Position numbers and translations under genes: made by a program
From: Anastrepha obliqua
Lineage: Eukaryota > Arthropoda > Insecta > Diptera > Tephritidae
Reading direction: 5' to 3'
Length of the DNA: 64,000 nt
Assembly: GCF_027943255.1 (NCBI RefSeq)
Contig: NC_072895.1
Span: 87,732,001 to 87,796,000, forward strand
Shown here: positions 1 through 64,000 of the stretch, in pieces
How the letters are laid out: every line of letters starts with the position of its first letter
How positions within the stretch are numbered: position 1 is the first letter of the stretch
The notes under the pieces: model-generated
Told to the model about the DNA's origin: nothing
What the model saw: the letters and a program-made list of their open reading frames with translations, nothing else
The model's database searches: none

Positions 1-990
1 AAATCAATTTTTTTAAAATTCTAACTACCCCTAATCACTTAAAAAAGTATTACTACTACTTGATTTTGTGCGTTTTCCTTTAACACTTGACTTGACTAAA
101 AGCTTTGCAAATTCTACTTTCCCCATTTCAAGAGAATCACCATACCATTCCATAAGCATTTTGTCAGCAGGCTCGTCTCCTCAGATTACATAGTATTTAT
201 ACAATATATTATGGTTATCGAACCGCATCGACTTTCCATTTATGTTCGCCACGTCGTTATGAATGATTGCCTTTATGCTGTTGTCCAAAACCAGCAGTTC
301 CTTTTTCAGTTGCAGGAGCACTCTTTTATGTATTCTTCCGTTACCACATTTTTCAATAAAATAAATGAATAGCCCTGCAAAAAGTTAAGATTTTTGCAAC
401 AAAAGTCATGATTTACTGAATCAAATGCCTTAGAGAAATGCAGAAATCAAGGAAGAGAAAAATCACCGTTGTCAAACTGTGTTCTTTTCAAGTACTTTTA
501 ACAAAGCCGTAGAACAGTTATCACAGGAGCTAAGCTTAGTTCAAAACCCTGACGCCAATGGGAACAATAAATTATTTTCAAATTACTTTGAAAAAGCTGG
601 AAAAATATTTATAGGTGGATAGCAGCATTGCTCTTCTTGGCTACAGTTATAATGATTGCCTTTTTCCACTCCATTGGAAAACATAAATTCGCGAAGCAGT
701 GATCAATAATTTTACGAAGTTTATTCACGGCAATGGTCGTTATGCTCAAGTATCGTCACGGAAAGATAAAATTCTTGGCGGCAGTGTTTTGCATTTTATG
801 GCCAATAATCCGCAAGTATGTTGTTATGTTCACATATCAATTGCTAAAGTGGAAGGGTTGAAAATATTTATATTACAAAACCTCAACGAACTAAATCGCC
901 AAGGTATAGCAGTCTGGTTGCTCCTAAATAAAGGGTGATCAATTTAGAGGTAACGGAATTAAACTTACAAAAAAACAACGAAAATTCAAA
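1..990. other. AT-rich non-coding stretch, possible unidentified transposon debris
   Basis: No gene is recognised here. On the minus strand around 60-400 a short broken reading frame (residues such as KRVLLQLKKELLVLDNS and ADKMLMEWYGDSLEMG) looks protein-like. It has stop codons and matches no family I can name. The 79-codon plus-strand frame at 699-938 has no recognisable motif and is probably chance. Confidence 0.35.
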
Positions 991-999
991 TTGATTGGA

Positions 1000-1600
1000 C
1001 AATCCGGACAATTTTTGTATAAAACCATTCATGGCATTTGTTTTTTAAAGATAATCCATTTCAAATATTGGCCGCAACTGCGCCGTAATTCGGCCATCCA
1101 TAAGCACCAATTTCACAATTTTAAAAACTCGCTGGAGGACTTCGGTAGGTATCTCGCGAATAACTGTAGTAATGTTGGCTTCCAATGCCTCAATTGAAGC
1201 TGGTTAATCCGCAGAGCATTAAGACTTTACATACCCCCACAAATAAAAGTCTAAAAGTGTGATATCACACGATCTTGGTGGCCAATCTACTGGTCCGAGA
1301 CAGGAGATGAAGTAAATCTGTTGTGTCAGAGGCTGTATGGCGAGTAGCGCAGTCTTGTTGGAATTAAATGTTGTGGAGATCACGGGCTTCAATTTCCAGC
1401 ATTCATTACATTGACGCCAGCCTCGTCTTTTAAGAAATATGGACTGATGGACCTTAGACCGCATTGTTTTCCATGGATGTAATTGCTGTTCTTGAATGGC
1501 TTAGATTTGACCTTCAGCCCAAATATGGCAATTTTGCTTATTGACGTAGCCATTAAGCCAAACATGGGCCTCATCTGTAGGACGTTTATGTACATAAAAA
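1000..1600 (-). pseudogene. Tc1/mariner-superfamily transposase remnant
   Basis: Read on the minus strand, this encodes the C-terminal half of an IS630/Tc1/mariner DDE transposase in two overlapping frames. Around 1560-1530 is the NGYVNKQN-like block. Around 1300-1250 is DWPPRSCDITLLDFYLWGYV, the conserved segment carrying the third catalytic acidic residue in this family. The remainder decays into stops toward 1000. Several frameshifts and no N-terminal DNA-binding domain show that it is dead. It is the same transposase class as the copy at 35.9-36.6 kb. Recognition is by motif only; the exact clade is not resolved. Confidence 0.75.
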
Positions 1601-1604
1601 GTTG

Positions 1605-3700
1605 ACCTGAGGCTCACAACAACCCATTCAGCTATGGCGTTTGCTACTACAATAATGTATTTGATAAAATTAAAAGACAAAATACTTAAGTCATTACTTC
1701 ATCTTCAGCCATTTTGTGAGTCTTCAATCACCTCTTAGTCATTCCAAGTAAAACTGCTTTAAAATCATTGGAAAATTTTGTTTTCGTATTCACTTTATGC
1801 TTTACGAAATCATCTTAAGTTGTCCGATAAAAAAATCAGTGGTTAAGGTCAAAGAAGAATATTTCTAACAACAAAGTATTAAAACTTCGAATGTCTCTTC
1901 TGCCTAAATTGGATAATTAAATTTTTGAAGACAGTTTCCACTGTACTATATTTGCAAGCATGAAAAATATTTAAATTTGTTTCCAAAGAGTTCAAGGTAT
2001 CTTACTTCGAGCTATCAATGCACCGGGCGGCCTATTGATGCCCATACGCAAGTAAATAAATATGCATACACGCATGCACTTGTACTAATAGACATACATA
2101 TACTTGTACTTGTACTTGTACTTATATGTATGTATGGGTATGTGACACGTATGTGCATGTCAAGGACTGGTGTCACACAAAATCACCTGAAAACAAGGAA
2201 AGGCCTTAAAATTGCTTTAAAATATGGCACCACAATTCTGCGAAAGATATGTTCATATGCATGTATGTATGTATGGATGTATGTGTGTTGTGAGTGCATT
2301 ATCCTCGGTATGGTTAATTTAAAATATTATAAGCAGACTTCCGCGAAGCATAAACACACAACGCATACCTTAGGCATAACAATTTTTACGAGGCCGGTTT
2401 TTTCGGGATCATTTTTCTTGACACTGACATTTCGGGACTAGTCATTGGTTTTAGATATTCATTATTTTGCAACAACTTAATTCGAAAAAGTGCAGAAATA
2501 CTGCTTGAGCAGCCTTCTACCGAAAAATAAATGGGTTTTAAATTTGATTTTTTTATTCCATTGGCAACAAAAAAAAACTATACTTAAATGGTTAAATACG
2601 CATTTAATAAGACCCGATAAAGTCGAAAAAAAGATCACTCAAAAGGTACTGACAGTGTAAACAAACTCTTGCACATTCTGTCACAAAAGTACCGGGAATT
2701 GTTCAATAAAACGTAAAATAATTGTTTACCCATCAAAATTTGTTTTGTCGCCTTCAAAATAGGCTTCATTCGAAGCAACAGCCAACGATTAGTCCAGTCA
2801 TCAAACCACATTTTAAACGAAGAGAAGAAGAGATCTCCTTCAGCTGCTTGTATGTCTGTACCAGCCATAAAAAACAAATTCAAACATCGCCATATTTGCT
2901 GAAAAGTTGAAGTTAATGCATCTTTTGCATATGGTGAAAAGTGCGTAAGAAATTAGAAATCCCGACAATCCCGAAATTTCGGTACTTAAAAATATCGAAC
3001 TCCCGACGTCACGGCTTCCCGCTATTGTTATCCCTAATATGCGTATAAGTGCATGCGTGAAGGACAGCGCTTAATTACTTTTCTACCTACAATTAAAATA
3101 GGACTAGCATTTACCGCTTCGACTTAAAGTTGGTTAGCAGCGCAAACACAAAGCCACACATGGTCATCGGTCGCAAAGATGCACTTAAAAATGTTCGAGC
3201 TATTGAAAAGAGACGTTCACATGACCTGTCACACGCTATGTGTGCATATCGACTACTGCTGCGAGAGCTAAAATTACTAGTGCCTTTTTGTACCTACAAC
3301 GGAGCGACAGCGAGACAAGGAAAAAATAACAAAACCAAATGCATGAAATATTCAAACAATATAAATACTCAAAATATATGCATAGCACCGCCTACAATGC
3401 ACTTGCGAACTCACATGCATACTCACGCACGCACACATTGATTATTTGACCTGTGTAATCAATGACAGGCAGGTAGCCGAAATTCCCCACTTCTGACTCA
3501 TTTCCCCTTCGCACTCGCATTTTTTCCGCTCTTTGCTGCTCCTTCGGTATATCCGATCGCTCGTGTGCATCATATGTGTTTATATGTAGACACATACACA
3601 TGTGATTGTTGCCATTCATCATATTTATTATGACTGCCCAAGCCTTAAGGATGCTACATGCGCTGTTCCATTGAAATAATTGTTTGTGTTTGTTTGCGGC
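1605..3700. other. Non-coding, microsatellite-bearing
   Basis: No gene is recognised. Features seen are ATGT/CATA microsatellites near 2090-2290 and clusters of CCCGAAAT-like motifs near 2410-2440 and 2960-3020 that resemble degraded transposon termini. A minus-strand frame at 2635-2883 has no identifiable domain. Confidence 0.4.
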
Positions 3701-3714
3701 CACCACTTGTCATA

Positions 3715-4165
3715 ATTAGTCAGTCGCCAGTGCTACCGAGACCGCAGTACGCTTTACGATATGTTCGCTTAGTGCCAAACTAACTTCGAGTGTGTACATA
3801 CACATGTGCCCCATGTGTGAAAATATTTCCGTGGATGCTTATTTATAAATATATGAGTAGATGATTTGTTTATTTCTCAGTGCCAAATGAATTGAAAGGA
3901 TGTAATGGAATTTGTTTAAGAACAAACAATAAAAAATAGTAAAAAAAATGTGATATCGAAGGAATACATTTACAATAAATGGTGCAATAAAAATATTAAA
4001 ATATAAATATAAAGTTTGTGAAGTGCGAATGGATTTGATGTGAACAATGAAGAAGTGCTATTAAGAGGACATCCATACTACGCAGCACAACATTTTTTGA
4101 AATCAACAGGAATTGTAACAGTGAAACTGCATTTTGGAAAATTAAATTGATTGGATGTCGAAAAG
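3715..4165 (+). promoter_or_regulatory. Candidate promoter and 5' non-coding exon (weak)
   Basis: A TCAGTC initiator-like motif (A at 3722) is followed by about 440 bp of transposon-free, A-rich sequence resembling a fly 5' UTR. This ends at a GTGAGT donor-like motif near 4164. The lov coding exon is preceded by a strong acceptor at 12430-12431, so at least one upstream non-coding exon must exist, and this is one place it could be. There is no clear TATA box or downstream promoter element, so the call is speculative. Confidence 0.22.
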
Positions 4166-4960
4166 TGTGAGTGTTGTTGATAAAAATTTAAGTCGCATGT
4201 TTTATTATTAAAAAATTTATTGCAATAATTTCTACCTTGACAAATTACAATGCACCTGTTTTTAAAATATTAACAGGAGCGCGATTAATAATAAATAATA
4301 AGAAAGTATTAACTATTTTTGGCTATAATTTTTTTTTTTTTTCTACCGCAAAACCTATATAACTCAAGGCTTCACACTTTGTGCAAAATTCACAAAAATT
4401 TAACAAATAAAAACAAAAACCAATTTTAAAAATATAAATAAAATACTTTTCAATTCGGAGTATGCGATTTCATAGCCCATTCAATATTAAAATAATAAAA
4501 GCCTAAAAACTTTCGTTGATTTTGCCATCTTTTTTTTCGCTGAGGTGTTGAGCATTTCATTCTATGTAAAAGACTGCCAAGCATGCGCTTTATATTGAAG
4601 AAAAATCGAAATTCTGTTTATCGAGAGAGTTTGCACTCAAGTATTATACCGTTACTTTGAAAAATACTTGGCCATTTCATAGGCACGCATGCCAAAGTTT
4701 TCTCTTCTGCTTTCGCACGTAAGAACAAAAAGTGCGCTGCTGTATTAAACGGTTAGTTTTGCAATATAACCTCTGAAACGTATATTGAAATATGGAAAGT
4801 CGAGCCAAGAAGCACCGAGAAATACGGTAGCTCCTTAAAACTTAAAAAAAACTATTGTATTTAAAGCTCTGGAAAGTGAAAGGGTGGATAGTCAAGGAGG
4901 AAAGGAGAGAAGTAACAGAAGGAAAAATATAGGATAGAATAGAGAATATAACCTCTACCT

Positions 4961-5245
4961 TTGCAATTATTTACATATTTATTTTTTATTATGATTATAT
5001 ATTTTTTTATTATTTATATTTGTATAATCTATTTATTTTCATTTATTATTATTATATTTTATTTATTATTATTTTCTTTTATTTATTATTATTTTATTTC
5101 ATTTATCATTATTTTATTTTATTTATTATTATTTTCTTTTATTTATTATTATTTTCTTTTAATTATTATTATTTTATTTTATTTTATTTATTATTATTTT
5201 ATTTGATTTACTACTATTTTATTTTATTTATTATTTATTATATAT
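4961..5245. repeat. TTTTATTTATTATTATT minisatellite
   Basis: About 285 bp of nearly perfect T/A tandem repeat, with a unit of roughly 17 bp built from TTTTATTTATTATTATT. The long open frames rich in Phe, Tyr and Ile across it are artefacts of the repeat. It abuts a SINE fragment on its right. Confidence 0.85.
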
Positions 5246-5251
5246 ATGTAA

Positions 5252-5370
5252 TTAGTGCTTACACCCTGTGCTTGGTGTTTGCCGCGCTCCTTCTCATTTT
5301 TGTGGTGTTCGCCTTGATGTTTGCTCTTGATCGTACTCACGCACCAACCCATTCGGCTACAGCATCTGCT
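5252..5370 (-). mobile_element. tRNA-derived SINE, internally deleted copy
   Basis: On the minus strand it starts with the tRNA-like head (A-box-like CGAATGGGTTGG, complement of 5345-5356). It ends with the family tail near 5255 (complement of GTGCTTACACCC). The middle of the element, including the B box, is missing compared with the copies at 25.06 and 50.54 kb. Confidence 0.65.
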
Positions 5371-5634
5371 GTTCCTTGACAATGTGGAGGCTTAAAATAA
5401 CACGCAAGTTTAGTTCCCTTTTTATTTTTATTGTTTTAAATCGCGCAGCACATAATTTAAAATGGAAATGAAAAAATTTAAACTTACGATTTATAAAGGC
5501 TTAAAAATCTACATTTCAGTCACAGTTCAAAAAAGAGAATCGCCGAAATCCGTTCTCATTGATTTGCAGACATTTTTTATAAAGAAAACATGGAATCAGT
5601 TGCAATGATTACACATAATAATTCAGAAAAATTC

Positions 5635-5815
5635 GTTTCCTCACTATAAAGAGGAGATAAAAAATTAAAAAAAAAACTGTATTTTCAAAAATAAATTTAA
5701 AAAATTACAGTAATTATTGGATATATGGGCTTCTACAGAATATTTTTTTTATTTTCCCCTATAAAGAGGATATAGAAAATTAAAAAAAAAAACGATATTT
5801 TCAGTAAATACCCAA
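5635..5815. repeat. Direct duplication with about 117-bp spacing
   Basis: The segment CTATAAAGAGGAGATA followed by an A-rich run and TGTATTTTCA at about 5643-5690 recurs with minor changes at about 5759-5806. The pair is a short segmental duplication in AT-rich DNA with no coding content. Confidence 0.6.
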
Positions 5816-6339
5816 TCATTGTATCGCATAGTATTTATATGTTTAAATAATGTAATATAAAAATAATACAATATAAAAGTCAGTCATCACGAAACACTCG
5901 AAAAGCACCTCGATGGTACAGCCGGGCAACGCATAGATTACTCACTTGAATGCACTTTTGCAACGGTGGCGATTCTTTCAATTGTTAACTGTCACAAAAT
6001 CTCTACTGTGACAAAACCTCTACTGTCACAATGTCTCAACAAAACAGACTTCGTATACTGCGGTTCGCGGGAAGGACCAAGGACAGTCTGTACAGGTGGT
6101 GGCTCTAAAGCAACAACAACAACATTTACATGTATTATGTTTTTGCACATGTCAGCACTTATTTTCAAATTTACACAAACAAAGCAACAATAAACAAGCA
6201 GGTCACTTTGACAATCAAGACACAAAATCGCAAAATCAGCTGCTCTGGTGTCATCACCTTAAATGAGTTGGCCTTGGGAGGCAAGAGACAGTAAACTCTG
6301 CTATAAGAAGAATGCATTGGTGCACGTACGACACTTAAG

Positions 6340-6514
6340 CCCAAAATACAACAATGCAGCGGCAAAGGCAGTGCCGGTTTTTGAAATCAGCTGTTATGCC
6401 CATTTCGGCGCTAACCGAAGCAGCGCCACCAGTTGTCAGCTGCCACTGTTGTATTGTGGGAACAACAGCTGACTTCGAAAAACTGCTACCGCCGCTGCGT
6501 TATTCTATTTTGGG
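6340..6514. mobile_element. Foldback (long inverted repeat) element
   Basis: The first about 58 bp (starting CCCAAAATACAACAATGCAG) and the last about 57 bp are imperfect inverted repeats. The complement of the right end starts CCCAAAATAGAATAACGCAG, and both arms continue through GTCAGCTGTT-like sequence. The centre is about 60 bp. No open frame and no convincing target duplication are seen. It is probably a foldback MITE of undetermined superfamily. Confidence 0.6.
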
Positions 6515-7249
6515 TTTTATAATATCCTTTTAGTGAAAAACCAAACTACCCAGTAAACTTTCGAGTTTCTGAACTAATAACCGGTGGCAGAATTTATACC
6601 AGCACGAGATTGACCAGAATTGGGGACGTAAAACAAATATTCTTCTGTTACTATAAATAAGGGCGCTCCAAACGTTGAGGATGCTCAAAATGGGGAGTAG
6701 ATGAATACAAATATTGCGAATTAAATGTTTTTATCTGTCCATTGTGAGGTAGTTTGTCAACGGGTACAACGCCGATGCAGGTGCATCAGTGGGTTAACTG
6801 GGTTATCTGTTATTATGCTGCATCAGCCTCTATAGTAATTCCTTGAATGGTATAATGCTGCTGTAGATTATGGCAATTGACATTCCTTAGGGCACCGTCT
6901 CGTTAAAAATACCAGTTGCTAGCATTGTAAAGTATGAAAGGCAAACTACTTGAGCTGCAAAATCAGACATGAGGCAGTTCATAACCAATGCATTTGACAG
7001 TGGTGACGCTACAACAAAAACAACCGTGGTAATGGTATTTGACACATTATTGTAAAAAAGCAGACACGTGGGATCGAAGTCCATGCCCTCTCTGTTTTCC
7101 AAAGACCCCTTTGCACGCACTGCCAGAAAGTTGTCAGTGCTTTGGATGTACATATTTGTTTCAACGTGTGATTTCTAGAGGAGCTTTTTATCGAGGATTA
7201 CTCCAAGATTGTGACTTCTTTTAGCTTAATACATGTATATAAAAACTGC

Positions 7250-7433
7250 AATGTGGTGCAAAATCAATCATCCAATTTTTTTTTAATAATTTTTTATTAA
7301 TAAAAAAATTATTTTAAATAATGGACAACTGTATTTTGACCTTTACGGGCTCCTTTTGTATACTGCAGATGTCTAGTTCACAAGTGTCAAATATGATTGA
7401 CGTACGACGGTTAATTAATTTTGCGCCACCTTG
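7250..7433. mobile_element. MITE, CAAGGTGGCG family, copy A (nearly full length)
   Basis: The left end, TGTGGTGCAAAATCAATCAT, is a mutated form of the family terminus. The right end, TTAATTTTGCGCCACCTTG, is its inverted complement and is followed by TA (7434-7435), as expected for a Tc1/mariner-type insertion. The interior holds the family marker segment around TATACTGCAGATGTCTAG. There is no coding capacity. Confidence 0.75.
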
Positions 7434-7434
7434 T

Positions 7435-8985
7435 ACATATATCAAATACGTATGTATATGCAGATAGAGCAGAAAAGCGAAATAAGCCAGTAATAGCAGA
7501 AGGAAGAAATACTACCATATTTGCATCCATTTAACTTAAAGCGCTCCCTAATTACACATTGTTGCAGCCAAGCGTAAGGATGTGGTAGAACTACTTCAAT
7601 GCGGTTTTCCAAAAAAAAAAACTGAAAAAAAAAATTAAATAAAAATAATGATTGCAAAATAAATGACTGCACACACATGCAACCTCACATGCGTGTCGCG
7701 CAAGGACTCCAAAGGTGCAGAATCTGCACTACTTAAAACGCATTCTTTCTCTTAGCAGCGTTTTTTTTTTGTGTTTTTTTGAAAAGTTCCTCCTACATAC
7801 CTATTAACTTGCATTTCCTTGTTTGTTTTGACTACCAATTTACCTCTTTTAACTACTTTTTTACACTTTCCTCATTTCACTGGCTTTGCGGCTGGGTCAC
7901 AGCTGACTTATACGCGACTCTCGCACTGCACCGACGCCAGCAAGGAAGAATTTTGCACGTAGTTTATTTTTTAGTTTCTTTCCCACTGCCGCTTTTTCAA
8001 GTGGGCAAATAAAAATGTTTACCGCGACTTGGCAAAAACATTACTTTGTACCAAGCAAACCACTTTTTACATTTTATTTTACATTTTCTTAAACTTTTTT
8101 TCTTATTTCTTCACCATTTTTTGCCACCATATTTTCCCACCCATTCTTCGACTGCGTAAGAAGATGTGAGTAAATGAGAATTTGAATTTAAAGCAACATT
8201 CAGTTTGCTCATCAACTGTATGAAACTTTTTTAATTTCAATCATATCCCTGCATATCCTGCTGCTCGACGGTGAACGCACCGAAGGTAGCGACGCGCAAC
8301 AACAACAACAACGCGTACAGGGATCCATATCACGACGGTGACGTAGCACGCAGCTACGTACTGTCTTCTTTGCTAATGGGGGAGTGTGGAGACAGACGCA
8401 ACATTGGCTTGAAATAAGTCATACACGCATGCATAGACACGTTGATTCTAATTAATTCATACATACGTAATAGTTACATAAAACAAGAAGGAGAAGAGGC
8501 AAAACAAAAAAATACTCTCAGCTATGCATACAAGTAGCAGCAAATGTATTTTTTAACAGAGTAAAATCTCAAACCTAAAACTTAAGAAAAACTCCGCATC
8601 AGTCGTGTCGTGTATGGAGAAAAAAGTCAAGAAAGCCAAATAAAGCGCATACATCAGCTATTATCACACATTAAATGTGTGTACATGTGTTCACTACTAC
8701 ATATATGTATATGTGTGCGTGTGTGTGTTTTTTCCTACATACTTACATCCCCACTCATTTAAAAATGCGGCAAACGAAAAAACTGCGCAACTCGATGAGA
8801 CACAGTGTGCTTAGCCAAATATCCTGAAGGATATGCACAGCGGCACGTAGCTGAGATTGCAACTTTTGTATACTCGTACTCGCATGATGTTATTCTTATT
8901 TTTCATTGAGCGCTACAATGGAAACAGCCGCTTATTATATTATATTAAAAATAATTTCAAAAATGCTACTCCAGTAAGAAAGAAC
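7435..8985. other. Non-coding stretch
   Basis: No gene is recognised. The stretch contains poly-A/T runs, a CAACAACAACAACAACG run near 8301 and CA/TG microsatellites near 8690-8730. Short open frames here lack domains. Confidence 0.5.
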
Positions 8986-8989
8986 CTGT

Positions 8990-9660
8990 AAATCTAAGCT
9001 GAACTATGTCGGTAGAGATAATAGCCTGATGCTAACATGGGTCCCAGGACACGTGGGTATCGCGGGTAACAAGACCTCTGACTCTTTTTAGTTAGCGTTG
9101 GCTCTGAGACCAATTTCTTTAGGCGGGAACTCGATCTTCCACTCCCTTTTGCAGCCATCAAAGCACGGGTAGCAACCGGAATACTTCAACCCACAACCGA
9201 GCTAGGCAGGCTGAGAGAGACTGCAGATGGACAAAACTGATGTTATCTGTCATGTCCGACCGACTGTCGCAGATTTTTCTATCACTAAGCAGAAGGGACT
9301 ATTGTCGGCAATTGGTTGGACTGATGCCGGGCTACTTTTTATGAGCGAAGGATTTGGAAAAGGTAGGCATCTCAGACAGTGCACTCTGCCCAGCATGTGG
9401 AGAGGAGGATGAGACGGCGGACCACTTTCTGTGCGTCTGCTCGGCCTTCGCTCGAATGAGGCTTGAGGTCTTTGGCACTGATGTATTAGGTAGCGACCAC
9501 TTTAGCTTCTTGGCTAGGTTTACTTAGATTTCTTCGGAGATTGGGTAGAAACTTAAAAAAGGAACCCGAGTGCAGTACAATGGACTTAATGTTGTCTAGG
9601 TGCTGTACTTGCTAGTTACCCCGACAAAAAATAAAAATAAAAATATATTCAATAAGTGAA
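8990..9660 (+). mobile_element. LINE 3' end with RNase H and CCHC-type remnant
   Basis: On the plus strand 9030-9090 encodes the RNase H motif LTWVPGHVGIAGN. About 9380-9460 encodes a cysteine/histidine cluster (CPACGEEDETADHFLC) typical of the C-terminus of I/R1-like LINE ORF2 proteins. Stops at several points, including in the RNase H region, show it is inactive. It ends with an A-rich AAAAATAAAAATAAAAAT tail near 9625-9650, consistent with a LINE 3' end. Confidence 0.75.
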
Positions 9661-9879
9661 ACTTAACAAATTAGAAGTGTACTTTAACTTGCTCTTCGGG
9701 CAGGGGAATAAAAGTGAACTGTATAAGTAGATAAGTATGAATATTTTTTTATTGTTTATAGATTTTTCACTACTTACACAGACGCTTAGATGTCTCATGT
9801 TTGCTATAGCGATGATCTAGTTCATCACTCAAGTATCTGCGCAGTAGAGGTAGACGTTTAACGGTTGTTGATCTTGTCG

Positions 9880-10035
9880 TAGCTGTTCGCTTGACCCTGC
9901 AGTGCGGTGTAATCACCTATCGCCATCTTAACTCATCTAACTGTAGGCCCGGGAAGCATGCTGTTTCGAAAGGTTGGGTCCAGATAGAGATGCGTGTGAA
10001 TGGGGTTAAGAAGGCATCAAAATGCCTTCGCCCTT
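9880..10035 (-). mobile_element. Jockey-type LINE 3' UTR, distal part
   Basis: This matches the 3' flank of the jockey copies at 26.7 and 30.2 kb (shared blocks around TAACTCATCTAAC, GTAGGCCCGGGAA and TGCTGTTTCGAAAGGTTGGG). Those two copies run uninterrupted into the ORF end, whereas here the match stops near 10035 and resumes near 10800. An R1-like LINE lies between. Confidence 0.65.
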
Positions 10036-10796
10036 ACACCGTCCGTCGTATGGTGGGGCCACCAAAACAATCCCTCCTCTTCTTCTGGGAAGACACCCCT
10101 CCCGGGACTACTTTCTGCATTACTTCGGAAGGGCGCAAAACGGTATACATAAAGAACCAATTCTATTCACCCACGTCTGGGTCGACCATATTTGTAGCCA
10201 GCTTTCATGACAAGCCAAAGTCTTCTTGTGTCTCTATCTGTGCGACTTCCCTTTGTTGCACTGTGTCGAAGTCTGTCTTTTTTTACTGTAGTACGTTCTC
10301 GATGATATCTGTTTACAGCCTTCCAGCTTTCTTCGCGTTCGCGTATTTCGCTGATTAATATTGCTCGACGCGATGTCGCTAATCTGCTTTTTCACAGCAT
10401 ATCTTTCCGCGAACTAAAAAACGTGTGCTCAGCGTCATCACTCGGCGCTTCGCAGTATATGCACTTGGGACTGCTTACTTTGCTCATGCGGTATACGTAT
10501 CTCTGGAAGTATCCCCGAAGTTCCTTTGGACCCATTTGCCTTTTGATGGAATAAGTTCCGCCGTCCATCTGCCACTCGCTTCAGTATTCCATCGGCTTTG
10601 CCACCGCAGTATGGTTTCGCATCTCCGTTCTGAGGCGCTAGTGATGACGTGTTTCTTCTTGGAGTCCCACGCATCCATTCGTTCCTTGCCCATGAGGTCG
10701 ACGGGTATCTCCCCGCTGCTCGCAAAGATTGCAGCGCCAGAGGCAGTGCGATAGGCTGAGCCAAATCTGAGTGCCGCTGTTCGTTGCACAGCCTTC
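10036..10796 (-). mobile_element. R1-like LINE ORF2 C-terminal fragment (copy 1), nested
   Basis: On the minus strand, overlapping frames encode the region after the reverse transcriptase. Residues include YRTASGAAIFASSGEIPVDL, then WQSRWNTEASGRWTAELIP, then a cysteine motif SPKCIYCEAPSDDAEHTFF. These are hallmarks of R1-clade-like ORF2 proteins. Frameshifts separate the blocks, so it is a pseudogene. The same sequence occurs at 63.41-64.0 kb in the same orientation. Its flanks are jockey sequence on both sides, so it inserted into that element. Confidence 0.75.
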
Positions 10797-11262
10797 AGTA
10801 CAGGTGGTTAGTGTCGTGCGGTGTGCCTTCACATGCCGGATATATATTGAATATGTCGGAGTCGATTCTGAATAGATATGAGTTTATCCTACTACAATAT
10901 CCAGACCGTAATTGAGCCAAAGTTATGCGGGCCACACGAGACAACTGAAGCTCTTCGCCTGCAACGGGTAGTGGATGTACTACAGTAACGGCATTCGGGG
11001 GTCGAGAGTTTAACAAGATGGAGAGAGTGTCCTTCTACAAACTGTCCGTCCAGTAGTTGCATTGTGTTTGGTTCTAAATCTCGTGAGTGTAGTCGAAAAG
11101 AGACTCCCGACTCGTCTGGGAAGTGACTCAGACTCTAGGAAATGTCTGCAGCGGTGATTCCTACGGTAGCACTCAAGCAAAAATTGCTTGGTTAGGGCTA
11201 GTGTCACTTGAACCAGTGTCTGAAAAACTTCAAAAACAACTGGAAAGACTGATGGAGGTATG
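10797..11262 (-). mobile_element. Jockey-type LINE ORF2 C-terminus
   Basis: On the minus strand it encodes ALTKQFLLECYRRNHRC, then LNSRPPNAVTVVHPLPVAGE, EELQLSRVARITLAQLRSGY and a C-terminal CEGTPHDTNHLY cysteine/histidine motif, the familiar end of a jockey ORF2. It is split between frames. The same block recurs at 26.83-27.2 and 30.26-30.55 kb. Confidence 0.8.
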
Positions 11263-11269
11263 ATAAGGT

Positions 11270-11560
11270 GCTCTTTATTGGGTGCAACGCCGGGCTCCTC
11301 CTCCAACTTATGTTGTGTCTTTTGATATGTTGATGGTTTTCCACAAATGTAAGGACCTACAGTTCAGTTTTAAGCGGACTCCGAACGGCAGATAGTTTTT
11401 TATATATAATAAAATACCCTTGAAAATTTGCCATTGTCTGTCGAGGAGTGTCCGCTATTAGAAACAACTTCTTCTATCATTTGATGTTTCTTGTCTAATG
11501 CATCGAATCCTGGCACTGCCGAATAATACTCACGCACCAGCCCATTCGACTACGGCGGCC
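11270..11560 (-). mobile_element. tRNA-derived SINE copy
   Basis: Minus-strand copy. The tRNA-like head is at the right (complement of GCACCAGCCCATTCGACTAC at 11533-11552) and the B-box-like segment is the complement of CATCGAATCCTGGC near 11502. The body and tail run left to the TTTATTGGGTG region near 11275, with the conserved CTCCGAACGGCAGATA block at about 11379. Confidence 0.75.
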
Positions 11561-11599
11561 CTATAATTCCTCGGATACAAAGCTGGAAATCTCCATGCA

Positions 11600-11812
11600 T
11601 GAAACACCAAAATGATAGAAAATAGTTTTCTAATGCCAGTCGCCCCTCGGCGTCCATGGCAAACTTACGACTGAATTCCTGCCATCAAAGATGCACCTCA
11701 TAAAAAACACTTGCCATTCGCAGTCTTTTTAAAACATCAAGACGCCCACCGCAAATAGGAGGAGAAGCTCGGCCAAACACCCAACGAAAGGGTTTATAAA
11801 TCGCCTACCTTC
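11600..11812 (+). mobile_element. SINE body/tail fragment
   Basis: The plus-strand 3' portion of the same SINE family. It carries the conserved block around GGCAAACTTACGA, then AGGAGAAGCTCGGCCAAACA and the tail CCAACGAAAGGG. The tRNA-like head is absent. Confidence 0.7.
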
Positions 11813-11814
11813 AA

Positions 11815-12430
11815 CTTGAGCAGAAATCGTACAGAATTGACAGTCGTGACCTATAGGAAAACTCTATGGCTGCTGTAAATCTTCTGGTGGCCAGTCTATC
11901 ACTGGTCCATTTACATCAACTGTGGACTCTGTTCTGCAGTAGTTAGGCCAAGAAGTCGTAGGATTTTTCAAAGGGAATTTTCATAAGAGTGTTTGCCAGC
12001 AACGTAGGTGAATTTCACAGTCGATAATGCCGTACAAAATTTGCTCACCTGCCGGTTTTGGTGGTATTTTTAAAGGAAGAATGCTGCGAATTTTCGGCAG
12101 TGACAGCAAAACGAAGACATTAAAATGATATATGCTGAAACTCATTAACATATTATCACACATAGCATATGTCATGAATACTTTAAGACGTGTAGAAGGC
12201 GCTCACGCATACACACACATACTAATACGTACATATGTGTTTTTCACGCCGCGTATCCTTAGGCATTTGCCGCATTGTATTGTGGATTGTTGTGTGGAGC
12301 ATGGGAAGGTGTACCCAAAAAATTCTTAAATAAAAAACAAACATACTTGCACGCTACATTTCGCGTGCTTTATTAAAAAAAAAGAAAAAAAATCCAGCTC
12401 ATGTTTATCTTTTGTCTTTATCTCATTGCA
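11815..12430. other. Intron directly upstream of lov exon
   Basis: Non-coding sequence with a short poly-A run near 12373-12390, ending in the strong acceptor at 12430-12431. No gene. Confidence 0.5.
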
Positions 12431-12431
12431 G

Positions 12432-12738
12432 ACACAGCGACTGATTCAAATTCAAATTTAGTCGACGCGGTGCTTAGTAGACAAGACAGCAGAAATAGCA
12501 ATAGAAAGTCAGCTACAGAGTAAACAGAGACAGCGCAAATAAAACACAAACAACAACATCCACACCAGTACCAGTACTGGCAATCACAGCTAAGAGGCTC
12601 ATTAGATTTTGTTCGAGTTGTGTGGCAGTTACGTGTGGGTGTGCCACGTGACATACCCATAACCACTACTTCGCCCCATTCACCAGTCGTCAACGTTAGC
12701 GAATTTCACGTGTCAAAAAGCATTGATTTTCTACCTGA
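12432..12738 (+). other. lov: lov 5' UTR part of first coding exon
   Basis: A strong acceptor (TTTGTCTTTATCTCATTGCAG, AG at 12430-12431) opens the exon. I find no ATG between 12432 and 12738, so the first AUG in the exon is at 12739, which supports that start. An in-frame TGA lies directly upstream (12736-12738). The true 5' end of the gene and its upstream exon(s) are not identified with confidence. Confidence 0.6.
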
Positions 12739-15118
12739 ATGCTAATGGAACCGGTGCACGTTGTTAAGAGACGCAAACTGTCGTTGTCACAGTCGCATAG
12801 CACAGCGTCGATCACAACGACAACTTCTATGGACAGCGTCACAGTTGCCACTACAACACCGCCGAATACACCGCCCACACCACCACTCAATATGATGATG
12901 ACCACCGCGCGCAGTCACCATAATAACACAAGCAGCAACAGCAGTAGCATCAATGGACGTACTATGGAAAACACGACTTGTACGCTGATTGCCGCCAGCT
13001 CAGCGCCCACGCTCACGACTACCACAATGGCCAGCTCATTGTTGAGTACCGCTCAGCACACACCTTCATCGAGTAGCGCTACAACAGCAGCAGCAGCTGT
13101 TGCTGCCGCGGCCGCCGCTGCAGTGGCTGCTGTGGCAGCTGCAGGCGCCAATTCCGCAACGCCCGCCATCGCCGTCACCAATAACGTCGTACCAGATCAC
13201 TATAGCCTTCGTTGGAATAATCATCAGAATCATATATTGCGCGCCTTTGACGCACTGCTACAGACCAAAACATTGGTGGACGTGACGCTGGTGTGCGCCG
13301 AAACTAGTTTACATGCACACAAAATGGTGCTATCTGCGTGTTCACCGTTCTTTCAGCGCGTGTTTGCGGAGACGCCGTGCAAGCATCCCGTTATCGTGTT
13401 GAAGGACTTTCAGGGCTGGGTGGTGCAGGCGATCGTAGATTTTATGTATCGTGGTGAGATCAGCGTGCCACAAGAACGGCTGCAGACGCTCATACAGGCG
13501 GGAGAGTCATTGCAGGTGCGCGGTTTGGTTGAGAGCTCGGTGCCAGAGCATACACCGACGCCAGCCGCATCACCTGATGACTTTGGCATGATCGATACGT
13601 CGCTAATGTCACCTGAGCTGGGGCGTTGTTCAAGTTTCGATGAGGAAACTCCATCAATGGTCACCGCTGGCTCTAAGGTGATACTGCCATCGAGGCTCTT
13701 TGGCTCGTCAGCGCGCCGCGAACGTGAACGCAAACGTAAGCGCGAGCGTACATTCGAGCATGACTTCGAACGGGAAATAGAAAGCGATCAAGATTTGCCG
13801 CTTGATACGACCTTCAATTCAGATATCTGTACTTCACCTATGCCCAGACGTAAGCAAGCGCGCCCTAGACGTCGCTCGGGCGATCTACCACTCGATATGG
13901 CGAGCAAACCAGCCACGCCTGCGCCTATAGAAGAGCCATCACAAACACAACCCCTGCCTTTGACGCTAGATGAGCAATTAGAGAAAACGCATGCGGAGCG
14001 CTTAGAAGCTTTGAAGACTGTGATCAAAAGTGAGATAGCCGAGTCGATGGACGAGGATGAGGGTACTCGTCGCGACGATAGCGGCAACGGTAATGACAAC
14101 CACGATAACAATGAATCACATGAAAAAAATGGAAATGCATACCAATCGAGTGAAGAACAGCACAACAGTTCACGCTTGGATGGAACACTTTCACCAGAAG
14201 CACTCAATGCGCAACACTCAATGGACATAGAAGATGAGGAGCCAGAAGACGATATTGAAAACGAAAATGAACACGAAGATGAGAATGAGAATGAACCAAT
14301 ACCCGAAGCCGAAGATATTGAAGAGCTTATTAACGCCACCAATGAGTTACGTCGCAAATCGATGTCCAACCTTTCGGAGGGACCGGAGGATCTCTGCACA
14401 ACGAAAAAAGATCAAAATTCTATGAGTGGCAGCCACTCGAATAACGACACTGATGGTAATTCTGCGAATAATAACAATAACAGCAACAAAGTCAATAATA
14501 ACAATCGCATTGTATTATCGCTGAAAGACATACGACAACTGAATAAGCCATCCTCTTCATCCACACCCAACTCATCGAATAACATGCACCCTTTTGCGAC
14601 GGCCAGCCTGCGCGATCTACGGATCGATCGTGCCGTAAGCGCAGCAGCAGAGAATCAGTGCAAAATGGATGCACTAGAGGCGCAAATGCATGCAGCCGCG
14701 GCAGCCGCAGCGGCAGCTGCAGCAAATGGCGAAAATCCGTTTCAACACATGGAACATCAGATGGATCTATCAATAGCGGCCGCCGCAGCAGCCGCCGCTG
14801 TCTCACATCAACAGTCACGCGAACGTGATCAGGCAATGCAACGAGAACAACGAGAATTTCAAGAGCAACATAACGCCTATGCGAATAGTATACTTGGGCA
14901 AATGGGTATGCCGGGTATGCCGCCCTTCGGACCGCCAGGTGGGCCCATACCGCACGAACGTCTAGAAGAAAGTATGAATCGATTGAGTAAAGAGTTTACG
15001 CCGACCTCACCGATGAGTCTACCCACCCATTTCAATCCACCTGATGGACAACCGCATCCACGATCACCGCTACCATTTCCGGGTATGTCCTCAGCACTGG
15101 CGCTCACGCCACCACACA
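12739..15118 (+). CDS. lov: lov coding exon 1: BTB/POZ domain and low-complexity region
   Basis: This encodes residues 1-793 of a nuclear BTB-HTH transcription factor best matched to Drosophila jim lovell, which is known from mutants affecting nervous-system function and behaviour. The BTB domain is at residues 155-265 (SLRWNNHQNHILRAFDALL to SLQVRGLVES), with the LRWNNHQ signature of the fly ttk/bab class. Before it lies a Ser/Thr-rich leader (KRRKL near residue 11) and an Ala tract (about 115-148). After it come a basic cluster (about 325-335), RRKQARPRRRSGD (about 369), an acidic Glu/Asn stretch (495-530), poly-Asn (about 577) and two Ala runs (652-664, 680-688). The BTB domain normally mediates dimerisation and corepressor contacts. 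ATG 12739 is the first AUG of the exon; a second Met follows two codons later. The exon ends at donor GTGAGT (15119), phase 1. The ortholog name rests on remembered similarity, not a search. Confidence 0.92.
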
Positions 15119-15150
15119 GTGAGTGCTTACATGTAGTTTTAGAAAAATAG
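15119..15150 (+). CDS. lov: Alternative C-terminal extension if the exon-1 donor is not used
   Basis: If intron 1 is retained, the frame continues for ten more codons (ECLHVVLEK after the shared HS) to a TAG at 15148-15150. This would make an 803-residue protein with the BTB domain but no DNA-binding helix-turn-helix. The sequence only shows that the frame exists; no polyadenylation evidence is visible. Confidence 0.2.
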
Positions 15151-16085
15151 TATGAAATATCAAATGAGTTACATATATAAGTGCGTACATATGAAATTGA
15201 AGTCGAAGTCAAGTTCATCTTTATCTATCATAAACTTCCATGTCGCAGACCATTTTGAGCGAGCTCACTTTCAGCTTCATTTGTTTGAGGAAAACTGTGG
15301 AATGACAGTCCTTGGCTGGATACAAATTCGGATCGTACCGACTGTTGTGATAGCTCGTAAAGTTTCTTACCACATACCAAATCCCATCGCTATACGTATT
15401 TGAAAAAATTATTTAGTATTAGGAAAGTCAACAAAAAGATAATTTCGATGTTCAGAATATAAATAACAACAACAAATAACACATCCTTACCAGGAAATAT
15501 TTTTTCATCGATCCTACTGTAAGCTGATAAATATTCATCTAGATCAGATCCATCAGATCAAAGCGTCCATTCATTCCCTCAGAACCCGTGAAGGTCAAAC
15601 TAATCATAGAATTGACGTTCGGATTGAGGTCTTGGCGAACTAAATTAACAATATTTTGGCTAATGATTAAGTCCACCAGGTTTTACCAGGTCATAACTCA
15701 CTTTTAGCGAATATCCGCAGGAATTTCAATCGCAGCAAATCATTTTGATTATCTTTATATTACTTTTTTAATAAATGAAGAAATATTAACCAAAATTTCA
15801 TTATTGATGAAGAAATTCCTGTTGGTTTCTGGTCATAAGACCCTCGGTATATATAGACCAATAAGATTTTTTCGAACCTCCTCCAAATCGGATCTTCAAT
15901 GATGCCAATGGTGGTCATATGTAGACCTCATGGATTGTCGACCATCAACCGAACGTCTTTGCTTCCAAGTTTTAGAAGAAAGTTCGACAGTTTTCTGTTC
16001 GGGCTTGTCACAAAACACTTTGCAGTTCTGCAACGTTCCAGAGCGGACCATCGCACTTTATGTAAATTCCATGCATAATCGCTGA
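15151..16085. other. lov intron 1, left part
   Basis: Intronic AT-rich DNA directly after the exon-1 donor. No gene, RNA or clear transposon is recognised in this stretch. Confidence 0.5.
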
Positions 16086-16086
16086 T

Positions 16087-17946
16087 CTACTTTATGATTC
16101 TTGCAGAACTGATTCCGTTTATGGGCTCTGGTCCCTGTGGAGTAACCGCTGATCCGCAGTTGGCCAATTCATTGGCAGTTTCATTGCCTTGAACATCACA
16201 ATGTCCTGGGGCCCATATAAGTACAAGGTTGTTCTGTCTTGGAACGGAACTAAGCTTATTCTTACATTCTTGAACAGTCGTTGAGGTTTGCTTTGCGTTC
16301 ACCAGAGAAGGCTAGTCCTTCTCCATTTGAGCTTTCCAACGCTCTTTGCGTCTTCCTCTTTCTCTGCTACCATCAGCTGATACCGCATCGAATATTTTCA
16401 GAACTGGAGCGTATGTATACCTTTGGATGGCATGACCTTACTAGCGGAGCCGCTGAATTTTTATTCGCTGTACTATGTATATGCCGTCGTAAAGCTCATA
16501 CAGCTCATTGTTCCATAGTCTGCGATACTCATCGTTGCCAACGTGCAAAAGTCCAAAAATCTGGCGCAGAATCTTTCTCTGAAACACTCCAAGCGTCGCT
16601 TCATTGGATGTTGCCATCGTCCACGCTTCTGCGCCATACGTTACAATGGGCATGATGAGAGTCTTGTAGAGTGTTAGTTTTGTTCGTGGAGAGAGAACTT
16701 TACTACTCAATTGCCTTCTTAGTTCAAAGCCTGACTGTTACTATAGGCTATATCACATCTATATTTTCCATTCTGCTACACTCAGAACGGCAAAAATTTC
16801 CGTTAGGAAAATAGTTGCCATTCCTCTCATAGCATAATGATATTTATTACTATCGTTTAAGTTCCATCCGGCTTCAGAACCTATTTCATTCGGTAAGAAA
16901 ATATCCGTCAAACCTCTTTAAATGCGCTCTGGATTACTCCATTTCTCACGCTATGAAAATTTGACATAAAATTTCCTTCGAAATGAAACTATGGGTCTAA
17001 GGTCGTCTTTAGGTGCCAAAAATAGTGGGTACAGGTTTCTCTGTATCCCGAAGTTCCATCTTCCTACCAGAAACCATATTTATGGAGTCTACGCATTTCT
17101 TCTATTGTTTTTTGTAGTATCCAAGGCAAGCACATCAAGCAAAGCATTTAGGGCACCACCGGAGGTTGTACTCATGTCAACCGTAATGCATAAACATAGA
17201 CTTCTTTGCAGCCTGTATAGTTCCCGAAGTGTGAACTTAACCATAGTCCGTCGCCACACCACAGAGGCATAAGTGATGATTGATCTGATAAGTGCTGTGT
17301 ATATCCACCAGACCACAGTTGGTTTAAGGCCCCAAGTTTTGCTAAAGGCTCGCGATTCACTTTCAGCGAAACACGTGTCTCCCAACTCAGTTTCTTATCC
17401 AAGTCTCGGAGATACTGAGTGCCACACCTTCGAGTATTGGAAGGCTATGTCCATCCAATTTCCGTTTTCTCTTCAACAAGTCTAAGATAGTTTTGTGCGC
17501 ATTGGACGAAAAGGCCTTATCTCGTGCACCAGTCGTCGATTTTATCCAGAATTCTCTGCACTTTCATGCAAAGCCTTCTTAGGGATTTATCCGATGTTAG
17601 CGCATAGACATGTCACACGCCACATATGCTTGAACATGGAATCTGAATTTCTGCATCTCCATTCGTAGAGAGTCTACGACGATGCACCACAACAGCGAAG
17701 AAAAGACTCTACCTTGGGAACATCCTTGCTTGGCCCTACCGGTAATTAGTTCTACTCTCACCACAGGCTAGCAGCCTCTCATAGAGCAAGGAATGTATCC
17801 ACTTTTCAATGATTTAATTAATTCCGTGTCGCTTGGCAGAAGAACAAATTGAATCCAAAGTTGCATTATCAAAAAGCCCCTCAATGTCCACGAATACGCC
17901 CACTGTGTACTCGTCAGCTTCCAGCCTGGCTTCAATCTTGCTAACA
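16087..17946 (-). mobile_element. I-clade LINE remnant (RT to RNase H), minus strand
   Basis: Reading right to left, it shows a reverse transcriptase block (VGVFVDIEGLFDNATLDSIC near 17915-17860), a KQGCSQGRVFSSLLW-like block near 17700, then the RT C-terminal segment TWGLKPTVVWWIYTALIRS (about 17340-17270). An RNase H domain with LVLIWAPGHCDVQGNETANE follows (about 16230-16160). This is the domain order of an I-type LINE ORF2. Frameshifts and stops occur throughout, and an RTE fragment interrupts it at 16.43-16.72 kb. Confidence 0.8.
16430..16720 (-). mobile_element. RTE-type LINE fragment nested in the I-clade LINE
   Basis: The minus strand encodes RTKLTLYKTLIMPIVTYGAE, VFQRKILRQIFGLLHV and NNELYELYDGI. 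This is the conserved segment after the RT domain of RTE-clade LINEs. It lies between the RT and RNase H parts of the surrounding I-type element, so it is probably a later insertion or a rearrangement. Related copies lie at 19.8-20.3 kb and 62.5-63.4 kb. Confidence 0.75.
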
Positions 17947-18060
17947 CTGTACTGTATACCGCAGCTGTCTAGTCCACAAGTGTCCAGTATGATTGACATA
18001 CGACGCCATTTCCAAAAACTACAAATATTCCGATAGATTGATTAATTTTGCGCCACCTTA
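17947..18060. mobile_element. MITE, CAAGGTGGCG family, copy B (right half)
   Basis: The family interior (CTGTCTAGTCCACAAGTGTC, then TGATTGACATACGACG) runs into the right terminus ATTAATTTTGCGCCACCTTA. The left half is missing and replaced by LINE sequence. Confidence 0.75.
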
Positions 18061-18064
18061 TGCA

Positions 18065-19375
18065 AATCTTATAAAGAAACTTTTTCTTTCTGTTTGATTA
18101 AATTATAATTTCTCCTACATTTCCAACACTTTGTGAACATTGAAGTGTTCATAATTGCCAATAATTCGATTTGAGCTCTTTCATTTTCCACACGCACACA
18201 CACAAATACACGCACATGAATGCACGCCGCAAAGCTCATTATAAATATTGCACTTTCATAAACTTATTGCCACAATAGAAGGAGCTAAAAAGAAAATAAA
18301 ATTAATGTCCTTTTATGCCCTAAGGCGCTATGGCAATATAATGCATGCAACATGTGGCAATCATCAAAGAAAATTATGTCAAAGAGCAAAAACATAAAAC
18401 CCGCTTCAGCTGGAAAGCAGCTATTAAAAGTCACTTCAGTGTTACGACTCCAGCGACCACTCACACCCCTACATATCGTCCTGTCTTCCTGTATGCATGC
18501 ATGCATTCACATCACCGCACACAGGACACATACATACATACACACATACATACATGCAACCTTACATAGCGCCAAAGTTGACAGAAAGTGTGTTAAGCAC
18601 TCAAATGCAAACGTAAATGTCAAATGTACCGTCAAAGCAAATATGTTGCAGCAACCGCCTTAAACAAAAACAAAAAAACAAACAACAACGCAGTTGAAGA
18701 AGATTTGCTACAGTGCCTATTTGCGCTGTGATTGACTCCTAGCGCGAGGGGAGTAGTTAGCATGGAAGTACCGTAGGTGGCAGTCACAGAGGGTGCCGTG
18801 TTGTCCATGCAACAGGATGATGGAAATTTTTTCTTGCTCAAATGTTCGGTGCAGTAGCACAGCGAGTGGCTAAAGAAGAGGATAAGTGAGTGTTTCAATG
18901 CAGGTTATGCATAAGTTATGTATTGGAGGAGAAAATGTGGCAGGCACCGCAACCAGTTGGAATGCGCTCAACCGAAAGGAAGCAGGATGTCAACGCCAGT
19001 GGTGTGTGGATGCATCGAGCGCACATCGGCGAATTTGATTATTAAGGATTTCCGCTTGTTTTCACACAGTTGATGTGTATTTTTTTAAAACTTTTCCTTC
19101 TTATTGCACTTCTTCAAGGATCAACATTTATATGACTTGTTGCATATGAAGTTCTTTGTTTATGTCAATCGACTTTAGAGACTCTTTTTCTCACGAATGA
19201 AGTGAAGTACGAGTAGGCACTGCAGCAAAGCCTTTTTTAAAGGGTGAAAGATGCCTCACTGCTATGGATTTTTTCTCAAAAGTGATGCTAATTTTTAATG
19301 CTATTTTATAACGGATTCGTGTACAATAATTGCACTTGGTTGTTGTTTTATAGCAGAAGGGTTTTCCCTGCGAAG
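18065..19375. other. Intron 1, no recognised gene
   Basis: AT-rich sequence with CATA/CACA microsatellites near 18190 and 18530-18555 and long poly-A/CAACAA runs near 18665. Short open frames in this stretch carry no domain. Confidence 0.5.
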
Positions 19376-19379
19376 GGAA

Positions 19380-19700
19380 GTCGTAGTATATCTCTCCTCA
19401 TCTATTTCATCTTAGTAGCCCCAGTATGCAGCCCGTTTCGCCCCAAGGTGGTACTGGAGGGAAAGGAGCGCTAGATGAGTGGATTTAGGTGGGCATGTTA
19501 AGATGTGGTTAGTGTCATAGTAGTATACCCTGCTATAATTTCCAGCTCATAATTGTGCCAGAATAACGTGAGCCCCCCAAGGCGGCTAAAAAAGATGGCT
19601 CCTGATTGGACTCCAAACCATGCGTAACACTGTTTGTTTACCAGGCTCGAGAAATCCAGCTGGTTCGTCGGGATCGTACCAGGGGCATGAATTAGTGTGA
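19380..19700 (-). mobile_element. Decayed jockey-type LINE C-terminus
   Basis: The minus strand gives short phrases in different frames (LTRVTLAQL-like, YYYDTNHILTCPPKSTHLA) matching the jockey ORF2 end seen at 10.8 and 26.9 kb. It is heavily decayed, so the call is tentative. Confidence 0.5.
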
Positions 19701-19814
19701 GGAGGCAAATGAAGAAATGCTTAGTGCCATGGGAGGTTCCTTCAATATACTTATATATTGAGTATGGCCGCGTCAATTCCGTACAGGTAGAAATTAGCCA
19801 TAATTTTGTGTAAT

Positions 19815-20270
19815 TTTGCTAACGTAACGTAGAGCATCCGATGAGGCGTCCCTTGGAGTGTTTGAGAGAAATATTCTACGGCAGATTTTTGGGCCTTTGC
19901 ATGTTTGTAACGGCGAATATAGCAGGCTATGGAACGAAGAGCTGTATGAGCTTTACGACGGTATGGACATAGCGCAGCGAATAATTTACAGCGACTGCCA
20001 AGTAGCTACGTTGGCTAGGTCATGTCGTCTGAATGGATACAAAAGCTCCGGCTCTGAAAGTATTCGATGCGGTACCAGCTGGTGGTAGTAGAGGAAGAGT
20101 AAGGCCTCCTCAGCGTTGGAAAGATTAGGTGGAGAAGGATTTGAATTCACTTTGTGTTTCCAATTGGCGCCGATTAGTACGAGAAAGAAACGGCTGGCAC
20201 GCTTTGCTAAACTCGGCCATAGTCGCTTAAGCGATTATTGCGCCAATCAAGAAAAAGAAGAAGAACATAC
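19815..20270 (+). mobile_element. RTE-type LINE 3' fragment
   Basis: Plus strand. ERNILRQIFGPLHV and NEELYELYDGMDIAQRI are followed in other frames by a GGSRGRVRPPQRWKD-like segment and VSNWRRLVRERNGWHALLN, the C-terminal end of an RTE ORF2. It ends with an AATCAAGAAAAAGAAGAAGA tail at about 20246-20265, typical of RTE 3' ends. Confidence 0.8.
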
Positions 20271-20339
20271 TGCACACGAGGTACCTGAGGTTATTTGGCT
20301 GCGAGAGATGATAATTTCTCTTCGAATACGTCACTTAGG

Positions 20340-21260
20340 CCAGTATGGCCTTGTACGCCTGTAAATCTATGTTCGGCAAAAAATGGAGTCTCAAGTCACG
20401 TGTCGTACCTTGGATGTGCAACTTAGTGATTCTACCCATTTTTACATATGGTTGCCTAGTTTGGTGGGCAGCTCTTCCGAACTAGAGAGAGTGCAGGGAA
20501 CTGCATGTATGGGCATCACTGGTGCTTGTAGAACATCTCCCACTGCTGCCTTCAACGACATTCTGCACTTACTTCCTGTGGATCTGCAAGTTAAATCCAT
20601 TGCTACTCAGAGCGCTGTTAGGTTGACGAAGATTGGCCTCTGGACGCAACTTCCTGTAGGACATAGTAGCATCTTGAAGAATATCTCCCCTTCCTTTTCT
20701 GTACTTCGCACTGATCTTTCCATCCGCAAACTGGGTTTTGAGGGTTGTGCTAGGGCTGAAACGTCTCGAACATGCAGGACACATTTCCCTTATCTGGGTT
20801 CCTGGGCACAGGAATATAGAGAGAAATGAAATTGCCGACGAGCTTGTCAAGGAGGAGTCGACAGAACCGGTTTCAGTTGCCCCCTTCTCAGACATTGGCG
20901 TCCCCTTGAGCGTTGTTAAAGTGAAACTACACAATTTCTTTCTAAAAAACTCGCAAGACACATGGAGGTCTGTGTCATCGTGTGCTATTTCGAAAACACT
21001 ATGGCCTGAATACAATATAAACAGAACTCTTTAGGTGATGGGAATCAACCGGCACTCAATTCCCAAACTCAATACGGTGTTCACTGGTCATAGGGTGATC
21101 GGTACCCATGCGGAGAAGCTGTGGGGATCCTGCAGAGAAAGAGACTGCAAATGCACTTTCTCTAAAAATGTCCGGATCTGGCGGGTAGGCGCTTGGGATT
21201 CCTTTGCGTGCCCTTTGGGGATGGCTTCTCTACTCCACTACATCAACAGCACAGGAAGGC
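20340..21260 (+). mobile_element. I-clade LINE fragment (RT C-terminus to RNase H)
   Basis: Plus strand. ALYACKSMFGKKWSLKSRV and LVILPIFTYGCLVWWAALP are followed by GITGACRTSPTAAFNDIL and an RNase H block ISLIWVPGHRNIERNEIADE (about 20784-20843), then a downstream region ending near 21260. Frames shift at least twice (148-, 98- and 76-codon pieces). It is the same clade as the element at 16.1-17.9 kb but in opposite orientation. Confidence 0.8.
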
Positions 21261-21264
21261 TGTA

Positions 21265-22160
21265 GACGGTTTTCTCTTCCCTAAATTTTTTTTCGCAGGT
21301 AGTGGTCCACATTATGGTATCAGAACGGCACGTAAGTAAGAAAGGCTTCTGATATATCTGGAATGCGAATTGGCTTTTGGCAAGTATCTGTCTAGTGTAG
21401 TCCCTACGGTAGTCTCTCAGCAGGGCATTCACTTTCATTATCTGGTTGTTCGTGTCACTGCTTAAATTATATACTGGGGATATCAGAAGATATGCAGTTG
21501 CCGTTCGTAGTGCTGTGATCTGCCAAGTATTCAGCTTCATCAACTGCCTCTACAACAGCTCTCGATAAACAAACGGGTCCATTCCCATAGCAGCCAGTCC
21601 TAAGTATCGGATTGGCTCAGTTTTTCCCTAACGGGTTGAATCTAACCACGCAGGTACCGCATGTGTAGATGCGGACGGCGGATAACCTTGTATTTACCTC
21701 CCCAGCAATGCTTGGTTTGAAAAACCTTTTCGCAGTTCTTTAATCTTGTGCCTCATCGACCGTGGATTTAGTAGGGAAAGCGTAAAACTTCTGGCAATGA
21801 AGCAGCGAAAACGATCTGAAACAGTTACAAGAGCTACGCTTATAAGGTTTATAATGTTACAATAACAACAACAACATCGGAGAATTAATAAGTTGCTTTT
21901 CAGCTCAAGTCTTCAATGATTTTTCTGTACGCTAATATTGAACAATCGTCAGCGTATGAGACCAATGAAACTCTTGCTGAGCTGGGCTAGCTTCGAGATT
22001 GAGTAGTATAAAAATTGTGAGCAAAGTACCCCACCCTGTGTGATACCCTTTGGTCTTTTCTGTATGGCCGTATAGCTTTGAAAAACTACCAATACTGGGG
22101 GACCGCATAGATAAATAGATAATTCACAGTTCACAAAGAGTTCTCTCGGCATCTGTTATT
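21265..22160 (-). mobile_element. Jockey-type LINE RT remnant
   Basis: Minus strand. RPKGITQGGVLCSQFLYY (about 22065-22010) corresponds to the PQGGVLSPLL motif of non-LTR reverse transcriptases. It is followed, with stops, by ITALRTATAYLLISPVYNL, the segment after the RT in jockey elements. There are frameshifts between blocks; it is inactive. Confidence 0.7.
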
Positions 22161-22239
22161 AGCTTACTAAAGTTTCATATTTGCTATTGCACCTTAGCGG
22201 ATTGAGTTTGCGCATGGTTCCGAAGCTCGCTCTGAGGAT

Positions 22240-22485
22240 GAATTATGAAAGGGTTTTTTTCTAATAGCGGCTGGCCTTCATCAGGCAAAGGCAAACCCTT
22301 GAGTGTATTTCTGGCACGAAAAAGCTGCTCATAAAAACCATCTGACGTTCAGAGGTGGCATTAAGCTGAAGGTGCTTCCATTCGTGGAAAAACATCAAGA
22401 TAAGCACCGCGAATCGGAGGAGACCCGCGGCCAAACACCCAACGAAAGGGTGTAAGCGCCAATTTTTGAACGGATACATTCAGGC
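22240..22485 (+). mobile_element. SINE body/tail fragment
   Basis: Plus strand. CTAATAGCGGCTGGCC, GGCAAACCCTTGAGTGTATT, then CGGCCAAACACCCAACGAAA and the tail GTGTAAGCGCCAATT. The tRNA-like head is missing. It is one of the better preserved tails of the family. Confidence 0.8.
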
Positions 22486-22549
22486 CAGAAAATAAAAGAG
22501 AGTTTTTTCTAAAGAACTAGTATTGGAATTAGCGTCTATTGTAGCTTCT

Positions 22550-23300
22550 ACTAGGCCCAAGCCTTAGCCAAAAAGGAGGTAGCTGTGTACCTTAACAAAA
22601 ACTACGATGAATATCTTCTCGAATAGCCAGTCATCAAATCAATGGATTAAGTAATACTAAGATCAATGGTTACTTAGGAATGCGTGGTAGCTCTAAATGA
22701 TACTAGAATCGTCTTCAAGGTATATCTTATATGGGCTCTGAGGCATTGAGATATTGAAGGAAATTGCAAGGCCGATGAGCTACCAGAAAGGGTACTAATC
22801 GTCCACTGCTTAAAAATAGAGGCCGTATTGGGACTCCTATGGCAATTTGCAAATTAAAGATAAAACAAAAATATTCTCCAGGAGGCCAATAGGGCATGCA
22901 GAGAATAAAATATGTGATTTACAACCAGGCTATCAATTGACCGCAAATAGGTAAAAAAAGGTCAGGAGAAATGCACAAACTCTGAAGAGAGAACATCTCC
23001 AGGGTCGTGGCTTGTGTCCCCGGTCATTAGCTGTTAGGTATGCACTCTTCTAGGCTAGGAGTATTTTTTCATGAACACTCCAGAAGTTGTAGAGGAGAGG
23101 AAGAACAGTAGAAAACTTCTTCTGTAATTGTCCTGCCTTAACTAGGAGTAGAGCCAGGGTGTTAGGGAATTTTCTTTTGCTGGCTCTCTTACGGAACTAA
23201 CCGGTGTTGGGTTAAAACCCATCCTTCTCTTCAGAAGAGCGTCTAAATGGTTCCTTAATGAATAAACACTGAGGTTCTCGTGTCACACAGCGTACCTACA
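22550..23300 (+). mobile_element. LINE RNase H / C-terminal cysteine region remnant
   Basis: Plus strand, in several frames. RNase H-like phrases are followed near 23125-23165 by an LSCLN-type remnant of the LLCNCPALxRxR cysteine motif found at the end of I/R1-like LINE proteins. Strongly decayed, so only the class is suggested. Confidence 0.45.
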
Positions 23301-24770
23301 TCGTCTAAGTGAATTGGCTGCTCTAAGCCTAGTGCCACAAAAATCTAACCTTAGTGCCCATTTTATGTACATTTATATATATTTCCTGTGGTGGAAACAA
23401 ACTGGACCTTGAGTTTTTTACCACTTGTAGAGTTTCCTTGCTAATCTAGGTTCTACTGTAATAATCAACTCTTCTGTTCCTTGACCTACACAACGTCCTT
23501 GGCATTACGCTTATCACCACAAATAATCGAATACAGATAAAATTAATTTATTATTATAACTTCAAATAAAAATTGTTTGCAACACCTGCCACACGCACAC
23601 ATGCTCCGCAAAACAAAGACTGGATACCCCATTGAATATACGAGTATGAACTAGTACGTAAGCCTTCCAAGAACAAAGCTTTGGCAAACAATAAACACAT
23701 CCGTAGGCAGCGCAACTACCTGTGAGCTAAGCTTTTGCCGTCACAGCACAACCAGAAAACGTTTCCTTAACCATCCGTAGCCGGAGACGACTTGTAAACA
23801 ATGGAAATTATAATTCTATTAAGATTTTACGCTTGAAGTATCCTTCTACACATGCTCCAGAAACAAGTAAAGCACTGATGATGACGGAACTGAAAACGAA
23901 AAAAAAAGATGAAAATGAAGAGAAAAAGAAGAAAAAACGCCATTGAGTGTTTGGCGCAGGATGCACTGCTGAATCAATCTGTGCAACATTGTTGGCAATC
24001 GTCGCGAACTAGTGGAATCCGCGTCCGCGGCAAAGCAAGCGAATGGCAACGCGTAATATTGACATTCCAGTGAATGATTTCATAAGACTGACTTGTACAA
24101 ATACACCCACATATGTAAGGTGTGTAAGTATGTGTGTGTATGTGAGAAGAAACACTTCTTCAAACCCTACGCAAGCGAGGGGTTGGGGTTGTCAAAGACT
24201 AAGTTGAAGACACGGCTACTATTCAAATGCAAAACAAAAGCTTATGAAAGTGGCGTACAAATAGGCGTGACAGTGGCGACGGAGGTGAGGTACAAAGCAT
24301 TTCAGACGCTTTCAGCTGGAGTGGTGCATTGAAGCTGAAGCATATGAATAAATGTATGCGTTTGCAGATGTGTATATGCATGTATGTGTTTAAGCGTGTA
24401 TGCGTTTCAAGAGATATGTAAGGATATATGAAATAATGAGAATCATTCATAAGCCAACGAATCGACGCATTGGCGCTGCTCGAAGGCAGCTGAATGGCAG
24501 CTGGAGAATGGGTACAATGTAGCAAGCGGGGCAGGGTGGATTAAAAACTGAAGACTTTTGTTACAACAATGCAAGAATTTCATAGAAAATCGCGTGATGA
24601 GCGCTTATGCGACAGGGATAAGCTCATGCAATAAAGGCAATAATTTTTTAAGGATTTTTAAGTAGACTTCTAGCAGCCGCGATAAAATGTAGTTAAAGGT
24701 AGAGGAAGTGGTAGCGGAAGCAAAGAGATGCAAAATACGTGTCATAAAGGCGAGCATATACTTTATACAG
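23300..24770. other. Intron 1, no recognised gene
   Basis: No coding or RNA feature is recognised. CA/TG-rich microsatellites occur at 24090-24145 and 24355-24410, and a purine-rich run (AAAAAAAGATGAAAATGAAG) lies at about 23900. Confidence 0.5.
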
Positions 24771-25061
24771 GGTGTCCTGTGTATCCACTATATTTGGCTC
24801 ATGAGAGCTATGAATCATCTTCATCGTCGGTTCCTGTTTCTCCCACTGGAGCATAGAGCCTCAATAGGGCCTATGAATAACTGAGCGAAAATGCGTCAAT
24901 TTCGCTTTCCTCCGACCAAAATTTTGTTTGAATCAATGCAATTTATGGGGACAATGAGAGTAAAGAAGATCGAGAGGATGGTGAGCATTTATTTATTTAT
25001 GTATTTATTTGTTTATTTTTCTCTTTCTTCAGAAAATATGAGAGCATTTATGTGATTTCTT

Positions 25062-25375
25062 GGCCGCCGTAGCCGAGGGAGTTCGTATATGGCTACCATT
25101 GGGCTGCTTCGGATTCGAAACCCAGAGTAGACTTGAAGTAGTAAAAGTGCTAGAAAAGGTATTTTCTATACGAAGGCAATCATCCATGGTGGATGGAGTG
25201 GCAACCCTCAATAGGCAAAGGAAATGTCAGAGTGTATTCATGGCATGAAAAGACTTCTCATAGAAATAATCTGCCATTCGGAGACGGCATAAAACTGTGA
25301 GTTCCTGCATTTATTAATATCACAACGCACATCAAAAACTGGAGACGAAGCTCCACCAAAAATCTTAAGAAAGAT
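25062..25375 (+). mobile_element. tRNA-derived SINE, nearly full length
   Basis: The plus-strand head has an A-box-like GCCGTAGCCGAGGGAGTTCG (25065-25084) and a B-box-like GGATTCGAAACC (25111-25122), correctly spaced for an RNA polymerase III promoter. The family body follows (AATAGGCAAAGG, GTGTATTCATGGCATGAAAA, CTGCCATTCGGAGACGGC), then a decayed tail near 25340-25375. This copy best shows the tRNA ancestry of the family. Confidence 0.85.
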
Positions 25376-25391
25376 GGACGCGCTGCTTGTA

Positions 25392-25510
25392 CAAGGTGGC
25401 GCAAAATTAATCATCCATTTAGTTTTTGAACAGTTTTTTTCACTTGATAAAAATCAAATGACTTTTTCTTTTGATCTCTAAGCGCTCCATAGCTTGTCTG
25501 TTTGTATTCG
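25392..25510. mobile_element. MITE, CAAGGTGGCG family, copy C (left half)
   Basis: A perfect family terminus, CAAGGTGGCGCAAAATTAAT, preceded by TA (25390-25391). The match runs through GCTTGTCTGTTTGTATTC and then stops. The right half is absent. Confidence 0.8.
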
Positions 25511-25529
25511 ATTTAGATTTATATCTATT

Positions 25530-26105
25530 AGAGGTTTGCACTTTAACTTCATGGTCTTTTGCGTCCTTTATTAATCACAGTACCTCATTACGACCCAGCT
25601 CCCTTATTAAACTAAAGATGGAGGTAGGTTGGACTGAGCGTTTGTCTTTGTTCTGGCTGCAAATGGCCGAGATGTCCAGCCTGCTCGGCGCTATAGCGCT
25701 GCCTTTAAGGAGAAAGTGCATTGTAGTCTGCTGGGATGGATCGCAGAAATGATAAGAGTCAGTTAGAATGCTCGTAAAGTATTCTTAGTTTATCATTTAG
25801 AAGAGTTATGAGTTTCTCAACCTTTTTTTTTGTACCCCCCAGTAAGGTTTTCGCCTGGTGCAGCTCGATAGTTTGGTGCTAACTAACTTCCCATAGTCTT
25901 AGCTCTTCACTTCTAAACTTTTCTTTGATGGCGTGTTGTCCCATGGCAAGAAAAAGCTCTATTAATGAAGAGGTCGCATCCTCTCTTGTTAATGCGTTCG
26001 CTACTTCGTTCCCAGTTATCGTACTGGAACCCAAAGTAGCCGAATACGATTGTGCGTTCCTAACAGATTCAGTTTCTCTATACACTCAAGAACCAGAATC
26101 GCCTG
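25530..26105 (-). mobile_element. LINE debris with RNase H remnant
   Basis: On the minus strand at 25879-26085 the frame reads ITGNEVANALTRED and IKEKFRSEELRLWEV, matching the RNase H and following linker of I-type LINEs. The 25530-25640 block (plus-strand EVCTLTSWSFASF) recurs inverted at 27580-27690, so the same element is scattered here in both orientations. Confidence 0.6.
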
Positions 26106-26645
26106 ATTGTCGCTCAGAATGACAAAATTATTCGTCTATTGCGCTTTTCTGCTCCAGCCGATAATCCTTCTACTGATTTCCTCAATAAATGGTCGTAAAA
26201 ATTTGGTGATCATGGATCAATGTCAGACAATATTGATGGTTGCAGCACTGCTTTCGATATCCTCGAAAAAGAATAGTCCTATGGTGTACATGGCGTGCCG
26301 AACTTACCAAACAATAACTTAAGTGGTGTCCTGCAAAAGTACTCCATGCACGATGTGTGGACATTCACAGCCCCAAAACCGACATAAAATTTCTTATTTA
26401 ACGCAGCGGTCACTAAAGTGTACCCTGTTGAACGTGGCTAGGAAAAATTTTGGCAAAGGAAATGTGATATCATCTAAGAATATGGCCGACTCGCCAAAAG
26501 TGATAATACCATAATTCAGGATTGAACAGAAGAAGACAGGAATGCACCTTCTTCTGAAAAAACACTTCATGAGTGTACAAAACACTTACGAGGAAACATA
26601 AATCACTCGAAAGAAGATTGCTGGAATATTTAGTCTCAAAACAAA
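26106..26645. other. Unidentified repeat debris
   Basis: Short open frames on both strands (63-71 codons) overlap without a recognisable domain. It lies between two LINE fragments and is probably more LINE sequence. Confidence 0.35.
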
Positions 26646-26679
26646 ACTTTTGTTGTTGTGGTTTTTGTAGCAGTTTACA

Positions 26680-27210
26680 CTTTCATCAATCGTCGTCGTG
26701 TAACAGCTAACGGTAGACCCAGGAAACGTGCTGTTCCGACGGCTTGGGTCCAGAGGGAGAAGGATATAAGGTGAGTGGGCTTGAGAGGGTATGTGAATAG
26801 GTGAACTAACCACCATCGGCTGTTGTGCCTTCACATGCCGGACATATATTGAGTATTTCTGGGTCTATTCTGGATAGGTAGGAGTAATTCGGACAAAGGT
26901 ACGCTGATCTCACGAGGCAGCTGAAGCTCTTCGTCTGCCACGGGTGGTGGTTGGACTCCGATTACGGCATTCGGGGGTCGGGAGTTTAAGAAGGAAGTAA
27001 GAGTGTATCGATGACTGTCGGTGTCCATGGGTGGTTTTCCAAATACGGGCATTTCACTAGTCATTGCAGACTGTGCAGCCATCAGCGCAGGCTCGAGATA
27101 AGGTCCGATGATTTCTGCCGATAATGCGACCTCCAGAAGCACAACTACACTTACTTTTCGCATTCGATGCCAGAGCGGGAAGCAGAAGTAAGCATTTCGA
27201 CCTGGCACGC
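26680..27210 (-). mobile_element. Jockey-type LINE ORF2 C-terminus and 3' UTR
   Basis: Minus strand. LNSRPPNAVIGVQPPPVADE and ELQLPREISVPLSELL are followed by the remnant of the final cysteine motif (MSGM is where the CPAC/HDTxHLF block should be). The 3' UTR, shared with 9.88 and 30.2 kb, continues to about 26690 and ends near a TTGTTGTGG run, a reverse-oriented CAA-rich tail. Confidence 0.8.
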
Positions 27211-27269
27211 CCAGAAGAAAGGCACCTACAATTAGTCAAACCCAAGGGTAGTAGACTACCGGTTTGGCT

Positions 27270-27445
27270 AATCTGCTTTGGTGAGAAAGAAAATCTTGAG
27301 AACAACTTCGCATACCACGTCACCGAGTACTTGGCAGCAGAATTCTCACTCACAATTGTCCAATTAGTCGTTGTTTAGATGGCAACAAAGTAATATGAGC
27401 CGAGGCTACGTAGATTTTTTCCATATAACACCAACACAATCTTAG
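27270..27445. repeat. Dispersed repeat, related to 53.69-53.90 kb
   Basis: GATGGCAACAAAGTAATATG and ATTTTTTCCATATAACACCA correspond to GATAGCAACGAAGCAATGTG and ATTTTTTCATATAGCACTAA in the 53.8 kb region, in the same order and orientation. It is a non-coding repeat of unknown class. Confidence 0.6.
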
Positions 27446-29235
27446 GTTATTCTTAAATAAACCGCTATTATGACCCTGATGAAGTCAGCCAATCAGCTGA
27501 TTCTTTCAAATTTGCAGAAAGCCTGTTAATGGTCTGATCTTGACCACAGCTACTGAGTTATTTTCACCATGAGTCCAGCCCGACTGCGTTCCAGGTATAT
27601 TGACGGAATCGGGTCTGGTTGAGGTATTGAGAAGAGTAGAGGACGCAAAAGAGTTTAGGGTTAAAGTGCAAACCTCAATTTTGTTCATTTTTTTTTTCTA
27701 AAATTTATTGCGTCAGGGCAAGGTAGGTACTTGAACTAATTTTAAAAATAAAACTTAATTAAAATTGTGCTGAATATAAGTTCCTACAAGGCCATAGAAG
27801 AAGCAAATCGGGCAACAACTATCTACCATTCTTATAAATGGCACACCCTGTGATACACTCAAATATTTTAACGCATATTTATTTTTGCGCAGGCAAAGCG
27901 ATTTGATTTTCCTATAAAGCCCTTAATGCGTCACAAACGCAATCAGCCAGGCAGAAGGATATGTGTGTGATTATGCTGAGGGTTTGCGAATATGTAGAAC
28001 GGAAAAAGTGTACTGGCAAAAATATTAGTAGATCAACTGGTATAGGGAAGCTAAATTTTCTTATTTTCCTTCTGCTGCCACAGTAAACGCTTAGCGTACA
28101 TCCAAAGTCCTTATCCCTTCAATTCGTATTAGTTCAATGATTTTTCAGTGCAGGATGTCTGTGAAAAAGCGAATGTATTTGTATTAACAGGCAGTAAAAA
28201 GTAGGCGCTTTACTTCCCTTAATTCCTACCGAACATACAAAAAACAAAAAAACATATAAACGCATGCAAGCAAATTTGGTTACGGTCGTGTGTTTGTGTG
28301 CTTGTCTATTTATTTCCTTGCCGCCGCACTTGAAGTCGCATCCTTCTCACCTGGTGCTGGCGCTTCACGCTTCCACATGCCTTGAGTTGTTTATGCGGTA
28401 GTTAGTGATTTTTCATACATCATAACGTATACGCTAAGACATCCTTGCACGCCTGTCCCGTCGCCACCCCCCCTCATGCTCCTCCAGCAGTTGTGCTTCC
28501 TTAAAAATCCCAAGTTTTTCATATTTCAGCGCTTATTTTCCCACATTTGCCGCTATTTATTTTGCTGTACTTACATCCTTCTGCGACGACTTGCTGCTAT
28601 ACGAGTGCGAAACACTTGCACACATACACATACACTCACACTATCAATCGCATGCATACCATGCATGTCAAATTGCATTGCCACATACTTATTTTTTAAG
28701 CTCCCCAAACGGATATTATTAATATGAATCGCGCAGTCGAGAACAACAAAACCAACAAATATAAATGTTTGCGAAAAGTGAGGACAATTTATAAGACCTC
28801 AAAAGTTTATTGGGGCGTATATTACATACAAAGTGCATATTTACTATTGTTGTTTTTGTTGTTGATTTCAAAATTATTTGTTTTTATTGCACTTACGCGA
28901 TTTTTGTGATTATTTGTGTTTGTTTCTTTTTACCAAAAAAATGTCTATTTTGCCATCCGTTGCGAAAGTGCAATATTTGTGGAAGTCTGTGGAATTATAT
29001 ATACCTGCACACATCCACACATACATATATACATATATGTAGTTGTATATTCATATTTATAGGTGTGCGTATATCCATACAGGCCGCTTGTTCGCGTTTT
29101 CTGCCACTCATATGCTGTGTCACACGAGGAAAGTTTTGCGGAAGTTTTAAAAAATGCTGCCTAGTTGCGAATAACAAATTTCCTTTAAAATACAGTGAGC
29201 GCAAATAAAATGTGCACAACTATTAATGTCAATTT
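27445..29235. other. Intron 1, no recognised gene
   Basis: No gene or RNA is supported. A CAGGGTGTG terminus-like motif on the minus strand (complement near 27845-27855) and CA/ATAC microsatellites at 28620-28650 and 29010-29050 are present. A short minus frame at 27506-27688 is the inverted counterpart of the 25.5 kb LINE debris. Confidence 0.5.
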
Positions 29236-29445
29236 TTCAAAAGAGCGGTCGCTCTTCGGCAGGCAATGGCAAACCTCCGAGTGTATTTCTGCCATGGAAA
29301 AGCTCCACATAAAAAATCATTTGCCGTTCGGAGCCGGCTTAAAACTGTAAGACTCTCCATTTGTGGAACAACACCAAGACGCGCACCACAAATACGAGAA
29401 GGAGCTCGACCAAACAACTAACAGAAGTGTAGGCACCAATTATTT
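29236..29445 (+). mobile_element. SINE body/tail fragment
   Basis: Plus strand. GAGCGGTCGCTCTTCGGCAG, CGAGTGTATTTCTGCCATGG, GCCGTTCGGAGCCGGC, GGAGCTCGACCAAACAACTA and the tail GTGTAGGCACCAATT. The head is missing. Confidence 0.85.
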
Positions 29446-29699
29446 TATTTTTTTATTTGTACCTACTCTGGCATGAAATCTGCTTTAAACGTTTGTGGAT
29501 GCTTAGACACAAAGATACAGATTGTGCCGATTCATTCAATTATTTTTAGTGATTTTTAGTTTATTAGTGATTATTAGTTTATTCAAATAATTGTGCGTTA
29601 TAACTTCATTGCAAAAACTACATGACCAGTTCTAAACTGAAGTGCCTGGGACCTTGCTGCATAGTCGACGTGGCATCGATCTCCAACGGGAATGCACAA

Positions 29700-29985
29700 A
29701 AAAGTTTAAATCACAGCTACATCTTAGGTTAGGTTAGGGTAAATAGCTGCCCACGCCAGGGGCCCACTTGGAGAAAAAATTAAAATTCGTCCATTGTAAT
29801 GTTATAAAACCCCGCTGGCTCTGAGTGACACTTCTTCAATTTATATTCCCTCGAGGGAGGAGCGGAGGGTGCAACATTTGGAGACAGAGGTAGGGCCAAC
29901 ATGTTTATGGATGGCCGAAGCTGGTGGTGGGGGTTGGTGCGGCATATTCTGCAATATTTAATCAAATCCATATACCTGCCAAGAC
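29700..29985. repeat. AGGTTAGGTTAGGGT-bearing repeat fragment
   Basis: It begins with AGGTTAGGTTAGGGT, a sequence common at insect retroelement ends, and holds a 63-codon minus frame (RICRTNPHHQLRPSINML) without a known domain. Probably a retroelement fragment. Confidence 0.4.
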
Positions 29986-30059
29986 CATACTACGTAAGAC
30001 GCCCTTGTTCAGAGATCTAAATTTTTACCTTTAGATCAAAGCGTTATGGTCTTGAATAA

Positions 30060-30170
30060 TGGTGTAAGGGATATGTTGTTGTTCTTGTTTTTGTTGCCCT
30101 CGTTGTTGCTAATCTTATTCTTTTTGTTGTTGTTGCTCTTGTTGTTGGTGTTAGTGTTAGTGTTATAGCA
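30060..30170. repeat. TTGTTG/GTTTTTGTTG simple repeat
   Basis: A run of TTG triplets with interruptions adjoining the jockey 3' UTR. In jockey orientation (minus) it is a CAA-rich tail and probably marks the 3' end of that insertion. Confidence 0.6.
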
Positions 30171-30171
30171 G

Positions 30172-30985
30172 TACATTAGGCCCTGCTAGTGCGATGTGGT
30201 CACAGTCTAATTCATCTAACGGTAAGCCCGAGAAACGTGCTGTTTCCATGGTTGGATTAAGAGGGAGTGTGAGTGGATTTGAGAGGGCATGTGAATAGGT
30301 GCTTACCAGCGTGTGGTGCGCTTTCGCATGTCGGACGTATACTTAGTATGTCGGTGTCGTATCTAGGTAAATAGGAGTTTAACCAACTACAAAATCTATA
30401 TAGTAAATGGGCCAAAGATAGGCGGGTCTCACGAGTCAGCTGAAGCTCTTCGTCTGCAATGGATAGTGTTTGGACTCCGATAACGGCATTCGGGGGTCGG
30501 AGACTTGGGAAGGTGGTGAAAATCTCCCGATGATTGTAGTTTAGCATCTGTCTATTTACTGCCCGGTCCAGTAGTTACAGTTACGTACGTCCTGGATTTC
30601 GTCGCTGTAGTTCTAGATTAGTTCTAGTCTCCTGACTCGCCTGGGAGCTGGCTCTGCTTCCAGCAAATGTCTGCGAATGGTGATTCTTACGGTAGCACAC
30701 ATTCACACAACCGAAATTACATGCGGAGCATTATGCTGTGCTCCTTCATTGAAGCCTTGTTGTGAAATTATTACAAGGGGGACATCAGCAGGCATCCCGT
30801 GTCTGTCCTGAAAGCAGTATTTTGACAGGTCTGGAGCTTTGTCCACTGCGAATCACTAGCGCCAGACGGCCAAGTGGGCGCATAACCCAGAACGCGACGG
30901 ACAATTGCTTTTTCTTTCGAAGATCTTCTTCGATATGTATAATACCACAAGTACCAGATACTTCTACGTCTCTCGTTGCCAGACA
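30172..30985 (-). mobile_element. Jockey-type LINE 3' end with upstream fragment
   Basis: Minus strand. At 30257-30547 the frame reads PSLRPPNAVIGVQTLSIADE and ELQLTRETRLSLAHLLYRF, followed by the C-terminal CESAPHAGKHLFTC motif, in which Asp-Thr of the usual HDT is lost. A further jockey fragment, NTAFRTDTGCLLMSPL, lies at 30771-30830. The 3' UTR is shared with 9.88 and 26.7 kb. Confidence 0.8.
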
Positions 30986-31140
30986 AAAAGTCGATATCGG
31001 CGCTGATGCCGTACTAATGGGACAAAAGTTTGTCAGATGGTAGAGCTTCAAAACACGCCCCCTTTTTTTTGAAGGTTTCCTCATTTTAAAAAGTAGGGTT
31101 AATCTTTAACTGATCTGAGAAATACATACATACATATATA

Positions 31141-31262
31141 CAAGATGGCGCAAAAGTAATCATCCGATCTTATTTTTTAACAATTTTTTTTAGTAAATAA
31201 GAAAAAAATGATTGTTTGAGATGAAAATCTTTAGTTTTCCCTCTTTATGTTCCACCTACAAA
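31141..31262. mobile_element. MITE, CAAGGTGGCG family, copy D (left half)
   Basis: The terminus CAAGATGGCGCAAAAGTAAT is preceded by TA (31139-31140). The interior matches to about GATGAAAATCTTTAG and then diverges before the right half. Confidence 0.75.
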
Positions 31263-34060
31263 ATAACCACGACTTGCTTTGGCTATTATTTATTATTTCT
31301 AAAACATTTTAGAAATAATTGTAAACATGAAATATTTGGAATTTTTTTACCAGTTTCAAGGAAAAATAGAGAATGATTCGCATTTTAGATGCAGCATTTT
31401 AAGTCCCTTATGTGGCTTCAAATTCGTTGAAACTGACCCCGACGCCATCTCTGTAAGAAATTCGAAGCAAGTGCGATTACTTTTGAAATAAATAAATTTC
31501 CCGCCAGTTGGGGTTTTTTAAATCTGAATTATATGTACATTCGTAATAAGCAGCTTCGAAATCCCTAAGTTGTGAATTTTTGGGAAGTAAAGAATTTTTA
31601 AAAAATTATCGGCCCAATGAAAACGCCATTTAAAATTTATCAGCTATATCGGCAGATTTGAATTCAGCATACAAGCCTTAACATATATTATACTATATAT
31701 ATTTGGTTTCAGCCTTTCTAGGATTTTCGGAGTCGTTAAACGGTTAAGTCACACACTTAAGATTTCCATTGATACTTGACGTCATTGATAGATTTAAAGA
31801 GTCAAGCACATCATCCCATTCATCAGCGCTTATATTTGTCAACAGATGATAACACCGATGAACTAAAAAAATTATGTTTACTTCAAAACGCATCTTATAT
31901 TACAAATTTTTTTGCATACCGTAATTATTTGACTCCGTTTCAGGACTAAAGATTTTCCAGGTTCGGACGGCAGAAAAAAATGTGTCTTTATCTCCGATTA
32001 AACCGCTTTTGCTCCTACTGTATTTACCATGCACAAACATGCATATGTATGTGTGCATACTCGTATATGCAAATTTCTACATGCACCCGTATAAAGGTCG
32101 TCTTCAATCACACACAAATCACATTACCATTTTATTCGCAGCACCACTTGTGAACTTCTTCGATTTATGCCACTCTTTAGCATACGAATGGTATGCGAGT
32201 ATGTGTGTATGTGTGTGTATAAAGTTAAATTTTACCACAATTCATATTTTTCAACACTTTCCCGCTCTCTTTCCTCCAATCCATCATCAGCCTCATGCGC
32301 TGGCAAAGCACACATGCAAATTTGCCTTTTCCGCCGTAACGACTTCCAACTTCAACTCTGACTTTCCCAAACGCCACAGCAAAGACATCATAAATTGTGT
32401 TGCTGCAGACAAAACTATTCCACCTTCGCGAATTGCTAGAAAGCTGTCGTACAAACACACTCATATTCACAAGCACACGAATGTATGAAAGCCAAAAGCG
32501 GCTCACATGAAAGTTGAATGCCAAAACAGTGAATTTTTGTTGTATTTGTTTGGTGCTGTTGATGGCTCGGGTGCGGTATCGATATGTACAACATTGTTTG
32601 GCTGTGTAGCCCATAATCAGCACCCGAGGCTGACGGCCTGCATTGGAGCGCCAGCAGAGCTGTTTGCACCTTCGCCAACGCGCATATAAATAAATAAATA
32701 AATAAATGAAACCACAATTGAATTTATTTTTCCGACTATGAGTTTTTAAAAACTTAATTCAAATGCAGTATGTGGATTGAGCCCGAAAGCATGCAATGAG
32801 AATGGCTAGAATGGCTGGTGAGAGAAACAGATAGGGGCGGGAAGTGCAAGTCAGTGGTTGTGCTAAAGTAGTGCTATGAAAAACAGTTAGTTTGTCAAAT
32901 TACCTGCAAATGTGCTGTCAACTGTCGTTAGTGAATGTATGACAGTCTGTCGGTAAAAACTTTTAGCCTAATGACTCTTTTTCGCAAAGCAGACGATTTG
33001 AACAGGAAACGGGAGCATAGTTAAAGGGATTCGAAAAACAAAAAAACAAAAAAAATATATGAAAACAGGTATGTTAAATGGTCTAGGTGGAGAAACGAAC
33101 TGAAGGAGGAATTGTTTAAAGGAAAAAGGGACTTAAAACGCCTCAATAAGTGTATATATTTGATGATAAAAAAGCTCAAAATGAATAAGTGCCTATGCGT
33201 ATTAAGTGAATGATAACAAATTGGGTCATTAAAGAATGGCATTGCTTTAGCAAAAAATAAATGTATTCTTTCCTTTAAACTTTCCAAATTTATCCTGCAA
33301 TACTTAATATTGTACGTAAAGGATTTTTCAATAGATACGCTCGAAATTTGAAAGTTTTAACGGGCGAAGTTAAAAAAACAGCTTCAGAATTAACCACTGA
33401 ATTAACCACAGTGCGTTGAAATTGTTGAAACTTTTTAACAAAAGCACTACTACGTTCGCCAAGCGTTCGGGGCGCTGACTTATTAAAGAGAATCATCTCA
33501 CTTCTGGTTAAGTGACTTTACAGGCAAGCAAAATAACCGGATTTGGAGTCACGAAACCCCAGGATCTATTCATCAGACGCCTCTACGCTCCAAAAAAAAA
33601 AAAACAAATAGCAGGTCGATTTCGGTCCGCCAGTATATGGGCTCTAATTATTTTCGAAGGTGCGCATGTAACTGCGAACACTAAGCGAAATAGCCATATG
33701 GCACAAACCAGCTTCATAATTTTTCTCCTAAAATAGCTGGATAATATTTTCTTGAGTTACCTCTCAATGCATTTAAATGCGTGCACGAACAAGCGATTAT
33801 CTTAAATTATTTTGTCAAATTAATAAATTATTTTTGCTGCAAGTTTCGTTACGTTCGTGCGTTGCTTGAAATTTGCGTTTCTTGAAGGATATAAAGTAGT
33901 GAGAAGGGACAATTGCTTTCGTTAAGATCTCATTTCTGGTTGTGGCAATTTCGTAACATTTTCATACACAGTTCACAATTCAAAAGATTCTTTGAGGCAA
34001 GTAGCGTAGTTTTCATCAGTGTTGTTAACTAATTTTTTGAGAAATTCCTACAGTGCCCAC
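31263..34060. other. Intron 1, no recognised gene
   Basis: AT-rich DNA with TATG/CA microsatellites near 32035-32060 and 32200-32220 and a TAAATAAATAAA run near 32686. Open frames up to 168 codons (31982-32488) have skewed, low-information composition and no domain. Confidence 0.5.
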
Positions 34061-34072
34061 AAAAAAAATCGT

Positions 34073-34650
34073 ATTTTTAAATTTTTCCCCCTACGCCCAG
34101 AAAAAGGTTCCCTATAACAATCCCTATACTTGCTTTTCTCACAATTCCAGTATTATGAGGTACTAACAATACTAAATTTACTAAATTGTTTTTCTCGACT
34201 TTGGCCAATATATTTTTTATTATTCTGATACATTTTTGTCTGCGGAGCTCACACTTCTGTAATAATTTAGAATCGGACGCAATTTCTTTTAAAAGTGGTA
34301 TTAGAAGTGGACCATCTTCATGTAACGCCACATTGTGTTCCGCAAAAAACATACTGAGTCTTATTTTAAAATTTTTTTGAACTGTCGGTCTGATACTTCT
34401 TAAAAAAATTCTTTATCTTCGGCGTTGTTTTTACAATCTTTTTTTTTGTTTTGTCTGCTTTTGGCTCCGATTTTATGAGATCGGATTTGACGCATACTAA
34501 AATTTTATGGCAACCAGCGTATTTACATGTATATGGATCTTCTGCTACAGCCTCAAGCCAGCCCTTAAAGTGATCGTTGAACTTCCGCTTTCCGATTTTA
34601 ATCGCTTGCTCTTGCTTTCCTCGGGGTAGTCAGATGGTAAACTCATTTCT
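34073..34650 (-). pseudogene. hAT-superfamily transposase remnant
   Basis: Minus strand, right to left. IGKRKFNDHFKGWLEAV and DPYTCKYAGCHKILVCV-like residues form a decayed N-terminal zinc-finger region. Then FFAEHNVALHEDGPLLIPLL and LRRQKCIRIIKNILAKV resemble the AEHN...DSK...GRTKC...IIKN region of hAT transposases. Stops and a frameshift separate the parts. The catalytic core is not seen. Confidence 0.65.
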
Positions 34651-35066
34651 GTAATATATAAAAAAAGTTAAAACAAAAGCTAAAAGCAAAATCGTTTAAA
34701 ACTTACTCAAAAATTTCTGCAAGCAAAAAGAAAAAAGCGCGCACAACTTGAGAGCAAGCGAATTCTCACCACCTCGGCAATATTACCAATCCAATACAAT
34801 GTATTTAAAAAGAACGCTGCCATAACAATGAAAGAAGTTTGGAACCAGATTTTTATTTTCAGGAAATTTTTCAATGTCTTTTTGTATCTCTTAAAAATTT
34901 TCTATATTTAGTAAATTAAAAAAAAAATCTGTCCTTTTTCCCCTATAAACATTTTTTAGACAAAACCCCATGCATGTACTAGGATATTCTCCCTACAGTT
35001 AGCAACAGTGGTTCCCATCAGTAAATAAATGATTTTCGTACGGGGAAAATAACTTTCTAGGGCACT

Positions 35067-35535
35067 ATGCCAAAAGGAACGCAGCTGTCTCCCGAGGAGC
35101 GCGCAAGTATTCTAATTCATAGTGAATCGGGCGTCTCGGTTCGCAAAATATAGCTAAAAGTTAATTGAAATAAAAATAACACCCACAACTGTTAAAAAAA
35201 TCCTGATGGATATGGAAAAATTAACAGGACTAGTCCAAAGCCTAAGATTGACGGCAAGTTTAAGAGAGAGGTAAGACGGTTGACTGTCATTAAAACATTA
35301 GCCCCAACTAAATTATATGAAGGTTTCGAATTTAAAATAACAAAGTAGACTAGCAAAACCGAAGCTTACACGACGCCACAAAACTGCTAAACTCGCATTC
35401 GCCAATAATAAGAAGTGCTAGAATGATTAATGGCAGTCCATCGTTTTTTGCGATGTGACACAATTTCATCTTGATCGACCTGATGGTCTTCAAAAGTATT
35501 GCAGAGGCATCCAAGATTCATGACAAATGCGCCAC
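35067..35535 (+). pseudogene. Tc1/Tc3-like transposase remnant
   Basis: Plus strand. It starts MPKGTQLSPEERASILIHSE, a Tc3-type N-terminal helix-turn-helix, and after several stops reaches FHLDRPDGLQKYCRGIQD. This corresponds to the segment following the first catalytic Asp in Tc3-like transposases (FNLDGPDG). Multiple stops and frameshifts; inactive. Confidence 0.75.
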
Positions 35536-35654
35536 TCCCGAAACTTCCACCGTTGCTCTGGCTACTTTAGAAATTTTCGACTTTTTGCATAGATTTTCGT
35601 GGAATTTTTTGTCTGCTCGCTATCATTAAGGCACTTGGGAATTTTTATAATACT

Positions 35655-35869
35655 TATCAAAAGGAGGTGTCGCCGAATATGACTGGTCTCACGTTCTAAA
35701 ATTGCGAGCTACATGGAGCTATAGCGTAGGTATTTAAGCAGCAGAAGTTCATCGTGCATTTTTTTTTTGTCAAATTCCCATTATCAATTTTCAAGAATAC
35801 TACCCCACGGAGGTACTACCGAATATGACTGGTCTCATATCCTGATGTTGTGAATTACGTTCATATGTA
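35655..35869. repeat. Imperfect direct repeat (two units), second unit interrupted
   Basis: GGAGGTGTCGCCGAATATGA at about 35663 and GGAGGTACTACCGAATATGA at about 35809 begin two copies of one segment. The first runs on to GCAGCAGAAGTTCATCGTGC. The second is cut at 35869 by a mariner-like element and resumes after 36754 (CTGCAGAAGTTCATC at about 36780). Confidence 0.65.
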
Positions 35870-36754
35870 TAGGGTGGACCATGTAAAATTTGCTTTTTGA
35901 ATCGGCTATAAAAAAACTAATCAATATTTTTTCAAACTTTTTTTTTATTTTGAAGATTGAACTTATGAATGAAAAATAATATCGTTCAAATGGCTGCCAC
36001 GACTGGCTTTACAGTAGGCCATTCGATCAACCCAATTTTTAAGCACATTTTCGATTGTTTGGGCTCCAATTTCATGAATGGCAACTTCGATTACGTGTTT
36101 TAAAGCATCAATCGTCTCTGGATGATTCGAATAGCATTTGTCCTTAACGGCTCTCCACAAAAAGTAGTCCAACGGGCTTAAATCACAGCTCCGAGGCGGC
36201 CAATTGATATCGGAATTTCGGCTGATTATTCGGTTTTCAAAAACGGTAGCCAAAAGTTTGAGTGTAACTTTGGCAGTGTGAGAAGTTGCACCGTCCTGTT
36301 GAAATCAAATGTCGTCCATGTCATCCTCTTCAATTTTTGGAAACAACTCGTTGCGCATGTCACGGTAACGCTTGGCATTTATTGTAACCGCGGCTCCTCG
36401 CTAATTTTCGAAAAAAATGGCCCGATGATGCCGCCAGACCAAAAACCGCACCAAACAGTGACTCGTTGTGGATGCCTTTGCTTCTCTACAGCAACGTGTG
36501 GATTTTCTGATCCCCAAATCCGACAATTTTGCTTATTGACGTAGCCACCGATGTGAAAATCAGAAAAGAAGAAGAAGACTCACCACTTTGGAAATAGGTT
36601 TTCAATATTTCCCAATTTTGTTCAAGCGTATAGCACCCCATTTCGTAAATATCAAACTTTTAAGTAAATTATAAACACATTTGACATGTCACTTGTGTTA
36701 CCATTCTCAAAAAAATAGGTGGTTCAAAAAGCAAACGCTATATGGCCCACCCTG
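35870..36754 (-). mobile_element. 885-bp deletion derivative of a Tc1/mariner-type element with intact ends
   Basis: The ends are inverted repeats of about 34 bp: TAGGGTGGACCATGTAAAAT on the left and, complemented on the right, CAGGGTGGGCCATATAGCGT, both continuing into TTTGCTTTTTGAA. Both ends are flanked by TA (35868-35869, 36755-36756). The minus-strand transposase starts at MGCYTLEQNWEILKTYF (ATG at 36641), loses about 100 or more residues, then resumes at CRIWG-like residues. It carries FQQDGATSHTA (catalytic Asp) and DINWPPRSCDLSPLDYFLW (third acidic site), ending at 35963. A TGA replaces the residue before FQQD, and frameshifts occur. It is related to the fragment at 1.0-1.6 kb. Confidence 0.88.
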
Positions 36755-36961
36755 TATTTAGGTCTACAGCATATTTAGCCTGCAGAAGTTCATCATCATA
36801 CGTGACCTTTAACGCTGGCTGCCTTGGCTTGACTTCGCTTGGCTTCGTTGGAAAAGTCAATTTTATTCATAGATATTATTTTAGTTAAAATTAAAACCCA
36901 TTTCTATTCACTCTATTCAATTAAAAAATAATTCCTTTTCATATCTTTTTGCTCTTTACAG

Positions 36962-37099
36962 TGTTTAGCTTGGATTCACCGCTCGGTCTCTTTCCGCCCG
37001 GCATTGACCCTGGCAAACTCTACAATCCGCTAATGGAAATGTCCGATCCGCGTGTCATGCCTGGCGACCATCCACCGCCCTTTCTGAAAGGCAAAAAAA
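36962..37099 (+). CDS. lov: lov coding exon 2
   Basis: A 138-bp exon encoding residues 794-839 plus the first base of codon 840. The acceptor is TTTGCTCTTTACAG (AG at 36960-36961) and the donor is GTAAGT at 37100. Both boundaries are phase 1, so it is symmetric and could be skipped without breaking the frame. It reads MFSLDSPLGLFPPGIDPGKL then YNPLMEMSDPRVMPGDHPPP and FLKGKK, a Pro-rich linker between the BTB half and the DNA-binding half. There is no known domain. Codon use and splice signals are convincing, and the exon is needed to keep the phase consistent with exon 3. Confidence 0.88.
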
Positions 37100-38085
37100 G
37101 TAAGTGAATTTCTTTAACAACGACAACTAACAGTACCGTGCAATTTAAATTAAAACAGTCTCCAAGTAAAAGCAACTAATTAACCTCGCAATTGAACCTG
37201 AAACTCAACGCACAACACGCTTCAAGTATTTTTCAAAATCAAAAAAAGAAAAACAAAACAGTTCACTTGAACGTAAAAGAGAAGATTTTGCAAAAAAAAC
37301 CCCGAAATGAGAAATCAATAAAATTGAAAAGGCAAAAAATAAAATATTTATCCACAAAAGACGTGTGGGTCAATGCGCCAACACTCGTCAACGGCACAGG
37401 GCAAAAAAAAATTCAGTAAAAAACAAATTTTCACACCTGAGTAGCGCCTACTATTGTGCACAGTTGTTGTTACAATGTAACTGTCCTCTTGCCACTGCAT
37501 GTTTACACACTTTGCGCATGCGCACCCACTTGACTGCACTCGTCTGGTACTTTTGCTCACGTACGCGCTCGTTGAGCTACCGGCGATTAGTGAACGCCGG
37601 CGTAGGGACAGGCGCATTGCCATTCTCTCTTCAAGTGTTTCCACTTTAATGATTTCAATTGCTTTACTGCTGAGGTCTCTTTGGATTGCCCTGCTTTTCG
37701 CAATGCTATCTGCGATCGATTGCACTCGCTATTTGATGATCGATTTAAAAGTAGTTAGAGTAGTATTTGCGCTGTTGACTGCACTTAAATAGAGCCAGAG
37801 TAAATTAATTTTCACCGATTAAAAAAGCATTAGGGGCAATACTCGTATAAGTGAAAGCTTTTTGATAAGTAAGGCCAAGGAGGAGCTTTCACTAATCATG
37901 AAACTGAGTACAAGGTTTTCAATTTTTAATGAGTTTGGTTTAAACGATTTTTATTAAATTTTAAATCAAATCAATTACAGTTTTTCATAGTGCAAACACA
38001 AAATTATTAGACAAACTTTAAGATAAATTATTTTATTTTAAGTCGAAGTCCGCTTTTGCATTTAAAAAATTTTTTTGAACTAATT
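37100..38085. other. lov intron 2, left part
   Basis: Non-coding AT-rich DNA after the exon-2 donor. The open frames at 37348-37792 overlap on both strands and have no domain. Nothing else is recognised. Confidence 0.5.
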
Positions 38086-38087
38086 AT

Positions 38088-38319
38088 CCAAAACGCTAAA
38101 TTAATCATCCAATTTTATATTTGAATAATTTTTTTACAAGTAAAGAAAACGTGATTTTGACCGATGGAAATCTGTCTTTTGTCCTTTACACGCTTCCGCT
38201 TCGTGTCTGCTTGTATACTGCAGTTGCCTAGTCCGCAAGTGTCAAATATGATTGGCGTACGATGCCATTTGCAAAAATTATAAATATTCCGATAGGGTGA
38301 TTAATTTTGGGCCACTTTG
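38088..38319. mobile_element. MITE, CAAGGTGGCG family, copy E (full length)
   Basis: About 230 bp. The left terminus is mutated (CAAAACGCTAAATTAATCAT). The right terminus is ATTAATTTTGGGCCACTTTG followed by TA (38320-38321). The interior has the family markers GTATACTGCAGTTGCCTAG, GTGTCAAATATGATTGG and CCATTTGCAAAAATTATAAA. This is the best single reference copy in the window. Confidence 0.8.
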
Positions 38320-38320
38320 T

Positions 38321-40560
38321 ATGTTAGTGCTAAAATCGAACTCTTCCCCCAAATGGAATGGAAAGCCTAACAATTTAATGGCGTCTTTGGCAGACTCATG
38401 GCAGGTGAATTTTATGCGAGACCTTTTCCTCCTAGAAACCTCCTTATATTTACATTACTGAAACCCTGCCTAATAAAAGCTTCCACTACGACCACACTTT
38501 ATTTGAGCTTTCACTTTAACTTTTTTCAAATTTGTTGACAATGAATTTACAAATCTGTTAAAAAAGAAAAAATAGATAGTTGCTCGACTTAATAAACCAG
38601 AAAATAATGACTCAGCTGAGCATGCCCTTTCAAGCTTTCACTTCAAACAGAATTTATAATTTTAATGAAAAAAAGTGACTAACAAATATCTCTTAACATA
38701 ATGACAGTCAAACAAAGAGAAGCTTTTACTCAGACTACATTTTATTGGAGCTTTCACTTCAATGTTTTCCGAACTCCTTCTAAGGCAATTCAAAAATTCT
38801 TTTCAAAAAATGAAAAGTAGTTATTTACCTTAAGAAAACGGAAAATAAGGACAACTTTGACTCAGCTTAGCATGCAATTTAAAGGTTTCTTAATCTCCTT
38901 GATAGGCGCCATAACCACTTACGCGATTTTGGCCTTTGGAGTTTAATGCAAAAAGGAACCAAAATTGAAATTAAATAAAAAAAAAATTGATAAAAAAAAT
39001 TAACAAAAAAATTTTTTTTAATATATATATAAAACACCCAAACCAAGAAAAGCTTCCACGCCGACTTTATTTGAGCTTTCACTTCAATATTTTTCGAATC
39101 AGTTCAAAGCTTTCAGCTTTTCCCGTTCCTATTCCTTCCCGTCTTGCCAAGTTCTAACAAATTCATTGGCAACAACAAAATATGTACTGACACTTTTATC
39201 GGCTACCTAGGCATGATTTTGAATGCATGTCATGCACTCAATCGTTCAATGGACTTGCCATTATTAGCGTCATTGTCGTTGACGCAGTTCGATATCACAT
39301 GAGGCGGTAAATTCAATTTTGTGGTTTTCCTGCATCGCTCAGCTGAGTGCGCATGTGCGCCTAGGCATGTCAGATGGTGCAGTAAAAAAGTGTGAAGCAT
39401 ATGCACTTGCAATTCTCGTATTCATGTATGTATGTATGTATGTGTGTGTGTATTGATTGTTTGCAGTCAAGTGAACGCATCATTTGCCATAAAAAGTGTG
39501 CAATTTTTCAATTATTGAGATTGACGTTTTGCATTCATTGCACAATCAATCACCGCATGTGCGAGTGAGATGGCAATATATCATATTGTGGGCTATGATG
39601 AGAAATACGTCTATGGGCAGCAAACGAAAAAACCTCAAATAGTTAATGAGTTTTTTCTGCATATCAACCGCATTACAATTCAATTTTTTATTGTGCTTTT
39701 TTTGTTGTTTTTGTTTCTTATTTCAGATAATATTTATATGTAAGTCTCATTGTTTGGTTATGCATCTTTAACATTTATCCATAAACAAGATCAATAACAA
39801 CAAGCAGCAAAACAAAAAACAAAAACAATAAAAGACAGTACAACTAGCCGCATGAACAATAGAAAAATGGAAATTGTAGCACAATCAGGCTTACATTGCT
39901 TTACAAATGTGTGTATGTATGTATGTGTGTGTATGTATGTATATATGTGCAATACTATAAGCGTTTGCACTAGGCATGAAAACCAATTACAACAATTGAT
40001 ACACACAAAACGTATCAGCCAACAACAAGCGGGTAGATAAAAACAAACAATAAACAGCAACAAATATTCATTAAAATTTGAGAAAAAATTGCTTAGTCAT
40101 ATGATTGACAGCATTGAAATAGCCGTGAAAAACATCGCATCGTTTCTTTTTTTATGAATTAGACACTTACACGCTTCACAAGCAATTACGCTTTTTACAC
40201 GGCGCTTTGCATTACTTTTTCTCATTTACATACAGACACTGTGTCTATAATAAATGCGTGGCAAACTTGTTAGGATTAGTGATGCAAATGGACCCGATGT
40301 TGATAAGTCAAATCAGCGATTTTTGACAAGCTCATTCTAGTATTGACAAATCAGCTTCACACTTAGCGGCGATAATATGACAACTGACATGACAATCACA
40401 CAGGCGAGTAGCAGGATGAGCAGGCAATGAGTTTAGTAAAAATACGTCCCTATTTGGCCAAAAGATGTTTAATGCTAGTTGATCTATTTTCGGTATAGCC
40501 ATCAGAGCTCTCTTCAATTTGTTTGACTACTTTGATTATAGTCCAAGACGAAGCTATTAA
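38321..40560. other. Intron 2, no recognised gene
   Basis: AT-rich. GAGCTTTCACTT-type phrases recur irregularly between 38500 and 39090 (for example near 38505, 38750 and 39070), a diffuse low-order repetition. ATGT microsatellites lie at 39424-39450 and 39910-39950. No gene. Confidence 0.5.
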
Positions 40561-40599
40561 AGGTGATGGTGGATGTGGTGGTCGAGAAGTTTTGTTTTA

Positions 40600-41060
40600 G
40601 TAGTACCATCTTGATTTGACTAAGAATCTGCCTATGCCGTCAGCAATTTCTTTCAAGTTGACCATCGAGAATTCCCAGACTTGGGCACTAACACAGATAG
40701 TGGAAGGCTGTTTCCCTAGAATACTCTTTATTGCAGCTTCTACGTCTATTATCGTACGGCCGCCCCATCTTCCTAGATGAGTGCGATGTCCCGCTTGACT
40801 ATCTGCAAAACTGCAGACTTCCGATAGTTGTTACGGATGGTTTTTAATTATACTGTAAGCTTTTCTTATCCCGAGAACTTCTGATTGAAAAATACTATTC
40901 CAATTCTCCAGGACTTGGAAGTTTCGAGATCTTTCGAATATACACCAGTGTCGACACCGCAATCCATCTTGGATGCAATAGTGTAAAGTGCACTTGTAAT
41001 CTCTTTGACTACTGAATTCAAATCCCATTCCTTTCGCGTGGGGAACTTTACCTTAAACTC
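40600..41060 (-). mobile_element. LINE RNase H remnant
   Basis: Minus strand. Decayed phrases include WNSIFQSEVLGIRKAYSI (about 40915-40860), which matches the beginning of RNase H domains in I-type LINEs (typically VFQAEIFAI). Stops and frame changes are frequent. Only the RNase H part is identifiable. Confidence 0.55.
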
Positions 41061-41064
41061 TATT

Positions 41065-42360
41065 CTGAAGTCTAGAGTAGTGGAATTAAAATATGAATGG
41101 GTTGCTAGTAAATCTTTGGCTGTTTAAGATAACACTATGACCAAAAACTAGCTTCTTATATTAAAGGTAATATCAGTGGAGCAGCTAATTTTTTTCCTTC
41201 GCCGTGTATATTCGGATGCCAGTATAAAATTAAATGACGAAGCGCCGTTCCGTTCGCACCATCGTCGGATGCTTCGAGCTTCAAATGCATGTCGCCTGTT
41301 CAAAGCTGTTCGTACTTTTCTATTTCTTTTCACTCTTCTTCTTCTGTCGGGATATTCTAATGTACAAAGCGTTGTTGCTGGACTAGTGCCACCACCGCCT
41401 TTAATGAAGGCGCCTTCTTATAGTCCTCCATCTGCTAAGTGTCATCTCGCCCGTGTTTTGGTTGCGTAAATATCCCACTTATGTGAAATTAGTCTATTAT
41501 AGTTATGCACTCGCAAATATTGACTTGTCTTAGACAATTGAAGCAACATTTTTGTATTAAGGTCAACGCCGTTGGGGACCGATAAAACTGGCCAAAATAG
41601 AAAAACAAAATAGAAACTCAACACATTGACTATATTGAGCTCAATAAAAGAAGATAGCATTCAACAGGAATAGGCCACTGATGGCAGATAGCAAGTAAAA
41701 GCAACAACAAAAGCAAAAAAGCATAGCTGAACTAGAAATAACAACAATAAAGAGAAAAAACCATATATTCGTACTCTTACGCCAACTTTGCTAACTGCAT
41801 AGCTGGTAGACTTGTAGACGTCGTGTTTTGCCAAATATGTAGGGGTATAAGTAAATTATTAAAAATATTTTTATTTTTTTTTTATTTTATGACATAAACA
41901 AAGGGCAATAAAGCAATATACTCATAGTATTGTAGTAGTAAAATGCATGGCTACATATTGTTGCCATTATTTGCAAGCCTTATTGCTCTTTTGCTTTTTG
42001 CTGGTCACTCGACCACAACGAATTGCATTTGCCCGAAATCGATTGCAGGATTTTTCTGATTTCAAAAGACAAAAAAAAAACACTGTTTACTGTGACTACA
42101 TTGTAAATCGCAAATCACGTTTAAAATGTGAACAAATCAGTTAATCGCACTGGCGCACAATAATACGCATACATACACACATACATACATGCATACATGC
42201 ATATGTACCCTACATAAATTCATATGCGCATTTAGAGAAATCAATTTAGGGCAAACTACTTAGTATTGAACTACAGCAAACTACCTAAATTTTGCTACTT
42301 TCTTGTTCTCCTAGGAACAACTCCTATGAGTAACTACTTCTTCCAGCATTTGCCAGTTAG
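41065..42360. other. Intron 2, no recognised gene
   Basis: Contains a CATACATACA microsatellite near 42170-42200 and short open frames without recognisable domains (for example 41176-41469, with a hydrophobic Leu-rich patch). No transposon motif was identified. Confidence 0.45.
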
Positions 42361-42363
42361 TAC

Positions 42364-42690
42364 TTGTATCATACTTGTGCATACATCATGAGCCAAATGT
42401 TGCTGATAATGACGATGACGATAGCGATGATGGTAGCGATGGCATTGGCGGCGGTTACTCGACTCGTCGAAATCGTCAGAGATTCTTATCATTTTGCAAA
42501 TATCGTGGCCATATGGCGGCGCAGTGCCTTTGGCTTTACTCTTGCGAATTGTTTACTTTTATTTATTTATTTTCAGTTTTTTCGTACATTTCAATACTAA
42601 TATATATTTTCTTATTTGGAGATCTTGCGCCGTGTATGTATGTATGTATTGTTGTAATACCGCCGGCATGCTTACGAAAATGAAACCATA
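42364..42690 (+). other. Unidentified open frame with acidic run and zinc-knuckle-like motif
   Basis: In the 42375-42683 frame the translation has an Asp-rich run (DNDDDDSDDGSDGIGGG), then basic residues and FCKYRGHMAAQC. The latter resembles a CCHC zinc knuckle with its second Cys replaced by Arg. It may be a decayed retroelement gag fragment. No start context, homologue or neighbouring pol sequence is seen. Confidence 0.3.
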
Positions 42691-42699
42691 GATCTTGCA

Positions 42700-43990
42700 T
42701 ATCCGATAAGCTTCAAAGCAATTGTTGCAAATGTGCAAAAAATAGGCAAAAAAATAGGCAAAAAAACGATTTTTTTTTAGAAAAATAAACTTGATGATCG
42801 CTTTTGTTTTGAATTCTGAGGATACTCAATTTTTACAAGCCATATTTTTTTTGCAAAAAAAAAACCAAAATCGCAACAAAAACCTCAACAATCGTTGAGT
42901 TCGGATCACGATTTTTCTTCAACAGTTATTTATTTGTGTTTCTATAAGTTATTATTGTTGCTATAGTTGTTGTAGGCGAACGAAAATGAAGAAATTAAAT
43001 GTGACGCGATGACATGCGCATTTGCAAAGTCAACGAATCTCAAACTCAATGTTGGCCAGGTGGGTGGGGAGGTGTGAAATGTGCTGGAGATATTGAACAA
43101 GTGCAGAAGCGAAGAATGTAGACAAATGTTTTTTAACCACGCAGTATTTAGTCTCAGCGATCTTACGGCATTCCTTAACCCTTTCACACCCTCAACAAAA
43201 ATTTAAAAAAATCTAATAATCTTTAAAACGAAATATCTCGAAAATTGTAAAATTTTGGACATCATGTGACATAACCAAATTAAACAGAAATTACCTGAAG
43301 TATCTACGACGACTTTCTCGGTAGACTCGTTAATAAAAACGTCGGCAGTTCTTCTCAAAAGCGCCGCTCAAAAACTACTGCCCCGATTTCAACATTTTTT
43401 TAGATGTGTACGAGTATAACACCCATTTTAGTTAAGTGTTGCCACCTTTTTGTATTTAAATTAAAATAAATTATTAAAAAATACATAAGTATTATAGCAC
43501 CGACATCAAAGCAAATATTTTTAAGCAAAATATGTTCAATTTTTTTTGTTTACGTTGCCACTTGTTTTGCATAAATAGCATTTGCATCACACATTTTATT
43601 ATTATATATTTAGATAAAGTTATTAATGAATATTTGTAAATCATGCATTAATAAAAAATATCTTTACCCGGTGTTGCCACCTAGTTGGAAATTAAGAAAC
43701 GAATTACAAAATAATATTAATTGCAAAAAGTTATAAACTTATTCACATATAACAATGCAGTGTAATATTTTTAATATTATAATATTTTTAAAAGGGTTGC
43801 CATCTTATTTAAAAAAAGATAAATAACAACATTTAATTTGAGATTTCGGCATTGCTATAAAACAGAATACGTTGAAAAGAATGCAAACATTTTTAATTAA
43901 AACACTATTTGTTTTTAGCGTTGCCACTTAACTCTTAAGGCACAAATAATAAATATTAATACAAATGAAGTGATAGCACATAAATTATGA
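42700..43990. other. Intron 2, AT-rich
   Basis: Long A/T runs with no coding or RNA feature. The phrase GTTGCCAC/GTTGCCATC recurs about every 100-150 bp between 43430 and 43930 (for example near 43438, 43554, 43673, 43796 and 43920). This suggests an old tandem or clustered repeat too diverged to define. Confidence 0.4.
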
Positions 43991-43999
43991 TTGGAAGCA

Positions 44000-44163
44000 T
44001 TTTTTTTTTTTGAATACTTTTTTTAGTAATTAAAAAATTGATTTTGAGTGTTGGAAGCACGCACTCCATTGTATACTGCAGTTGCCTAGTCCACAAGTTG
44101 CCTACGATCCCATTTGCAAAAATTAGAAATCTTCTGATAGGGTGATTAATTTTGCGCCACCTT
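44000..44163. mobile_element. MITE, CAAGGTGGCG family, copy F (left end lost)
   Basis: The interior GTATACTGCAGTTGCCTAG, CCCATTTGCAAAAATTAGAA and right terminus GATTAATTTTGCGCCACCTT are present. The left terminus is not recognisable and part of the interior (between CACAAG and GCCTACGA) is deleted. Confidence 0.75.
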
Positions 44164-44689
44164 GAATCAATTAAAAATATTTCGGGAATAGCGTTGTCAC
44201 TTATATTTTATTTCTAAAACCTTTGAAATTGCTTTATAATCTGAAGTAATATATGTACAGGCATGAAAACAATTAAACTCTGTATAAATTGACTTCAAAC
44301 ATAATTCCTGTCTTTAGAAACATAAAAAAACAGTATTAAAAAAATTAAATGAGGCATTTTCTGGTGGAAAATGTTTTAGCCCCTCAACTCTCATCTGATT
44401 GAGTCTTGTCGACCCTCTTAAAAAAAGTGTCTCAAAAGGTTATTAAAAAGGCAGTTAGAGGCTTAAAATGTTATGCAAAAATTTTAAGCAGGAAATTTGG
44501 CCGGTGATAACCAAAGGTAAAAGGTTTCATTAGGAGTTTTATAGGTATACAAGTTGGAATGGCACCATTGTGTAATGAAAGTAGCAGACGATTTCTCTGA
44601 CTTGAACTTGCTTAAATCAAATCCTAACGAAATTTCTGTCTTTAGAGATATAATATAACATACACAAAAAGTTAATGAAGATTTTTTTC

Positions 44690-45366
44690 TTAAACATGGT
44701 AACCAATTAATTCTCATCTGATTGCGTTTTTTTAAGGCTTTTACCTTTAAACACTCTTTTTTTTGTTCGAAATTGGCTCTATTCATCAACGTAATTTCCA
44801 TCAAGAACAACACGCAATCATTCCTGCGCCGCTCTAACATTTCAATACCACTTTTGTAGAACGATTTATTTTTTGCCTCAAAATAAGCCTCCGTTTCATT
44901 CGGACGAAATTTCTTACCGGCGAGCTTTTTTTAAGGTCTGCGAACAGGCAGTGTTTGCTGGCAGCCATTTCTGGCGAATGGCGCAGGATGTAGGAGCAAT
45001 TCGAGGTTCAATTCATGCCTTTGGGGTTCTTTGCCTTTGTTTTGATTGATTTGAAACACGGTGCGGTGTCTTGATGGAAGTGAAGGTGAAGTGAAGATGA
45101 AGTGAGGAAACGCGGCACCCAGTTTGAACAGAGCTTTCTCATAGTCAAATGCTGATGCAATATAAAGCCAACTCATTCTTTTGATATCTTTATGATGTCA
45201 GCGAACTCACGCAACTTCACTTTTCGATCATTCGAAACAATTTTGTGGATTTTTTTGATGTTTTCTGGTCTTATCGCCTCATTGGGACGTCCACTGCATT
45301 GTGCATCATCGGTGTCTCTACGACCACTTTTGAACCCAGAAAACCATCGTTTTATTGTTGTTTCTG
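44690..45366 (-). pseudogene. Mariner transposase remnant (nearly whole gene, internally deleted)
   Basis: Minus strand, right to left. TIKRWFSGFKSGRRDTDDAQ and HKIVSNDRKVKLREFADIIK form the N-terminal helix-turn-helix region. Then come an FILHQHLTMRKLCSNWVP linker, a short HQDTAPCFKSIKTKAK block (the usual HQDNAPCH catalytic region), FADLKK and finally LDGNYVDE at the C-terminus. The part between the linker and the second catalytic Asp is deleted, and frames shift repeatedly. An inframe TGA follows ISKE. It is inactive. Confidence 0.8.
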
Positions 45367-45396
45367 ATGGAGTGGAGTCCCCATAACACTTTTCAA

Positions 45397-45590
45397 GTCA
45401 CCCTCGGCAGTCAATGGCAAACCTTCGAGTGTATTTCTGCCATGAAAAAGATCCTCATAAAAAATATCTGCCGTTTGGAGTCGGCTTGAAACTGTAGGTC
45501 CCTCCATTTGTGGAACAACATCAAGGCGCACACCACAAATACGAGGAGGAGCTCGGCCAAACACCCAAAAATGCTGTACGCGCCAATTAT
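45397..45590 (+). mobile_element. SINE body/tail fragment
   Basis: Plus strand. CTCGGCAGTCAATGGCAAAC, GCCGTTTGGAGTCGGCTTGA, AGGAGGAGCTCGGCCAAACA and the tail CTGTACGCGCCAATT. It starts about 30 bp after the mariner remnant and has no tRNA head. Confidence 0.85.
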
Positions 45591-45594
45591 ATAT

Positions 45595-47705
45595 ATATAT
45601 GTACTAACTGAAAAATAGGTGAATGCAATAAAACTAGTGCCATCTATGTTTTAGGCACGACACTTTTCAACTCATATGTTACAAAGTTGTATTGATCAAA
45701 GTATTACAGGATTTTTCCGATTTTAGCTTGCGTTAATTTCAAAAAATTTATTGGTAGAAACTAGCCACAGCCTTCAATTTGTCTCATCATTTTCTGGCTT
45801 TTTTTTTTTTGACAAAATGTATAAGGTACTTTTCTTTCCAATCACATATTTATGTTCATAATGGCTCTTTATTAGGAAAAAGTGCATCTTTTTTCTACCC
45901 ACTTCCCAATTTTACTAATCAGTCCAGTCTTTCCGTCAACAAAAAACTTTTCCATTATCACTAGCGCCTGATCTTCTCGCTGATGGCTGAGTGTAAGTAC
46001 AAATTAGATTGGCGCCACAGCGCATTTTTCTTCAGCTTAGTATCATATTTCCATGTAATCCCTGTTTGTAGCTGTCAAGCTTTCTCCTTCAATGCCTTTA
46101 AGTGCTTATACGGGTACACCTATGCTCGTGCCCTGATGGCTTTTAACACTAATTGATATGTTCAGCTTAAAAGGTACGAAAATCTACTTACACGTGCGTG
46201 ATACACTTCTCTATTGAATATACAAACGAGTGTATATATGTATGTTAATACATATAAATACTTGAGTAAATGTGTATATATGTGATAGCTGTACTTTTTT
46301 TATTTATGTATATGGTGGTAGAATCCATTCAACAACTTAGGCCAAAATCTAGATATTGCTGTGACTAAGGCGAAGAGAGTCAAATGGATCAGAAGGCATC
46401 GCGTAGCTATCTGGACTCTTTTCTCTGAACTCTTTCCAATCGGTTTATGCCGATCGATAGGGAATGAATTTCCAGAATTTCCAGAACTGTCATTTTGCAC
46501 TTGCACTTCAGCCGCAGACCTTTGAAGTTTGGTGCTGTCTATGGAGACCTATTACTGCTGAGCTATAATTTTGTTTTGATATATATATTTTTTTTAACTA
46601 ATTTTATATCCGTCTTGTCTACGGCGAACTGAGCGGCCGCTTGTGGTTCATCGTTTTCCTGAAAAACTCACGAGGTCTTCCGCTAGTCTTCGTCTGTTGG
46701 CTGACGAAATCTGTTTCACAGTCTTCCTTTAAAGCTTCCTTCTTCCCAACATTAAGTGCGACATTCCTTGTTTATTGTGACAGCTGACATATGTATGTGA
46801 CAGGTGGCCGCTATAAGCAAGTCGATTGGTGCTTGACTATAATTCGGTGGTCCCGAATTCTATGCCCGCTGTGTACATTAAAGATCAAATGATAAAAATA
46901 AGTGTTTTCTAAGACCGGTCGCACCTTGACTTGGCTTATTGTTAAGTAAACACTATTTATATGTACTTATTCAGACATATCCATATAATCATATTACATA
47001 CATACCTACACACAGACACACAGACACGTTGTGCTTATATCTTTAAACCTACAAGAGGTGCTTAAAATCAATCTGAATTTTTTCTCTCTACAAATTTTCG
47101 CCAGATCACAATGGCTCACATCTCGAAATCTCCTTTCATCCACACATACACACATACATACATGTGTAAGTGCATACCTGTGCCAGAGATTGTTGCAACT
47201 GATACGCAGGAGCCTTTGAGGCGCATGTGGCGCGCGCATAGTACATTTTACGAAAATATACTCGATGCAAATGTTGTAATTTGCATATGCAGGAAGCAAA
47301 GCTGCGCCACAGAGGAGCAGAAACAATGCGCACACCTCACAATAAGCGCAGCAGGGTGTGGATGAGTGTTGGGGATATGTGAAAGGCAATGACAATACAA
47401 TGCCATTGGCGCTTGGAGTGACACACATCAACACATACACACATAAATTATTGCGCCAAGATTAAGTGCTTGTGAAAATGTGTGTATGTATGTAGGAGAG
47501 GACAAAATTAAAACATTATCAGATCGTTGGCAGGTGATAACCTCTTTGTGCGCGGCACACTGGGAGGCAGGTGGAGCTGGATGTCAGTGTTGCAAGCCTT
47601 TGAAGTATTCATAAAGAATTTTTGTATTTTGGTTTTTGTTTTTGGCAGTCAGCAATTTAGAAATATCACCATTTCACATTTCTTTAATATTCATTCATTA
47701 AAACT
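45595..47705. other. Intron 2, right part
   Basis: No gene recognised. CACACA/ATAC microsatellites are present near 47000-47030 and 47130-47165. Open frames on both strands overlap and have no domain. Confidence 0.5.
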
Positions 47706-47711
47706 AATTTG

Positions 47712-47746
<35 letters not shown>
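47712..47746. repeat. (CT)n microsatellite forming the polypyrimidine tract of lov intron 2
   Basis: TCTCTTTCTCTCTCT... is an almost perfect CT repeat of about 35 bp. It ends 15 bp before the acceptor AG (47761-47762) of the last lov exon, so it supplies most of the pyrimidine tract for that splice site. Confidence 0.9.
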
Positions 47747-47749
<3 letters not shown>

Positions 47750-47762
47750 ATTCCATTTGTAG

Positions 47763-48613
47763 TACCACGTCCAAAGGGCCAACACTCGGCGCCACGTGGC
47801 GGTCCACCACGCTCTTGGACCAACAATGAGCTCACCGATGCACTGCAGCATGTATGGAACAAGAAGATGACCACCTCGCAGGCATCACGCGTCTTCGGCA
47901 TTCCCTACAACTCATTGCTGATGTATGTGCGTGGTAAGTATGGCAAAAGCCTGAAGCTGGAACAACTACGCAAAGACTGCATCAGCGGGCCACCAGTTGA
48001 AATGCTACAAATCGGTCTCGGCGGTGGCAAAAACAAGGATGAATCTCGTAAAGACAAAGCAGCTAACAGAAATGCAGAGAACGCTGCTAAAAATAATGCC
48101 GAATTAGACTTGGGCATACCACTGCCCGGCATGGTGGCCGGCAGCAACGGGCCAAGTGGTCTACGTAGCGCCAGCTCAGAACCGGACTTAATTGGCTGTC
48201 CCAACTCGCTGTTCGGTCCCTTCTCCGGCTCTTTCTATCCCGACTTCCCAGGCGGTTTCGCCGGTCTGCCACTGAGCATGCTCAATCTGCTACCACCAAC
48301 GGATCGACACCAACCGCCCGGCGCCGGTCTTACACCTTTGCACCATCTAGGCATGGATGAGGATTGCAAATCGGATCGTTCGAAACAATCGTCTTCGCTA
48401 GGAGATGACGATTTCGCAGCCGGTGCCGCTTTAGCTGCTGGCGTACAACCGCTCGCGCTCAACCGCAACGATAACGAACGCCGCTCTGTTGGTGGTGGTG
48501 GTGGTGAAATGCTAGCGAGTGCAGGTTCGATAGGTGCGCCGCCACCGCCACCACCTCCAATGAGCGCTGCCGTCGGTGGCGGTGCGCAGCCGAATGGCGG
48601 TATGCAAGATTGA
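47763..48613 (+). CDS. lov: lov coding exon 3: pipsqueak-type HTH DNA-binding domain
   Basis: This encodes residues 840 (last two bases) to 1122 and a TGA at 48611-48613. The psq helix-turn-helix is at residues 858-912: SWTNNELTDALQHVWNKKMT, TSQASRVFGIPYNSLLMYVR and GKYGKSLKLEQLRKD. In this family the domain binds DNA and the IPYNSL...GK segment forms the recognition part. Downstream lie LRSASSEPDLIG (about 949), a Gly/Pro-rich region and Pro/Gly runs near the end. The acceptor is preceded by a CT microsatellite. The three exons sum to 3369 nt, exactly 1123 codons. The frame does not end in a typical UTR: coding-like sequence continues past the stop (see the next entry). Confidence 0.93.
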
Positions 48614-49039
48614 AATTTCTGGCGGGATTGGGCCGCCAACCCCATGTTTTTCCCGCCAAATGACACATACGATGTGGAAGAGGCTATGAATGGCGGCATT
48701 GGTTTCGGTGGCCATCACCAGCACCAGCAGCAACACAACGATGTGACGTCTACAGAGCGCAACGCCAACTGTGGCAGTAGTGGTGGTGGTGGCGCCATGG
48801 CTAATGTCGCACGTGCGGCACATCAATTTCGTGAATTCAATCAAAATCTTTACATGACCAGACGTAAACTGAAACGGCTGCGCCAGCGACGTTTCACGTT
48901 GAATAGCCGTGCAGCGGAGAACGGCAATGGTGCGACGAGCGGTACCGGTGGCGGTGGTAGTGGCTTTATGGCGCTGCAAATGGGACCGCCGCCGTCGGCG
49001 TTGACGTTGCCCTTGCCGCCAGCGGTTATACGCACTTAG
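48614..49039 (+). CDS. lov: Candidate stop-readthrough extension of lov
   Basis: Directly after the TGA, in the same frame, 141 sense codons follow before TAG (49037-49039). The stretch begins NFWRDWAANPMFFPPNDTYD and has coding-like character: His/Gln and Gly runs interrupted by complex sequence, and a basic segment MTRRKLKRLRQRRFTLNSRA that could act as a nuclear localisation signal. Base composition stays GC-rich like the exon and drops sharply to AT-rich after 49040, as at a true coding end. The context is GAT-TGA-AAT, not the strongest leaky TGA-C context. Readthrough would give 1264 residues. Alternatives are a sequence or allele error at the TGA, or a spliced isoform, but no good short intron is visible. 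Confidence 0.6.
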   Translation, partial: NFWRDWAANPMFFPPNDTYDVEEAMNGGIGFGGHHQHQQQHNDVTSTERNANCGSSGGGGAMANVARAAHQFREFNQNLYMTRRKLKRLRQRRFTLNSRAAENGNGATSGTGGGGSGFMALQMGPPPSALTLPLPPAVIRT

Positions 49040-49143
49040 TTTAATTTTATTGTAATGTTGTAATCTAAATTATGTTCAATTACTGTAAAGTATAAGTGAA
49101 GAGATGAAGAGGCGCAAAGAGCGCAGGCGATCTAGAAAATAAA
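49040..49143 (+). other. lov: lov 3' UTR with first poly(A) signal
   Basis: AT-rich sequence follows the distal TAG. The first AATAAA is at 49138-49143. Further AATAAA signals at 49493-49498 and 49800-49805 could give longer 3' UTRs. Which is used cannot be told from sequence. Confidence 0.55.
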
Positions 49144-50530
49144 TTATACATAAATTAACTAAAATAATTAGTGAAAATTTGGGGGAGGAAGTTGAGTTGA
49201 GAAATGTTGCATAATTAAATTATTACTTGTATAACTGTGAATCGATGTGAATATGTAATGAGTATGCAATATTTTGTTTTGGTTTTATTTACATATATTT
49301 CAAAAATACAGACTTTGTATGGAAATTAAGAAAATTCAATTTTTTTGTTTTTGGTTCAAGGTATAGTATTTTTGCTTTACACACCAACAAAACGAAAACA
49401 ACGATATTTTCTCTATTTTGTATTTATTAATTATGTACAAAAGATGTATTCTTCCATTTTACTTAAAATTTGTTTAGCTGATTTTTATACAAAATAAAAG
49501 TGAATGTATATATTTGTACAGTGATTGCAAATAGTGCACATCTGAAGCATTATGTTTCCAAAAAAATTAACAAAAGTGTTCTAATGGCAATTCACCATTA
49601 AGCGCGAGTAATTTGGCGGCGCAGCATTGGCAAGTAACCACAGCAAGACAACAGCAAAGTGTCTAGATCGCACGAAAAAACGATAGCACCTCAATATTTG
49701 GACCTGTTTTAACTATTTTGCTTTTTTTAATTTTCATAATTTTTGTTTTATAAAAATATAGCGCATTGGCATACAAAAACAACATAAATCTATAGTATAA
49801 ATAAAGGTCTATGCTAATATACATATGAAACTATATAAAACCTTATAAATTTCCAATTTTATACAAAAATTATAAAAATACACGAATTCAAGCTTTTTAT
49901 TCAGCACTTCGCCAGTAGTACCGTCTCTCTGACTTTACATGGACTTTTCAAACGACCCTCGTACAGATAGTTAAGTAATGAAACGCGTAAAGGCCAAAAT
50001 AAAGATTTTCAGCTTTCAAAATCATTTTTTAATATGTCATAAAAAAAGTTACTTAAAAAAAATTCAAGTAAACAATTTTATAGCCCATTAAACTTTTATT
50101 GAAGTCGCTCAAAATTTTAGCTGATTTTTGATAATTTTTTCTCCCCACAAAATGTCGTGCATTTGTTATATGGAGAAAATGCGCAACACCGTCATAGAAG
50201 AAAGTTATAAAAAAACGATGGGATTTTTAGCAACTTCAAACTTGCACTTTATCAGCCTAGTATTTAAATTTAGCTATAAAACTGCATGGCCAACTTTTTT
50301 TTTTAATTCTGAATAAAAAGCTTAAAACTAAATTTTTCAATTTCTTAAACTTTTTTTTTTGTTTTTGCGTTAAGTTTGAAATTTGGGTTTATGTGGTATT
50401 TGTTAGGCAATGAGCCATATTTTTATAAAAAAAATTAAATTATAAAGTTTTTTATTGTAAATTTTTATAATTTTTGCATAAAGTTTGCAATTTGGGTTTG
50501 TGTGGGTTTTGTTAGATAATAGGCTATAAC
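49144..50530. other. Long 3' UTR or downstream flank
   Basis: AT-rich, transposon-poor sequence with additional AATAAA signals at 49493 and 49800. No recognised gene; an open frame at 50128-50316 has no domain. Confidence 0.5.
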
Positions 50531-50540
50531 TTGTACTTGT

Positions 50541-50850
50541 ATGGCGCTTACACCCTTTTTGGGCGTTTGGCCGAGCTCCTCCTCCTATTTGTCGCGTGCG
50601 TCTTGATGTCGTTCCACTTATGCAGGTACCTACAGTTTCAAGCCGACTCCGAACGGCAGATATTTTTTATGAGGAGCTTTTTCATGACAGAAATACACTC
50701 GGAGGTTTGCCATTGCCTGCTGAGGGGCGACCGCTATTAGAGAAAACTTTCTTCAATTTGGTCTTTCACCGAGATTCGAACCTACGTTCTCTCTCCGAAT
50801 TCCGAATGGTAGTCAACCCATAGCCAACCCATTCGGTTACGGCGCACAGC
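50541..50850 (-). mobile_element. tRNA-derived SINE, full length
   Basis: Minus strand. The head, the complement of CATTCGGTTACGGCGC near 50830-50845, contains an A-box-like segment. The B box is the complement of GATTCGAACC (50773-50782). The body has the complement of CGACTCCGAACGGCAGATAT (about 50643) and GGCCGAGCTCCTCCTCC (50568-50584). The tail, the complement of GGCGCTTACACCC, is at about 50543. A clear whole copy, about 310 bp. Confidence 0.88.
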
Positions 50851-50854
50851 AATT

Positions 50855-52380
50855 ATATACTTATACTTCTATTAATAAATAAGAAGCTCTCAAAAAATAA
50901 AATAAAAACAGTCAAATCTGCTCAAAATGTTGAGGGTCCACCGTTTTTCGCATACCCTAGGCATTTTGTTGCTGCGCTGCCATGGTAATTTGGCAATGCT
51001 ATGTTGCCAAATTGCTTGTGCGTAATTTTCAACAGCTCGGCACGTAAAAAAAAATCAAAGACTCACATTTCATTAAAAAAAATATTTAGTACAGTTATCG
51101 CTATATAACTGGAATTTTGAAATTTAATTTTATTTGCTAAATTGTGAATGGAAATAAAATTTTATTTCCAAAAAACTCTCCAAACATTTGCCTAAATCCA
51201 AATTTACTACCAGGAAGTGCACACTTTTATTTCAACCCAATATTGATAAGTATTTCTTAACCTACTCATTTGTGTGAAGCCCACTAATTAATTGTACTGT
51301 AAACCACTTTCACTTTGTGCGCTATTTCGCTCCACTGTAACCTTATAAGTATGAACAATTTTAGTTTTTGGTGCTTTTAGTTCCTATTTTTTGTTGAGGC
51401 GATGTAAAAACATTCCCAAAAATTTGCGTATGCTAGTATTTAGTATGTTTTTATGTTTTATACACTGTAAACTATTAAATAAATTTAAACAATCAAATTT
51501 TGAAAAGCTTCTAAAGCAAAAATTCTATGTTACACAATTTTTTACAAAAAGAAGTTTTCGTTCTTTGTGAGTTATAAATATTCCTAATAAGTTAATTTTT
51601 CATTAAATCTAATAATTAGTTATTAATTATAAACTTACAATTCATTGTTTTCAATCACTTCATCACAAATAATCAAAATAATTTAATAATTTTGTATGGC
51701 AATATTTGTAAATACTAAGTAATATTTATATACCAACATTAGTATTAACACAAAAATAAATGGAAACATAATATTTAAAATTCAAACAATAAACAAAAAA
51801 TGTAAAAGAATGTATAAAAAATTGCATTTGACAGTTGATTGTCAGCAAAAGTTATAAAAAATTTTGTGTAAGTGGCCGATGGAGATTATTGTAAAAGCTA
51901 TAGTATTATGATTGTACCAAAATTTTTAAACAAAAACAAAAACTAAAATATATTATTGAGTAAGCTAATGAATCATTATCATAATTTGAGTAAATAAACT
52001 CTAATAAAAATTAAAAACGCACACAATTTCTTATAAGTTTTTTGTAAAGACAAAAGCAGTGGATAAAGGACTACTGAAGTTATACCAGCAAAATAGGCAA
52101 AGAGCAGGGGTGTGTTCGAGCCATGAAAATAATTACAATCTCATTTCTTACTCTAATCTGCTGCAATAATGCAGAAGTTGTTTTTAACGGATTATGCAAT
52201 TTGAAATAGCCCCAAAAATGCATGGAAATTATGAACTACTTAATGACTGAATGGAAGATAGAGAAAGGCAGTGGAAAATACATTAAAAAAATATAAAAAA
52301 ATGCGTGAAAAATACGCGAGAAATCAATCTAGCCATGTCCGTTAGTTCGTCTATCCGAGCACACGATAACTTGAGCAAAA
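50855..52380. other. AT-rich flank, no recognised gene
   Basis: Low-complexity AT-rich DNA without coding or RNA features and almost no transposon motif. Confidence 0.5.
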
Positions 52381-52384
52381 GTTG

Positions 52385-52800
52385 AGACAAGAGGTTTAAA
52401 AAACTCATAACCCTCCTCAAGGATAAGAATGCTCACGCGCATTCTCACAGGCCACTGTAGATTGCGTAGTTTTCTGCATATGGTCGGGATTTGGTCAACG
52501 GACTCTTGTCGTTTCTGCGAGCAATCTCAGGAGACTCCATTGCACCTTCTTCTGTCGCCTTTGCGACTAATCCTGGGAGACTCCAATGCACCTTCTTCTG
52601 TTGTTTTTACGACTAGTCCCAGGATACTCCAATGCATCTTCCCCTGGAATGTAGCGCAATAGCACGGAGAAGCCTGAGACATCTTGGTCAACTGCAGTCA
52701 GAAGAAAAGCACATACATCCAGACCAACCCAGCTCTATCTTAAGTTTAATAAGAAAACTGGGTCGGGATGAGGTGCTTTGATGAGCAGAGGGCACATCTT
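52385..52800 (+). mobile_element. LINE C-terminal fragment with internal 46-bp duplication
   Basis: Plus strand. LTRILTGHCRLRSFLHMVGI followed by DSCRFCEQSQETPLHLL is the LTGHCxL...CxxC...H region at the C-terminus of I/R1-like LINE ORF2. A segment within the following cysteine part has been tandemly triplicated with a 46-bp period (GGAGACTCC at 52530 and 52576, GGATACTCC at 52622), altering the end of the frame. Confidence 0.75.
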
Positions 52801-52847
52801 AACTTGTCTTAAATATTGAGATATTTCAATGAAACTTGGAACACATG

Positions 52848-52951
52848 CAAGGTGGCGCAAAATTAATCATCCAATAGAAAGTTTATAATTCCTGCAAATG
52901 TTGTCTTAGGTCATTCATATTTGACCCTCGTGAGCTAGACACCTGCAGTAT
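52848..52951. mobile_element. MITE, CAAGGTGGCG family, copy G (inverted half)
   Basis: It begins CAAGGTGGCGCAAAATTAAT and continues as the reverse complement of the family's right half (complement shows GTATACTGCAGGTGTCTAGC near 52951). The element is thus in the opposite orientation, truncated at the internal PstI-like CTGCAG region. Confidence 0.8.
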
Positions 52952-52954
52952 ACG

Positions 52955-53400
52955 AGAGTCGTTTGAAAAGTTAGTGCACAAGTAAAAGTACTTAATTGTT
53001 TGAGGTCAACTTTTTTTGTTTTTCGACATAGTCTATTTTTAAGCTAATACACTTCGTTCAAGACTTTGTTGATCCCTTCCGAATAATAGGATTTATTCAA
53101 GTCTAAAAAATAGCCATCCGTTTCTGCAATCTTCTCCTTGTGTGAATAAAATATTTTTCCCGCCAGTCATTTCTTCAGATTAAGGCACAAATATTAGTCC
53201 GAAGGACTCGAGTGAGACAAGTCTGGAGAATGGGGGCGATGTGCACGAGTTGGAACCCTATTTCCATTAATTTTGCGACCACAACTGCTAAGGTGTGAGC
53301 TGGTGCATTATCGTTGTGAAAAAGGACTTTTTTGAAAATCATTCAACTTCCTCGGTTCATACCAATATCGAGCACAAAGAAATATACCGATCAGGCTGAA
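52955..53400 (-). pseudogene. Mariner-type transposase C-terminal remnant
   Basis: Minus strand. A SEEMTGGKNILFTQGEDC-like stretch is followed by NGWLF, INPIIRKGSTKS, TKCISLKIDYVEK. This matches the end of Tc1/mariner-type transposases (RW.KCI.LKGDYVEK). Stops separate all blocks. The N-terminus cannot be followed beyond 53400. Confidence 0.65.
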
Positions 53401-53562
53401 ACTTGGTATGTGTTTTTCCAAGAGTTGCTACCAACTAAACATAACCTCGATACGCGTTGTGTTTCACAAAATTTAGCTTTGGCTTAGTGAAACACAAAAC
53501 GAATGACGTCGGCATATCTGTCAAATTCGCTCAGAGCCGAGTGACGGTCTGCTGGTAGGTAG

Positions 53563-53695
53563 TGCACCTCTAAAAATTGTTTCATTATGCTGTGTCCGTA
53601 TTCAGTTTTGTTGGCAGCCGGTCACTGTAAGTAGAGATTATCTTCACATACTCGACTACTTTTCATGGTGAAAATATTTTTAGAGGTGGTCTATG
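53563..53695. repeat. Short inverted-repeat segment
   Basis: GTGCACCTCTAAAAAT near 53563 and ATTTTTAGAGGTGGTC near 53676 are inverted repeats about 115 bp apart. A related GTACACCTCTCAAAA occurs near 54210. Possibly a small MITE; no clear target duplication. Confidence 0.4.
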
Positions 53696-53905
53696 TAGCA
53701 GAGCCAAGAATGATAACTATAGTGAAAACAAAATTGTGAAGGGAACTTCGGCTGCCACGTCACGGGAGTGATTCGCCAGCCGAACTCTGCACGATCATTT
53801 CATATGTATTCATGCACTCGACCAATCAGCAGATAGCAACGAAGCAATGTGAGCGAGGGCTGTGTTGGATTTTTTCATATAGCACTAACACAGAGTAAAT
53901 TTTGT
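53696..53905. repeat. Dispersed repeat, related to 27.27-27.45 kb
   Basis: The partner of the 27.3 kb repeat in the same orientation (GATAGCAACGAAGCAATGTG, ATTTTTTCATATAGCACTAA). Unknown class. Confidence 0.55.
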
Positions 53906-54354
53906 TAAACATATCTCAAGTGATGCACTGCCACATCAAAGTTCTCCTCAAATTTTTATTTACCCTTGCTATCAAGCAAACCTTGAATTATTTCCTCCTT
54001 GAATACCTTTGCCGAGCCTAGTATGGAAAGAATACAGAAATTTGCCAGGATAGAAAATAGCCAGGACTAATAGTTTCCTTTTTTACATTAACCTAAGCTT
54101 AATTTTCATTTCAGTTTACAAGTCTTCACTATTTTGCCACTCTCTTCTTAGTTCTTCCACACAGCTCAACAGCTGTTACATCAGGGTCAAGTATGATAGA
54201 TACCAGGTAGTACACCTCTCAAAACATCTTCTCTCCATGCATCAGGGCTAAATTATCCCAAAAATATGCTTCTGCGACAGTTGCGACCGTAATTCGCTAA
54301 GTCAAATAATTGCAACTGGAATATTGAAGAACTAAAATATGAGCATGACAAGTA

Positions 54355-54513
54355 TAATGTAACCTCTCCTAACGGTCACCTCGATTGGCCGAACGCCTCC
54401 CTTGAGCGGACAATTTTTTCTATATCAAATCTTATCGACACCTTTGGACCCCTCTCTTAGACGGACAAAAGCCGACTGACAGTGAGTCAGTCCGCCCAAG
54501 CAAGGTTTCACTG
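54355..54513. mobile_element. pogo-like MITE, 159 bp
   Basis: The right end, complemented, reads CAGTGAAACCTTGCTTGGGC. The left end is TAATGTAACCTCTCCTAACG. Both are followed outward by TA (54353-54354 and 54514-54515). A CAGTG-AACCT terminus with TA target is typical of pogo/Tigger-type elements. The 86-codon frame across it has no transposase motif. Confidence 0.65.
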
Positions 54514-54519
54514 TATTTG

Positions 54520-55340
54520 TGCGTATTTAACTTTTCGTTTACTCTTGCGTAGCGAAATGTTTTTGTTGAATTTGTTACGAAATGTAGACAAATTTGGTCT
54601 ATTATATTTTGCTTATTTAGATAATAACTTTTACTCCCGGTGACGCACTCTCTATCTCTACTAATTTCCCTCCCTAATTTTCTCCCTCTCACTTAATTGA
54701 CTTGTCGCGATTTATAAAGGAGACTAAAAATATAAATTTAATGAATCAAAAACATTATTTAATCACTTGTCTCTTCAAAGCTTTGAGAACAACACACACA
54801 ATTTTCAAGAAAAATTATAAATTTGTTTTTGATTTTTAATTATTCACTGTACTTTGAGCTATCGGTTTTTGTACTACTATTTGCACCAGTTTAAATATCT
54901 ATCAACTTTCTGCAATACTTTTGACGATATCTTCGATTTGCTTTTTAATCCTGACGAAAAATATGTCACAAAATCCCGAAATCCCGTTTTCTTATATTCA
55001 AAAAAATCATTAAACAGGGAAAATTAATAACTTCGGTATTGATTTCTTAGTAAATATAAATGCGCGCATGTGAAAAACCAAGGAGGGGGCAAGTTTTGGA
55101 GTTCGTTACAGATTGCGACGAAGCAGAACTTTAGCTGAAACGGCGATGGGCCTATTTCAAGCCAATTAACACTTATGTGGAAAAGTTTGTTGCATCTCAG
55201 CCTCAATTTTTTGAGTAAAAGGTGCGTTTTGTAAGCATAAAAATTGCTTAACTAGCTCTCTATGTGAGTTCATACTCCACATTTTAAATCAATCACGCAG
55301 CATGATTAAGAGCTATTAGACAACCTCCATGCGCACAAAA
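54520..55340. other. AT-rich flank, no recognised gene
   Basis: No coding, RNA or transposon feature recognised. A CCCGAAATCCCG motif near 54975-54986 echoes the one near 2960. Confidence 0.4.
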
Positions 55341-55344
55341 ATTA

Positions 55345-55512
55345 TTTTTTTCTTGATGTTTCTCCACAAATGGAGAGACCTACAATTTTATGTCGCCTTC
55401 GAGCGGCGAATGGTGGTTGATGCTATTATTTGATGTTTCATGAACGGGGTTTTGAACCTGAGCACTACCGAATAACAGTAACTCACCAATCTATTCGGCT
55501 ACGCTAGTTGTC
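55345..55512 (-). mobile_element. SINE fragment
   Basis: Minus strand. The head complement is CCAATCTATTCGGCTACG (55487-55504) and the B-box region is decayed (GTTTTGAACCTG). The body has CTTCGAGCGGCGAATG (55397-55412). The tail is missing. Confidence 0.65.
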
Positions 55513-55514
55513 GA

Positions 55515-57155
55515 ATTATTAAAATTATCAAATAAATTTCTCGCACTCAATTAACTTCCTAATTTATACACTTAATTATCTTTTTACACGATAGATGCGT
55601 TCCCCAAAAATTCACGTAAAAAAGCATTCGTGTAAAATGAGATTTGAGAGAGGTGTACTTGCCACCTTTTGCATAATTAAATGGCTCTTTGACTCAAAAA
55701 TAAATAAATTCAACGATGGAGACAATTTTTAAATCACTTAAAAGTCTAAATAAAGTGAAAAATCTACCGAGTCTCAGATACTTTTCCTATGACTTATTTG
55801 AACGCTTAGGGCATGGAAACATGCAGACACCTTTTATGTGAGTGTGAAAGCTAAGCTATGAGGAGGCTGCGCACTCTTGAACGGCATTTTTAACTGATGT
55901 AGCGGACATAACGCATTTAAAACTAACGAAGCTTTGATCGTTTATTAAAGCCCCGTAGTGTAAGGATAAGTTCCGGTGGTATCTCGATGGACCTGCGAAA
56001 GGTCTAAGTGTGTCATTGCGACAGCCACCCTACCTATCTATTTAAACGCTTCGTACCTGTGTCGCAAAATCTCACTCTATTTGCTCTATGAGATTAAAAA
56101 AAAATTCATTAAATATTGAAAATCGTGTTAAAATGAAACTATTTTTTTTTTCTTTTTAATTTTTTTTGTTTTGTTAAATCAAATGTGTGTAGGAGTGTAA
56201 AAAGAGTATTAAGTGTGTAATGGTTTTTAATAGCAGAAGGCGCGCCAAACATCAAGGTGCAACCCACAATTGAGAGTAAAGAGAAGGTTGAACATTTTGC
56301 GCACCCCTACTTAGCTCTCAGCGAATTTGATAGAAGCAGCTGTTGAGCTAACTTAGTTTTAGATTTTTGTTCACTTTTTTAGTCACCATACAATTTATTA
56401 GTTCGGCAAGAACTTTTTCTTTTCATTTCTATTTTTTTTTTGTATCTTCTGTTTACATTTTTATCTTTTATTTATTTATTATTATCTTCTTTTAATTTCT
56501 TAGTTTACATTAGCTTAAACTATATTAACTTTTCATTTTTATTTAAAAATCTTCGCTATTTTATAAAGAATATTTTATTTTTTTACAATTTTATTTTACT
56601 ATTTAGTTCTCTCTCACACCCCGTCTACATTCACGTCACGGCAGGGATATGTATTTTCCCACTGTCAATCTGCGTAATTTTGATTCTTGGGCGCCACTAA
56701 AAACTACCACAACTATTAAATAAGTTCGACATTAAGCTTTTAAAATTTTTACTTTTATTTTTTTAACTGCCGATTTTTAATGAAAATTTTTATAGACTCT
56801 TTACTCTTCCAATTATTATTATCTTATCCAATATTATTTTTCTGGCAAACATAATTTTCTTGCATATTCACAATAGCTAATATTTAGTACATATATACCT
56901 ATACTTGCACTGTTTCAGTATTTGTTGCTGATTGCAAATGATTGTAGGAACTAGGAACTTAATACTCGCATAAAACGCGCATTGTTACTTTCAAATAATA
57001 AAAATATAAATTTTTTTCCTGTATGGCTGAATGCAAACATTTGAGAAGTTAACAAAATTATTTTTTTTGCAAATACATTTTTTTTATAAACTATTCATTT
57101 TTTTTGCATGAACATTTTTTATTATTTTTTAATTTTTTTTTTTTATAATTTTTAA
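55515..57155. other. AT-rich flank, no recognised gene
   Basis: No gene or RNA. Long T-runs. Hydrophobic open frames such as 56440-56700 (Phe/Leu/Tyr-rich) reflect base composition. Confidence 0.5.
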
Positions 57156-57159
57156 TTTT

Positions 57160-57745
57160 AATCAATCCACAAATTCTGTATGTTGACATTTTTTTTCACT
57201 TTTTTTTGAAGTTTTCTGGATGTTAAAAATAATAACGCAAACTTTATGTAGTTAAAAAATAAATTTGTTTGCAAGTAAATTTGTTTGGTATTATTTATTA
57301 AATTTTTTTTAAATCACAAATTTTTTTTTCAATTTTGCTGGATGTTAAAAATATTAACGCAAACACAAATTCTGTATGTTGACATTTTTTTCCTTTTTTT
57401 TGAAGTTTTCTGGATGTTAAAAATAATAACGCAAACTTTATGTAGTTAAAAAATAAATTTGTTTGCAAGTAAATTTGTTTGGTATCATTTATTGAATTTT
57501 TTTTTTTAAATCTCAAATTCTGTATGTTGACAAATTTTTTATTTTTTATTTTTTTAATTTTTCTGGATACTAAAAATATTAACACAAACTTTATGTAGTT
57601 AAAAAATTTATTTATTTGCATGTACAATTTTTTTTCAATATTATTTTCTAAATTTTTTTCACATCACAAATTCCACATATTGACAATTTTTAATTAATTT
57701 TTTTTTTTAACATTTACTGGATGCTAAAAATATACAAAAAATAAA
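57160..57745. repeat. Tandem array of about 148-bp units
   Basis: The unit starts with CACAAATTCTGTATGTTGAC, then a T-rich run, then TCTGGATGTTAAAAATAATA and a block around ACTTTATGTAGTTAAAAAAT. Starts are near 57168, 57315 (truncated after about 50 bp), 57364, 57512 and 57665, so about four units, one broken. Units differ by a few percent, and the last is most diverged. A 109-codon frame across it is an artefact. Confidence 0.8.
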
Positions 57746-57749
57746 AATA

Positions 57750-59055
57750 AAATCGTTTAAGTAAAATTTTTGTATACGCTCAAAATAAAATCCCAAATGT
57801 ACAAAAACAGAATTAATGATTTTAAGATATTGAAAACGAACTGGGAAAAAGTCGACAACAACAAAAAATACAAAGAAGAACAGAATTTATAAGAAAAAAA
57901 TTTGAAACAGGTTCATTAGAGTAGAAAAAATGTAAAAAAAATCACATAGACACCGTAAACCATTAAGAATTAGTAGCTTTGAAATGGATTCTATAGTCAG
58001 ACACAAGCAGAAAAAATATTAAAAAACAGCTGAAATGCAGATGTTACAAAATAACGATTAGTAATTCAAACAGGGTAAACAACAACAAAATAATAACAAA
58101 AAAAAAAAAAATAAAAATTAAAATGAAAAAAAAAAACAAATACAATACAATGTTTATTATACAAATTTTTTACCAATAACAAGAATAAGAATAATGCATT
58201 ACAAAAATAAAAGGATGAAAGTCAAAGAAATCAAGTAGTAAGCGTAGCCAAATAAAAGTTCAATATGTAAAATTTGAAATTTTTTATCAAATGAGTTTTT
58301 ACTAATTTTAAATGCTCTAAAAATACTCACCCAGTGCAACTAGTTGCAGAACCCATTACTTTCCATAAAATTAAAACAGGAATTATTTTGGAAACTTATA
58401 TGGAGAAACACACACAGGCAAATGTATGTACATACGTGTATAATATTTATAACTACTGTTAATTAGATGAATAAAATTACAACTACTCAAATTGTAAAAT
58501 AATATAAATTAAAACAAAAATATATTAATATATATATAGAATGTATGTATGTAGTATTAGTTATTATGTAAGTGCATCTACCAGTGTGCTGACACATACA
58601 AACGCATGCATACTTATGTAGTTACAAAAGTGCATGCACGCGTATTTATAAAGAGAAACTTGTAGTGCATAAATATGTATCCATGTACATGTAGTGGGAT
58701 GAAACGAACAATTGCATAAGTGATTTAAATAAATTTAATTAAATAAACAACAACAAAAAATCAATAGTTTAACTGGAATTTTGACTTAATTGTTATAGGC
58801 ATACAAATGTTTCAGTTGCCTAGACACACACACAGTTATGCGAGCGTTAATAAGGACGGCAATAGCAGGCAACAAAAGATAATGCGAATACAGTTGAAAT
58901 TTCCACTGTTCCATACAAAAGAAAGACCGGTTTAGAAAAGTCTATGTACAGGATTTTCCGAGTGCGAGGTTCATTTTTTGGCAAAGTGCCAGCTGTCACA
59001 CTTCCATGGCACCACTTTTGGCAGATTTTAAAGAAAGAATTTTAAAGCAGAAATG
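57750..59055. other. AT-rich, no recognised gene
   Basis: A-rich sequence and ATGT/CATA microsatellites near 58540-58550. No coding or RNA feature recognised. Confidence 0.5.
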
Positions 59056-59100
59056 CATGCAGGTGCAAAATTAATCGTTTTTGTTTTTGAATAACTTTTA

Positions 59101-60097
59101 TTAGGTGCGCAACTAAGTTAACGCTGTTTTTTTTTATGAAAATACAACTTTATTCTGAAAAAAATGGCTACAAGTGAATCATTGAAAGTATTTCCCATCG
59201 CTGGCTACTACTTTGGGCCATTTTTCTGGTAGATCTCGTATACCGTCGCGGTAAAACTGTTGATCGTTTGAGGCTATCCACGGATCAAGATATTTTTTGA
59301 TGTCCTCATATGAATAGAACTGCTGGTCAGCTAGACGATGTGCCATCGATCGGAAAGGTGAGGTGATAATCGGACGACGCAACATCTGGAGAATGTGGCG
59401 GGTGGGGTTGCATTTCCCATTTCAGTGTTTCCAGGTATGTTTTAAGGGGTTTGGCAACGTGAGGCCGAGCGTTGGCATGCTGTAGAATCACTTTTTCATG
59501 CCTCTCTGCGTATTGCGGCCGTTTCTCGCAGCGCTCGGCTCAATCAATACCGATCCCCAGTGATGGTTTCGCTTGGTTTTAACAGTTCATAATAAATAAC
59601 ACCTACTTGGTCCCACCAGACACATAGCACAACCTTCGCAGCGTGAATATTCGGCCGAGGCGACGACGTAGAAGCATGACCGGGTAGTCTCCATGACTTT
59701 CTTCTCTTTTTTTTGGCCTTCCTTCACGCGGACGGTCGTTAACATTAAAATCACCGTCTTTGAAGCGACGGAACCAATCTCGGCACGTTGTTTCACTTAA
59801 AGTAGCCTCTCCATAAACTTTTTGTAGCTCTCGATGCGCTTCAGCTGCCGTGTTTTTCGAATTAAAGAAGAAAATCAATACTTCCCGCAAATGACGATTA
59901 TTCGATTATTAATCAGACATTTTCACAAAACCAAAAGTATATGATAATATACCAAAACAAAATCACTAGTTATCGAAGCAGTTTGTTTACTATATGTCTA
60001 AGCTTGGTTTATGACATTTAGGTTATGTGAGAATCGACTAGCACACACTCCTGGCGGCATCTATTGACAAACAGCGGGAACTTAGTTGCGCACCTAA
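59101..60097 (-). mobile_element. Mariner element, 997 bp, intact ends, dead transposase
   Basis: The terminal inverted repeats start TTAGGTGCGCAACTAAGTT on both ends (59101-59119; complement of 60079-60097) and agree over about 28 bp. TA flanks both sides (59099-59100, 60098-60099). The minus-strand transposase starts near 59920 but meets two stops within four codons. It shows REVLIFFFNSKNTAAEAHRE, TCRDWFRRFKDGDFN and a frameshifted middle. The second catalytic Asp of the HDNARPHVA motif is Ala here (HANARPHVA). The C-terminus is MAHRLADQQFYSYEDIKKYL to VASDGKYF (59179-59385). Mariners are usually about 1.3 kb, so this is internally deleted. Confidence 0.9.
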
Positions 60098-60102
60098 TAA
60101 TA

Positions 60103-61396
60103 TTAGGTTGGGTAATAAATTCGTAGCGTTTTTACCGAAGGTTTTTATTTAAACAAAAAAAAAACAATAATTATATCAATCAGTTAATCAATTATACATT
60201 CGCCGTTGCTGTTTACAAACTCTTTCCACCTCTCGACCAATTCATTGATGCCGTTCCTCCAAAACTCGTCTGGTTTGGTGTCGAAGAAGTTGTTGAGCCA
60301 GTTTTTAAGTACCTCTTTGTTATCGAAGGTAACGCCCCTCTTATGGTTTGAGAGATCGGAATCGGTCGGTGTAAGGTCCGGAGAATACGGCGGATGCTGA
60401 AAGTCCTCCCATTCGAGTTCTTGGAGTGCGGCTTTGACGACTTGTGCAACATGGGACCTGGCGTTGTTGTGCAGGAGTAGGGTTTGACCATGTCGATCAG
60501 GTATTTTCAATGGAATAGCTTCATTCACGCCTTGTAGATGGGCAATGTAGAGCTCCTTGTTGCCGTAGCCGAGGCATTCGTATCAAGCACTTCCCAGTGC
60601 ACCACTGGGAGAATGTCCCACCAAGCACATATCCTGATCTTCATCGGATGAAGATCAGGCTGGAATCTTGGCTTTGGCGTATCTCCTGGAAACACTCACA
60701 CCTTTCTTTGCTTCATATTGATATATAGGCACCATTTCTCATCTTCTGTGACGATTCGGTACAAAAGCGCTGTTTATGACCGCGGGTTGCTCGATGGCGG
60801 GCGAGATGTTGACAAGCAATTTGATGACGACCTTCTTTGTTTTCGTTGAGCTCGTGCGACACTCAGGCTCCTAATTTTTTGGTAAATCCCCTTGAATGAA
60901 GATGATTGAGAATTGTTTTATGATCGCAGCTCATTTTTTCCGCCAATTCACGACTGGTTCGGCGACTGTTCTCCTTCAAAAGTGATTTGAGACGTCTTTC
61001 ATCGAATTAAAAAGACCTTCCGCTGCGGGACATGTCATCGATGTCAAAGTCGTAATTTTTGAACTTTGCAAACCATTTTCACGCTGTAGACTCGCCTATG
61101 ACACCTTTTCCATACATGTCGCAAATGTCCCGGGCTGCTGCGGCAGCTTTTCGACCTCTATGGAAAGCAAAGAAAAGCAAGTTTCGAAAATGTTGATTTT
61201 TGTCTCCTGGGTATTCCATTTCTAAGGCTCGAAGCTAATAAAAAGGTATGTAAATAACTCAAAACTACAATTAACATAGTTTTGTAGAGCAGAAAGAATT
61301 CTATCGAATGAATTCTTACGCTTTGCCCAACAGCAAACAAATCGTTGTAAAATAACAGAAAATATGAAAACACTATTAACTTATTCCCCAACCTTA
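60103..61396 (-). mobile_element. Second mariner, about 1.29 kb, dead transposase
   Basis: The left end is TTAGGTTGGGTAATAAATTC. The right end complement is AAGGTTGGGGAATAAGTTAA, imperfect inverted repeats. The length fits a whole mariner. The transposase is on the minus strand. The C-terminal 114 codons (60184-60528) read GQTLLLHNNARSHVAQVVKA, HPPYSPDLTPTDSDLS and ELVERWKEFVNSNGE. The HDNAR catalytic Asp is Asn, and the third site (PTDSDLS) is altered. The upstream half has frameshifts. It lies only 5 bp from the first mariner. Confidence 0.85.
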
Positions 61397-61554
61397 TTGG
61401 TTAAGAAAAAAGATTTTGAGTGATGAAAATCTTCATTTTACCATTGCTTGTCTGTTTGTATATTACAGCTGTCTAGTTGGCAATTGTCAAATATGATTGG
61501 ACGTACGTTCACAAATTTTCCGATAGGATAATTAATTTTGCGCTACCTTTTATA

Positions 61555-62490
61555 TTAATTGTTGTAAAAAGTTCTCTATGTTTATACGCTGCAGCGCGCT
61601 GTATTCCGAGGATGATATACATCTAGTCAGGTTTATCCAAATTAGATGATTTTTGTTGGTTTAACTTTTCTTCAGTTCTTGCATAAAGCTCGCGTCACAC
61701 ATGAAATGGTTGTCGAAATCTATAGAAACTGCATTGCCATGAAATATGCCTAAAATCACATATGGCGAAGTAGTATTCAGTTCACGCCGTAAAAACACCG
61801 CGCAACATGCCAGCAACATGAGGCCAGCAACATCTTTTCATATCTGTTTAAAATGTACATAGCACTCAAAATTGAGCAAAAACTGCCAGTACGTTTGGGA
61901 GTGAAGTGCGTGAGTTCCGAAGACTTAGCATTTTTAAGAGTGTATGTAAATCTTCTTAATATTTGTTGTGTGTGTGCAAATTTACATATACATTATTAAT
62001 TTGAATATTATAGAACATTTTCATGTATAGACAGTCTAGGAGCAGTCACGAAAGTTTTGATCACCCTGGCTGTAATTATGTAAGACTTATTATAACCTTC
62101 GACAACTTTATGAACGTTTTTCCTGTTCTATGTCCAGACGTCGATGCCTCGTACATCGGCAAAGCGCTCGAATAACTTTAAAGCGGCTATGCAATCTTTA
62201 GCAGAGAAAATGTTTAGTATTGTGGAGTTATGACAAGCAGAGCTGGCTTAGAATTCCCAGTTTACGCCTTTTTCACAGCACTTGGAGCTATTTCTGGAGC
62301 AGTTGCCGCAAAGCACGACGAATATGTTGGGGGCGCAATTCCCACAAATGGCCTACGAGGAGGTTGAAAAGTGCCAAAGAAGTATTAATGAAATATAGTT
62401 TTAATCTGTTGTTTTATTTTATTTTGCTTGATTTTATTTTAAAATCAAACAAATACATACGCTGAAGCCCATCGTCAACAAACTGATTGG
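61555..62490. other. No recognised gene
   Basis: No motif recognised. The frame at 62220-62465 is composition-driven except for its last part, which joins the RTE segment below. Confidence 0.4.
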
Positions 62491-63410
62491 GCCCTGGGCG
62501 CTGTAGGCTTGGCATACTCCAGTTTAAAGAGAGAGGCGAGCAATGTTGGTCTTGCTGCGAATGAGGGCAAAACAAAGTACCTGCTGTCAACACACAGGGA
62601 GTCTTCGCGGCTTGGACAATATGTCAGTGTTGACAACCAACTATTCGAAGTTGCGAAGGACTTTGTCTACCTTGGGATCAGTATTTAAAAACAGAAATGA
62701 CGTCAGCCTGGAGATCAAACGGAGAATAACTCTTGCCAACAGGTGTTAGTTCGGGCTCAGTAGGCAACTGAGAAATAGAGCAAGAGAGAAGAGAACTAAA
62801 TTGACGCTCTACAAAACGCTCATCATTCCCGTCCTAATATATGGCGCAGAAGCATGGACGATATCAACAGCGGGTGAAAAAGTTTTGAGAGCCTTCGAGA
62901 GAAAAATTCCATGTAAGATCTTTGGCCTCCTCCGCGTTAGTGAGGAGTACCGCGTACGGTGGAACAGTGAGTTGTATGAGCTATATAGGGGCATGAACAT
63001 AGTTTAGCGTGTAAAAATACAGGGTGCGCCATCTTGTATGTCGGTATGAAAACATTGAATAACTCTGAAAAAAAACTGATTTGTACAAGTGGTGTGATTT
63101 TTATTTGATTTGGTTATTTACAATTTATTAAAAGTATTTTTTGAATACAATATCAATCAAGTGGACACCTTTATTAGCAATCATAAGCTAAAAATTATTC
63201 ATCGTTTACATACCGACATAAAAGACCGCGCACCCTGTACAGCGGGTACGCTGGCTTGACCATGTCACCCGTATAAAAGAAGACGCTCCAGCAAGGCGAA
63301 TTTACTATACGGTACCCCAAAAAGGAAAGCGTGGAAGAGGAAGACCACATCTCCGTTGAATAGACCAAGTGCTGCAGGACCTGTCTTCACTCGAGATTTC
63401 CAACTGGCAT
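62462..63410 (+). mobile_element. RTE-type LINE C-terminal region, interrupted by a MITE
   Basis: Plus strand. LGAVGLAYSSLKREASNVGL and LAANEGKTKYLLSTHRE begin the post-RT part. Then RRITLANRC, RRTKLTLYKTLIIPVLIYGA, AFERKIPCKIFGLLRV and NSELYELYRGMNIV. The frame stops at 63004-63006 and resumes after a 218-bp insertion with QRVRWLDHVTRIKEDAPARR, GKRGRGRPHLR and SSLEISNWHS. It is inactive (several stops and shifts) but the best RTE copy here; related fragments are at 16.4 and 19.8 kb. Confidence 0.88.
63020..63237. mobile_element. MITE, CAGGGTGCGC termini, 218 bp, inserted in RTE frame
   Basis: Left end CAGGGTGCGCCATCTTGTAT, right end complement CAGGGTGCGCGGTCTTTTAT, both continuing GTCGGTATG. 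TA is duplicated (63018-63019, 63238-63239). Removing the element and one TA restores the RTE reading KIQRVRW. There is no coding capacity. Confidence 0.88.
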
Positions 63411-64000
63411 TCAACTGGTCGGGTGGTGTGGCTACTAAAACAAACCCTCCTCCTCTTCTGAGGGGACTCCCTTCCCGGAACCACTTTCTACATTTATTCG
63501 GGAGGGCCCAATATGAGGACCATGAAACGGACCATTTCTATTCACCCACGTCTAGGTCCACCATGGTTGTAGTCAGCGTCATGCTATGGGCTCGTCTTGG
63601 GCATGTCTCTGTCTACGAGGTTTCGCTTTGTTGTACTGCATCGAGATCTATCTTCTTTTCTCCATAATACGTCTTCAATTTATATTTTAACCGCATTGGT
63701 CGGGGCGATGTTGCTAATCTCCTCCGTCAGAGCATCTCTTTTCATGAGCCATCTGTCGCAATTAAAAGGCGTATGTTCAGCGTCATCGGTGCTTCGCGGT
63801 ATATGCACCTGGGGTATCTTACCTTTCCGTGGCCCGAGAGCAACTGAGTTATTAAATAGACCGCTTTCTCGAAGTCCCTTCGAACCCGTTTACCTATTGT
63901 AAGAATCAGCTTCACCGTCCACCCTCTACTTGATTCAGTGTCCCATCGGCTTTGCCACCGCTGCATGGTTTGGCATCGCCTTTCCGCGGCGTTAGTTGTG
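63411..64000 (-). mobile_element. R1-like LINE ORF2 C-terminal fragment (copy 2)
   Basis: Minus strand, continuing past the window end. MQRWQSRWDTESSRGWTVKL, then YLITQLLSGHGK and CIYREAPMTLNIRL, the equivalents of WQxRW...GRWT...LSGHG and the decayed cysteine motif. DNA similarity with the copy at 10.04-10.80 kb includes TCACCCACGTCT and the CTTTGCCACCGC block. Confidence 0.8.

Follow-up and report, generated by a model that had tools for sequence, protein, structure and literature searches.

In the tephritid fly Anastrepha obliqua, the gene lov appears to carry a conserved leaky UGA, and we consider translational readthrough of this codon to be, with a probability of roughly 0.85, the best explanation for the features found in the window, which is the whole stretch of 64,000 nucleotides that was analysed. 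Most ribosomes would stop at the UGA, giving rise to the annotated BTB/pipsqueak protein of 1122 residues, and a minority would place a near-cognate amino acid at this position and translate a further 141 codons. The longer Lov product generated in this way would carry a mostly disordered tail that contains a basic helix and ends in the fixed sequence PP(A/T)VIRT. Readthrough of lov had been proposed in a sequence-only reading of the same DNA and it is supported by homologues of the extension that share its frame and its end, by the position of the first stop, which is conserved, and by the D. melanogaster stop as read from a printed primer, a TGA-A followed by Asn. That ribosomes pass the stop codon of lov, and how frequently they would do so, is what we infer from these comparisons of sequences.

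The lov gene and the open frame beyond its first stop codon

In the host genome assembly (836 Mb, 204 contigs), the window contains three coding exons of lov on the forward strand, which upon joining encode a protein of 1122 residues up to the first stop. The first of these exons (12739–15118) harbors the BTB domain (Pfam E 5.4e-23) and ends at the donor CACACA/GTGAGTG, with its start agreeing with the A. ludens protein P0003 by length (1121 residues compared to 1122 in the window). The middle exon (36962–37099; MFSLDSPLGLFPPGIDPGKLYNPL...) joins both of its neighbours in frame, and the last exon, which up to the first stop extends from 47763 to 48610, contains the HTH_psq domain (Pfam E 5.8e-14), with the joined frame being open to the TGA. 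The presence of both domains and the orthology to jim lovell identify the gene as lov, a BTB plus pipsqueak-domain factor, whose best match is isoform X1 of the protein jim lovell from Anastrepha ludens (1121 residues; 99% identity over 67% of 425 query residues). A tract of about 17 copies of the dinucleotide TC (47712–47746) immediately precedes the 3' splice site of the psq exon, and tandem repeats are found downstream of the gene at 57360–57733 and 52523–52641, with units of 153 and 46 nucleotides, respectively.

The proposed readthrough site, a TGA at 48611–48613, is followed by 141 sense codons (48614–49036) and by a TAG at 49037–49039, as had been described in the sequence-only reading, with the TAG succeeding the sequence PPAVIRT. 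The further observations of this reading equally hold: the peptides NFWRDWAANP and RRKLKRLRQRRF are both found in the extension, the context of the stop is TGA-A (GAT TGA AAT) and the break in composition coincides with the TAG and not with the TGA, as the GC fraction is nearly the same in the part of the psq exon before the TGA (0.561) and in the extension (0.563) but falls to 0.266 in the 861 nucleotides past the TAG. The open length by itself is weak evidence for coding because frame 0 of the antisense strand is open too, as reflected in the number of stops in the three frames of either direction (0, 6 and 7 in sense, 0, 4 and 7 in antisense). The extension stays open in 22 of 2000 dinucleotide shuffles and the larger region 48414–49239 in 2 of 2000. 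The appearance of the extension as coding is underlined by its codon usage: a model derived solely from the BTB exon gives sense frame 0 the best score (0.096, compared to values between -0.072 and -0.273 in the other five frames), a score that was reached by none of 1000 mononucleotide shuffles. On the opposite strand, an open frame of 185 codons (48512–49069) overlaps with the lov tail and the extension; it scores lower than the sense frame in codon usage and is without a Pfam match.

Past the TGA, an AATAAA first occurs on the forward strand at 49138–49143, and neither this motif nor ATTAAA is present between 48001 and 49137. Since the first polyadenylation signal is located past the extension, the mature mRNA should include it.

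Conservation of the extension

A search with the extension only, at E-values up to 10, matched four proteins among 321 candidates, namely P0077 (1.2e-48), P0078 from Ceratitis capitata (9.6e-39), P0079 (1.3e-30) and P0080 (1.6e-5). The similarity is concentrated in distinct parts of the sequence. A block near the beginning (MFFPPNDTYDVEEAMNGGIG, 48644–48703) is identical in P0077 and P0078, P0079 starts inside this block, and P0080 shares only its residues MFFPP. A basic segment predicted to be helical (FREFNQNLYMTRRKLKRLRQR, 48827–48889) is nearly identical in all four proteins, which have the motif FREFNQNLY(M/L)ARRKLKR(L/Y)RQR in common, with the window containing a T in place of an A, and all four end in PP(A/T)VIRT. 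Relative to the window, the homologues contain 4, 7, 6 and 7 insertion or deletion events, and the frame is kept through to the common end, which is supporting but not independent evidence, since the homologues are open frames by construction. The conserved blocks and the shared end in four homologues indicate, at the level of proteins, that the second open frame is under protein-coding constraint, and we regard the comparative evidence for the extension as strong.

The extension contains no Pfam domain at E-values up to 1, its homologues show Pfam matches below the cut-off only, and a comparison to PDB sequences yielded 11 weak matches, the best with an E-value of 0.17. The extension is not contained in any full-length protein at E-values up to 10 among 2513 candidates, and none of the 19 pattern matches in viral contigs and 32 in prokaryote contigs, which might have originated from stray fly DNA, is a relative of it, nor did phage records contain a match.

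Structure prediction of five extension sequences by AlphaFold resulted in a weak model (mean pLDDT 57.2, pTM 0.24), which is mostly disordered except for one helix at residues 62–102, with the best-defined part at 71–90 (pLDDT 81–88). The basic tail that had been anticipated from the sequence is thus modified in its details: the basic segment is present, but the predicted helix is located in the middle of the extension and not at its end. The tail might affect DNA binding, nuclear retention or the choice of partners. As Lov is already nuclear (PMC3631165), a bare import signal in the tail would add little.

Conservation of the first stop codon

To the place of the first stop speak 74 relatives of the lov tail, found in the 7981 candidates sharing most words. 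The extension is absent from all of them (with phmmer finding nothing at E-values up to 10 and a best BLASTP E-value of 1.6), which suggests that current lov gene models are without a conserved C-terminus, in a database that shows cluster representatives, so that an extended isoform could sit hidden in a cluster. Fifty-eight of the 74 proteins contain NG within their last eight residues and a terminal D, E or N, with the final residue being D in 59. Of the first 40, 36 contain NG within the last ten residues together with a terminal D or E; the four exceptions are P0007 (which ends in QQD), the partial record P0019, P0041 and P0042. As judged from these protein ends, the first stop is located at a conserved place and is old. 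It is for the same reason unlikely that the TGA would be a sense codon elsewhere, which had been named as an observation that would speak against readthrough.

The stop codon itself was observed in two species, in one of them via a primer, and is TGA in both. The primer used for the cloning of D. melanogaster lov contains, after an apparent added BglII site, the sequence GTTTCAATCATGCCCGGTC (PMC3631165), whose reverse complement reads ACC GGG CAT GAT TGA AAC, corresponding to Thr Gly His Asp stop Asn. Its counterpart in the window is CAA GAT TGA AAT, corresponding to Gln Asp stop Asn. If our reading of the primer is right, the stop codon, the following base and the next residue would thus agree in both flies.

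Alternative explanations

We have considered other mechanisms that could account for the second open frame. In a dicistronic transcript, translation would start anew at the ATG at 48644, which is codon 11 of the extension, and lead to a separate protein of 131 residues, as might be suggested by the Met at this position that is common to P0077, P0078 and P0080 and by the Ceratitis record, which names the frame as a protein of its own. However, homologues would start at a Met in any case since programs calling open frames need one. The context of this ATG (AACCCCATGT) contains a C at position -3, which makes for a poor start, and the mechanism would require reinitiation after a frame of 1122 codons, which is rarely efficient. 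Readthrough and dicistronic genes can be separated by asking whether the stretch from the first stop up to the first in-frame ATG is constrained (Jungreis et al. 2016, PMC5100048). With the homologues starting only at an internal ATG of the extension, the comparison of codons 1–10 reaches codon 1 only, which leaves room for a second cistron. This codon encodes Asn in both the window and, in the primer-based sequence, D. melanogaster. Overall, we regard independent initiation as improbable. We assign an even lower probability, close to negligible, to the removal of the TGA by alternative splicing with the extension being joined in frame. Donors would be available in form of thirteen GT dinucleotides in 48450–48613, including GGTATG at 48600, but an acceptor would be needed in 48614–48643 and the first AG past the TGA is only found at 48679–48680, inside the conserved block, and its use would lose codons 1–22, much of which is identical in P0077 and P0078. 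Splicing around the TGA, whose detection would have contradicted the sequence-only reading, is therefore not supported in this check, which considers GT-AG introns and the presence of AG.

The identity of the stop as UGA would also be compatible with A-to-I editing to UGG or with the insertion of selenocysteine, since this codon could be used by both routes. Yet, none of the six Rfam matches in 48000–51000 (E-values up to 10, with none reaching the gathering score) is a SECIS element and there is no unusual RNA fold: the folding of the region 48614–48713 (z 0.05, with 98 of 200 shuffles being as good) and of 48560–48760 (z 0.46, 133 of 200) is ordinary, and we consider such recoding very unlikely. 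The same results provide no support for a stem-loop of the type found in headcase, and any genuine leakage must have another origin. Finally, the frame could be an artefact, reflecting a GC-rich untranslated region with a fortuitously open frame, an assembly error or a nonsense mutation of recent origin, for which the open antisense frame and the described fraction of open shuffles could be invoked. In this case, the homologues would not be expected to share the same end, nor would the position of the stop be common to many insects. On the basis of these two observations, we reject a chance frame and a recent nonsense mutation and consider the artefact, to which we give hardly any weight, as refuted in the main.

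Discussion

Translational readthrough of lov would add to a well-populated class. The expectation that hundreds of fly genes use this mechanism is borne out by the 328 cases annotated in FlyBase by 2015 (PMC4528330), and readthrough was predicted for 75 out of 703 transcription factors of the fly (PMC8417969). The stop most often read through in flies is UGA (PMC4528330), with TGA-A being a weaker context than TGA-C (PMC8417969), and this weaker context together with the ordinary downstream folding counts against readthrough in lov. With other conserved fly readthrough genes (PMC5100048, PMC4528330), lov shares a conserved open second frame after a TGA, a conserved first stop, a coding signal that ends at the second stop and the character of a nuclear regulator with low-complexity stretches between conserved blocks. 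In contrast to these genes, lov contains TGA-A instead of TGA-C and no predicted RNA structure, its host is a tephritid and constraint was judged at the level of proteins. A related case is vvl/dfr (PMC8417969), which also encodes a transcription factor, whose readthrough extension is long, largely disordered and conserved near its end. It differs in belonging to another gene family and in containing UAG-C with a predicted stem loop, and its authors set out on experimental verification.

The closest known counterpart is found in lov itself. A note in proof in the 2013 paper on the gene mentions a minor D. melanogaster transcript, RE, with 'additional 3' protein coding sequences' (PMC3631165), thus describing extra sequence beyond the common protein of the same gene. 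The note makes no mention of readthrough, and the likeness is one of description and not of sequence. By its wording and timing, lov-RE is probably the same thing, namely FlyBase's readthrough model. In this respect, the proposal of readthrough for lov is supported by our analysis but it is probably not new for the gene, and the window might perhaps just contain the tephritid orthologue of a catalogued readthrough gene. The main texts of PMC3840789, PMC5100048, PMC4999894, PMC4528330 and PMC8417969 do not mention lov, and literature searches returned no match pairing jim lovell or CG16778 with readthrough, in both cases with supplementary gene lists being outside the scope. These searches found nothing on stop codon readthrough in Tephritidae or, by name, on lov-RE, lov-PE, lov-RF or lov isoforms. 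No title on lov readthrough was among those retrieved for lov, readthrough and Drosophila or for lov, Jungreis and Drosophila, and readthrough terms had no match in further lov papers.

As a phenomenon, lov would add one well-supported case to several hundred. Our study offers a testable second isoform of Lov, a nuclear factor with effects on the behaviour of flies, and its UGA-A stop, at which no RNA structure was detected, makes a useful case for what else causes stops to leak. On a more tentative note, and at somewhat less than even odds, readthrough might be an old module of higher flies, made up of the basic helix and the fixed PP(A/T)VIRT end, that predates the split between tephritids and drosophilids and that equips some cells with another Lov binding DNA or partners differently, whose dose would be set by the leaking of UGA-A in the absence of a detectable stem-loop.

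A separate observation concerns the short form of the protein. The residues preceding the stop (48599–48610; NG..QD, NGSD and similar) are unusually conserved from flies to ants in the 58 proteins of this kind among P0003–P0076, and this end may serve the short form as a C-terminal signal that would become buried upon readthrough.
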